From: Gibbula magus
Taxonomy: Eukaryota; Mollusca; Gastropoda; Trochida; Trochidae
Assembly: GCA_936450465.1 (NCBI GenBank)
Contig: OW388294.1
Span: 66,329,575-66,393,574, forward strand
Direction of reading: 5' to 3'
Length of the DNA: 64,000 nt
Part shown: piece by piece, positions 1 through 64,000 of the stretch
Position numbering within the stretch: the first letter of the stretch is position 1
How the letters are laid out: every line of letters begins with the position of its first letter
Translations under genes and position numbers: made by a program
The notes under the pieces: model-generated
What the model saw: only the letters and a program-made list of their open reading frames with translations
Databases searched by the model: none
What the model was told of the DNA's origin: nothing

Positions 1-112
1 TAGGATTTTCTGCATGTTGGTTAATTAAATTCCAAGTCTATATTCTGACACCCCTATTAACATAATGAAACAATCAACTCTTCTCAGTGAGGTATGCAAT
101 GGAAGGACCCAC

Positions 113-307
113 CTGGTTGACACTGGGGGATGGTAGGATTACTCCAGGATTGATTTGCCTTGCATTTAGTGGATGTTCTGCCAACAAGAGTATAGCCCGG
201 GTTACAGCTGTATGTACACCGCTGACGGAAGGCAACGAATTCACCAGCACAGAGGGTCGGTCTAATTTTGCCGTTTCGTGGAGCTCTCAATCCATCGCAA
301 TATTTGG
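113..307 (-). CDS. Exon 23: sushi (CCP) domain, last visible exon
   Basis: 65 codons, phase 1-1, acceptor TTCCAG and donor G/GTGGGT. It reads KYCDGLRAPRNGKI, then CTYSCNPGYTLVG, then CKANQSWSNPTIPQC. Six cysteines are in sushi spacing, as in exon 22. The phase-1 donor means the gene continues beyond the left edge of the window. Confidence 0.86.
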
Positions 308-1218
308 CTGGAAGAAAAAGTGGTAACATTTCAATATTAATTTCATTTTGGAGAAAAACAAGACGTTTATGAAGCTTCATCTCGTTTTTAGGTGACGAGG
401 AAAAGATACGAAACTTGTTTTATCGTATATACAATAATGTTGAATTTCACAAGTTTTAAAATGTTAAATTTACAATGGCCTGTGCCGCATAGGATATAAA
501 GGGCAGGCGATCGACAATTCCTCTAATGTACGTTAAATACAATAGGTAGTCAAAAGAGACAACATACTTTAGGTCAAGTTGTAACTGTTGTATGAGTACG
601 ATTTAGCTGAAGTTTTCTCAGAACGGCTGGACTTTCATACAGATGGTACGGTTGATCTGATACTACTTCTAGCCAAATACAAGAACTAATTAAGGTATTA
701 CTATATTTAATAGAAAAAAGGTTAAATACTGGAATAAATCTAAGTTTAATGGGGAAAATGGGCAATGTATGATTAACTTATAATGGATTGATAAATAGAA
801 TTAATAGAGAATGAATGATAAAATGATAAAATATAATTCTTATCTAATAATTGTTATAGATTAAGATTTGAAAAAATTAACATAAAAACATTTTTCTCAC
901 ACATTATTCATTTATTATCCCTTATACTACGGTTCCAGAAAATGCATAATCGGTCATCAAATGAGGATTTTATAAAAAGTTAGTGAGTTAGTGATTTATT
1001 GTTAAATGTCGCTGGGGCAATATTCCAGCCATTAGCGATGACTTGATTTCAATTGAACTGGTTTTAGTTTTTGTTTAAACTTTTGAAATTCACCTTCTTT
1101 ATTACCTTCACATGCTTTTGGTTTCCCCGTCCATGTACACTCACATGACATCGTAGATCATTACATAAACTTAATGTTTATATTGAATAGATCAATTTAT
1201 ATACCAATTTAAAAAAAT
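308..1218. other. Intron sequence with no recognised feature
   Basis: AT-rich sequence between the last sushi exon and a large composite repeat. I see no domain, RNA gene or repeat in it. Confidence 0.5.
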
Positions 1219-4200
1219 AGAGCCATGGGCTCTGTAGCTCATCAGAGTTTATTTTGTTTGATGATGAAGACAGAAATATGTTGTCTCAATATAATGCACA
1301 ATCCCTAACCCTGACAAATCTTAGTCTTGAAATTGAGAGAGAGCACTCAGCAAGGTCAACACACAGGAGATTATGCAATATTCTGACCCCTTGGCTCTGG
1401 TTACAAGCCAGCTGTGTTTTTTGTGTTTTACCGCCAAATTATGTAATAGACTCTTGCTTGCACTAAACACTGGCAGCACTGATCTAACTGTATAAGGCTT
1501 AAAGAGAACAGGCAATGTGATGAATCTCATGGTACATAGTACAATTTTGAATCACCTTGGCTAAACAATCTCGGTTCTAAGCCTTGTCATCCAAACATCT
1601 AAACATTCTGAACAAAATATTCCTTCTAGTTTGTTCTGGATGAAAACAGGATTTTATGTAATGGCCTACGGGGCTCTTATTTGGGGCCACTGGGTCACCA
1701 AATCTACAATTTAGAATCTCCATTGGCTAAAGACTCTTTACACAACATGACAACCTTCTAGGTCTTTTCGTTCTGGAGAAGAAGATGAAAATAATCTTAT
1801 CTTATCATTTCATCACCAGTCATATGCAGTTCACATATCTCATGTAAAATAAAAGAATTCTTAACTCCTCTTCAATTTAGTCCTTTATGCCTTGTCACAA
1901 TTTTCAGTTCATAGGCTATTCAATAGTTCTCATTTCACATTGATTACATCAATTTGACAAACATGTCCACAATGTAGATTGTTATCTAAAGTAGACATAT
2001 ATTTCAAATCATTGTGATTGAAGTGTCATAAAATATCAGTTCAAAATTCATTTTCGACAGGTTTTTTTAGGCTGTGGCCCATATTTGGGGTCACAGGGTC
2101 ACCAAATTTACAAGTTTGAATCCCCATTGGCTAAAGAGTTTGCATACAATATTACAGCCTTCTAGATCTTTTAGTTCCGGAGAAAAAGATGAAAACAGGA
2201 TTTTAGGTAACGGCCTGTGAGGCCCTTATTTGGGGCCACAGGGTCACCAAATCTACAATTTAGAATCTTCATTGGCTAAAGACTCATTACACAACATGAC
2301 AACCTTCTAGGTCTTTTCGTTCTGGAGAAGAAGATGAAAATAATCTTATCTTATCATTTCATCACCAGTCATATGCAGTTCACATATCTCATGTAAAATA
2401 AAAGAATTCTTAACTCCTCTTCAATTTAGTCCTTTATGCCTTGTCACAATTTTCAGTTCATAGGCTATTCAATAGTTCTCATTTCACATTGATTACATCA
2501 ATTTGACAAACATGTCCACAATGTAGATTGTTATCTAAAGTCGACATACATTTCAAATAAAGTGGTTGAAGTGTCATAAAATATCAGTTCAAAATTCATT
2601 TTCAAAGGTTTTTTCTAGGCTGTGGCCCATATTTGGGGTCACAGGGTCACCAAATTTACAAGTTTGAATCCCCATTGGCTAAAGAGTTTGCATACAATAT
2701 TACAGCCTGCTAGATCTTTTTGTTCCGGAGAAAAAGATGAAAACAAGATTTTAGGTAATGGCCCGTGAGGCCCTTATTTGGGGTCACGGGGTCACCAAAT
2801 CTACAATTTAGAATTTCCATTAGCTAAAGACTCTTTACACAACATGACAACCTTCTAGGTCTTTTCGTTCTGGAGAAAAAGATGAAAACAAGAAGACATA
2901 GTCATCAACATCCCCCGCCAGACACAAGAAATGAGAACAAGGGCAATAATTCAAGAAGAAATAATTGTGCGCTTCTCATTTTCTTTCCATTAAGGTAAAG
3001 ATATCCTCAAGCCACACAAGTGATTTGATGTTAAACAATGTCTGAGAAAAGCTATATCCTTGGATAATTGAAACAGAGTCGAAAAAGCGGAACAAGGGGA
3101 ATAACTCGGGAAAAAATAATCACATGCTTCTTTTTTTCAAACTCCATCAAGGTATCGATGGCCTTAAAGTACACACCAAATTTGGTTATCCTATCTTAAA
3201 TAGTTTCTGAGAAAAGCTGTCCCCTTTGGTGATACCTTGAACAGAGTCCAAATGTACAGAACAAGGGCAATAACTCCACAAAGATTAATTGTGTGCTTCT
3301 CATTTTCGAACTCCATCAAGGTACTTATGCCCTCAAGCCATCCACTAAATTGGGTAATTATATCTTAAATAGTCTCTGAGAAAAGCTGTCCCCTTTAGAG
3401 ATAGCATGAACCGAGTCCAAACATACGGAACAAGGGCAATAACTCCGGAAAATATAATCACACGGTTCTTATTTTGAACTCCATCAAGGTATTTATGTCC
3501 ACAAGCCACACACCAAATTTGGAAACTCTATCCTAAACAGTTTCTGAGAAAAGCTGTCCCCTTTGGAGATACCATGAACAGAGTCCAAAAATACGGAACA
3601 AGGGCAATAACTCTGGAAAAAATAATCACACGTTTTTTATTTTCGAACTCCATCGAGGTATTTATGTCCACAAGCCACACACCAAATTTAGTTGTCCTAT
3701 TTTAAATAGTTTCTGAGAAAAAGTGTCCCCTTTATAGCGGACGGACGGACGCACGGACGGACGGACGGACGGAGCCCAAACCTATATCCCCCTTCCACTT
3801 CGTGGCGGGGGATAATAATCTTATCTTATCATTTCATCACCAGTCATATGCAGTTCACATATCTCATGTAAAATAAAAGAATTCTTAACTCCTCTTCAAT
3901 TTAGTCCTTTATGACTTGTCACAATTTTCATTTCATAGGCTATTCAACAGTTCTCATTTCACATTGATTACATCAATTTGACAAACATGTCCACAATGTA
4001 AATTGTTCTTTCAAGTCGACATACATTTCAAATAAAGTGAAAGAAGTGCACATAAAATATCAGTTCAAAATTCAATTTCGACAGGTTTTTTTGGCTGTGG
4101 CCCATATTTGGGGTCACAGGGTCACCAAATTTACAAGTTAGAATCCCCATTTGCTAAAGAGTTTGCATACAATATTACAGCCTTCTAGGTCTTTTTGTTG

Positions 4201-4762
4201 AAAGAAGATGAAAGAAGATGAAAACAGGATTTTAGGTAATGGCCTGTGAGGCCCTTATTTGGGGTCACAGGGTCACCAAATCTACAATTTAGAATCCCCA
4301 TTGGCCAAGGAGTCTGTACATATAATTTCAGCTCTCTGGAGTCATTGGTTCTGGAGAAGAAGATGAAAATAGCTTTATAGCTTATGACCCCTGTGGCCCT
4401 TATTTGGGGTCACATGGTCACCAAATCTACAATTTAGAATCGCCCTTGGCCAAGGAGTCTGTACATAAAATTTCAGCTCTCTGGAGTCATTGGTTCTGGA
4501 GAAGAAGATGAAAATAGCTTTTAAGGTTATGACCCCTGGGGCCCTTATTTGGGGTCACAGAGTCACCAAATCTACAATTTAGAATCCCCATTGGCCAAGG
4601 AGTCTGTACATAACATTTCAGCTCTCTAGAGTTATTGGTTCTGGAGAAGAAGTCGAAAAAGTGAAAAGTTTACGGACGGACGGACGGACGGACGGACGGA
4701 CGGATGGACGGACGCCATCCCATGCCATAAGCCCATCGGGCCTTTCAGGCCTGATGAGCTAA
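1219..4762. mobile_element. Composite non-autonomous element with GGAC tail and short terminal inverted repeats
   Basis: The left end is GAGCCATGGGCTCTGTAGCT plus CATCAG. The right end has a GGAC run (4672-4714) followed by CTGATGAGCTAA, so the outer ends are inverted. Between them a phrase built on GGGGTCACAGGGTCACC and CTGGAGAAGAAGATGAAA recurs many times, and a larger block of about 550 bp starting AATAATCTTATCTTATC repeats near 1790, 2340 and 3813. No transposase frame is visible. Related shorter copies lie at 44896-45210 and 56008-56712. It fills the intron between the two sushi exons. Confidence 0.65.
2910..3813. mobile_element. Nested element with CCCCCGCCA terminal repeats
   Basis: It begins TCCCCCGCCA and ends TGGCGGGGGATA. 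A GGAC/GCAC run lies at about 3737-3773 near the right end. Inside, the phrase GGAACAAGGGCAATAACTC repeats about every 180 bp. It lies inside the 1219-4762 composite, so it appears to have inserted there. A relative with the same ends lies at 50828-51744. Confidence 0.6.
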
Positions 4763-4782
4763 AAAGATAAAATACCATTTAC

Positions 4783-4983
4783 CTTCACACACTGTTGAAG
4801 TCCCTGTCCATTTGCTGTCGGCCTGGCATGTGCGTAGTCTGTCTCCGACTTGGTCGTAGCCACGGTTACACCGGAAGGTACAGACGGTCCCCTTCTTGAG
4901 TTTGCGTCGCGCAACATGGGAGGTACACGCTGGGGGCCAGATCCGCCCGTTCAGGAGAGGCTTGAGGGTCGGGCAGGACACGA
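4783..4983 (-). CDS. Exon 22: sushi (CCP) domain
   Basis: 67 codons, phase 1-1, acceptor CCCCAG and donor G/GTAAAT. It reads SCPTLKPLLNGRI, then CTFRCNRGYDQVG, then CQADSKWTGTSTVC. Six cysteines, the NG turn, the C-x-GY core and the W near the end match sushi modules that carry an extra disulphide, as in selectins and SVEP1. A TTAA MITE starts about 30 nt upstream of the acceptor. Confidence 0.87.
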
Positions 4984-5013
4984 CTGGGGAAACCAAAATT
5001 GGCATAGCAACGT

Positions 5014-5376
5014 TTAAAGGGGCAGTAGCACGTTTTATTGCAAAATTTATTTTTCCAAATTTCCTATTTATAATGATAATTTGTGCCATTCAAAATTACT
5101 TTAGAGGGTAAAACATCTTATTACACAAACCAATTATCCGTAGTAATGATAACGGTATTGCGTATAAAGCAAAAATTGCATGGCGGCCATTTTATTGTGA
5201 ACACATTTTATTATTTCGAATGACAAAAACGATTCCCATGGCCTTACTGAGCCATGTACACTCATTTTTAACTTGATTTTCCGAAGAGTGAAGGGTGTTT
5301 TACGATTGGTGAAATTATGTTTCAAATACATTTCATCGACTTATTTGAGCGAAAAAACGTGCTACTGCTCCTTTAA
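5014..5376. mobile_element. TTAA-flanked MITE (family B), copy 1
   Basis: It has terminal inverted repeats TTAAAGGGGCAGTAGCACG and CGTGCTACTGCTCCTTTAA, length 363 bp, and no coding capacity. TTAA at both ends suggests a piggyBac-type target site. The interior carries ATGGCGGCCATTTTATTG, shared with the other copies at 14311, 17969, 18310 and 54130. Confidence 0.75.
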
Positions 5377-5644
5377 ATGTTTGTATTTTTAACAGATATT
5401 CACTCCTTTAGTCAGTGACGTTTCGCATGCTTCAAACGAATTCACTACCGAAAGTCACTGAGTCTGTGAATAAAGATCAAAATACATATACAATATTGGA
5501 CTTGTATATGTACCACTACAACGTATATATTGTCAAACTCAAACAGTTCATAAATATTTAGCCAAGATATGCCAGTGTGAAAAAACGGTTTGAAAAGCTG
5601 CATGCCCATAACAATACGGAGAGCTCGTGCAAACCAATCCACTA

Positions 5645-5720
5645 TGTTACATGACGGAAGAGGGGAGATTCAGAGGATTCGAACTCAGAACCATAGCCCT
5701 ACAACGACAACTCATTGAGT
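5645..5720 (-). repeat. tRNA-like fragment (possible SINE remnant)
   Basis: The minus strand carries GAGTTCGAATCCTC, a good tRNA B box, about 40 nt after a loosely A-box-like stretch. No full cloverleaf can be drawn, so a SINE remnant is more likely than a tRNA gene. Confidence 0.3.
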
Positions 5721-5843
5721 GAATACTCGAATCAATAGCACAGAATATTATTGAATATATAAAACCCTGTATACTGCAAAGTGTAATGGATGAACCATAA
5801 TCCCTGGTATACACCGCACCATAATGTGATAACGACAACTCAC

Positions 5844-5966
5844 TGATACAGGTTTTCTTGTCCGACTGCAAGGTGTAGGAAGACCGACAGGTACATGAAA
5901 ACGAACCAGGTGAGTTATTACACCTGTGGTTGCATCCCCCATTCTTAACAGCACACTCGTTGATGT
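5844..5966 (-). CDS. Exon 21: calcium-binding EGF domain
   Basis: 41 codons, phase 1-1, donor A/GTGAGT. It starts (D)[15 protein letters not shown], then [12 protein letters not shown], and ends KKTCI. Joined to exon 22 the codons read C-I-I-V-S-C. It is the only EGF between the third cysteine-rich module and the sushi modules. Confidence 0.87.
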
Positions 5967-6305
5967 CTGTAGAAAAAGGATTGGTCCGAAATTAAATTCA
6001 ACCTAATATACTTCTCATTAAAAAATAATCTCGGTGTGTTTAATAAGTTGTTGAAAATATTCATAGTATTAAGTTTGCGAAAATTTATGGTATTGTAAAT
6101 GTTGACTTTACATGTTCTCAAATAAATGAGCAGGAAATTCACAAGTAACAACAAATCAACGACTTTTCTTTGACGTTTTACATTTATGCAGTTTTTCCAT
6201 AGGTTTTCAAAAGCCTGGAAACTTATTTAAAAATTCCAGGATTTCATGACCCGTATGAATCCTGCTTATAGAGAAAATATGGTAATAATTAAGTAGCTTA
6301 CTGAC

Positions 6306-6467
6306 CAAAACACGCATCTCCTTTATTGGGATCGCTGACGAAGCCTGGTGCACAGGCACAGTCCGTGCTGGACGTGCTTCCTTTGCTGGGGGTCTTCGCT
6401 TTAGTCGGACAGCGGGAACACGAGCGCTTGTTGGAGCTCTTCGAGTTGTAGGTGCCGATAGGGCAAA
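6306..6467 (-). CDS. Exon 20: Ephrin_rec_like (GCC2_GCC3) cysteine-rich domain
   Basis: 54 codons, phase 1-1, acceptor TCCCAG and donor G/GTCAGT. Pattern: CPIGTYNSKS, CSRCPTKAKT, TDCACAPGFVS, DACF/G. It has the same cysteine layout as exons 6 and 13. Confidence 0.85.
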
Positions 6468-6969
6468 CTGGGACATGTTACATGAAGTTAGTGGCAGTTA
6501 TATACATGGATAGTTATTTACAATGGCCTGTCAATTCAAGGTTGTTAACGTCCCTAGCCTTGGTGCATTAGTTGGTGCACCCCAGTATGGAACTTGATTA
6601 TCTTCTTTGCTTGATAAGCTTGCAAATATATACCATGGAATATAAGAACTATTATTATGTGAAGATGTTTTTCAAGCGATCTGATTGGTAGAGGCGATCA
6701 CGTGACCGGCGACAGAAAAGCATATTCGTTCTTGGTCAATATTGTTTTCTCGGGTCCATAAAACAGGTATTGACCGAATTCACCAGTCTATTATTGTGTA
6801 TTATTCTCTACGAGCTAAATAGAGACAGACTCCCCCGTTGTAAACATGCGCAAGTGTCCATCACTGGCTAATTTGGGCTTTGCTGCATGTCGTTACGTAT
6901 TCTGTGTCAGCTTGTCAGTGTGCTCGACTTGAACTTCATCGTGCGCTGATATGCTGCCACAGTAAAGCC

Positions 6970-7115
6970 CAATCTCATTAAAATCAAATCGTTAATTCGT
7001 TCTCTATATTTTATTTGGCTACATTTTATTATCACTCATCTACGTAGATGAGTGACCAGTTGGCAGCCAAATAAAATACAGAGAACGAATCACCGATATG
7101 ATTTTAATGAGATTG
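6970..7115. mobile_element. MITE family C, copy 1 (146 bp)
   Basis: Both ends carry CAATCTCATTAAAATC in inverted orientation. The interior is itself a near-palindrome (GTTCTCTATATTTTATTTGG against its complement near 7063-7090), centred on ATCTACGTAGAT. Other copies are at 11645, 17765 and 25826. Confidence 0.75.
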
Positions 7116-7382
7116 CAGAAAAGCCCTGAGTGATGGAGACTGGCGCGAGCTATGTCTCGAGGGGGAAGTTTTGCAGTCAAGAGCATAATGGTTACTTATT
7201 CTGTGTTAGCTAGTGCAGGAAAGATAACGAAAATACTAAATCAATATAAATATTTTCTAAACTTCACACATTTTTTTGAAACTCTCAACAAATAACATTT
7301 CAGATAAAATTTAACATGAAGAGAATACCATAAAATACCATGATATACGGAATCTTGCCAGAATTTATTGAAACTAACTCAC

Positions 7383-7496
7383 GCTGACATCCCTTGCCGG
7401 TGCTGTAGTAGCCGGGGTTGCATTCGCACCTGTAGCTCCCCCTTACATTCACACAGGTGTGCTCACATAGATCCGGGGAATCACACTCGTTGATGT
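7383..7496 (-). CDS. Exon 19: calcium-binding EGF domain, last of the third block
   Basis: 38 codons, phase 1-1, donor C/GTGAGT. It starts (D)INECDSPDLCEHTC, then CVNVRGSYRCEC, and ends GKGCQ. This is the shortest EGF exon. Its C-terminal loop is trimmed like that of exon 12, which also precedes a cysteine-rich module. Confidence 0.87.
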
Positions 7497-8028
7497 CTGA
7501 AAATAAGTGTTATTATCATGTACACATTATGTGTCGATAATTACATTCGATCGACTCCTATTTCCTAAGTCTAAAGGTAAATAGCTCAGGCTCCCTAAGT
7601 AATGGAAGGACATGCATCAGTTTTGAAGAAAAACCATACAAGTTTGAAAGAAACGGCACCATTACGGAAGAAAACTCCGCTTTTTCTCGAAACAAATCGC
7701 TGATTTCATGGTAATAATAGAAACCCGTCGGTCATGTCGGTAAGAATAACGGCGGTGTTTTAAGAAACATCGGTAATGTCCGTTAATTCTCGGCAGATGC
7801 CGGAAATGTACACATTTTTAAATGACGGCGCTTCAAAACGATTACTTCAAAATTGACGCATGTCCTTTCATTACTTAGAAGGGCCTGAATATAAAAGTTT
7901 AGTGTATCAACTATTTTTTTCTTTTAAAGTAATACGTTTTTCTTAATAAATTATCTTGGGCTTGCAATGTCTGTTTATTCAGATAGTCGTTGACTTAAAA
8001 AACGAGCAAATGAAGCATTGTTTTTCAG

Positions 8029-8125
8029 GACGTGTCCTTTCGGGTTCGAACCCATGCCCTCAGGCACCAACCGCCAGCACTGACTGTACCAACATTTGAA
8101 CAATTCGGCCACCGCGACCTCGGCA
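8029..8125 (-). repeat. tRNA-derived SINE head candidate
   Basis: The minus strand reads GTCGCGGTGGCCGAATTGTT (A-box-like) and then, about 50 nt on, GGGTTCGAACCC (perfect B box). The spacing is in the range for a polymerase III promoter, but the stems between them do not pair as a tRNA. This favours a tRNA-derived SINE. Confidence 0.4.
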
Positions 8126-8309
8126 TAAAACATTCCTCACTTATACATGATTTCAATGAGACATGAATTGTAGAGGTGATATAAATCGTGAATTAGTATC
8201 ACCGTTGATGGTGACGATGTTTTGGTTATTCAACGTTTAGTTAGAACTTTCCAGAAATCTACACCATTTTCACTACATTGGATACACACATATTTTGTAT
8301 GCGGCTCAC

Positions 8310-8432
8310 CTAAACATGTTTTTCCATCAGCGGCTAGTCTCAGGCCCGAACCCCGACACTGGCATCTGTAGGAACCATACGTATTCTTACACAGACCAAG
8401 GCAGGGCGCTAGGCGTATACACTCGTTGATGT
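8310..8432 (-). CDS. Exon 18: calcium-binding EGF domain
   Basis: 41 codons, phase 1-1, acceptor CCACAG and donor G/GTGAGC. It starts (D)INECIRLAPCLGLC, then CKNTYGSYRCQC, and ends KTCL/G. The intron upstream of its acceptor carries a 126-bp tandem array. Confidence 0.87.
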
Positions 8433-8544
8433 CTGTGGATACAAGAGATGTGTAGGTCTAAGGATATTGACCAATGTGTAATTATTTGCCATTCATCATT
8501 ACATAATGATAAATTGACGATAGCCTATCAATGATGTTTCAGAT

Positions 8545-9170
8545 GATGAATCTAGTAATTCCCAAAAAGTTGGTGATGACAATGACGTCACAGATATATC
8601 ATCTACATTTTCGTTGGTGATATCAATGATTATTCAGAATATACTTATTTTTTCGTTAACCTTCTGTAAGGATGAATCTAGTAATTCCCAAAAAGTTGGT
8701 GTTGACAATGACGTCACAGATATATCACCTACATTTTCGTTGGTGATATCAATGATTATTCAGAATGTACTTATTTTTTCGTTTACCTTCTTTAAGGATG
8801 AATCTAGTAATTCCAAAACAGTTGGTGATGACAATGACGTCACAGATATATCACCTACATTTTCGTTGGTGATATCAATGATTATTCAGAATGTACTTAT
8901 TTTTTCGTTAACCTTCTGTAGGGATGAATCTAGTAATTCCCAAAAAGTTGGTGATGACAATGACGTCACAGATATATCACCTACATTTTCGTTGGTGATA
9001 TCAATGATTATTCAGAATGTACTTATTTTTTAACCTTTAACGTTAACCTTCTGCAGGGATAAATCTACTAATTCCAAAACAGTTGGTGTTGACAATGACG
9101 TCACAGGTATATCACCTACACTTAATCAAACACTAAGATTGGATGACAGTGGAGAAAATGTCGAGGGTCA
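8545..9170. repeat. Tandem array of 126-bp units (about five copies)
   Basis: Units start GATGAATCTAGTAATTCC at 8545, 8671, 8797, 8923 and 9058 (the last spacing is 135). Each contains GACAATGACGTCACAG. Since 126 is a multiple of three, the plus strand stays open for 139 codons with a 42-residue period. No homology or start context suggests a protein, and the array lies in the intron between exons 17 and 18. Confidence 0.85.
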
Positions 9171-9379
9171 GGTCTATAACGACTATGAAGCAAAGCAGGT
9201 TCTCAAGTAATGCATATACACTGTACATTTAGAACTTTCTTGCTCTTTCGGTGGTCGTGGTAGGAGGCGGGTGGGTGGTGTCGTGTTTCCGCATGTTGAT
9301 ATTAACCAGTAAGGACAGGATTTGAGATTATCTTTATTAAATCTCAATGTCAAGAATGATAACAGCTTGCCAGTCTTAC

Positions 9380-9508
9380 CAACACATTTCTTAGCATCGT
9401 AGAGGTATTTTTCAAATCCACTTTTTTGGCATTCACACCGGTAGGATCCAGCCGTGTTCAGACACACATCATCGCAGCCACCGTTGTCGGTCAAGCACTC
9501 ATCTGCAT
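9380..9508 (-). CDS. Exon 17: calcium-binding EGF domain
   Basis: 43 codons, phase 1-1, acceptor TCCAG and donor G/GTAAGA. It starts (D)ADECLTDNGGCDDVC, then CLNTAGSYRCEC, and ends KKCV/G. The loop after cysteine 5 is longer than usual (SGFEKYLYDAKK). A tandem array of about 100-bp units starts around 10 nt upstream of its acceptor. Confidence 0.87.
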
Positions 9509-9518
9509 CTGGATAGAG

Positions 9519-10900
9519 TGTTATACATTGTATACGGCTGTATTTAAAGTATGTGTGCCTGGTCATCTAAGTCATATGTGTATTGTATTTGTAATTTACT
9601 ATTCACGTCGAATATAACACCACATTACAACTTAACAGAATATCTGCATTCCAAAGTCCATATGTGCATTGTATTTATAATTTACTTTTCAAGTCAAATA
9701 TCAAACCTCATAACAAAATATTATAATGTTATTAATTAAGTATTTCCGTATTGGCCAAGTTACAGGTCCGAGGTCGGCCTGAGACGAAGTCGAGGGCCAA
9801 TACAACGGACCGAGGACCTATAACTCGGCCAATACGGAAATACTTAATTAATGACAATTTTATTAATTGGCCTCTTTTCATTCTATTTGCACAACACAAA
9901 ACATCTCATTTATATTGAAATTATAATTAATATCAAGATTGGTGAACAGATATCATGGGTCAAAGTTCTGAAGCGAAACCTTCGGGCTTTCACCAAATGT
10001 GCGACTGCGCATGCTCAGACTCATATTGGCCCAGTTTGTCTCGTATTGGCCCAGTTTGTCCGTATTGGCCCAGTTGTCGAATCATATGGTCTAGGCCGTA
10101 AATACCGTATACGTGCCATAACATTGATAGTTAATTAATAATATATACTTTATATACATCTGCATCCAAAAAATTGTGTTCATCTTATTCATATAGGCAT
10201 TGTATTTTTAATTTACTATTCAAGTCATGTATTTCACCTTATAACAATATAGTGCACTGTATATACATCTGCAGCAGAAAATTGTCTTTATCTAATTCAT
10301 ATGTGCATTGTATTTCTAATTTACTATTCATGTCAAATTTCACAACTCATAACAAGATATAATTTATAGACATCTCCATACATAAATGATTTCTATTTCT
10401 AATTTACTTTTCACGTCAAATATCACAGTGCATAACAAGATATATATATACTTTATATACATCTGCATCTCAAACTTGTGTTCTTCAAATTCATATGCTT
10501 AATGAATTTTTAATTAAAATAATCAAATATTACATCTCACAACAAGACATGATGATTATTCTTTATATACGCCTGCATCTTAAAAGTGTGATCACTTAAT
10601 TCATATGTGCATTGTATTTCGAACTTACTTTTCAGATCATATATCACACCTCATAACAATATGTTATACTTTATATACATCTGCATCCCAAAAGTGTGTT
10701 CATCTACATATGTGCATTGTATTTCGAAATTACTTTTCAGGTCAAATATTACATCTCACAACAATATGTTATACTTTATATACATCTGCATCCCAAAAGT
10801 GTGTTCATATGTGCATTGTATTTCTAAATTACTATTCGCGTCAAATATTACACTTCATCATACTATATATATATATATATAATCACAATCACCGGCCGGT
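9519..10900. repeat. Degenerate tandem array of about 100-bp units beside exon 17
   Basis: The phrase TATGTGCATTGTATTTCTAA followed by TTACT(T/A)TTCA and later CATCTGCATCC recurs roughly eight to ten times, near 9580, 9660, 10190, 10300, 10600, 10710 and 10810. The array is interrupted by an inserted fold-back element at 9731-10140. Its right edge runs into an AT dinucleotide run at 10863-10880. Confidence 0.75.
9731..10140. mobile_element. Fold-back element inserted in the 100-bp array
   Basis: The arms TTAATTAAGTATTTCCGTAT and its complement (ending 9853) enclose a loop rich in CCGAGG/CTCGG. The remaining part to 10140 contains three copies of GTATTGGCCCAGTTTGTC and ends TTAATTAATAA. Array sequence resumes on both sides, so this is an insertion. 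Confidence 0.6.
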
Positions 10901-11283
10901 CAGGGACATGTATGCATCTGAAGTTATATTACCCTGAATCACACCTGTAAAGCAAATTCTTGACAATCTACGTTGGCATCCATATGTACAATGTATTTCC
11001 TATGTACTTTTTACGATATATATTACACTTTAAAAGAAAACACAAAATCGATATTTACAATCACCATTGTTTTTAAGACATGTATGCATCTAAAAATATA
11101 ATATACTTATATCTTAAATCACTGTCACGTTTAAATTAAAATGAATTGAATGTTACTTTACTTACATTGCACTTCAGAATAACACAATTCCCGTCATACA
11201 TCATTTTAACCACCAACTTCATCTAATTTATCTGATACAAATATACTTATATTTAAAAAATAGCTCAATATTTCCCCCCGAAC

Positions 11284-11406
11284 CTCTGCACATTTTCTTG
11301 TCACTCTGCAGTTCAAATCCAGTAGGGCACGTGCAGTAAGCTCCTCCTATCGTGTTAATGCACGTGTGTTCACAACCAAACTTGTCGTCCTCACATTCAT
11401 CAATAT
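11284..11406 (-). CDS. Exon 16: EGF domain
   Basis: 41 codons, phase 1-1, donor G/GTTCGG, the weakest donor in the gene. It starts (D)IDECEDDKFGCEHTC, then CINTIGGAYCTC, and ends KKMCR/G. Alanine replaces the aromatic residue. The weak donor could make this exon alternatively spliced; skipping it would keep the frame. Confidence 0.84.
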
Positions 11407-12175
11407 CTGAAAGAAAATAAAGAAAAAGAAGATAATATACAAAAATACAAAACAAGATACTGCTCGAAATTAGTATTATAACTTACTATGATCAATTCGT
11501 AATAAAATCATGACAATTTAATATCTCCAGATTTCATAATGTTTGTAAATCTCATCGTGCTAAGACACCTTAGATTAACATGGTGTTCTTTTAATAAACC
11601 ATAATGTTGATAGTCATGTAACTGATGATGTTCAAAATATCCTACAATCTCATTAAAATCAGATCGTAATTAAGTTCCACTACGTTACACACATACCATG
11701 TATATTGTGTAACCAAGTGCAACCAATTACGGCCTTATTTTAATGAGACTGACATATCCTAGTGCTTTTCATGAAAATGGCGTTTCCATTCGTGAACAAT
11801 GATTATCTTATTGGATACGGTCAGATTTTGGTTCGTGAAGTGGCCTTTAGGTCAATAGAACATGTTTGTGTTTTCTCAAATTATATCGAACAACACAAGA
11901 GCTAAACAAGATGACATATCCTACCGGTCAAAAATAATTTGTAAAACATATTTGAAAGATAATGCGGAGTTTCAGGAAGATATGCAACTGAAACAAACCT
12001 ATTCCTGAACAAAGTCCAAATCCAAAACGTTTCTATAGAAACAAAATTTAAAAGGCACCACTTCAGTTAGTGTGTAATACACATCGAAAGTTTAAGTTTG
12101 AAGTTTAAGATAACAGTTCAAACTTTACCCATTTAAGTAGCATAAAGAATTTAAATTTTGACTGTTGTGTATAGA
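11407..12175. mobile_element. Intron segment with MITE family C copy 2 (11645-11751)
   Basis: The MITE has CAATCTCATTAAAATC at the left and TTTTAATGAGACTG at the right, 107 bp. The rest of this intron segment is AT-rich and shows nothing I recognise. Confidence 0.65.
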
Positions 12176-12177
12176 AA

Positions 12178-13207
12178 AACAAGATGTGTTTGTTAAACAC
12201 GGATATACCAAAGTTATGGCCAAGGTTAAAGTTTTCTGAATATTGTCCACTGCGACAAGGTCAAGGTCAAATATGATGACCTCATCTGAAAGGTCTCATC
12301 ACAAGGTATGCACATGCCCAATATGAAAGTCGTAGCTCTGAGCAATCCAAAGTTATGGCCAAGGTTATGTTTTCTGAAGATGTCCACTAGGGAAAGGTCA
12401 AGGTCACAAGGTCAAATATGATGACCTCATCTGAAGGTTTCAGCATTAGGTATACACATGCCAAGTATGAAAGCCGTAGCTCTGAACAATCCAAAGTTAT
12501 GGCCAAGGTTAACGTTTTTTTAATATTGCCCATCGCGTCAAGGTGAAGGTCACAAGGTCAAATAAGATGACATAATCTGAAAGGTCTCATCACAAGGTAT
12601 GCACATGTCAAGTATGAAAGCCCTAGCTCTGAGAAATCTAAAGTTATGGCAAAGGTTAAAGTTTTCTGAAGATGTCCACTGCTGCAATGTCAAGGTCAAG
12701 GTCACAAGGTCAAATATGATGACCTCATCTGAAGGTCTCATCACAAGGTATGCACATGCCAAGTATGAAAGCCGTAAGTCTTAACAATCCAAAGTTATGG
12801 CCAAGGTTAAAGTTTTCTGAAAATGTTCATTGCGGCAAGGTCAAGGTCAAAAGGTCAAATATGATGACCTCATCTGAAAGGTCTCATCACAAGGTATGCA
12901 CATGCCTAGTATGAAAGCTCTAGCTCTGAGCAATCTAAAGTTATTGCCAAGGTTAAAGTTTTCTAAAAATGTTCATTGCGGCAAGGTCAAGGTCAAAAGG
13001 TCAAATATGATGACCTCATCTGAAAGGTCTCATCACAAGGTATGCACATGCCAAGTATAAAAGCCCTAGCTCTGAGCAATCAAAAGTTATGGCAAAGGTT
13101 AAAGTTTTTGTGGACAAACACACAGACAGACAGACGGACGGACGGACGGACAGACGGACAGGTAAAAAACAATATACCCCCGGAATCTCCGATTCGGGGG
13201 CATACAA
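12178..13207. mobile_element. Non-autonomous element with six internal repeats of about 145 bp and a GGAC tail
   Basis: It starts near ACAAGATGTGTTTGTTAAAC. The block CATCTGAAAGGTCTCATCAC recurs near 12284, 12430, 12570, 12728, 12870 and 13018. It ends with a GGAC run (13129-13160) and CCCCCGGAATCTCCGATTCG plus GGGG, a terminal hairpin. No protein is encoded. The GTCAAGGTCA phrases are shared with the elements at 16.0 and 50.8 kb. Confidence 0.65.
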
Positions 13208-13489
13208 ATAAGGCAGATATTGTTTTCTTATTTCTAAATTATTTTGTACTCATCTTGTTGATAATAATTACAAAATGAACATTGAGTATCTATTTTATCA
13301 AAGCTGTTCTTGGATACACAATCAGTCGGTAACCTAAGAACATGTATTCGATGTAAACATTTTTGTTTGTTATATTTATTTTACAAGCGACCTCCTTGAA
13401 ATGTAGAATAATTTACGTTCGGACATTTATCATAAGCCTTATTATCCACAACACAAAACAAGTAGAACATTTATTTTATCTCAACTTAC

Positions 13490-13612
13490 CTAAGCAGGAG
13501 TTGGCATCGGTTCCAATACGGAAGTATTTGAGGTCACAGCCACACGTGTAGCTGCCGATAGTATTGACACACTGCTGCTCACAAGCGTTGGATTGAGAGC
13601 ACTCATCTATAT
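13490..13612 (-). CDS. Exon 15: calcium-binding EGF domain
   Basis: 41 codons, phase 1-1, donor G/GTAAGT, a perfect consensus. It starts (D)IDECSQSNACEQQC, then CVNTIGSYTCGC, and ends NSCL/G. All six cysteines, the calcium motif and the hydroxylation pattern are present. Confidence 0.88.
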
Positions 13613-13639
13613 CTAAAATTTAAAAAAACAAGCGGTTGT

Positions 13640-14075
13640 CACTAAGGTGGCATGATCCCCGCCACAAATTAATATTCATAATGTCAAGTCAGCAAAATCG
13701 AAAGGTTCTAAATCTTCCCTTAAAGAACCATTGGTGTAAGAAAATTATGAGAATCCAATGAATAGTTCTTGTAATATCCCGTTGACAAGCTTAACATGTC
13801 GACAAACTCAAAGTTTCGATGTGACCTTGAGAATAATGCCAATGTCACAAAATCAGCCATTTGCCTTTCTCAGGAGAATCTATGTTTAAAATATGAAGAA
13901 AATCCAGTGAACGGTTCTTGAGATATCTCGCTGACAAGAGTAAAATGACAAAGTCTCGTTGTGACCTTCAAATGAAGGTCAAGGTGACAAAACTCTGTAG
14001 GATCATTGCTCTCCCTATGGTGAATCTATTTGCAAAATATACAACTACTAAACGCGCGGCGGGGGGTAAAAATCG
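13640..14075. mobile_element. Degenerate element with CCCCGCCAC / GCGGCGGGGGG ends
   Basis: The left end is ATGATCCCCGCCAC and the right end CGCGCGGCGGGGGGT. The interior carries GACCTTCAAATGAAGGTCAAG. It looks like a short, worn member of the same broad class as 2910-3813 and 50828-51744. Confidence 0.45.
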
Positions 14076-14310
14076 GTCAATACTGTTTAAGAAAAATCAC
14101 AAACCTGAAAGAAAATAAACGAAGGTCAACATTTTCAACAGGATGTACAGATTTGTTTCAATTGATTCTGGGTACATATCCATGTCAGAGACATACAAGA
14201 ACATGTTGTGTAGACAAACGATTATGATTAACATATTTCCAATTCTGATCTTGAGCCTATTGCTGTAGTATGGTACTTGTATGACCTGTTACCATGGAAT
14301 CTTAAACAAC

Positions 14311-14672
14311 TTAAAGGGGCAGTAGCACGTTTTTTTGCTCAAATTAGTCGATGAAATGTATTTCAAATTTTTTTTCACGAATCATAAAACAGCCTTCTGT
14401 CTTTGGAAAATCAAGTTGAAAATGGGTGTACATGGTTCCATAAAGCAATGGGGATCGTTTTTGTCATTCGAAATAATAAATTGTGTTCACAATAAAATGG
14501 TCGCCATGCAATTTTTGCTTTATATGCAACACCGTTATCAATACTACGGACAATTGGTTTGTGTAATATGATGCTTTACCCTCTAAAGTAAATTTAAATG
14601 GCACAAATTATCATTATAAATAGGAAATTTGAAAAAATAAATTTTGCAAAAAACGTGCTACTGCCCCTTTAA
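14311..14672. mobile_element. TTAA-flanked MITE family B, copy 2
   Basis: 362 bp, ends TTAAAGGGGCAGTAGCACG and CGTGCTACTGCCCCTTTAA, a perfect terminal inverted repeat. The interior matches 5014-5376 in the opposite orientation. Confidence 0.8.
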
Positions 14673-15137
14673 ACTATTACAGCTAAGCTAGAAAAAATCC
14701 CACTTACACAACATATTACAATTCACTTTAGTAATGCATATATGATTTCCAGATAGTATAATTTGAATATATATAAGAGATGTTAACACTCAACACTTAC
14801 ATCATCAAACATGCCTATACTTAAACACACATCTGGTCAATTTCTTATGTCGAACTTTACGTGACAGTTCTCAGTAATGAGAGGTTCTAGATGACAAATT
14901 TGCAGGTTGTTATGGGAGATAAGTCCAGTTGATAAACAATGGGAGGTAACTCTACACGGGGTCTTGGCGAACAGTTGTGCGATATAACTTAACATGGAGA
15001 ACAATGAGAGATTACTCTCATAATGACGGAAATGAAAGGGAGATAACTCTAGATGAAGACATATTTGAGAAGAGAAAATGAAGCTGACTCCAGATGGAGA
15101 AGCAACGTGAGATTAATTCAAGATGAGATTGACATAC

Positions 15138-15260
15138 CGTTACATTTCTTACGATCTGAACCAAGGGTATATCCAGATTGGCAAGAACAGTAGGCACTCC
15201 CCTCAGTGTTCACACATATATCAGAGCATCGGAAATTGTTGTTGCTGCATTCATTTATAT
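15138..15260 (-). CDS. Exon 14: EGF domain, first of the third block
   Basis: 41 codons, phase 1-1, donor G/GTATGT. It starts (D)INECSNNNFRCSDIC, then CVNTEGSAYCSC, and ends KKCN/G. It shares the GSAxC deviation with exon 7, which follows the previous cysteine-rich module. Confidence 0.87.
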
Positions 15261-15307
15261 CTGTAAAACCAATATTTAGCGATTATTACAAGAGTAAGTG
15301 TATCATC

Positions 15308-15406
15308 ATTCCGGTTCCCGGAGTCTGTTGCGTTGCGTAACTGGCGACTGGCTATTAATAAACCAGTCGCCAGTTACGCAGCGCAACAGACTCCGGGAAC
15401 CAGAAT
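15308..15406. repeat. Near-perfect hairpin, 44-nt arms and 11-nt loop
   Basis: The left arm 15308-15351 and right arm 15363-15406 are complementary with two mismatches. The loop is CTATTAATAAA. The arms are GC-rich (CGGTTCCCGGAGTCTG) in an AT-rich intron. It lies 48 bp upstream, in transcription terms, of exon 14. Confidence 0.85.
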
Positions 15407-15807
15407 GGTGTATCATACGACACTTAAATCACGTCAAATTGTCAGCATACTGGTCTGTTTCTGCTGCCAAAGTCTGCTTGACATTTAAACGCTCTATGAC
15501 GTCACACAAGAGACAGGTCAGATGACACTTTCTTCAAGAAATCTACACAAGCTATCAAGAGGTCACAAAGGTTTGATGATCATGAGAAACCCTTTCACAC
15601 TTTTATATCAAATAAGTGGGCCAGCATTTGTCGAGAATAAATTATTTAAGGTAGTTTCACTTATATTTATTTGAGCGAATGACAAATGGTACATTCGAAT
15701 CATCTATGTAAACATTCTTTGGACATCACTTCATTTAAAGTAATTTCTTTGAAAACGAAACCCTTAGATATCGAAGATGGGTTCTTTTCCCCACCATGAT
15801 TCTCTAC

Positions 15808-15963
15808 CTCTGCATTGCACGTTATATGCCAGGTTTCCATAGTAACCGCTGCGACATTTACAGTCTCCCTTGGATTTGGTCGCGGTGCCGGTAGTTGTAG
15901 AGTATTTTGGACATCTCTTACACACCGTGTCCTCCAAAGACCGATAGTAGCCACGCAAGCATG
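15808..15963 (-). CDS. Exon 13: Ephrin_rec_like (GCC2_GCC3) cysteine-rich domain
   Basis: 52 codons, phase 1-1, acceptor GTTACAG and donor G/GTAGAG. Pattern: CLRGYYRS, CKRCPKYST, GDCKCRSGYYG, VQCR/G. This is the best match of the three to the family form C-x2-G-x-Y, CxxCP, CxCxxGY. Confidence 0.86.
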
Positions 15964-16012
15964 CTGTAACAAAAATAGAGCACTTTAATGTCTAAAATAT
16001 ATGATAATAACT

Positions 16013-17544
16013 AGAATAGCGTTTGCGGGACACCGCAAAAGCAGAGCAGCTCCGAAACTTTGGGTCTCGCCTTTCCCTGTTCCGCCTTCTCCTCAACATA
16101 AATAAAAAGGGAATTTCTTTTGACAATTTTTTTTTCATTATTCAAGTTATTCTAACAAGTTGAATCATCACTGGGGTCACTTTTTACAACTTTGTTCTTA
16201 AAACCTATTTCTCATTTCAAAATTGGATCAACAGATTAACACAGCCTTTACCAATATCTCATGACCTTGAACTTTGACCTTCAAGGTCACACCATCAATG
16301 AATTCTTTTCATTGTGTATAACAATCAGGCAATGACTCAAAGTGTTCATTGTTAGCATAAGGCATATTCACAATAGCACGCTTAATTTGTGAACTTGCTG
16401 TGACCTTGACCTTTGAAAGATTTCAGCAAAAACGTTTTCAAATCTTGGTCTTTCTTCAAAGTTGATATATACCAAGTAAGGGTCTGATAGCACAGAAGTT
16501 GTTGAAGTTATCGTGTTTACAAGGATTTTTGTAGTGATTTCAGAACTCATGACCATGACCTTTGACCTTGAATGTGAACATGTCAAAATCATTCCTGAGA
16601 TTTATAAGAAAGAAGCTACATGTATGAGATGTTGATACCTTCATGGAAAAAAGTTATTTAGTGATTTCAGAACTGGTGACCTTGACCCTATCTCGTGACC
16701 TTGACCTTTAAAAGTCAAGGTCACACAATCAGTGATCACTTTTCATTGTGTATAACAATCATGTAATGATTCAAAGTGATAATAGTTGAAATAAGACATT
16801 TCGCAAAAGCATGTTTAAGTCTTGCCCTCGCTGTGACCTTGACCTTTGACGGATGTTAACGAAAACCTTATCAAATCTTGGCCTTTATCCATAGTTGATA
16901 TACACAAAATAAGAGCCTGATAGCACAAATATTTTTCAAGTTATCATGTTTACAAGGATTTCTTTAGCAATTTCAGAACTTGTGACCTTGACCTTTGACC
17001 TTGAATGTGAAGATGTCAAAATCATCCATCAGGTTTATAAGAAAGAAGCTATGTATATGAGGTGTTAATACCTTCTTGGGAAAAGGTTATTTAGTAATTT
17101 CAGAACTGGTGACCTTGACCATATTTCGTGACCTTGACCTTTTAAATTCAAGGTCACACAATCAGTGATCACTTTTCATTGTGTATAACAATCATGTAAT
17201 GATTAAAAGTGTTAATAGTTGAAATAAGACATTTTCGCAAAAGCATGCTTAAGTTGTGCCCTCGCTGTGACCTTGACCTTTGATGGATGTTAGCGAAAAC
17301 CTTATCAAATCTTGGCCTTTCTCCATAGTTGATGTACACCAAATAAGAGCCTGATAGTACAAATATTTTTCAAGTTATCGTGTTTACAAGAATTTTTTTA
17401 GCGATTTCAGAACTCGTGACCTTGACCTTTGACCTTAAAAATAAACATGTCAAAAAAATTCCCCAGGGGCATAAGTAAGAAGTTATGTGTATGAGTTCTC
17501 AAAACCTTTTAGGAAAAAAGTTATAGCGAATACAAAACGCGCGT

Positions 17545-17578
<34 letters not shown>

Positions 17579-17637
17579 CGGAAACTGCACAAAAACTGAT
17601 AGCAGCTCCGACTAAGTCGGAGCTGCTAATTAATAAA
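16013..17637. mobile_element. Element with AGCAGCTCCGA-type ends, three internal repeats and a CGG run
   Basis: The left side reads GCAGAGCAGCTCCGAAAC; the right side folds as GCAGCTCCGACTAAGTCGGA. Three blocks of about 540 bp contain GTGACCTTGACCTTTGA and CATTGTGTATAACAATCA. A CGG trinucleotide run of about 12 units (17538-17576) precedes the right end. No coding frame is visible. Confidence 0.65.
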
Positions 17638-17764
17638 TATTGATGTAAAAATATTTCCCTTTTGGGCAATAATGTGTCATGTTACCTTATTGTAAGTAAC
17701 GCAGTCAGTTAGGTATGTAGGACGCACGGGTTCAGTTATACCTTTTCCCGTCAGTCAAGGCAAG

Positions 17765-17868
17765 CAATCTCATTAAAATCAGATCGTAATTATACAGCAT
17801 CACGTTAAACATAACCGTTTGTCATTAACGTAGTGCAGCATAATTTCGGTTTTATTTTAATGAGATTG
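17765..17868. mobile_element. MITE family C, copy 3 (104 bp)
   Basis: The ends CAATCTCATTAAAATC and TTTTAATGAGATTG form an inverted repeat. The interior contains ATCACGTTAA and TTAACGTAGTG, a second inverted pair. Confidence 0.75.
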
Positions 17869-17968
17869 CCAGGTAAAGCAAATAAAATATTCAGCTAATC
17901 AGACCTGAAAGGCTCAATTAGCTAATATCATGGCATATGTCCAGGGTAACATCAACCGTCTATAAACG

Positions 17969-18313
17969 TTAAAGGGGCAGTAGCACGTTTTTTTGATGAA
18001 ATAAGTCGATAGAATGAATAGAAAAATAATGTCACCAATAGTAAATCGTCCTTCTCTCTTCGGAAAAGAAAGATAAGATGAGTGTACATGATTCCGTAAA
18101 GCCATTGGTATCGTTTTTGTCATTCGAAATAATAAATTGTGTTCACAATAAAATGGCCGCCACGTAATTTTTGATTTATACGCAACACCGTTTTTACAAT
18201 TGCTTTTAATTAATTTGTTTAAAACAATGTTTTACCCTCTAAGGTAAATATAAATGATATAAACTGTCATTATAAAAGGGAAATTTGCAAAAAACGTGCT
18301 ACTGCCCCTTTAA
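17969..18313. mobile_element. TTAA-flanked MITE family B, copy 3
   Basis: 345 bp, ends TTAAAGGGGCAGTAGCACG and CGTGCTACTGCCCCTTTAA. It shares its right TTAA with the next copy. Confidence 0.8.
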
Positions 18314-18672
18314 AGGGACAGTAGCACGTTTTTTCGCTCAAATAAGTCGATGAAATGTATTTAAAAAATAATTTCACAAATCATAAAACAGCCTTCTGTC
18401 TTTGGAAAATCAAGTTAAAAATGGGTGTACATTGTTCCTTAAAGCAATGTGGATCGTTTTTGTCATTCGAAATAATAAATTGTGTTCACAATAAAATGGC
18501 CGCCATGCAATTTTTGCTTTATACGCAACACCGTTAACACCTACTACGGGCAATTGGTTTGTGTAATAGGATGCTTTACCCTCTAAAGTAAATTTCAATG
18601 GCACAAACTATCATTATAAATAGGAAATTTGAAAAAAATAATTTTGCAAAAAACGTGCCACTGCTCCTTTAA
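18310..18672. mobile_element. TTAA-flanked MITE family B, copy 4, abutting copy 3
   Basis: 363 bp, begins TTAAAGGGACAGTAGCACG and ends CGTGCCACTGCTCCTTTAA. It starts on the same TTAA that ends copy 3, so one inserted at the edge of the other. Confidence 0.8.
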
Positions 18673-19274
18673 GTCGGCTCCAGAGAGAAATATTTTGTAC
18701 AAACTACTCGGCTCTAATAAAGATTGTACATATTTGTTGATTCTGTGGCTTCTTCTAAAACATCTATAGCTAAAGCTCAAGTATGCTAAAATCGTATGTA
18801 CAGACTCCTTGGCTAACATGTATTATGAACTGTAGTTTTTGCGTCTCTGCGGCCTTTAACATGGACCACGGGACCACGTCATAAAACCTATTTTCGTGTT
18901 CTCCAGGATCTATATTGTTGCACTTTCACAGTGAAGTCAGAATATATTAACAATGTTATACAATAAAAGAAAGATTATATTTAATTTGATAGTAATGAGT
19001 GATTCCAAAGTGAGAACCGATTGGAAATATATGCTATGCTAAGTAAGGGAAAATACAATACCTAATAAGCTACAGAGTCAATTTACGAAGGAATCAAAGT
19101 CTATCTTAAGAACCCCCTGAAGAATATGAAGACTACCGACACGTACATTATAATATGTAAACAGTCGGCACTCAACATCGATTATACACAGGTGAAACGT
19201 ATATATGTTTAGATATTCAAGTGGATATAGACACTATACATATAATACAGAGAAGGTAAGTTACGAGTACTCAC
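18673..19274. other. Intron sequence without recognised feature
   Basis: Unique-looking AT-rich sequence between the MITE pair and exon 12. Nothing is supported here. Confidence 0.4.
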
Positions 19275-19400
19275 GGACACATTTCCCATTCCTTGCTTTC
19301 CTGTAGCCCGCGTGGCATTCACACCGGTAGCTCCCAGGTAGGTTGGTACATTTCTGTTCACACAAACTCTTGTTGGCGTTGTCTGCGCACTCGTCGATAT
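19275..19400 (-). CDS. Exon 12: calcium-binding EGF domain, last of the second EGF block
   Basis: 42 codons, phase 1-1, donor C/GTGAGT. It starts (D)IDECADNANKSLCEQKC, then CTNLPGSYRCEC, and ends NGKCV. Joined to exon 13 it reads KCVPC. The short GKC ending matches exon 19, the last EGF before the third cysteine-rich module, and is a signature of this position in the block. Confidence 0.88.
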
Positions 19401-20454
19401 CTAAATCATAAAATTGTCTTTGCCCCTTATACGTTCCTAAATATATGTGGTCACACATGAGATTCAATGAGCCAGACTGACTTGCAAGCCATCGATCTTT
19501 GCTACTGGCCCCATCTGAACTTACAGCACCCTGCTCCATCCGGGTATTTGTAATGAGATTGCTCCAGCAGTACATTGTTTGTCTTCGTGAATGTTGGACC
19601 TAACCATATCCATACTTATAGTGACATTGTTTTTTTCAGACATCTTATTTGGCTTTTACACATGACAAAATACAGTGTGCTAATTTAAGTTCAAATAATC
19701 TCACTTGTCTTGTACACTGTCAGCCAAAAGAAACGCCTACTTGATTTTCCTTAAAATGAAAGATGAAATAATTTCTAAAATGTAAATGATGGTGGTCTCC
19801 ACGTTATGCTGAAACAATAATTAATATGAAAGTCCATTGAAACCGTGGAATAACTGTGATTCGAGTCAATAACATTCATGAAAACCACGACCAATGAAGA
19901 ACGCTATTTCCTGTTGATTCCCTTGCGCACCGTAACCACGTACATCTGTAGTGCCATCAACACTTAAATGCGAATGTGTGCCTGTATTGTTGCTCGTGGC
20001 TGTATGGAAATCGGTTTCAAATGTTTTCTGACCAAGCACTGATCGAAAACTGAACAATTATGTTGTCTATTTCAACAATCGTCATTCTTTTATGACATGA
20101 CGATTTCTGAAATTTAAATATAGTATGCAGAAATGGTATATTCAACCTTTAATACCATTAATTGTATGACGATCACTTGTTTCAATGCTTAAAAGTTACG
20201 GCATGTAGACGCTAACATTACTCGCCCCATGTACATACTGATTTTATGACCCAAATAAAAAAGTATTTATGTCTACTCCTGTAGATACATTTCCAAAATA
20301 GCCTTTGATTTTAATGACGTCAAATGATGAGTAAAGAGTCATGGTGAAAAATATACTCCATACTTTAACATGCGGCATAACACATAGTAACAATACCGTC
20401 AGATATCCTCACACACCTGGCGGTATATCACAGTGAATGCATGCAAGATAGAGT
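19401..20454. other. Intron sequence, one mariner-like half end
   Basis: At 19715 the phrase CACTGTCAGCCAAAAGAAAC resembles the terminal repeats at 50427 and 53457, but I do not find its partner end. Otherwise no feature is seen. Confidence 0.3.
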
Positions 20455-22437
20455 CACTGTCTGGTGAATAAATTTATGGTTATGTAGGGGCTTACCAACA
20501 CAGCTGAATAAATGTTATGGTACATACAAATTGCAAGCTTACTAGCATAGCTAATGGTAAATACCAAACTTACTAACACGGATGAATACTTCATGGCAGT
20601 AAGAGGAGCAAAAGTACAGCTGAATACATTCATTATATATATCGTAAATACCAACCTTACCAACACAGCTGAATACATGTATGGTAAATACCAATTGCAA
20701 GCTTGCCAACGCATCTGAATAGATCAAATGGTAAGTACCAAGCTTACTAACACAGGTAAATACATTATATGGCATAAAACATACAGTAAGAGGAGCAAAG
20801 ACATCTCACCAACACAACTGAATATATTATATGGTAAATACCAACCTTACCAACACAGCTGAATATATTATATGGTAAATACCAACCCTACCAACACAGC
20901 TGAATATATTATATGGTAAATATCAACCTTACCAACACAGCTGAATATAATATATGGTAAATACCAACCTTACCAACACAGCTGAATACATTAAATGGTA
21001 TATACCAACCTTACCAACACAGCTGAATATATTATATGGTAAATACCAACCTTACCAACACAGCTGAATATATTATATGATAAATACCAACCTTACCAAC
21101 ACAGCTGAATATATATGGTAAATACCAACCTTACCAACACAGGTGAATATATTATATGGTAAATACCAACCTTACCAACACAGCTGAATACATTATATGG
21201 TAAATACCAACCTTACCAACACAACTGAATATATTATATGGTAAATACCAACCTTACCAACACAGCTGAATATATTATATGGTAAATACCAACCTTACCA
21301 ACACAGCTGAATATATTATATGATAAATACCAACCTTACCAACACAGCTGAATATATTATATGGTAAATACCAACCCTACCAACACAGCTGAATATATTA
21401 TATGGTAAATATCAACCTTACCAACACAGCTGAATATAATATATGGTAAATACCAACCTTACCAACACAGCTGAATACATTAAATGGTATATACCAACCT
21501 TACCAACACAGCTGAATATATTATATGGTAAATACCAACCTTACCAACACAGCTGAATATATTATATGATAAATACCAACCTTACCAACACAGCTGAATA
21601 TATATGGTAAATACCAACCTTACCAACACAGGTGAATATATTATATGGTAAATACCAACCTTACCAACACAGCTGAATACATTATATGGTAAATACCAAC
21701 CTTACCAACACAACTGAATATATTATATGGTAAATACCAACCTTACCAACACAGCTGAATATATTATATGGTAAATACCAACCTTACCAACACAGCTGAA
21801 TATATTATATGGTAAATACCAACCTTACCAACACAGCTGAATATATTATATGGTAAAAACCAACCTTACCAACACAGCTGAATATATTATATGGTAAATA
21901 CCAACCTTACCAACACAGGTGAATATATTATATGGTAAATACCAACCTTACCAACACAGCTGAAAACATTATATGGTAAATATCAACCTTACCAACACAG
22001 CTGAATATATTATATGGTAAATACCAACCTTACCAACACAGCTGAATATATTATATGGTAAATACCAACCTTACCAACACAGCTGAATATATTTTATGGT
22101 AAATACCAATTGCAAGCTTACCAACAAATCTGAATAAATCAAATGGTAAGTACCAAGCTTACTAACACAGCTGAATATATTTTATGGTAAATACCAATTG
22201 CAAGCTTACCAACATATCTGAATAGATCAAATGGTAAGTACCAAGCTTACTAACACAGATCTGGGACATTATATAGAATGTCGCTGCACAGATGAATACA
22301 TTATATGGCATAAAACATACCGTAAGAGGAGTAAAAAAACAATCAGGGATCGACATTCTTACATGAGGTAGGATAAATGGTAAATACCAACCTTACCAAC
22401 ACCGTTGAATAATTTATATGGTAAATATCAAACATAC
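20455..22437. repeat. 41-bp satellite carrying a copy of the exon 11 donor in each unit
   Basis: The core (about 20801-22110) has about 32 units, period 41 bp; degenerate units flank it on both sides. Read on the gene strand each unit contains TTCAGCTGTGTTG/GTAAGG, which equals the last 13 coding bases of exon 11 followed by a GT donor. A longer block of about 489 bp is itself duplicated (the variant TTAAATGGTATATACC occurs at 20991 and 21480). The array begins immediately at the exon 11 border. Confidence 0.92.
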
Positions 22438-22563
22438 CAACACAGCTGAATCCATCTTTGGAGGTTGCGTATCCCTTCTCCTTACACTGGCAGTGGAAAC
22501 TCCCCACAGTGTTGACACATCCCTCCTCGCACATGCTCTCTCCCTCCATACATTCGTTTACAT
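22438..22563 (-). CDS. Exon 11: calcium-binding EGF domain; its 3' edge is the seed of the 41-bp satellite
   Basis: 42 codons, phase 1-1, donor TTG/GTATGT. It starts (D)VNECMEGESMCEEGC, then CVNTVGSFHCQC, and ends GFSCV/G. The terminal coding bases TTCAGCTGTGTTG and the adjacent donor recur in each 41-bp unit of the array that begins right after the exon. Confidence 0.88.
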
Positions 22564-23210
22564 CTGGGGTAGAAGTACTAGCCAATCAGAATGGTCCGTC
22601 ACAGTCACGTGACAATGAGTATGTCATGTTGTTTTATCACAAAATTATTTGTTTCAATATGATACCAATAGCTACAGACATGAGGAATAATTTTCATAAC
22701 ACGACAATCCGTTTGTAAAGTAAAGTCTTCGATAAAGGTATATTGTTGCAACATATCTGGTGAAAGCATCATCAGTAATGTATTTACATAGTCTGGTTAC
22801 TCTGAAAGCCTAAAGCCATATCTTGGTTAAGCGAGTAAAGTCTTCGATAAACATATTGTGGCAAAACACCTCGTGAAAGCACGTACTATTCGGTACATGT
22901 ATATACATTTATCATCCAAAACTGGTTCCAACAGTAGATAATGCTTGTGTGAGATCAAGCGATATCTACAAGATATCGTTACAATCAAATCGTCATAATC
23001 CTAACACATCATCAATTAATGACATCACAAGGCTTTGACATCACTGAGAATACTGCTAACAATGCTATGACGTAAGTTGATGACGTAACAATGCTATGAC
23101 GCCATAATGCAATGTTATGACCTCACTGAGATCACTGCTGAAGAAGTTCAATGGCACTTCATTCCTTTGTTAATAATTGTTGAAGAATGATTTTGAATGA
23201 TAAATAAAAT
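22564..23210. other. Short intron segment without recognised feature
   Basis: It contains two loosely similar phrases (AAAGTCTTCGATAAA at about 22723 and 22838), a hint of local duplication. No gene is seen. Confidence 0.35.
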
Positions 23211-23347
23211 GTTACCCTCGTGTCTTCTGATATAAAATATATCAACACTCATTGATTAAAGTAAAAATTTCCTCGGCAAGCCTCGGATATTTGTAACTTT
23301 AATCAACTCGTGTTGCTTTATTTGATATCAGAAGACACTTGGGTGAG
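23211..23347. mobile_element. Fold-back element beside exon 10
   Basis: The arm GTGTCTTCTGATATAAAATA (from about 23220) is complementary to TTGATATCAGAAGACAC near 23340. The loop contains CTCGGCAAGCCTCGG. It ends about 20 nt from the exon 10 donor. A half copy occurs at 24795-24850. Confidence 0.65.
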
Positions 23348-23368
23348 GTTCTCTATGTCATTCCTTAC

Positions 23369-23491
23369 CTATACATGTTCTCTTGTCCCAGGACAGCTTG
23401 AAGCCATGTCTACACTGACATGTATAAGAAGCTATCTCGTTCATACAGATCTGATCGCACGGAGGGTTATAAAGGAGGCACTCATCGACAT
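23369..23491 (-). CDS. Exon 10: calcium-binding EGF domain
   Basis: 41 codons, phase 1-1, donor G/GTAAGG. It starts (D)VDECLLYNPPCDQIC, then CMNEIASYTCQC, and ends KRTCI/G. The usual glycine before S-Y is alanine. A fold-back element ends only about 20 nt into the following intron. Confidence 0.87.
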
Positions 23492-23934
23492 CTGAAAATA
23501 CCAGTAAATATTTTTATTTTCGATGTTCTCAATGAATGTTATCATTGATAGGAATTAAAATCAGTTTAGAATCCGTATGATTTAATTCAAAATAGAAATA
23601 TGTGCATGTGATGCACTGTGATGTCCCCCGTTCTATCTTTCAATCCAACCATGTCCTCTTGCGATTATTTTTCACTTATACTTTTGAGATGGAGGTCCGA
23701 AAAGGTTCCTTATCCCTATGCACTAAGTTCAAACCGTTTCAATGAAAACCAGAAAAAAATAAAAATCAGAATAACCTTAGTAGCAAAGGGCACCACTCCA
23801 ACACTAGGTCTAACCACACACCAAGTTTCGTGAAGAAATACTGCATAGATTTTGAGACAGAGACGGAAAAGATCAATACCCCCTCATGCACATTCCCCCA
23901 ATTGAATTCCAGTTATTACCTTCTGAAATAGAGA

Positions 23935-24150
23935 GTCAAGATCTGTTTGCAGCGGAACCAGAAACCAAAATGCACATCTATATATACACGATATGGGGAG
24001 GTAGTATATACCAACTTTGATAAAGATTGGTCAAGTAAGTTGGAGCCCTGCCCCGGAAAGAAACCAAACCCTTCAAATACTGAAAGTCCAAATTGTTACC
24101 ATGGAAACAAACATAAAATGAACCCGCAAAAGGCACATATGAGTGATATG
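23935..24150. mobile_element. Partial copy of the 29.5-kb element, opposite orientation
   Basis: Phrases ACGATATGGGGAGG, CCAAACCCTTCAAATAC and AATTGTTACCATGGAAAC are complements of sequence at about 29680-29930. It lies next to exon 9. Confidence 0.55.
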
Positions 24151-24199
24151 GAGAACATGCAGACGGACACTCAACGAGATTATAATTTTGTTTCCTCAC

Positions 24200-24319
24200 C
24201 AATGCAGGAGCGCATGTCTGTGTTGAGTTTGAATCCAGTGGGACAGAGACAAACCACACTTCCCTCAACATTCTCACACTCGTGGGAGCAGTAGTTAGGA
24301 TCCTCACATTCGTCGATAT
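24200..24319 (-). CDS. Exon 9: EGF domain
   Basis: 40 codons, phase 1-1, donor G/GTGAGG. It starts (D)IDECEDPNYCSHEC, then CENVEGSVVCLC, and ends RSCI/G. Valine replaces the aromatic residue of the hydroxylation and calcium consensus. The CPTGFKL segment closely matches exon 16 (CPTGFEL), again suggesting equivalent positions in successive blocks. Confidence 0.87.
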
Positions 24320-24394
24320 CTGAAATAAATGTTATGATTTTTTATTTATCAAATAACAATTGGTGCACTAAAACCAAAATAAACCATTTGAGAG

Positions 24395-25255
24395 AAGCCA
24401 TCACTGTCAATATATAGAGCATATTTTGTGTTTTCAGTGTGAAATCTCTTATGTCTCATCGAGTGACGGGGTAAAGCCGATATTGTCACGAGTGGCGCAT
24501 CCACGAGTGAAATTATTGGCTTAACCCCGTCACGAGAGGAGAGATAAGTGATATTGCACTGAAAACACAAATATTCTGTTTATTATATGCTTCTATGGTG
24601 TTTAACGTCCAAAACTGCTTCAGTTCAGTTCACTTAGTAACGGTGATGACGTCGCGTTGATTGTAAACGTGACGTCATACCATTGTACACATGACCTCAT
24701 CCCCTCTGTGATATTTCACTGTGTTGAGAAAGTGATATCAAGCTGCAGTGATAAGAACACATTTTCTCAAACTGAGAAATAGAGAATCTCACCCAAGTGT
24801 CTTCTGATATCAAATATATCAACACGAGTTGATTAAAGTTACAAGTAATTACTCAACCGTGGTGAGATCACCGTGGTGAGATCACTCATTAGATAACAAT
24901 GAGTTGGTTACACACATGTGTGATACCACCGCGTGCTGCGGTAAAGTCATAATCGGCGCGTGACGTCACAGTCGTTTTTGGTTGACGTCACAATGTAAGC
25001 CGCGCGATTGCAATAGCGGGTCACCTATTTGCAAGTAAACGTCACTAAAAACGATTTTCTTGCATTTCAGTGCTATTTACATCATTGAGTAATAAATAAA
25101 AATACTAAACTCGGTCCCGTTTGATAACATGTTTATGAAACTCGTGAAATGGCATCGGTATTTAACTCGCTTTCGCTCGTTAAAATACCGAACCATCCAC
25201 TCGTTTCATAAACATGTTATCAAACGGGACATCGTTTAGTATTCTATATATCTCA
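24395..25255. mobile_element. Composite of two fold-back elements
   Basis: Part A (24400-24570) is a palindrome with arms TTTCAGTGTGAAATCTCTTA and its partner, centred on CACGAGTGGCGCATCCACGA. Part B (24845-25255) runs from TAATTACTCAACCG to a terminal palindrome whose arms contain CCCGTTTGATAACATG, with CTCGCTTTCGCTCG in the loop. The same A-B pair occurs reverse-complemented at 45935-46490. Confidence 0.65.
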
Positions 25256-25494
25256 CATCGCTTAGCATATAATAAAATGTGGTATTTTCTCTGAAGTTAG
25301 AGTCTTGAATCGTTGCGAAAGAGTACACGGTATGACTCAATGTTATCATTGGTAGACTTCATGAAATATATCCTGGTAGAGGACAATGGTTACACTGAAT
25401 GTAATAAAATACATAACGAATCAGAAAGTTCACCAAATGTAATCATGAACCAAAGGATAAGATGTGACTTAAGATGCATCAAATATCTTCAATG

Positions 25495-25700
25495 ATATTT
25501 TATTTGGCTTTAATAAGTGTCAACTTCATATTCATCCTCAATTGCCAAGTATTAACTAAATTAAAATTGAGCAAGATGAGTATACACTTTGCAATTACCG
25601 AAACTACACGTCCCATTTTCAGGCACATCAGTTGGATGCCCTATTAAATATTATCAACAAAATGGAGAGCTATTACCCTACCTACATTACATTCAAAGTA
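25495..25700. repeat. Dispersed repeat D, copy 1
   Basis: It starts TTTTATTTGGCTTTAATA and shares ACCGAAACTACACGTCCCAT, CATTTTCAGGCACA-like sequence and TTATCAACAAAAT with 49378-49610. I do not recognise the family. Confidence 0.5.
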
Positions 25701-25825
25701 TTTATTAATATCACAATTACTTTTAAAAGTTAATAAAAAAAACTATATAAAAAATAGAAAATGAGCGAAAAATATGATTAAATATACAACTGCCCAATGC
25801 TGATAAATAATGAAGCAAGAGAACA

Positions 25826-25920
25826 CAATCTCATTAAAATCAGATCATTGATTCGTTTCCTAGGCTTTTTTGCTAGTTTGGGTAGTCACTCATCTTTTTC
25901 ATCTAATTTTAATGAGATTG
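25826..25920. mobile_element. MITE family C, copy 4 (95 bp)
   Basis: Ends CAATCTCATTAAAATC and TTTTAATGAGATTG. It lies about 50 nt downstream of the exon 8 donor. Confidence 0.75.
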
Positions 25921-25971
25921 CGAGAGAACAATAAGTTGACGTCACAAGTGTAAATTAACGTATTCAAATAC

Positions 25972-26097
25972 CTTGACAGGAATGCTGGTCCTCCAGCATG
26001 ATGTAACCCTCTCCATCACACTCACACCAGTAGGAACCCGGGCTGTTCATGCACAGGTGGGCACACCCTCCTAATGAGACGCCACACTCGTCTATAT
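25972..26097 (-). CDS. Exon 8: calcium-binding EGF domain
   Basis: 42 codons, phase 1-1, donor G/GTATTT (weak at +5). It starts (D)[15 protein letters not shown], then [12 protein letters not shown], and ends QHSCQ/G. All six cysteines, the calcium motif and the hydroxylation pattern are intact. A 95-bp MITE (25826-25920) sits about 50 nt into the following intron. Confidence 0.87.
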
Positions 26098-27016
26098 CTG
26101 AATAACAATATAAGCCATGGCATTTTTGTCTTTGATAAATCCACGTGTTAAAAGTGTGATGATATCATTGATGTCACAGCAATATCAACTATAGTTACAT
26201 ATTGCACTCTCGTCTATAGCTGCAAACTAATTTTATTCATGGCTTGTCTTCTTTGTCTCAATGATAAATCTGTATAGTCTAATATTTTGTGACTTAAGTA
26301 AATGTAGCCTACACCATGTGTGAAAGTTTTTCAAGTAAAAGTTTAAAACGATCTTACATTTGTAAATGTTACCATTCAATTTTTCGAGCGCAACAATCCT
26401 TTTTATTTGTAATAATGCACACCCAGTCTCTGATTGGTCTAATCATTAAACATACATGAGCCGGACCAATCAGAGATATAGGAAGCCTTATTATATCTTT
26501 ATATGTTTATAATGCATCAATATTATTCCCAAGTCTTCGTTATATCACCTTGTCATCATTGCCTTGTATGTTTATAAAGTTACCAATATAAAACACTTTT
26601 TTCATTTTCAAATGACGTCTTCAAATAGAAATAGTATGGTAACTGGATGGTACCTCGTTACTTTGTTAGACAAGAACTGATAAGACACGAGATGTAGAGA
26701 CTTTAAAACATATCACCATTGAACTGCATACAACGAATTGGCTTACGACTCAATGGAGGACTAATACATTCTGATATCACCCGCCACAGAATGTAACAAC
26801 GTATTTTGCGGCAAGTTTGTAATTGAAATCTAAGACTTGACATCCTCAAAATAATCATACGAATTCGACTGTCGAAGATAAAGTTTTGCCTTTTGTCAAG
26901 GGGTACATTCATACAATACAGCGCTTAGACTTTCGATAGCAGTAAGTACCATATATACTACGGCCACATTAATGCTACGATGGCTCACGTCATCTGGTTC
27001 CCGGTACAAAACTCAC
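26098..27016. other. Intron sequence without recognised feature
   Basis: The only structure noticed is GTCTCTGATTGGTCTAATCA near 26427 with CCAATCAGAGATA near 26464, a short imperfect hairpin. No gene is seen. Confidence 0.35.
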
Positions 27017-27139
27017 CAAGGCAGTTGATATTGTCTGCTTCCGAGGTGAAACCCTCTGGGCATGTGCACTGCGCACTTCCGGGAAGATTGACACAGCCAT
27101 GTACACACTGAATGTCTCCTGTCCTGCACTCGTCGCGGT
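27017..27139 (-). CDS. Exon 7: EGF domain, first after a cysteine-rich module
   Basis: 41 codons, phase 1-1, donor G/GTGAGT. It starts (D)RDECRTGDIQCVHGC, then CVNLPGSAQCTC, and ends INCL/G. The aromatic residue expected before cysteine 4 is alanine (GSAQC), as in exons 14 and 16. Exon 14 occupies the same place in the next block, which supports block duplication. A long ATC trinucleotide run lies just upstream of its acceptor. Confidence 0.86.
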
Positions 27140-27149
27140 CTGCCGAGGT

Positions 27150-27199
27150 AAGCATACATCATCATCATCACCATCAGCATCATACTAACTATCATCATT

Positions 27200-27245
<46 letters not shown>

Positions 27246-27246
27246 G
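27150..27246. repeat. ATC trinucleotide run
   Basis: Nearly pure ATC repeats at 27195-27246 with an imperfect stretch before. The run is directly upstream of the exon 7 acceptor in the gene direction and gives a meaningless poly-Met frame on the minus strand. Confidence 0.9.
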
Positions 27247-27399
27247 CGTCTCGGTTAATGCTTGTTTCTCTTTTCATTACTTCTATAAACATGGGAGCTG
27301 CAAAATCGATTTGATACGACATTCCTGGTAAACCTCATTGAAGTCAGTATGTTCGTACCTAGCAAAGTGAAAATCTCAAATATTCATAAAAACCAGACA

Positions 27400-28487
27400 C
27401 TCGCAATCTGGGACCAAGAGGATGTTAGTTTCAACAACAACCACACTAACATCAACAACAACAACAACAAGGTGTTAAGAATACTTGTGTTCTTACCTAC
27501 ACAAGGGATGGTGTATGTCAGATCTACATAAATTCGGATATCACAGCAAAATTAAGACGAGAGCATATTCATTTCCATCATTCCATCAGCGAATACAACA
27601 GCAGCTAAAGCAACAACAACAACATCAACATCTTCAGAAACAACAACATCATATGAACTTGCTAATACACAGGGGATGTTGCTAGGACTAAAACGTGTAT
27701 TTAGTTGAAGAAGATATGCATTTCAACAGCAGCAGGAGCAACAACAGCAGCAGTAAAAACAATTCAACTCAACTCTCAACTACACTACACGGGTCTCCGT
27801 TAAAGCCAGACGGACAATGACACTCACATGTAGGCTACTAAAGTGAGAGAAAAAAAAACATCACGGTCGACATCACAACCATACGGATGCTTACAATCAT
27901 CAGGCAGTCGCATGTATTACGAGGGAAAACAACACAACACTATGATATGAAGACAACATCGATTTTAACAACGTCGACAGGATCAACAACAGTATTTGAG
28001 CCCTCACCTTCATAGGTTATTTTCTTATCTAGTGTCGCTGTCAGAGTCAGAAAGACACTGGCGATCATATGACAAACGAATGTATTAAGGGAAAAGCAAG
28101 GACAGCATATTGAATTCAGCAGCAGCACCATAAACAACATCAGCAGAATCAACACCATCAGCACTATCATCAATATCAGCACCGCCATTAATATAAACAC
28201 CATCAACAACATCAACATCATCATCAGTACCATCATCTATATCAGCACCATCATCAACATCAGCACCATCAACAATATCAGCACCACTATCAATATAAAC
28301 ACCATCAACAACATCAGCACCATCATCAACACCATCATCTATATCAGCACCATCATCAACATCAGCACCATCAACAACATCAACACCATAAACATCACCA
28401 ACAGCACCATCAACATCAGTAGCATCAACAACACCAGCAGAATAAACAACATCACCAGGATCAACAACCACAGTATTTGCGCACTCA
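27400..28487. repeat. CAA/CAT/CAG-rich degenerate repeat with relict copies of the exon 6 edge
   Basis: Mostly imperfect CAA, CAT and CAG triplets. On the gene strand, sequences close to the end of exon 6 and its donor (ATCCTGTGTGTAG/GTGAG) recur at about 27494-27530 (CATCCCTTGTGTAG/GTAAG), 27660-27700 (ACATCCCCTGTGTA), 27785-27835 (GGCTTTAACGGAGACC) and 27975-28030 (GAAG/GTGAGGGCTCAAATAC). Confidence 0.7.
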
Positions 28488-28488
28488 C

Positions 28489-28656
28489 CTACACACAGGA
28501 TGTTGTATCTAAGGTCTCCGTCGAAGCCAGGCAAGCATTCACAATCTTGGGGGGAAAGAGCGTACTGTGTGTCAAGATGAGAAGACACCACAGAGTGAGG
28601 GGGGCACAGATGACATCGTCCGTCGGTCGTACTGTAGTACTCAGTCTTGTTGCATT
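28489..28656 (-). CDS. Exon 6: Ephrin_rec_like (GCC2_GCC3) cysteine-rich domain
   Basis: 56 codons, phase 1-1, acceptor TTACAG and donor G/GTGAGT. Cysteine pattern: ECNKTEYYS, CHLCPPHS, DCECLPGFDG, ILCV/G. The CxxCP and CxC-x2-GF features match the ephrin-receptor-like module. The exon frame stays open past the donor for about 130 codons of Asp/Val/Gly-rich sequence (stop at 28085). Decayed copies of this exon's 3' end lie downstream in the intron. Confidence 0.85.
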   Translation of the reverse strand, partial: NATRLSTTVRPTDDVICAPLTLWCLLILTHSTLFPPKIVNACLASTETLDTTSCV

Positions 28657-28672
28657 CTGTAACATGGTTCAA

Positions 28673-29029
28673 ACTTTTTACATGTGCAATACATCATTTC
28701 TTAGTCAATTCAAATTGTCATATTGTTGTGCTGAATTTAGAACATAATATGTGATTCAAACCCGATCCTTTTCGAGGTAACATTAGTACTTTATATTGTC
28801 ATGCTTACTTTTGAAATTTGGTGACACACAAACAATGCCATTTTAAAGATGACAAAGAATAGTAAGTGCATATTGTTATAAAAACAAGTCTAAAACGTGT
28901 TGACTTCTATGCTTATGTCTTGTCGTAATGGCCGCAAACAGCAGTACGCAACCTTATCAAACTGCCTCAGTATAATCGTTCATTTCAGGCAGTCTTTTCA
29001 AGATCTTATCATGTACATGTAGTCTAACT
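28673..29029. other. Intron sequence without recognised feature
   Basis: AT-rich intron sequence between exon 6 and the element at 29030. No feature is seen. Confidence 0.4.
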
Positions 29030-29413
29030 GTATTTATTACCCATATGGTTAAAAATAACCGAGTTAATATCATTGATATGACTAGCACACATATCACGTT
29101 TGCCAAGCAACCATTGTTTCACCGCGACCTCCGATATTTTATCGTCTGTGACGTCATAAAACGATTGTTCGTGACGTCACTACAGTTTGCCATCGCAAGA
29201 AAAGTTGGCCGTTTCTTGGTTATTTTTACGCGAATCAAATGGAATAAAATGGGTAATAAAGAAATTATTACACTCGAAAGTGTGTCATATGACTTTGACG
29301 AAACTCGTGCAAATTTGTGTAAAACCCTCGCTCTCGCTCGGGCAATACAAAAATTCACCCTCGTTTCGTAATAGTCATATGACACACTTCCTCGGGTAAT
29401 AATCTCTATATAA
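29030..29413. mobile_element. Element E, copy 1 (about 384 bp)
   Basis: It runs from GTATTTATTACCCATATGG to GGGTAATAATCTCTATAT. It contains two CRE-like TGACGTCA sites and a terminal palindrome (GTGTCATATGACTTT against GTCATATGACACAC) with CTCGCTCTCGCTCG in its loop. A direct copy is at 45343-45727. Confidence 0.7.
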
Positions 29414-29514
29414 CAATAATGGAAATTTATTAACCATTTATACCAAGGAATATTAAACGGATGAGTAATAGACAGGGGATACAAAACATGCGCTGCGTAA
29501 TACTATGTTTATCC

Positions 29515-29946
29515 CCCCGGCATATAATGCGGGAAGATTTAGACGTTGGTTCCGTGTGTCTGTCTGTCCGTGATCACACCGTTTCCGGACAAGTACTCGA
29601 AAACTACTTGGCCAATCTTCACAAACTTTAGTATAATGTAGATGTGCCTTTTTGGGGGTGAAACTTTAAAAAGAAATGGGTTTGTTCGATGGTAACAATT
29701 TGGACTTTTGGAAGGTTAGGGTTTGTTTCCGGAGCAGATCTCTAAAACTACTTGGCCAATCCTCACCAGATGTGATATACAGCCTCCCCATATCATGTAG
29801 ATGTGCCTTTTGGGGGTTTCACCTTTTGGAAATTTTATTTTTTTGTTTCCATGGTAACAATTTGGACTTTGTCTATTTGAAAGGTAGGGTTTGTTTCCGG
29901 AGCAGATCTCTAAAACTATATGACCATACCTCACCAAACTTGGTGT

Positions 29947-29981
<35 letters not shown>

Positions 29982-30262
29982 ATATCATGTAGATAGATGT
30001 GTCTTTTGGGGGTTTCAACTTTTTGAGAATTTTTTTTTGTTTGTTTCCACGGCAACAATTTTGACTTTGTTTATTGGAAGGGCAGAGTTTCTTTCCGAAG
30101 GGGATTTTTAAAATGATTGACCAATCCTCACCATTTTTTAAAACAGTTTTAACCTTATTTTTTTTGTTTCCATGGCAACATTTTGTACATTTGTCTTTTA
30201 CAAAGGTAATATTAATTTGAAGTGAATTTGGGGAAGGAGGAGACATCTGTTTTGATGAGCAA
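29515..30262. mobile_element. Element with repeated 'Lock-step' phrases and a 31-C homopolymer
   Basis: The phrase GGTAACAATTTGGACTTT followed by GTTTGTTTCCGGAGCAG occurs at about 29691 and 29854, and a worn version near 30050. A run of 31 C lies at 29951-29981 between two of these. A partial inverted copy is at 23935-24150. There is no coding sequence beyond homopolymer-driven frames. Confidence 0.55.
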
Positions 30263-30284
30263 AAACACATTCTAGTTTTAATTC

Positions 30285-30548
30285 TACACTGCTAAAACTG
30301 ATTATTCAACTGATGTGGGACCGGGGGATAAGCCCGCAACGCCATGGTGAGTATGCATTGTGGTGAAACATCGGCTGGAACTAGCGAACCATGGGTGGTA
30401 CTGCACTGAAATTCAGTGTAGAATTCCACCCAAACCTCACTGCACGTAGAACAGTTCCCCAGAGCCAACAGAGTTTCCGAGCCCCTGGCTGATTTGAATT
30501 CCGGACCTCCGAAACCGAACGCGCTAACCTGCCCCGCGGGATTGGTTA
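30285..30548 (-). mobile_element. tRNA-derived SINE candidate
   Basis: Read on the minus strand from 30548: GGGGCAGGTTAGCGCGTTC (A-box region) then GGAATTCAAATC (B box) at tRNA-like spacing, followed by a non-tRNA body. This is a head-body SINE layout. It lies in the intron after exon 5. Confidence 0.55.
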
Positions 30549-30998
30549 ACTAGTACTTCGCGAGAGCGAGTTTAGTGTGTGATGACACTCAACTTTTTGT
30601 GAGTCATAAAAGACAAAATACCATAATGACGGCGATTGTCAGTCTGACTAAAATCGACCTTGTTCCGATGAATAAAATTTGCAAATAAACGCCTCTCCTA
30701 GGATACGAACAGGTTCTGTAGATTCCTCTCCACAAGGTAGGTTTGGCAAGGGAACCTCAAACGATATGAAATCGTATCCCGGTAGATGCACTATTTTTCA
30801 ATTTGTATTCCTCGGAAAAAAACCGTCGATTTTAATCAGACTGCGGCGACTGCAACATTCAACATCACTTCTGTAAACATAGATGACGTCATCTGTTCTG
30901 TGGTATTGTACCGCGTGCATGTCTGACCTACATACGTACATTACACAGCTGTCTTAAACAGGTAAGTATTTAGCTTATTCACCTATTCAAAATCTCAC

Positions 30999-31124
30999 CT
31001 GTACAGCTGATGTTGTCTGCACTGACGACCACGCCCACCTCCTGGCACTCGCACCTGTAATTACCAGGTATGTTGATGCAGGTGTCCTCACACTCATCAG
31101 CCTGGATAAAACACTCGTCGATAT
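30999..31124 (-). CDS. Exon 5: calcium-binding EGF domain, last of the first EGF block
   Basis: 42 codons, phase 1-1, donor G/GTGAGA. It starts (D)IDECFIQADECEDTC, then CINIPGNYRCEC, and ends ISCT/G. It lies on the far side of the minisatellite intron, so the intron between exons 4 and 5 is 10.7 kb. Joined to exon 6 the codons read T-E-C, the position where the other two blocks read V-P-C and Q-L-C. Confidence 0.88.
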
Positions 31125-31392
31125 CTGAAGAACATAGTTGGTGAAATGTTAGTTACGACGCCTAAAGTGTATAACATAAATTGGCAAAACTAGAAATCGG
31201 GAGCAAGTTTCCCCTGCCCTTCTAGTCTTCTCTGTAAGCGTGTTTTAAATCACTGGTTTCATTCTACTAGGCATGCACATTTTAGGCATGCCTTTGACGG
31301 AACAGGTTATAAATAACTATTAGGTTAAAGGTTGACAGAAGTTATATTTTTTAAATACCGATTCAGTTCTAGGTTGACAGAAGTTGAGAATA
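31125..31392. other. Intron spacer between exon 5 and the minisatellite
   Basis: Unique sequence with the phrase AGGTTGACAGAAGTT occurring twice (near 31327 and 31371). The polypyrimidine tract and acceptor of exon 5 (TTCAG) are at its left edge. Confidence 0.5.
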
Positions 31393-34300
31393 CATCAAAT
31401 ACACCAATACAGTACACTATAATGTATCTACCTTCACAGAACAGAATACACCAACAGAATACACTATAATGTCTCTACCTTCACAGAACAGAATACACCA
31501 ATACAGTACACTATACTGTCTCTACCTTCACAGGACAGAATACACCAATACAGTACACTATACTGTCCCTACCTTCACAAGACAGAATACACCAATACAG
31601 TACACTATACTGTCTCTACCTTCACACGACAGAATACACCAATACAGTACACTATAATGTCTCTACCTTCACACGACAGAATACACCAATACAGTACACT
31701 ATAATGTCTCTACCTTCACACGACAGAATACACCAATACAGTACACTATACTGTCTCTACCTTCACAGAACAGAATACACCAATACAATACACTATAATG
31801 TCTCTACCTTCACAAGACAGAATACACCAATACAGTACACTATACTGTCTCTACCTTCACAGAACAGAATACACCAATACAGTACACTATACTGTCTCTA
31901 CCTTCACACGACAGAATACACCAATACAGTACACTATACTATCTCTACCTTCACAAGACAGAATACACCAATACAGTACACTATACTGTCTCTACCTTCA
32001 CAAGACAGAATACACCAATACAGTACACTATACTGTCTCTACCTTCACAGAACAGAATACACCAATACAGTACACTATACTGTCTCTACCTTCACAGGAC
32101 AGAATACACCAATACAGTACACTATAATGTCTCTACCTTCACACGACAGAATACACCAATACAGTACACTATACTGTCTCTACCTTCACAAGACACAATA
32201 CACCAATACAGTACACTATAATGTCTCTACCTTCACAAGACAGATTACACCAATACAGTACACTATAATGTCTCTACCTTCACAAGACAGAATACACCAA
32301 TACAGTACACTATAATGTCTCTACCTTCACAAGACACAATACACCAATACAGTACACTATAATGTCTCTACCTTCACACGACAGAATACACCAATACAGT
32401 ACACTATTAGGTCTCTACCTTCACAGAACAGAATACACCAATACAGTACACTATACTGTCTCTACCTTCACAAGACAGAATACACCAATACAGTACACTA
32501 TAATGTCTCTACCTTCACAGGACAGGATACACCAATACAGTACACTATACTATATCTACCTTCACAAGACAGAAATACACCAATACAGTACACTATACTG
32601 TCTCTACCTTCACAGGACAGAATACACCAATACAGTACACTATACTATATCTACCTTCACAAGACAGAAATACACCAATACAGTACACTATACTGTCTCT
32701 ACCTTCACACGACAGAATACACCAATACAGTACAATATACTGTCTCTACCTTCACAAGACAGAATACACTTATACAGTACACTATACTGTCTCTACCTTC
32801 ACAGAACAGAATACACCAATACAGTACACTATAATGTCTCTACCTTCACAAGACAGAATACACCAATACAGTACACTATACTGTCTCTACCTTCACACGA
32901 CAGAATACACCAATACAGTACACTATACTGTCTCTACCTTCACAAGACAGAATACACCAATACAGTACACTATACTGTCTCTACCTTCACACGACAGAAT
33001 ACACCAATACAGTACACTATAATGTCTCTACCTTCACAAGACAGAATACACCAATACAGTACACTATAATGTCTCTACCTTCACAAGACAGAATACACCA
33101 ATACAGTACAATATACTGTCTCTACCTTCACAAGACAGAATACACCAATACAGTACACTATAATGTCTCTACCTTCACAAGACAGAATACACCAATACAG
33201 TACACTATAATGTCTCTACCTTCACAAGACAGAATACACCAATACAGTACAATATACTGTCTCTACCTTCACAAGACACAATACACCAATACAGTACACT
33301 ATACTGTCTCTACCTTCACAAGACAGAATACACCAATACAGTACACTATACTGTCTCTACCTTCACACGACAGAATACACCAATACAGTACACTATACTG
33401 TCTCTACCTTCACAAGACAGAATACACCAATACAGTACACTATAATGTCTCTACCTTCACACGACAGAATACACCAATACAGTACACTATACTGTCTCTA
33501 CCTTCACAAGACAGAAAAACACCAATACAGTACACTATACTGTCTCTACCTTCACAGGACAGGATACACCAATACAGTACACTATATTATATCTACCTTC
33601 ACAAGACAGAAAAACACCAATACAGTACACTATACTGTCTCTACCTTCACAGAACAGAATACACCAATACAGTACACTATACTGTCTCTACCTTCACACG
33701 ACAGAATACACCAATACAGTACACTATACTGTCTCTACCTTCACACGACAGAATACACCAATACAGTACACTATAATGTCTCTACCTTCACAGAACAGAA
33801 TACACCAATACAGTACACTATAATGTCTCTACCTTCACAGAACAGAATACACCGATACAGTACAATATACAAATCTACCTTCACAGAACAGAATACACCA
33901 ACAGAATACACTATAATGTCTCTACCTTCACAGGACAGGATACACCAATACAGTACACTATACTGTCTCTACCTTCACACGACAGAATACACCAATACAG
34001 TACACTATACTGTCTCTACCTTCACACGACAGAATACACCAATACAGTACACTATACTGTCTCTACCTTCACACGACAGAATACACCAATACAGTACACT
34101 ATAATGTCTCTACCTTCACAGAACAGAATACACCAATACAGTACACTATAATGTCTCTACCTTCACAAGACAGAATACACCAATACAGTACACTATACTG
34201 TCTCTACCTTCACACGACAGAATACACCAATACAGTACACTATAATGTCTCTACCTTCACACGACAGAATACACCAATACAGTACACTATACTGTCTCTA

Positions 34301-37300
34301 CCTTCACAGAACAGAATACACCAATACAGTACACTATACTGTCTCTACCTTCACACGACAGAATACACCAATACAGTACACTATAATGTCTCTACCTTCA
34401 CAAGACAGAATACACCAATACAGAACACTATAATGTCTCTACCTTCACAAGACAGAATACACCAATACAGTACACTATACTGTCTCTACCTTCACAGAAC
34501 AGAATACACCAATACAGTACACTATAATGTCTCTACCTTCACACGACAGAATACACCAATACAGTACACTATAATGTCTCTACCTTCACACGACAGAATA
34601 CACCAAAACAGTACACTATAATGTCTCTACCTTCACACGACAGAATACACCAATACAGTACACTATAATGTCTCTACCTTCACAAGACAGAATACACCAA
34701 TACAGTACAATATACTGTCTCTACCTTCACACGACAGAATACACCAATACAGTACACTATACTGTCTCTACCTTCACAAGACAGAATACACCAATACAGT
34801 ACACTATACTGTCTCTACCTTCACACGACAGAATACACCAATACAGTACACTATACTGTCTCTACCTTCACACGACAGAATACACCAATACAGTACACTA
34901 TACTGTCTCTACCTTCACACGACAGAATACACCAATACAGTACACTATACTGTCTCTACCTTCACACGACAGAATACACCAATACAGTACACTATACTGT
35001 CTCTACCTTCACAGGACAGAATACACCAATACAGTACACTATACTGTCTCTACCTTCACACGACAGAATACACCAATACAGTACAATATACTGTCTCTAC
35101 CTTCACACGACAGAATACACCAATACAGTACACTATACTGTCTCTACCTTCACACGACAGAATACACCAATACAGTACACTATACTGTCTCTACCTTCAC
35201 ACGACAGAATACACCAATACAGTACACTATAATGTCTCTACCTTCACACGACAGAATACACCAATACAGTACACTATAATGTCTCTACCTTCACAAGACA
35301 GAATACACCAATACAGTACACTATACTGTCTCTACCTTCACAGAACAGAATACACCAATACAGTACACTATACTATATCTACCTTCACAGAACAGAATAC
35401 ACCAACAGAATACACTATAATGTCTCTACCTTCACAGGACAGGATACACCAATACAGTACACTATACTGTCTCTACCTTCACAGAACAGAATACACCAAT
35501 ACAGTACACTATACTGTCTCTACCTTCACACGACAGAATACACCAATACAGTACAATATACTGTCTCTACCTTCACAGAACAGAATACACCAATACAGTA
35601 CACTATACTATATCTACCTTCACAAGACAGAATACACCAATACAGTACACTATACTGTCTCTACCTTCACAGAACAGAATACACCAATACAGTACACTAT
35701 ACTGTCTCTACCTTCACAGAACAGAATACACCAATACAGTACACTATACTTTCTCTACCTTCACAGGACAGAATACACCAATACAGTACACTATACTATA
35801 TCTACCTTCACAAGACAGAAATACACCAATACAGTACACTATACTGTCTCTACCTTCACACGACAGAATACACCAATACAGTACAATATACTGTCTCTAC
35901 CTTCACAAGACAGAATACACCAATACAGTACACTTTACTGTCTCTACCTTCACAGAACAGAATACACCAATACAGTACACTATAATGTATCTACCTTCAC
36001 AAGACAGAATACACCAATACAGTACACTATACTGTCTCTACCTTCACACGACAGAATACACCAATACAGTACACTATACTGTCTCTACCTTCACAAGACA
36101 GAATACACCAATACAGTACACTATACTGTCTCTACCTTCACACGACAGAATACACCAATACAGTACACTATAATGTCTCTACCTTCACAAGACAGAATAC
36201 ACCAACACAGTACACTATAATGTCTCTACCTTCACAAGACAGAATACACCAATACAGTACAATATACTGTCTCTACCTTCACAAGACAGAATACACCAAT
36301 ACAGTACACTATAATGTCTCTACCTTCACAAGACAGAATACACCAATACAGTACACTATACTGTCTCTACCTTCACAAGACAGAATACACCAATACAGTA
36401 CACTATAATGTCTCTACCTTCACAGAACAGAATACACCAATACAGTACACTATACTGTCTCTACCTTCACAGAACAGAATACACCAACAGAATACACTAT
36501 AATGTCTCTACCTTCACAAGACAGGATACACCAATACAGTACACTATACTGTCTCTACCTTCACACGACAGAATACACCAATACAGTACACTATACTGTC
36601 TCTACCTTCACAGAACAGAATACACCAATACAGTACACTATACTGTCTCTACCTTCACACGACAGAATACACCAATACAGTACACTATACTGTCTCTACC
36701 TTCACACGACAGAATACACCAATACAGTACACTATACTGTCTCTACCTTCACAAGACAGAATACACCAATACAGTACACTATAATGTCTCTACCTTCACA
36801 AGACAGAATACACCAATACAGTACAATATACTGTCTCTACCTTCACAAGACAGAATACACCAATACAGTACACTATAATGTCTCTACCTTCACAAGACAG
36901 AATACACCAATACAGTACACTATACTTCTCTACCTTCACAAGACAAAATACACCAATACAGTACACTATAATGTCTCTACCTTCACAGAACAGAATACAC
37001 CAATACAGTACACTATACTGTCTCTACCTTCACAGAACAGAATACACCAACAGAATACACTATAATGTCTCTACCTTCACAAGACAGGATACACCAATAC
37101 AGTACACTATACTGTCTCTACCTTCACACGACAGAATACACCAATACAGTACACTATACTGTCTCTACCTTCACAGAACAGAATACACCAATACAGTACA
37201 CTATACTGTCTCTACCTTCACACGACAGAATACACCAATACAGTACACTATACTGTCTCTACCTTCACACGACAGAATACACCAATACAGTACACTATAC

Positions 37301-40300
37301 TGTCTCTACCTTCACAAGACAGAATACACCAATACAGTACACTATACTGTCTCTACCTTCACACGACAGAATACACCAATACAGTACACTATACTGTCTC
37401 TACCTTCACAAGACAGAATACACCAATACAGTACACTATAATGTCTCTACCTTCACACGACAGAATACACCAATACAGTACACTATACTGTCTCTACCTT
37501 CACAAGACAGAAAAACACCAATACAGTACACTATACTGTCTCTACCTTCACAGGACAGGATACACCAATACAGTACACTATACTATATCTACCTTCACAA
37601 GACAGAAAAACACCAATACAGTACACTATACTGTCTCTACCTTCACAGAACAGAATACACCAATACAGTACACTATACTGTCTCTACCTTCACACGACAG
37701 AATACACCAATACAGTACACTATACTGTCTCTACCTTCACACGACAGAATACACCAATACAGTACACTATAATGTCTCTACCTTCACAGAACAGAATACA
37801 CCAATACAGTACACTATAATGTCTCTACCTTCACAGAACAGAATACACCAATACAGTACAATATACTATATCTACCTTCACAGAACAGAATACACCAACA
37901 GAATACACTATAATGTCTCTACCTTCACAGGACAGGATACACCAATACAGTACACTATACTGTCTCTACCTTCACACGACAGAATACACCAATACAGTAC
38001 ACTATACTGTCTCTACCTTCACACGACAGAATACACCAATACAGTACACTATAATGTCTCTACCTTCACAGAACAGAATACACCAATACAGTACACTATA
38101 ATGTCTCTACCTTCACAAGACAGAATACACCAATACAGTACACTATACTGTCTCTACCTTCACACGACAGAATACACCAATACAGTACACTATAATGTCT
38201 CTACCTTCACACGACAGAATACACCAATACAGTACACTATACTGTCTCTACCTTCACAGAACAGAATACACCAATACAGTACACTATACTGTCTCTACCT
38301 TCACACGACAGAATACACCAATACAGTACACTATAATGTCTCTACCTTCACAAGACAGAATACACCAATACAGAACACTATAATGTCTCTACCTTCACAA
38401 GACAGAATACACCAATACAGTACACTATACTGTTTTTACCTTCACACGACAGAATACACCAATACAGTACACTATACTGTCTCTACCTTCACAGAACAGA
38501 ATACACCAATACAGTACACTATAATGTCTCTACCTTCACACGACAGAATACACCAATACAGTACAATATACTGTCTCTACCTTCACACGACAGAATACAC
38601 CAATACAGTACACTATACTGTCTCTACCTTCACAAGACAGAATACACCAATACAGTACACTATACTGTCTCTACCTTCACACGACAGAATACACCAATAC
38701 AGTACACTATACTGTCTCTACCTTCACACGACAGAATACACCAATACAGTACACTATACTGTCTCTACCTTCACACGACAGAATACACCAATACAGTACA
38801 CTATACTGTCTCTACCTTCACACGACAGAATACACCAATACAGTACACTATACTGTCTCTACCTTCACACGACAGAATACACCAATACAGTACACTATAC
38901 TGTCTCTACCTTCACACGACAGAATACACTAATACAGTACACTATACTGTCTCTACCTTCACACGACAGAATACACCAATACAGTACACTATACTGTCTC
39001 TACCTTCACACGACAGAATACACCAATACAGTACACTATAATGTCTCTACCTTCACACGACAGAATACACCAATACAGTACACTATAATGTCTCTACCTT
39101 CACAAGACAGAATACACCAATACAGTACACTATACTGTCTCTACCTTCACAGAACAGAATACACCAATACAGTACACTATAATGTCTCTACCTTCACACG
39201 ACAGAATACACCAATACAGTACACTATACTGTCTCTACCTTCACACGACAGAATACACCAATACAGTACACTATACTGTCTCTACCTTCACAAGACAGAA
39301 TACACCAATACAGTACACTATACTGTCTCTACCTTCACAAGACAGAATACACCAATACAGTACACTATACTGTCTCTACCTTCACAGAACAGAATACACC
39401 AATACAGTACAATATACTGTCTCTACCTTCACAGAACAGAATACACCAACAGAATACACTATAATGTCTCTACCTTCACAGGACAGGATACACCAATACA
39501 GTACACTATACTGTCTCTACCTTCACAGAACAGAATACACCAATACAGTACACTATACTGTCTCTACCTTCACAGAACAGAATACACCAATACAGTACAC
39601 TATACTGTCTCTACCTTCACACGACAGAATACACCAATACAGTACACTATACTGTCTCTACCTTCACACGACAGAATACACCAATACAGTACACTATACT
39701 GTCTCTACCTTCACACGACAGAATACACCAATACAGTACACTATACTGTCTCTACCTTCACAAGACAGAATACACCAATACAGTACACTATACTGTCTCT
39801 ACCTTCACAGAACAGAATACACCAATACAGTACACTATACTATATCTACCTTCACAGAACAGAATACACCAACAGAATACACTATAATGTCTCTACCTTC
39901 ACAGGACAGGATACACCAATACAGTACACTATACTGTCTCTACCTTCACAGAACAGAATACACCAATACAGTACACTATACTGTCTCTACCTTCACACGA
40001 CAGAATACACCAATACAGTACAATATACTGTCTCTACCTTCACAGAACAGAATACACCAATACAGTACACTATACTGTCTCTACCTTCACAAGACAGAAT
40101 ACACCAATACAGTACACTATACTGTCTCTACCTTCACAGAACAGAATACACCAATACAGTACACTATACTATATCTACCTTCACAGAACAGAATACACCA
40201 ACAGAATACACTATAATGTCTCTACCTTCACAGGACAGGATACACCAATACAGTACACTATACTGTCTCTACCTTCACAGGACAGGATACACCAATACAG

Positions 40301-41823
40301 TACACTATACTGTCTCTACCTTCACAGAACAGAATACACCAATACAGTACACTATACTGTCTCTACCTTCACACGACAGAATACACCAATACAGTACAAT
40401 ATACTGTCTCTACCTTCACAGAACAGAATACACCAACAGAATACACTATAATGTCTCTACCTTCACAGAACAGAATACACCAATACAGTACACTATACTG
40501 TCTCTATCTTCACATGACATAATACACCAATACAGTACACTATAATGTCTCTACCTTCACAAGACAGAATACACCAATACAGTACACTATAATGTCTCTA
40601 CCTTCACAGAACAGAATACACCAATACAGTACACTATACTGTCTCTACCTTCACACGACAGAATACACCAATACAGTACAATATACTGTCTCTACCTTCA
40701 CAAGACAGAATACACCAATACAGTACACTATACTGTCTCTACCTTCACACGACAGAATACACCAATACAGTACACTATAATGTCTCTACATTCACAAGAC
40801 AGAATACACCAATACAGTACACTATAATGTCTCTACCTTCACACGACAGAATACACCAATACAGTACAATATACTGTCTCTACCTTCACAAGACAGAATA
40901 CACCAATACAGTACACTATAATGTCTCTACCTTCACAAGACAGAATACACCAATACAGTACACTATAATGTCTCTACCTTCACACGACAGAATACACCAA
41001 TACAGTACACTATAATGTCTCTACCTTCACAAGACAGAATACACCAATACAGTACAATATACTGTCTCTACCTTCACAAGACAGAATACACCAATACAGT
41101 ACACTATAATGTCTCTACCTTCACAAGACAGAATACACCAATACAGTACACTATAATGTCTCTACCTTCACACGACAGAATACACCAATACAGTACACTA
41201 TAATGTCTCTACCTTCACACGACAGAATACACCAATACAGTACACTATACTGTCTCTACCTTCACAAGACAGAATACACCAATACAGTACACTATAATGT
41301 CTCTACCTTCACAAGACAGAATACACCAATACAGTACACTATAATGTCTCTACCTTCACACGACAGAATACACCAATACAGTACACTATACTGTCTCTAC
41401 CTTCACACGACAGAATACACCAATACAGTACACTATACTGTCTCTACCTTCACACGACAGAATACACCAATACAGTACACTATAATGTCTCTACCTTCAC
41501 AAGACAGAATACACCAATACAGTACATTATAATGTCTCTACCTTCACACGACAGAATACACCAATACAGTACACTATAATGTCTCTACCTTTACACGACA
41601 GAATACACCAATACAGTACACTATACTGTCTCTACCTTCACAAGACAGAATACACCAATACAGTACACTATACTGTCTCTACCATCACACGACAGAATAC
41701 ACCAATACAGTACACTATAATGTCTCTACCTTCACAGAACAGAATACACCAATACAGTACACTATACTGTCTCTATCTTCACAAGACAGAATACACCAAT
41801 ACAGTACACTATACTGTCTCTAC
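31393..41823. repeat. 47-bp minisatellite, about 220 units, each with a copy of the exon 4 donor
   Basis: The unit on the plus strand contains GTCTCTACCTTCACAAGACA and AGAATACACCAATACAGTAC, then ACTATA(A/C)T. On the gene strand it reads CTTGTGAAG/GTAGAGAC, identical to the last coding bases of exon 4 and its donor. Units differ mainly at four bases after TTCACA (AGA, CGA, GGA or GAA), at TATACTG versus TATAATG, and at CAATACAGTAC versus CAACAGAATAC. The 47-bp period rotates through three frames with few stops, which creates long open frames on the plus strand (up to 1,034 codons at 37441-40545) that are not genes. Confidence 0.97.
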
Positions 41824-41949
41824 CTTCACAAGACAAACCATCATCAGCTAGAACATAACCGTCAGCGTCACAGTAGCAGTTGAAGTAGCCGAACTGGTTC
41901 TCGCAGCGATCATCGCAGCCGCCATTGCCTAGCTGGCACTCGTCGGTAT
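41824..41949 (-). CDS. Exon 4: calcium-binding EGF domain; its 3' edge is the seed of the 47-bp minisatellite
   Basis: 42 codons, phase 1-1, acceptor CCAG and donor AAG/GTAGAG. It starts (D)TDECQLGNGGCDDRC, then CENQFGYFNCYC, and ends GLSCE/G. The last dozen coding bases and the donor (CTTGTGAAG/GTAGAG) are repeated in every unit of the array that fills the next 10.4 kb. The first codons past the donor stay open for about 20 residues (GRDSIVYC...) before a stop at 41762, so read-through would truncate the protein. Confidence 0.9.
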
Positions 41950-44743
<2,794 letters not shown>

Positions 44744-44869
44744 CGACACACGAGTGTAGATCGTCCCCAAGTCGGAGTCCTGTGTGTTCACATCTACATT
44801 CATACGTGCCGCGTCGGTTCAAACAAATGTCGTCACAGCCGCCATTATTGACTGAACACTCGTTGAAAT
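44744..44869 (-). CDS. Exon 2: calcium-binding EGF domain
   Basis: 42 codons, phase 1-1, acceptor TTGACAG and donor G/GTACGT. It starts (D)FNECSVNNGGCDDIC, followed by CLNRRGTYECRC, and ends HSCV/G. Six cysteines are in EGF spacing, with a hydroxylation-type N and Y. The NGGCDD loop is shared with exons 4 and 17, which suggests those modules are related copies. Confidence 0.87.
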
Positions 44870-44895
44870 CTGTCAAAAATAATTTAATTCGTGAA

Positions 44896-45210
44896 AAATA
44901 GAGCCACTAGTCATGTAGCTTATCAGGATTAACATGATTTACGGTTAGAGATCTTAAACGTAACAGAGGCAGTTGTGTTTATTGCCACTGAAAGAGAAGT
45001 TATCTACTCAAGAGTTTTTAAAAGCGATATTTCGATTAATTTATGGGATAGTCCTAACATGGTCACAACAAGATCTTAATGTTTACGCACAACGTGTTAT
45101 GACCAAATGAACAAACTTTAGTCTCCATTTAACAAAAGATGATACTGAAAAGTTCAACTTTCTTTGTCAACTGGTTTCGAAGGACGACTTTCCAAGCCTT
45201 ATGAGCTAAA
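44896..45210. mobile_element. Short relative of the 1219-4762 element
   Basis: The left end is TAGAGCCACTAGTCATGTAG plus CTTATCAG; the right end is CAAGCCTTATGAGCTAA. The GAGCC start and the (C/T)TTATCAG / CTTATGAGC inverted pair match 1219-4762 and 56008-56712. Confidence 0.5.
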
Positions 45211-45342
45211 TTAGAAGTTAAAAATACAGAGTATACTCATCTCGCCTAAAGCTAAAGATAATAAAAATCTCAACAAAAACAACTCTGATAAATGAAAGGA
45301 ATAAATTTAATTTCACTGGCAGGTTTTATAGCTTCATAAGTA

Positions 45343-45727
45343 GTATTTATTACCCATATGGTTGAAAATAACCGAGTTGATATTATAGATATGAGCACAT
45401 GTGCATATATCACGTTTGCCTAGCAACAATTGTTTCGCCGCGACTTCCCGTATTTCGTCTTCTGTGACGTCATAATACGATTGTTCATGACGTCACTGTA
45501 GCTTGCCGTCGCAAGAGAAGTGGGCCGTTTCCTGAATATTTCTACGCGAAACAAATGGAATAAAATGGGTAATAAAGAAATGATTACACTCGAAAGTGTG
45601 CCATATGACTTTTACGAAACTCGTGCAAATTGATGTATAACCCTTGCTCTCGCTCGGACAATACAAACATTCTCACTCGTTTCGTAAAATTCATATGACA
45701 CACTTCCTCGGGTAATAATCTCTATAT
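45343..45727. mobile_element. Element E, copy 2, ending 7 nt inside the exon 1 donor
   Basis: A direct copy of 29030-29413, with shared ends GTATTTATTACCCATATGG and GGGTAATAATCTCTATAT. The shared sequence stops at 45727, so on the gene strand the intron reads GTATGG (host) and then ATATAGAG (element). Confidence 0.75.
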
Positions 45728-45733
45728 CCATAC

Positions 45734-45856
45734 CTTGACAATAATGACCAGCCGAGCTGGGTTGGTAACCTGGAATGGTGCAGTTACACTTGTAGGATCC
45801 AGCCGTGTTTATACATGGCCCAGGGCACTTGTGGTCGCCCACACACTCGTCCACGT
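45734..45856 (-). CDS. Exon 1 of visible series: calcium-binding EGF domain
   Basis: 41 codons, phase 1-1. It starts (D)VDECVGDHKCPGPC, continues with CINTAGSYKCNC and ends GHYCQ/G at donor G/GTATGG. This is a complete six-cysteine EGF with an acidic DVDE calcium motif and the hydroxylation consensus (C-x-N-x4-Y). It is the most upstream exon I can find; nothing EGF-like is seen from 46 to 58 kb, so the next exon lies far upstream or encodes something less recognisable. A transposon ends 7 nt into the following intron. Confidence 0.85.
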
Positions 45857-45934
45857 CTGGAAAATAAGTAAATCAGTGACAGATCAGGCCCGATTTTTCT
45901 TGCCCAAATCCGGCAATTGAAGTTTATAAATATA

Positions 45935-46490
45935 GAATACTAAACGATGTCCCGTTTGATAACATGTTTATGAAATGAGTGAATAGTTTGGTATTTTAAC
46001 GAGCGAAAGCGACTTAAATACCGATGCCATTCACGAGTTTCATAAAAATGTTATCAAACGTGACCGAGTTTAGTATTTTATTTATTAATCAATGATATAA
46101 TTAGCACTGAATTGCAAGAAAATCGTTGTTAGTGAAGCACACTTGCAAATGAGCCATCCGCTATTGCAGTCGTGCGGCTAACATTGTGACGTCAACAACA
46201 ATGGATTATGACATCACCCGCCGATTATGACGTTACGGCAGTACGCGATGGTTAACAAACTCATTGTTATCTAATGAGTGACCTCATCACGGTTGAGTAA
46301 TAAATTATATTATATAGAGGATATTTGACATTTCTCGTCGAATACCATGTATATCTCATCGAGTGAAGTAGAAAAGCATATTTTCACGAGTGGCGTAGCC
46401 ATGAGTGTAAATATACTGTTTCAACTTCACGAGATGAGATATACATGGTATTCGACGAGAAATGCAAATGTTCTATTTATTATATTTAAC
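45935..46490. mobile_element. Inverted copy of the 24.4-25.3 kb fold-back composite
   Basis: The palindrome containing CCCGTTTGATAACATG (45955-46065), then TGCAAGAAAATCGTTGTTAG, then CACGGTTGAGTAATAA, then a second palindrome with arms TCGTCGAATACCATGTATAT. Order and orientation are the reverse complement of 24395-25255. Confidence 0.65.
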
Positions 46491-47600
46491 CATTAATGTA
46501 TCGTTCGAAAATGACGTTATTACAATGAGAGGAGCATCCATGCTCCCCTTGTTTTATCAAGGTCATCTTATGACGTCATCCTATTGTTATGATGACGTCA
46601 TGCGATCGAAAGTGTTCTTTCCCGCAGCAGAATAACATGTTATTTCACTCAGTGAAAATACGGATTTTATTTTAACCGATAAATGCCGTATTTCACCACT
46701 GAAAATATAATAAAACACGTTTTTGTGCAAAATATCAATGCGGAATGTCTAGACATCGTTGCTGTATGATGTCATAAAATAAGCCAGAGGTCATATTTCA
46801 CTCTCCTATGACGCCTGGTTAAGGAGATTTTAAAACGACGATTTTTTTTGTTTTCTCAGAAAAATGATGAGATAACATTTCAAAAATTGCAGATTAAGTT
46901 TAGTTGGGTTTTGAAGACCTTGCGTTGTTATACCTGTACTTGCCCGCGAGTGTAGTATAAGACAATATACAGGACTCATGTTTGACCCACTTTAACACTT
47001 ATTAGAGACTTAACAATAATACAAACAATTTAAGAACAGGAAGATTTTCTGGATAACAACTAAATGCCCTTCAAAGACCTCAAACAATTTAAGTTTTCAA
47101 GGTTTTGACCCATTGTCAGTGGTCACTTCAACGAACTGTCGAAATTGTTACGATTAACTTTGAGTTATGAAATTAGATGATGTTATGGTACATTTGTTCG
47201 TCTCTTCTTCTCTGCTAAATCGAGAATACGAACTTTTCAGTTAAGTCTTCTTCTTGATACATCCCAAATTACATTATATATCAACAACGACAGGTGAACA
47301 AACGGTCGCGATGCAGATGCATGTTTGAACTTGCGTTACTAGAAAAGCGGACAATTTACTAAGTGGAATTTGGGTAGAATATTTACTTTACAACGAAACC
47401 TTGCCTTAGACAGTGAAAACGTCTTTCAACATTCAGTGTTATCCTCGTGTAATAATTTTGTATGTCCCTCGTCAAGGCTCGGGACACAGCAAAATTATTT
47501 CATTCTGGACATTATAATATACCCCTTGTGAAAAAACTGTCTTCTTATAAATTATAAAACAAAATATAAGAAGATAAGTGATTTAGTATAGTTTTGAAAT
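46491..47600. other. No gene seen
   Basis: AT-rich, with TGACGTCA sites at 46573 and 46594 and a palindrome-like stretch around 46640-46710 that may be the tail of the fold-back composite. A fold-back-like phrase with CCCTCGTCAAGGCTCGGG lies near 47465. Confidence 0.35.
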
Positions 47601-47604
47601 GAAC

Positions 47605-47880
47605 TTGATAGTGCTATTGATATATATATATAAAAGTCATAAAACTAGAATTAAATTCCTGACATTTACTCAAAAGGACATCTCTTTCAAAAGAATAAAG
47701 TGAACAGTGCAATAGAACATGGCGCTCATCTTCAATAGGAGCCTCACAATGAAAACAGGTTCCTTCCTTTAGAGAAGTACAATTATACCTTTCACTTTCA
47801 ACTCTAAGAGGAGCAACACCCCATCTAAAAATGTGCAATCTCTGTACATCTGGGGGTTCTCAGAGCGCAGGAACCTTATT
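47605..47880 (-). pseudogene. LINE reverse-transcriptase C-terminal fragment
   Basis: A 74-codon minus-strand frame reads RWGVAPLRVESERYN, then CFHCEAPIEDERHVLLHCSL, then YSFERDVLLSK. The C-x2-C-x6-EDE-x-H-x4-C motif with the preceding RxExxRY is the C-terminal zinc-knuckle region seen in many animal non-LTR retrotransposons. There is no polymerase domain upstream within range, so this is a dead fragment. Confidence 0.6.
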
Positions 47881-49377
47881 GTTCAGAGATAAAGAAGCAG
47901 TGAGGATTATCAGATGGTTAAATATAATAAAATCCCCCTGTGTTGCTCGATGTTAATTAGTTTATTCATATAGACAACACTTTCAAGTAAACAAAACAGA
48001 AAAGATTATTTCGAAGCGTTACCTACTTATCAAGATATAGCCCTTCAAAGTGAGTAAATTTGGCCTGCTAATTATCTCGTTCTTGAAACAGTTTTCCCCT
48101 CAGTGTAGCATAACCTTCGTTAGCGATGTGACCTCATACACAGGAGTTGCAAAGTTTGGCGGCTGTGTTAATGAAGTATTTATTAAAAACGTTTTTTTTT
48201 ATTATTATTTTGGGGTGGATTTATAATCCAATACTTTTGTGTCGTTTTTTACTGTTACATTTCCGCGAAACCTACCCCCTGAGGTTAGAATATCTTTAAA
48301 CAATGGGCCTATATGGGGGTCGTATCAAGAAATAAAACTAGTAATTGTTCTACATAGACTATAGCACTTATTACATTTTGAAATGTTATACATTAATTAC
48401 TAATATATATTTAAAACATAATTTTGTTACATTTCAAAATATTATACATTATACAAACGTTATCAATTTATTACATGTTTCACATAAACCATATATTTCA
48501 TATAATATATACACTTGGAAATTAATTGAGCAACACGGCTGTAACACCCTAGTGTGTAAACTGAAATATGATGCTCTGGGAATGTTAGGATAAATTGAAC
48601 GATTTTATCACCCCAGACATAACACTTGGTTATATAGCGACCCATTCACTGAACAAAATTCACCGTACGCAAAATTTATGAAAATGTGAGTGGAAATGTG
48701 AAGGTACTGAATTTTTACCTAAAATAACTAGTGTCCTAGAAGAGAAACTACACTTCAACGTTTAGAATTGATTTATTGTAAACAAACATTTTTATACCAT
48801 GTTGAATCTACACACAAAAACAGCTTTTATCATGCATGGTAAGAAGCTAGTCAGACATTAAACTTTCAGTCTCCTTTTTAATGGTAATTGAGAAAATGCC
48901 TACAACCATATGATCTGTGAATCAATTTGAAATTATGTTAGTTCAATCTTTTTATCAAACACTTATTCTCGATTTAGATAAGCCAATACCATACATTGTG
49001 ACCGTATATGTTCAATAAGACAAGTTTATTGAAATTGACAGTTTCATGATTTTGTGAGTTTGAAGGTGCATGCTGCTTTAACGAGTGACTTTTGTTGTAA
49101 AGTCAGTTAGAAAGGTGTCATCACTTCACTTGAAAGAATAACACTAATTACATTAAATCAACAAATATTGACTTTCTTTTCATTTCATAATTGAACTTGG
49201 ATTTTGACACCAAAATACCAAATTATTGTAACAGCCGTTATCCAAAAGACAGTGAACCGTTATTTGAGTGACCTTTCGTTTCAACACGGCTAAATGATTG
49301 TTCTATACCTAAAATCACTAACCGTTTTCCTGACATATTGTCAGAACGATTAAAGGTACATCCATTGTGTTTCATAC
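47881..49377. other. No gene or clear repeat seen
   Basis: AT-rich. Around 48360-48440 the phrase ACATTTTGAAATGTTATACA is echoed by ACATTTCAAAATATTATACA, a local duplication. Otherwise nothing is seen. Confidence 0.3.
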
Positions 49378-49610
49378 AATTTTATTTGGCTTTAATACGC
49401 TCCAACTCACCACATGTGCTGTCTACAATACAAATAAATTCACTCAGCTTGCATTTTTATCCCCAATCACCAAATATATCATAATTACTAGTTTCCAATT
49501 AAAATCGAGTAACATCATTATACATGTGCATTAACCGAAACTGCACGTCCCATTTACATGCACAGTAGTTATATGACCCACTTAACATTATCAACCAAAA
49601 TTTGTTATAT
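49378..49610. repeat. Dispersed repeat D, copy 2
   Basis: It starts TTTTATTTGGCTTTAATA and includes ACCGAAACTGCACGTCCCAT and TTATCAACCAAAA, matching 25495-25700 in the same orientation. Confidence 0.5.
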
Positions 49611-50426
49611 TATCTTTTTTAAATAAGATTCCAAAATTACGTTTGACTCATTGACGCGCGCCACACGCTGTGCATTGTCCGGTTTTCGATCAGAAATCAC
49701 TACTTTTACCTTCATATCGTCAATATGTCAACTATCATTAAAATAATTGTTTTCGGTAACAATCGGTACTTCTCGATAAAGTAACACCATTTATAACGTT
49801 TGCAATATGTGACCCCAAACAACACAATGGATGTACCTTTAACTAAAATACTAATACCTACAGCTGTGTGGTTTCAAGCAGTTGACAACCCACTGACACG
49901 TAATTTTACATTACAGGTTTTCAATGTAGATTTATATTTGAGGCCTATCATATTCCACCTTCTTTCTTCTCCGGAAAGGAAAATCCCCTTGAAACTGAAC
50001 ACCACAACCCCGCTGGTAATTATCCACTGCACTTCTGGTATAATATTACTTTTATAGTAGGAAATGTGTGCAAAACTTGAAGATAATTGGAAAAAAGTTT
50101 TTCTGCAAATCGTTCGGACAAATTTAGATCTAAGAATATGACTATTGACAACATGCAGAAATTTGTTTAAAAAACATAAACATTCAAAATCATAAAAATG
50201 CTAATAAAAACTTCGACACTGCACCTCTCCCAGTACTTCTACTGTATAATTAAACATTTTCTTAGCAGAGAAAAGTGTCGCTGCGTGGATCCCGGACCTG
50301 TATCGCACACCTTTTAAATAGCACAATAGATGTGTGACCACAACATGTACATCATATTACGTATACGCTTAACAAGGGTTCACAATCATTGTGAATATGC
50401 AAAGCAGATCCTCCCACGAAGTCACC

Positions 50427-51933
50427 TACACTCAACAACAAAAGAAACGTCACCATACAAAATGCAAGATAAGTCAACCCACGAGTGATAAACACGACTG
50501 AAACAGATACAGCTTGTCTCCTGAAGCCAACTAAACTAAATTTGAAATTTCAGAACACTATCTGTTCACATTTCTGAGAATGACGCGCTTTAAAAATCGT
50601 CGTTTTCGAATATCCTTAACTCGATAGGACGGTAAAAATTGACATTTTTGGCTTGTTTTATCACGTCCTACGGGAAGGACGCGTCAACAAATGTAAGTCA
50701 AAGAAGGTTCTTTATGTTGACATTATCATTTATTAATTATATTTCTAAATTTTATGAATGGTTAAGTTAAATGCCAAACATTCTGGTCAAAAATCATTTT
50801 GAACAAGTAATTGTCACAAACGTGACCATGTCCCCCGCCGCAATTAAGAAATGAGCTAAAGAATGGACACACAGCTTGTTCCGAGTAGTGACAGTTACAT
50901 GTTTGATTCAATTATTGTTATATCGGGCAAACATTTTAAAATGGTCAAAGTCTTGTAGTGACCTTGAAAACGGGGTCAAGGTCACCCAAATCGACTGGTG
51001 TCTGAGTATTCCCCAAATGAAGACAGGTACCAAATATGAAGACTCTAGGTACAGCAGTTCATGATATATCGTGCTAACAACATTTGACAATCAGTCTTGT
51101 GATTTCAGGTCAACCAAATCGACTGGTATCTGGATATTCCCCAAATGAAGACTGATACTAAATTTAAAACCAATAGTTCTAGCGGTTCATGAGGAATCGC
51201 ACTAACAACATTTTCAAAACTGGTCAAAGTCTCGCCGTGACCTTGAAAATGAGGTCAAGGTCACCGAAAACTTTTCAGGTCTGCGTATTCCCCAGATGAA
51301 GATTGGTACCAAGTTTGAAGATTCTAGGTAGAGCGGTTCATGATATATCGCGCTAACAACATTTTCAAAACTGGTCAAAGTCTCGCCGTGACCTTGTAAA
51401 TGAGGTCAAGGTCACCGAAAACTTTTCAGGTCTGCGTGTTCCCCAGATGAAGACTGGTACCAAGTTTGAAGATTCTAGGTTGAGCGGTTCATTAGATATC
51501 GCGCTAACAACATTTTCAAAACTGGTCAAAGTCTCGCCGTGACCTTGTTAATGAGGTCAAGGTCACCGAAAACTTTTCAGGTCTGCGTATTCCCCAGATG
51601 AAGATTGGTACCAAGTTTGAAGATTCTAGGTTGAGCGGTTCATTAGATATCGCGCTAACAAGAAGCGGGACGGACGTACGGACGTACGGACGTACGGAGC
51701 TGAATACTATGTCCCCCGCTCCGCGCTTCGCGGCGGCGGGGGACAAAAAGCGATTTCAGCACCCCAACAGATATAAAAGGAAAAGTAATATATTCTGATG
51801 TATTATATTGTCGGTACTTCTTTACAAATCATGTCCCAATAAAACAAATTCAAAATCGACTTTCTCTGGCAGAAGTATTTCGAATTTGAGACAGTTGAAA
51901 ATGTGGTGACGTTTCTTTTGTGGTTGAGTGTAT
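50427..51933. mobile_element. Tc1/mariner-like non-autonomous element (about 1.5 kb)
   Basis: The ends CACTCAACAACAAAAGAAAC and GTTTCTTTTGTGGTTGAGTG form an inverted repeat of roughly 27 bp with one mismatch, bordered by TA on both sides, as expected for the Tc1/mariner group. No transposase frame is seen. Most of the middle is taken up by the nested element at 50828-51744. Confidence 0.65.
50828..51744. mobile_element. Nested element with GTCCCCCGCC / GGCGGGGGAC ends
   Basis: Left end GTCCCCCGCCGCAATTAAG, right end CGGCGGCGGGGGAC. The interior contains four blocks of about 180 bp, each with CTCGCCGTGACCTTG and GGTCAAGGTCACC, then a GGACGTAC run (51669-51698). Same class as 2910-3813. Confidence 0.7.
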
Positions 51934-51949
51934 ATATCTACATTATGAT

Positions 51950-53456
51950 TGCATCATTTACTCCTTCTTACAACAAAACCCTAGGTAGAGTCCAGGAGGG
52001 AGTGTATGTTATTGTATTATCAAAAGGAAATAACGAGTTGTTTTATGACAAGTATGTGGTTCTAAATTGCATGCCGGAAACATAGACAATAGAAGACGAC
52101 CGAGATACATGTACATGGGTGTAACAGGAGTTGAGTTACTTATAAGGACTTGCTTGAATAGAATCCTGTCAGTTTTGTATTGTTTGAAACATATTGAATT
52201 TCTATTATGTCAAGAAAAGGATTGGACACAAGTTATCCAACTTATAAAAACCCTTTCCAGAGTAATTAACATTGTTCATCTCACAACAATGCACATGTGG
52301 TAAGGATATGTATAAGAGCAAGAGAAATTAGACAAAACGTTTAGTTTGACATATATAAATATGTACAATATTGAAAACATTCTGATTTTCAAAGATAGAG
52401 AGACCTGCATCGCCATGTAAAATAAGATTTGTATTTGATTTTTATATTTTCTTTATAATTAAAGCAAAGGTGAATTACTCTCGGATCATAAACGAATGTC
52501 GCAATTTAGGGACGAAACAAGTACGGGTTATAATCACCGAATTATCGGACATTATTTAATACATCGTTTCGTCCTGTGTATTTTTTGTTCATGTAATTTG
52601 TTGAATGTTCACGGGCATTCAAGAATTTACACAATCTCCTTTCGTGATGATTCGGGTTGTAGTGAAATAACGCTTAACATAACATTTAAAAAATAAAATT
52701 AGCGTTTCCTCATTTCACATAATACATAAAAGGAAAATGGTATGCATAGGTGCTCCCAATAAAATATTTAACTAAATAGTAAATAACATAAATGACTTGA
52801 ACTTAATAACCAAAATGACTTATTGGTTTGTGTCTCTGCAACATGTGTGCTATTATATACATTACTGGTTTAGCTTCATAATTCTGCTAAACACTTTACT
52901 ATTACATGCTCGTATGTATATTGACACATCTCCTAATACTCTCTGTTTTTGATGCACAGTTCATTCTATATTTGTTGAAGTATCTTGAAAGTGACATGTG
53001 AACTTATTTGTCAATTACATAAAATTAGGCTTTCACCAAAAGATTTTAAATCCTATTTTTAAAAGAAAAATTATTATTAAGTCAAAGCCGTTCTCAGAGA
53101 ACAGGGGTTACCAGGTCACATCTTCACATGACTTCCCACAGCAAGGAACAACCCGTACCAGTGCCAATCACTGGCTAATTCAAGCCTGCCGCAATCCTAT
53201 AACTTTCCTTTAATAGCATAGCGGAACACATAATAAAGGAAAGTAAAAGAAATGCGGACTTGACAGTCGAGGACCAGTTTGAAGCAAATTCTGTTGTATT
53301 AGAACATGTTATGTGGGAAGATACGAGTCGAGTAGTTTTTGTGGGAAAAGAATGCGGATACGGTGAAGGATGGCCATGTAAGTGATAACAGAGAGGTTTC
53401 TCCACTCAGTTCTTCGATCCTAACCTTCGTTTATATCGAGCATGATCTCTTGAAAT
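51950..53456. other. No gene seen
   Basis: AT-rich. 53090-53220 contains CACTGGCTAATTCAAGCCTG, related to CACTGGCTAATTTAGCCTTG at 55600 and CACTGGCTAATTTGGGCTTT at 6863, a dispersed repeat I cannot name. Confidence 0.35.
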
Positions 53457-53968
53457 AAACTGACGGGCAAAAGAAAGTATAACACTCACTTGTTTTAGAT
53501 TAATTCAATATTTTAAAGAAATGAGATGTATTTGATTATGTCACGATACAATAACACCTTTCGGCAGTAGTTTGAATGACTTACTTGGTGACTGTTTTAT
53601 TTTTGAACTAAAATATATTTATTTAAAGTAGACAGGGGTAAGATATTAAATTTATACCAACATGACCCCTACCATGTTCAACATGTTGTAAATGCAGGAC
53701 GAAGCACATTTATTGACTTTCACACAGAGTATGTGTTATATGTCGATGAACACTTGTGTTTTATCAAAATTAATTTGGGGGAATTTCAAAATTTAAAATT
53801 TTAATTTTAATTTAAAAAATTCAAACCGCGGAGAGGTATTCTTTGACTGATGGACTAATTTCACAAACTATTATGTTTTTGAATACGACGTCGAAAATTT
53901 GACTTTGAACATTATACATATGATAAATACAACTGAGCCATATACTTTCTTTTGCCTGTCAGTGTAGA
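53457..53968. mobile_element. MITE family F, copy 1
   Basis: Ends ACTGACGGGCAAAAGAAAG and CTTTCTTTTGCCTGTCAGTG, about 510 bp, no coding frame. It contains CAGGGGTAAGA and AAATGAGATGTATTTGATTA, found in inverted arrangement at 58009-58300. Confidence 0.65.
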
Positions 53969-54129
53969 TATCCTAGCTGATTACTTGCATCAGAAGTTAA
54001 TTGTGCATTGAGCATCGTTGTTTCCAACGGAGCATTCCGGAACTGTTAGAGTGGCTTCATGTGTATTGGTAACATAACAGCATTCAGTCGCAGATGTAAA
54101 CGATGTTTGATATGTCAAATATAAGGACG

Positions 54130-54472
54130 TCAAAGGGGCAGTAGCAAGTTTTCTTGCAAATTTTATTTTTTCAAATTTCCCATTTATAATGGTAGTTTAT
54201 TTCATTTAAATTTACTTTAGAGGGTAAACCATCTTATTACACATACCAATTGTCCGTTGTAGTAATAAAGGTGGTGCATATAAAGCAAAAAATGCATGGC
54301 GGCCATTTTATTGTGAACGCAATTTATTATTTCGAATTACAAAAAAGCCATGTACACTCATTTTAAACTTGATTTTCCGAAGAGATAAGGGTGTTTTACT
54401 ATTGGTAAAATTATTTTTCAAATACATTGCATCGACTTATCTAAGCGAAAAAACGTGCTACTGCCCCTTTAA
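54130..54472. mobile_element. TTAA-type MITE family B, copy 5
   Basis: It starts AAAGGGGCAGTAGCAAG and ends CGTGCTACTGCCCCTTTAA, 343 bp. The left target is TCAA rather than TTAA, so the flank has mutated or the target rule is loose. Located outside the EGF gene exons. Confidence 0.75.
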
Positions 54473-56007
54473 CAGCGTTGCAAACAATCACCGAGTAATG
54501 GACTGTATTCAACAGAAGTTACGATGGAAGAACTGAGTGTAACTGAGAAGTCACTTCTGTGTAAGGAAAGAATGCATGGTAAACCATGGGAATTCGAAAT
54601 CTGAGGATTGACAAAACGATAAGATTTAGGAGTAAAACAAATAAAGTGTTGAGAAGTTATGAATATAAACTTAACACAAGTGTATTTAGAAACCTTGTTT
54701 ATTTGTGAACCGGGGTTGTATATACAAATAATAATTCGCAAATGATAAAATTAAACCTTCAAATCAGGTAAGTAATGTCGTAGGAGGTCAAAGGTCCATT
54801 TGAATGTTCAACACATTTCGTACAAGCAGTACGTAAACACACTTGAAGGATACACATTCCACAAAATATACCAAATAAAATCACAGACTTAAACGCAAAA
54901 GTCGTAAGTGCGACATGTCGAATACATAAACCAACAGTCAACCAACTTTACCCGGACCCGGTTTATTCGGAAACACCACCATCAACGCGATGATAGTGAT
55001 GCAAGTGATAGTTGTTAACAAACTGAACTCGTTTAACCGGACCCGTCTTTCGGCAACCGCTCGAAAGTATTTCAAATCGTTTCGTTGAGGAAATGCACTG
55101 TTTGTAATAAACATTGTAACTAAATCATGCGAATGACTGAAGTGGGTGTAATATACCAGTGACGTAACACATACAAAAAAGGATAAGGGATCAGTTATTA
55201 GATTATTTGATAAAACTACTGAAATAATTCTCAACCGAGAGATGTACACCGGTTTAAATGGCACGTTCTAAAACCTCGAATAGACCATCAACATTTGGAA
55301 CATTCATTAACCCCCATACTGCTGAGTACAACAAAAGTCGCCGAATACATCATCACGTCAAAATAACCCAACATGTATCAACAGAGAGTTTGAACAACAA
55401 AACACGATTTATATCCAGTTGTTCACAATAAAGACACATGGTTGGTGTAACAAATGCAACAGATAATGCACATTGGTATAAAGATTCTTGAGGAAAATAC
55501 TTCAAATTCCAGGTAATAAATATGTAACAATTCAACATATATCTAACAAATATCTCATATATGTTTGCAACTTTCCCCGCAAGGCACAACAGTCTCTATC
55601 ACTGGCTAATTTAGCCTTGCTGCAGTTCATTACCCTTTCTGTGCCAAAGCCCTCCGATTACAGAACCAAACTCCAAGTGCATCACGCTGCTACTCTGACA
55701 CGGAAAAGCTTACGACATGCAGCAAGGCTTGAATTTAAATTCAAGACACTGTACACATAAACTGTAACATTATAAAACACTCCTCTGTAATAACATAAGA
55801 CACTCATCTGTAATAACATAAGACACTCATCTGTACGATCATAAGACAAGTTTCTATAACAGGAACACTTCATCGGCAAGTCGGTATGAAAGATATACCC
55901 CAGCAGATGAATTGAACTGGACTTTAGTGATGATGTATTTATAGATTTAAGCTATACCACACATGCGTAATCGAGATAGATCCAGCACAGTGTCAGTTAC
56001 AAGACAT
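54473..56007. other. No gene seen
   Basis: AT-rich. The phrase ATAAGACACTCATCTGTAAT occurs twice in a row at about 55796-55830, a short tandem repeat. 55600-55740 contains GCCTTGCTGCAG and GCAGCAAGGC as a loose inverted pair. Confidence 0.35.
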
Positions 56008-56712
56008 TTATTAATAGAGCCATTGGCTCTGGAGTTCATCAGGTTTTCATGATTTGTTACATGAGGTTTAGGTTTACATATTAACTGATCGTTTTTGGGA
56101 TGAGATGAATTGTCGTATAATTACAATCTGTTGATGACTGTACTCTTGACAGGATTTAATCATTCACATCATGTCCACTCATTAGAAGAACAAAAGCAAC
56201 TGTAGTTATGTACGATGATAAAAAACAAGTATAGAGCCATTCGCTCTGTATCTCAATAAGCTTTAAAGAGTATAACACAAGGTTCAAAATGTAAAATTTC
56301 CAGAAGTTTGTGTCAAAGAGCAAACAAAATTCAAGTATTTTAGTACTGGAGAAGATTTTGGTACTGGATCAAATATGTTTAGGTGGTTATATGATCCCAA
56401 TTGGCTGAGGAATCTGTACTCAAAATGTCTTCTTATAGAGCTTTTCTTTCTGGAGAAAAACGAAAAAACTTTTGAGGTTTTCATCCCCTTTGACCCTTAT
56501 TTGGGGTTACGAGGTCAAAACAGCTATAATTGTTTACCTCCATTGACCATAGAGTCTGTACGCGAGCTTTAGGCTCGTTAGAGTGGTTCTGAAGAAGGTG
56601 CGGATTTCCTCACAGGAAGGTTTACGGATGAACGGATGAAACGGACGGGTGGACGCGAAACACCATGCGATGTCATACTCATCGGACCTTCCAGGCCTGG
56701 TGAACTCAAATT
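56008..56712. mobile_element. Relative of the 1219-4762 element
   Basis: Left TAGAGCCATTGGCTCTGGAG then TTCATCAGG; right CCAGGCCTGGTGAACTC. It contains CCTTATTTGGGGTTACGAGG and CGGACGGGTGGACG. A second GAGCCATTCGCTCTGTATC at 56234 suggests a truncated nested copy. Confidence 0.6.
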
Positions 56713-58008
56713 AAAGTTAGCTTTTCAACCATTTTAACTGACCTCTTTTGTTTGAAGTAAACGACTTAAAAACGAGGTAAATTTAAAATTGAATAATGAT
56801 CAACCAAAATGTCAAATTCTATTTTACATAGATGGAGTTCAAACTTATAATTACACTGAACACAATAATATATTAATGCACTGTGGTGATGAGCTAAGAC
56901 GCCGACGAAGGTACAAAGTTTTTCCTTTCAAGAAATTACATATATTGAGCAAATATTTTTCAAATATATAATACTGTATAAACAGTTATAACATTGATTG
57001 ATTACAATAGGTATGATACAAATTAATTATGGTGAATGTTGTGATGTTAAGTTGCAAAATACTACATGCCTGACGATAATACTGATAAAAAGTAACTCAT
57101 TTCATTGCAAATGGACTAATGTATTTTCAAAATGGTTAAAATCTACTTTTCATTAAAAAGGTCCGTTTCGTCACTTTACTCTGAACAAATGATGATTTAA
57201 TAAAATTTACTTAATTAGAAAAACAATAAAACTCCACATTAAAAAATAATACAATTTGATGATTAAACGTTGACCTCTACAGTTAAATCACAATTTCTAG
57301 AAGAAATAGTTTTAAAAATCTGAATTTGAAATAAATAAATGTCATCAATACATGATTGGTTTTATTTAAAGCCTCTTTCCATCTTTCATGATTCTTAATT
57401 TCCTGAATATTTGAATTTTCACAAATTTGTCTTTTCTTGATCGTGGTGTCAGAAGCTTAATACTCGGAGGTTTCAATTTAAAATATACATTACATGTCTA
57501 GTCACAACAACAAACATTCAACGTAAATCTTGAATCAGCACTTGAATAGTATATGTTTTGTGTGTGCCGAATCCATGAGCACAAGTGGAATCAATGACAC
57601 ATAGCGTCATAGAAATTCTGTTTCTGCACCAACGTATTCGAGTAGCAAGCCAACTGTGATCATAGTTACAGGAATGACATTTGCTGCCAATTGTTTGACA
57701 AGAAGTATAATGCACGCTCATCGTATTTCCTCAGAGTTCTAAACAAAGGCATCATGGCGTATAAAAGCCCTTATAAAGATGACGAAAATGCATCTTCAAA
57801 TCTTTCACAAGAACAGATATAAGCACACACGGTTGTCCCACAGTCGCATTCTCACATACATGTAATCCGTTGGTTTTCAGCTCCAACATCCCCAAATCCT
57901 CAACATAAAGTGTCTCCTGTTCTTATGTCATAATTCTATTATTTTCTGGGCCCATTTAACAAAAGTCGCCTTACTGCTGAGGATTGCTTAGAACATAGCT
58001 CTAGAAAT
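56713..58008. other. Intergenic or 3' untranslated sequence, no gene seen
   Basis: AT-rich. TTTATT at 57361-57366 would be AATAAA on the minus strand and could be a distant polyadenylation signal for the zinc-finger gene, but nothing else supports it. Confidence 0.3.
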
Positions 58009-58300
58009 ACACTGACGGGCAAAATAAAGTATACCACTCAGTTGTATTTATCATAATATGTATAATTTTCGATGTCACATTTCTCGAGTTTTCGACGTCG
58101 AAATCAATAAATGTGCCTCGTTCTCCACATTTACAACATTTTAAACACGGCAGGGGCTATGTTGGTGTAAATTTCATTTCTTACCCCTGTTTTAATTAAA
58201 AAATAAAACAGTCACCAATTAAGTCATTCAAACTACTGTCTAAAGGTTTTATCGTGTCGTGCCATAATCAAATGCATCTCATTTCTTTAAAATATTTGAT
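58009..58300. mobile_element. MITE family F, copy 2 (partial)
   Basis: It starts ACTGACGGGCAAAATAAAG. Later GGTGACTGTTTTATTTT-type and AAATGCATCTCATTTCTTTA phrases are complements of the interior of 53457-53968. The second terminal repeat is not found. It lies about 100 bp beyond the zinc-finger stop codon. Confidence 0.5.
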
Positions 58301-58401
58301 TAATCGAAAACAAATGAGGTGAATACTTCTTTCATCCGTTAGTTTAAGTTAAGATTACCTTAGGCTCGAAAGCCCTGCGAAAGTGGGCACTGGTTGGTAA
58401 A

Positions 58402-60780
58402 CTAATGACAAAAGTGACGCATATGTCGCTCCAAGTCCTTTGCCCATGCGAACGTCATTCTACATGAACTGCACTGGAAGGGTTTGACTCCGGAGTGCCT
58501 AGTTGTCCGGTGGTACTTGAGGTCGTCACCCCTGAAGAACGTCTGGTCGCAGAGGTCGCATTTGTAGGGGCGTTCTCCCGTATGGTAGCGCACATGGCGT
58601 TCCCTATTGGGCTTTGCGGTGAATATTTTCCCGCAGTACTCGCATACGAACCTTCGATGAAGAGAGCTGCTGTGGATTTCAAAATTTGCGAAATCCTTGA
58701 AAGACTCCTGACAAACTTGGCACTGGAAGTCCGTTTGGGACCGGAATAGGATTTCAGGGGTGACAACTCTCTCAAAACCAGGAGATCGGATGTGGATTCT
58801 CTCAAGAACTATCTCCTTCATACTTCCGGGAGAGCCGTCAAATGGCGAAGGAGAAGATTCGTTGTTTGGAGATGCGTCTGGGGGGTAGTCGGTGTTTGAT
58901 GGCATGAAGTCTTCCTGGAGGGATCTTAGTTCTTCTTCATGATCAGTTATCTCCCTTTTGATGGTAATAGGATCTCCATTGAGGTCAACAACGGTTTCCG
59001 GGTCATTCTTGCAAGGACTACCGAGTCTTGGGAACAAAGAAGACCTTGGTTCGGAGGACTTCATTCTATCAAACGCGGCGAGCTGGGGCAGTTTAGTTTT
59101 GGAGAGATCAACCATGGGAACGTTCTCAGGAACAGGATGAGGAACATCCTCTTTCTTCTGCTCATGGAGCGTGTCGTCATCTCGAGTAAGTTTCATCGCC
59201 TGGATGTCGTTCGTGAATTTGAGATTTTCTTTTCGCAGTTCTATCATCGGCGTCTCTTGTTCCACATCCCGGTTGAGTTTTGTTGATTCATGAGCCTTGT
59301 ATATATGATCATGGAGAGTATTTTCTGATGGGAACCCAATTTGACATTCTGTGCACCAGTATTGGCTTGAGCTCGTGCTCTCCTCCTCGTTCTCCTGGCT
59401 CATACTGTCGTCCTCAGGGGTAGCAGTGGCAGTGGCAAGGTTCATTGGTTCGTTGTGGGTGGCAATGTGAGCTTTAAGGTCTGAGGCGAATCTAAACTGT
59501 TTGGAGCATATATGACACGACTGAGTTCTACTTTGAGCATGGGAATATTCATGTCTGATGAACTGGTCATAACTGGCGAGTACCACAGAGCAAAAGCAGC
59601 AACCGTAGCTTGTGAAGGAATCGTCAAATTTGTGAGTCTTCAAATGGGAGCTGTATTCGAAGGGGTCCGTGAACTGTTGGTTACAAGGCTTGCATGAATA
59701 CGTCTTGGTTGAATGTGTTAGCGAGTGCTTCATCAGATCCAGAGCATTGATACCAATGAATGAACAACCTTCACATTGGAAGTTTTGGAATTCTGGGTGA
59801 GTCTTCTTGTGCCTGGAGAAGAGGATGTCATCACTGAATCCTTCTCCACACTGTGGACAAACGTGCATCAACTTTGTATGATGTTCTTTTGCCATGTGGT
59901 TGCGGACACACGACCGGTCTGTATAGCCTTTCCCACATATACTACAGCGGAATGGTTTGTTGTACGAATGTCGAAGAACATGAGCCTTGAGGTCATCCTT
60001 GCGAGTAAACCCCTGAGTACATACGCTGCATTTGTATGGCCTGACCCCAGTGTGGAGCCTGAAGTGACGCTTCAGGTTGTTCCTAGCGGTGAAACCTTTG
60101 AAACAGATCCTGCAGGTGAATAGTGAATGTTCTCGCAGATTATGAGTGTCAAAACTCATGACATCGGGTACGATAGTGAAACATCGTTTGCATAGAAGGC
60201 CCTGGGGGTGTGATACAGCTGAACTGTGGGTCGGGAGGTTGGCTGTGATTAGAGTTGAAGAGTTGGATGCTTCTGGATGATGGTCTGTCTCCGCGCTTCC
60301 ACTTCGTTGATCATCTTCAGCATTGGCATTATCATCACTACCTTTGAGTTTATCAGAGTCGGGACTGCTTAAAGAAAGAGATGGATTCTTTCTGTCAGGG
60401 GTCTCGCCTGAAGCTGGTTTTGTATCGGATTGAGCTCCAAGGATCTCCTGATTGCCTCTGTCTTCCATGGACATATCGGACATGTAGGGGAAAGCGCCTT
60501 CTCCGCAGGAGTCCACGGGACTGTCGTTGATTTGATTAGAGATCCTCTTCTTCTTCCTCTTGGGCGGGGAACACTTGGCATCAACATATCCCTGCTTCGG
60601 GAAGGACTTCCAAACATTGTCGTGGATCTTGACGACGATAGGTTGGGGCGTGTCTTCAACTGTGATACAGATGATCCCGTCCACCTCAAGCTTGGTGTTG
60701 AAGGATACCGTTTCCCGACACAGGGTGAGGACCGACTGCTTCAGAAGCCGCATCAGCAGCTCCCTCTCTGGGTCAGACAT
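58402..60780 (-). CDS. C2H2 zinc-finger protein, 14 fingers, single coding exon
   Basis: 792 codons ending TAG. C2H2 fingers fall at about residues 197-218, 222-243, 250-271, 278-300, 308-328, 335-356, 363-383, 394-414, 422-442, 476-497, 687-708, 712-733, 740-762 and 769-788, i.e. a block of nine plus one, then a 190-residue gap, then four. HTGERPYKC linkers occur in the last block and HTGVRPYKC in the first. A basic patch PPKRKKKR (72-79) is a likely nuclear signal, and ITIKREI (about 606-612) fits a sumoylation site. The first 60 residues are folded-looking and finger-free; I do not recognise a named domain. It is probably a nuclear DNA-binding regulator. The ATG has G at -3, but the frame stays open upstream to a splice acceptor at 60831, so translation might begin in an earlier exon. 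Confidence 0.92.
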   Translation of the reverse strand: MSDPERELLMRLLKQSVLTLCRETVSFNTKLEVDGIICITVEDTPQPIVVKIHDNVWKSFPKQGYVDAKCSPPKRKKKRISNQINDSPVDSCGEGAFPYMSDMSMEDRGNQEILGAQSDTKPASGETPDRKNPSLSLSSPDSDKLKGSDDNANAEDDQRSGSAETDHHPEASNSSTLITANLPTHSSAVSHPQGLLCKRCFTIVPDVMSFDTHNLREHSLFTCRICFKGFTARNNLKRHFRLHTGVRPYKCSVCTQGFTRKDDLKAHVLRHSYNKPFRCSICGKGYTDRSCVRNHMAKEHHTKLMHVCPQCGEGFSDDILFSRHKKTHPEFQNFQCEGCSFIGINALDLMKHSLTHSTKTYSCKPCNQQFTDPFEYSSHLKTHKFDDSFTSYGCCFCSVVLASYDQFIRHEYSHAQSRTQSCHICSKQFRFASDLKAHIATHNEPMNLATATATPEDDSMSQENEEESTSSSQYWCTECQIGFPSENTLHDHIYKAHESTKLNRDVEQETPMIELRKENLKFTNDIQAMKLTRDDDTLHEQKKEDVPHPVPENVPMVDLSKTKLPQLAAFDRMKSSEPRSSLFPRLGSPCKNDPETVVDLNGDPITIKREITDHEEELRSLQEDFMPSNTDYPPDASPNNESSPSPFDGSPGSMKEIVLERIHIRSPGFERVVTPEILFRSQTDFQCQVCQESFKDFANFEIHSSSLHRRFVCEYCGKIFTAKPNRERHVRYHTGERPYKCDLCDQTFFRGDDLKYHRTTRHSGVKPFQCSSCRMTFAWAKDLERHMRHFCH

Positions 60781-60830
60781 GGCGAAGGCACTTAGGTAAG
60801 GGAGGTTACTCTCACGTCTACATTCTGCAC
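60781..60830 (-). other. 5' part of the zinc-finger exon, upstream of the chosen ATG
   Basis: The minus strand reads TTGTTACAG/GTGCAGAATG at 60831, a good 3' splice site. The 50 nt to the ATG contain no in-frame stop. It is either 5' untranslated sequence or additional coding sequence from an upstream exon. Confidence 0.6.
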
Positions 60831-60832
60831 CT

Positions 60833-62800
60833 GTAACAAGATGGCGGCCGTTAAAATTATTTTCTAAAAATTTGGATTTCTTTGATAATGAACCGGATAA
60901 AATTATTTACATTTGTTACATTTTAAAAACTGTATCATAGATTATAACTATTATAATCATATTATTATAACTTGCCAAAAAAAACTTAACCTAAAGGATC
61001 ATTTTGTCAGTGAGTAATTATCTCAATATAGAAATTGAACATTTGAAAATGTTTAATGTGTCACGTATGTTTCAAAAATATATTTTAAAAATATGGCGGC
61101 ATACATCAAACGTATTAGTTACCTTTGTGATAAAACCTATTATTACTACACAACGGCAGGCATAACATAACCCAACACTGATAATATACAAACAGTTCGT
61201 AAAATAAGTCGTGGTTTAAAATGGCTATCGATAGAGGAAAACCGGCAAATCTACAAATCTGATTTTAAAAAAAAAAGAAATAAAAAACACTGAGAGTAAC
61301 TGAAGTATTGGTAAATCAAAGAAATCTGAAATATAAGCCGACATGTAGTTTACGATCACCTAAATTCCCGAGGCTAGTTAACGAAGAGTTCCACCAATCT
61401 TCCAATAAGGAAGCGGTTCGCTGATATAAATACACACATTGTTGATCTGCCAATAGCAGGTGTTGGATCCAAGCGATTCAAATGAGACACCTTTGTCAAC
61501 AGCTCCAAATAAGGATTTAAATAAGAAGCAAATAAATTGAATACCTTTGTGTTAAATCAATAATCTGAACCTTAGCCAGTTTGCAGGAAGCACATGGTAT
61601 GAACATGTATTATTGATTCAACATGAGGTGATCCTAGTTAGTTATTCGTGTCGGAATACACACACAGGTGCAGTACGGGTGTTAATACAAATAAATTCCC
61701 CTTTGTGAATTTTTATAATTAAGCATGATAAAACATATTCATTATGAAACATAAAACTTTGGGTTTTATTCGGAGGAATATTTACCGGGTTACCCGGCCT
61801 TACTGATTCTTAAAGAGAGGATTCTATCGGAGGATACGCCATTTCATTTTTTGTGCCCTACCGGGGTTTTCCGAAAGCAAGCCCAGGGCGGAAAATAGGG
61901 TTTTTGACTAGTGAATTTTGACACAAAATAGAAGCCAGGGCTTATAATCGGAAACATGGATTTGTACTCGGAAATATGTTTAAAGTAACAGTTATATGCC
62001 TGACACAATAAACACGGACTATTTGTATTGTAGAAGGAAAGCTACTCTCATTGGACAAACTTTGAAATTAAATTGAAGCCCATTTATATTGGCTTCTATT
62101 TGTAAATTCCCAATAGTCGCCCATGGGCTTTTGAACGAGAGGGCTTTCGAAAAAGACTGTTACGTGAAATGAGGAAACACTGTTAATTTACTAATTTTAC
62201 AATGTTAAAATAAAACATTATATTGAGAGAATATCCACATAGCAGCAACGTATCATTAGGGTGATCAACGATGTCTTGTTATGCCGTGGAAAATGTTTCA
62301 ACACTTGTAGCGCTGGTGGACGCCTTCTCACTCATTTTTTTAATGAATTTCTATTTTGTCAAACATAAACTCATCAAAACATGACCTTATTTATTTCAAC
62401 TGAATTGTGTTACAATATAATTTCCTCGTCAAGTCTCCCTAAACCCAAGGTCTCCAAAATAGTCTCGATATTCCAAAAAGAAGTCTCGATTGCCAAATGG
62501 ATAAACTGGTAGGACAGTTAGTGCTGTTCTAGTTATTTATTAACACAATGTTGAAATATGATCAATCATAAAAAAAAACATAGGTTTGAGACTTAATTAT
62601 TTAGAATTTCAAATATATTAATTGCTATTAATGAACGAGATTTGTACTAACTCGATTTCAGTGTTTCAGTTATTTATTATTTATTCAGCAACTCTACCTT
62701 TATCAATAGGTTTAAACACATTTTATTCATACTGAAACGGATTGGGAACAATTCACCCAACTAAAAAAACGATGTATATGATAAAATTACTGTTTTAAAT
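60833..62800. other. Upstream region of the zinc-finger gene, nothing else supported
   Basis: ATGGCGGCCG lies right at the intron end. A GC-richer stretch at 61790-62160 contains CCGGGGTTTTCCGAAAGC and CGAGAGGGCTTTCGAAAA as a loose inverted pair, possibly a worn element. No promoter or first exon can be assigned. Confidence 0.3.
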
Positions 62801-62814
62801 ATTTTGTTAAAATG

Positions 62815-63810
62815 AAATATGAAATCTAAATGTCATATTCAAGATCCATGTATTGCTTTATATGTTATTGCACCCACAGTCAGGATCTCTTTGGCAATCG
62901 TATTTGACCGAGGAGAAATTAAAATTCAGTTCTGTTCTTGCGTAAATGTATTTCTAGGTAATCTAAATGCCATATTCAAACATGAATTGCTTTACATATT
63001 CAGAGACATGTCTGACAATATCATTTGACCCAAGAAAAATTAAATCCAGTTTGCTCTTACGTAAATTCAATTCAAGTCATCTTAATTTCAAATTCCACAT
63101 GTATTGTGTTGTTTTTTTCTTTTAAAAAATGTATCCACTTGAGATTTACACGATTTAACCTGTACATAACGACGTGCATGGCGACTCTTGCAGGCGTTTG
63201 CTCACATAAATGTATCAATATCTAGTTAATATTTATATATAGCATCATAATTCAAGATTGTTACTAATGTTTCCTCAGGTCTCGCCTATATAAAATAATG
63301 CATTTTATATAGGCGATATTTGCCTAGCCATATATTATCGAATCACGTTTCGATTCTGAAAAAATATCAAATTAACATATCATGTTCATGTACTCACATT
63401 CAGGGACAGTCTGACATTTACATTTACATTTGACCGAGAACAAATTAAAATTCAGTTTTGGTCTTACGTAAATTCAATTCTAAGTCATCTAACTTTCAAT
63501 TTTCACATGTTTTTTTGTGTTCAAAATTTTATTCACATGATATTACCACGATTTTAACAATAGCCTGTACATATATCTACGTCGCGAGTTTTTCAGGCGG
63601 TTTGGTTTTAAAGGTACATGTAACATTTAACATCTATAGCATCATCCAAGGTTGTTACTAATACTTCTTCAAGTGTATTTGCCTTGCCATATACTATCCA
63701 ATCACGTTTCAGTTCTAAAAGAAAACCCCATCAAATTAACATCTCTTCATGTACTCACATTCAAGGATTAAAAATTAGTTTTGCTCCTACGTAAATTCAT
63801 TTCTAGGTTA
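62815..63810. repeat. Degenerate tandem duplications
   Basis: The phrase TTACGTAAATTCAATTC with GAAAAATTAAAATCCAG-like neighbours recurs near 62940, 63057, 63465 and 63789, and ATATTATCGAATCACGTTTC recurs as ATACTATCCAATCACGTTTC near 63690. Units are about 145 and 400 bp, strongly diverged. Confidence 0.6.
63284..63316. repeat. Short perfect hairpin
   Basis: CGCCTATATAAAAT and ATTTTATATAGGCG flank a short centre, giving 14-bp arms. It lies inside the degenerate repeats. Confidence 0.7.
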
Positions 63811-64000
63811 TAATTCAACACCGGTATCCGGTATCCTGTTCTTTATCAAATAAGGGACTTTATTTTGGTCTATAATACAGTAATCTATAATACAATAAGA
63901 TACAAATGAGGAAATATAAAACTCACTACGAAATCAAATGTTAAATTCCACTATTTTATTTCGTATTATATTATTCGTATTGTCACCGAGGTGAGGTGAG

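Follow-up and report, generated by a model that had tools for sequence, protein, structure and literature searches.

Donor-anchored intronic minisatellites with unrelated 47-bp and 41-bp units in one EGF-module gene of a mollusc-like genome

One intron of a gene built from EGF modules contains a minisatellite whose 47-bp unit takes in the end of the preceding exon together with its 5' splice donor, and a second array, with a 41-bp unit, starts in the same manner at the donor of another exon of the same gene. We consider it likely that such a donor-anchored intronic minisatellite arises from small duplications at the exon border that are then amplified in place, that the first donor is kept, and that the array is most likely without a function under selection. 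The design is already known from human genes, in that arrays 1 and 2 have a near-exact precedent in the donor-anchored intronic VNTR of the ABCA7 type; what is new beyond the precedents is its occurrence twice in one gene, together with a possible two-copy seed in another.

The gene lies on the minus strand of the analysed stretch of 64,000 nucleotides (the window) and is built as one calcium-binding EGF (cbEGF) module per exon. Recognition by pattern gave 18 EGF exons of 114-129 nt, phase 1-1; Sushi exons and cysteine-rich exons, the latter by eye presumably ephrin-receptor-like, are also part of the gene. Pfam assigned EGF_CA in the joined peptide from 7 of the 18 EGF exons, including the exon at which array 1 begins (exon 4 of the initial annotation), and Sushi in two ORFs (4748-5089 and 87-419), while the single cysteine-rich ORF that was tried, 28085-28672, had no Pfam match. 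Homologues at E <= 0.001 number 6451; among the 120 listed the best three are gastropod proteins with 41-42% identity, namely 'fibrillin-1-like' proteins of Littorina and Gigantopelta and a hypothetical protein of Nucella, and bivalves, among them Pecten, Mytilus, Mya and Mercenaria, are represented among those listed as well. Upstream of the EGF gene, C2H2 zinc fingers are encoded by a single ORF of 792 aa at 58402-60780 on the minus strand.

The anatomy of array 1 is directly evident from the letters. It occupies a 10.4-kb block of the intron, at 31398-41835 on the minus strand (TRF: period 47, 222.0 copies, 94% matches), and opens without a gap at the donor of the cbEGF exon 41824-41949 (126 nt, phase 1-1), whose GT stands at 41822-41823 in the context AAG/GTAGAG; its register extends over the last 12 bases of the exon (41835-41824), which form the first partial repeat copy. 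The initial annotation had described about 220 copies of a 47-bp unit starting at the authentic donor of exon 4, and both the number and the gapless start are confirmed. In a cyclic alignment the authentic donor is followed by 221 full units, with lengths of 47 (212 units), 48 (7) and 46 bp (2); they comprise 45 distinct sequences and differ pairwise at a mean of 2.5 of 47 positions. The proposed match between the unit and the exon 4 border also holds, since the 12 exonic bases agree with the T-type unit at 12 of 12 positions and with the majority unit at 11 of 12, and exact 12-mers of either unit are absent from the rest of the window on both strands. An 18-mer taken across the exon border recurs 220 times downstream at up to 4 mismatches; the same test on the other 17 EGF donors gave 0 recurrences at 16 and 40 at one, the donor of array 2.

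The GT is intact in 219 of the 221 full units of array 1, and AAGGT is found 218 times, nearly all units reading AAG/GT. A longer motif had been said to lie in each unit: as the exact 17-mer CTTGTGAAG/GTAGAGAC it is present in 62 units, so this part of the description does not stand; the 15-base core TGTGAAG/GTAGAGAC is present in 199. The two units in which GT has become AT are at 41776 and 40507 (minus strand). The former is unit 2 (41730-41776), which is the decoy closest to the authentic donor, carries an in-frame TAG and is the sole decoy that escapes that stop; for the nearest decoy to be among the two with a dead GT has a chance of about 2 in 220, a coincidence that was noticed post hoc. 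Variation elsewhere in the unit is illustrated by position 40, where the 221 units divide into 82 with G, 73 with T, 65 with C and 1 with A. The array is most similar to itself at a lag of 85 units, with nine consecutive units identical at lag 84, and such block duplications fit large unequal exchanges.

Array 2, which the initial annotation missed along with the published precedents, is likewise plain in the letters, at 20490-22452 on the minus strand. It starts at the donor (22436-22437, TTG/GTATGT) of the cbEGF exon 22438-22563, whose last 14 nt fall within the 41-bp unit: the exon terminates in ATTCAGCTGTGTTG, and the intron begins with a copy of the unit that is identical to the consensus at 34 of 41 positions, followed by diverged stretches and then by a homogeneous core. 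TRF places this core at 20808-22258 with 35.2 copies, and a forced cyclic alignment of the array gives 48 full and 2 partial rows; of the full rows, 33 have at least 38 of 41 positions identical, and the others, which form stretches close to the exon and at the opposite end, are diverged. The unit reads as the last 14 nt of the exon, then GTAAGG, with 34 occurrences of GTTG/GTAAG in the array, and it is unrelated to the 47-bp unit. Reiterated donors are found at 2 of the 18 EGF donors of the window and at 0 of 6 non-EGF exon ends, where the first phase-1 GT was taken as the donor.

The closest known system is the VNTR in intron 18 of human ABCA7, described in PMC5954066 as an array of 25-bp units in a C-rich region that adjoins exon 18 and includes its donor, with alleles of 298-10678 bp, or about 12-427 units. 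According to the same account, the donor of the second unit is used at 2 +/- 1%, independent of VNTR size, and one retained unit shifts the frame; skipping of exon 19 (132 nt), which leaves the frame intact, increases with VNTR length (PMC5954066). Arrays 1 and 2 are alike in that each adjoins an exon whose donor it includes, in the recurrence of the donor GT from unit to unit (219 of the 221 full array-1 units) and, for array 1, in the exon that follows being in frame (126 nt here, 132 nt in ABCA7 as described). They differ in that the ABCA7 unit, as described, begins at the GT, whereas the 47-bp and 41-bp units include 12-14 nt of exon, and in the presence of two arrays in one gene of a mollusc-like genome, seen here in the sequence of one assembly. 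The arrays of this distant animal share their anatomy with a human VNTR that has been linked to altered splicing and to disease risk. They are a natural experiment on donor choice by the spliceosome, with some 200 near-identical candidates, and the gene offers it twice, each time with a different, unrelated unit.

The minisatellite of IFI6 (6-16), whose unit and array are much shorter than those here, was reportedly shown by Turri et al. in 1995 to carry multiple splice donors. At an exon border, its downstream units are described as functioning as splice donors, and the alternative donors are reported to yield three mRNA species and isoforms (PMC4526556); unlike these, later donors of array 1 would give stops and not isoforms. 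Further precedent comes from the Rogers model, in which introns are gained through tandem duplication of AGGT, and from a potato case in which a short duplication crosses an intron-exon boundary (both as presented in PMC4974935). What the arrays have in common with this model is a short duplication in tandem that reaches a splice border. Intron gain by AGGT duplication was rejected as an account of the present case, the copies being located in one existing intron between two open EGF exons. A search of the openly licensed literature returned no paper on a splice-site minisatellite in a bivalve intron, which is not proof of absence in print.

Both units are private to the window by exact pattern, a criterion that diverged copies elsewhere would escape: all 178 matches to a unit-1 26-mer and all 19 matches to a unit-2 27-mer in the 1.47-Gb assembly (140 contigs) fall within it. 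Among the 120 fetched homologues, P0067 and P0005 end in GLSCED, and for the array-2 exon 11 of the 12 best rows begin DINECMEG and go straight into the next D. The exonic parts of the units encode the conserved end of an EGF module, with counterparts in other species, which makes growth from exon to array the most likely direction. That a dispersed satellite or mobile repeat landed beside the exon, the exonic match being due to chance or conversion, is highly improbable; several other arrays do lie within the window, but the privacy of both units by exact pattern (diverged copies being beyond such a search) argues against it, as does a match that is in register with conserved coding sequence at two donors. 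Seeding at the border followed by growth in place, as the initial annotation had proposed, agrees with this privacy, with the conserved exon tail and with the block duplications in array 1.

We infer that the final 12 nt of the EGF exon, together with the donor and ~35 nt of intron, were first copied by a short duplication in tandem, and that slippage or unequal exchange then multiplied this piece in situ to 222 units. Since the exon-side copy encodes the end of the EGF domain, that copy would have been retained and would still be the working donor; the same process would have run a second time in the gene with an unrelated 41-bp unit. Array 1 itself most likely has no selected function.

A possible seed stage of this process is present in another EGF gene, at C17:25388983, in the form of a 46-bp tandem duplication with two copies, each of which holds the donor; the duplicated piece consists of 33 nt of exon tail and 13 nt of intron (L011, about 2504), and the case is the only one of its kind among 115 survey rows (72 distinct donors). 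Together with the arrays, this two-copy case suggests an origin for VNTRs of this type in a small border duplication that is anchored on the exon side by purifying selection. For the survey, 150 of 1467 candidates from an EGF search were scored and stretches were taken for 40 of the 150 places and for 30 loci, giving 123 exons with a donor (five without a phase-1 GT were left out); a further eight with less than 200 nt downstream were dropped. The 115 remaining rows represent 72 distinct donor 24-mers, some exons being counted twice through overlapping loci, and many rows belong to one duplicated C17 cluster. This dense cluster of very similar, regularly spaced EGF exons (G000:C17:25335562-25388978) looks like exon-block amplification.

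Within 220 nt and at up to 4 mismatches, the donor is repeated in 1 of the 115 rows; at up to 5 mismatches, two more weak single matches appear (123 rows). At any distance, 52 of the 115 rows have a donor match, many of these being, by their spacing, neighbouring duplicated EGF exons. For acceptors, one match each within 230 nt was found in 3 of 83 rows, and inspection of the three showed the acceptor of a neighbouring duplicated exon in one and single look-alikes in two; among the acceptors of the window, 3 of 18 have one match each. A preference of minisatellite seeding for donors over acceptors is suggestive only, since the contrast comes from three donor cases. The other multi-copy arrays of the window (units of 126, 105, 146, 433, 145 and 169 bp, and of 18 bp) reach no listed donor, as judged from TRF coordinates and from reading 28080-28700, and TRF on three of the five flanking loci (L002 and L005 left out) detected no array above 3.5 copies. 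The 18-bp repeat, GATGTT-like and located at 28123-28468 on the minus strand, lies ~20 nt past the donor of a cysteine-rich exon (28489) and is open in frame with that exon; the donor is not included in it.

The 46-bp two-copy stage in one gene and the 41-bp and 47-bp arrays in another are the cases behind a broader reading, in which minisatellites of this lineage are born repeatedly at exon donors, oftener than at acceptors, by way of a process tied to the donor such as co-transcriptional pausing or U1 binding, and in which array length tunes the in-frame skipping of EGF exons. Were this so, array alleles would set the number of EGF domains in the protein; we regard this reading as unlikely.

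Scored with a matrix of 64 distinct EGF donor 9-mers of this genome, some of which, the lowest-scoring, may be miscalled, the authentic donor of array 1 is weak at 4.2 bits against a median of 8.5 (6 of the 64 are lower); it nonetheless outscores 91% of the 2074 GTs in the gene region, and a GTAGAG donor is apparently used by another exon of the gene too (15808). Among the array-1 decoys, 202 of 220 are identical to the authentic 9-mer and 14 are stronger (12 GTAGAT, 1 GTAGGG and 1 GTAAAA). In array 2 the authentic donor TTG/GTATGT scores 7.9 bits and the usual decoy TTG/GTAAGG 8.5, with U1 duplex energies of -5.3 and -8.5 kcal/mol, respectively. That 14 array-1 decoys and the usual array-2 decoy are stronger than the authentic donors counts against our preferred explanation.

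The reading frames of array 1 can be followed directly. Donor 1 joins the next cbEGF exon (30999-31124, 126 nt, phase 1-1, symmetric) in frame; at donor 2 the GT is replaced by AT and the frame is shifted, and donors from the third onward read through the in-frame TAG in unit 2, leaving donors 1 and 2 as the only ones of 221 that are stop-free to the end of the next exon. The earlier suggestion that three units would restore the phase is contradicted by this stop. The frame of the array-2 exon closes at about 22346, ahead of most units, so that any protein variant would be truncated.

The first donor of array 1 probably stays in use through exon definition, in which the donor lying closest, across the exon, to the acceptor upstream is preferred. 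For near-equal donors in long-intron (exon-definition) events the upstream donor is reported to be favoured, although this preference is given as only 60% overall and donor strength as deciding 86% of events (PMC9225289); leakage to decoys could therefore be large. We infer that leakage to later array-1 donors would produce premature-stop transcripts, probably removed by nonsense-mediated decay, and that, by analogy with ABCA7, the length of array 1 may raise the skipping of the next EGF exon, which, being 126 nt long and symmetric, would remove one EGF module in frame.

The low-variant donor 9-mer and the dead nearest decoy leave room for selection, and the array might have been kept as a U1-binding platform, in which adjacent weak donors either increase U1 occupancy around the authentic donor, itself weak, or protect the 10-kb intron from early polyadenylation. 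The authentic array-1 donor is indeed weak and identically repeated in 202 of 220 decoys, its 9-mer varies less than most of the unit (19 variants against a median of 37 per stretch, with fewer in 6 of 47 stretches), and suppression of intronic polyadenylation by U1 is described in print (PMC3826338, PMC5499120). Low variation is also produced by homogenisation of tandem arrays, however, and array 2 has an authentic donor of near-median strength, so that donor weakness is no common cause; we judge selection for a platform to be distinctly unlikely. True use of several donors, with transcript or protein variants that gain 47 nt per unit (41 nt in array 2), would accord with the GT kept in 219 of 221 array-1 units, with array-2 decoys stronger than the authentic donor and with the described use of later donors in human ABCA7 (PMC5954066) and IFI6 (PMC4526556). 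It is very unlikely here, given the TAG met from donor 3 of array 1, the frame-shifting AT at donor 2 and the frame that closes in array 2.

It is extremely improbable that the array is a chain of recursive AG/GT sites for stepwise removal of the long intron, a resemblance that the initial annotation had pointed out; in its favour, nearly all units read AAG/GT (218 AAGGT). A credible acceptor before the GT is absent: in the three common unit types the scores of the AAG context run from -2.1 to -3.9, lower than any of the 92 acceptors of the matrix, whose minimum is 1.75, and the -2.1 of the T-type unit corresponds to about the 55th percentile of 1653 AGs in the gene region. The array-2 unit, moreover, reads TTG/GT, so AG is not common to both arrays. 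Amplification of a border duplication, with the first donor kept, remains the reading that we prefer for both arrays.

Two minor features of array 1 were also noted. By eye, the unit may form hairpins, CTGTCT/AGACAG around the donor and ACAGTA/TACTGT, and their stems include its most variable columns (10, 39 and 40). Opposite the gene, the plus strand has an open frame of 1034 codons within the array (37441-40545), which is probably the mechanical outcome of a repeat unit that is stop-free in these phases.
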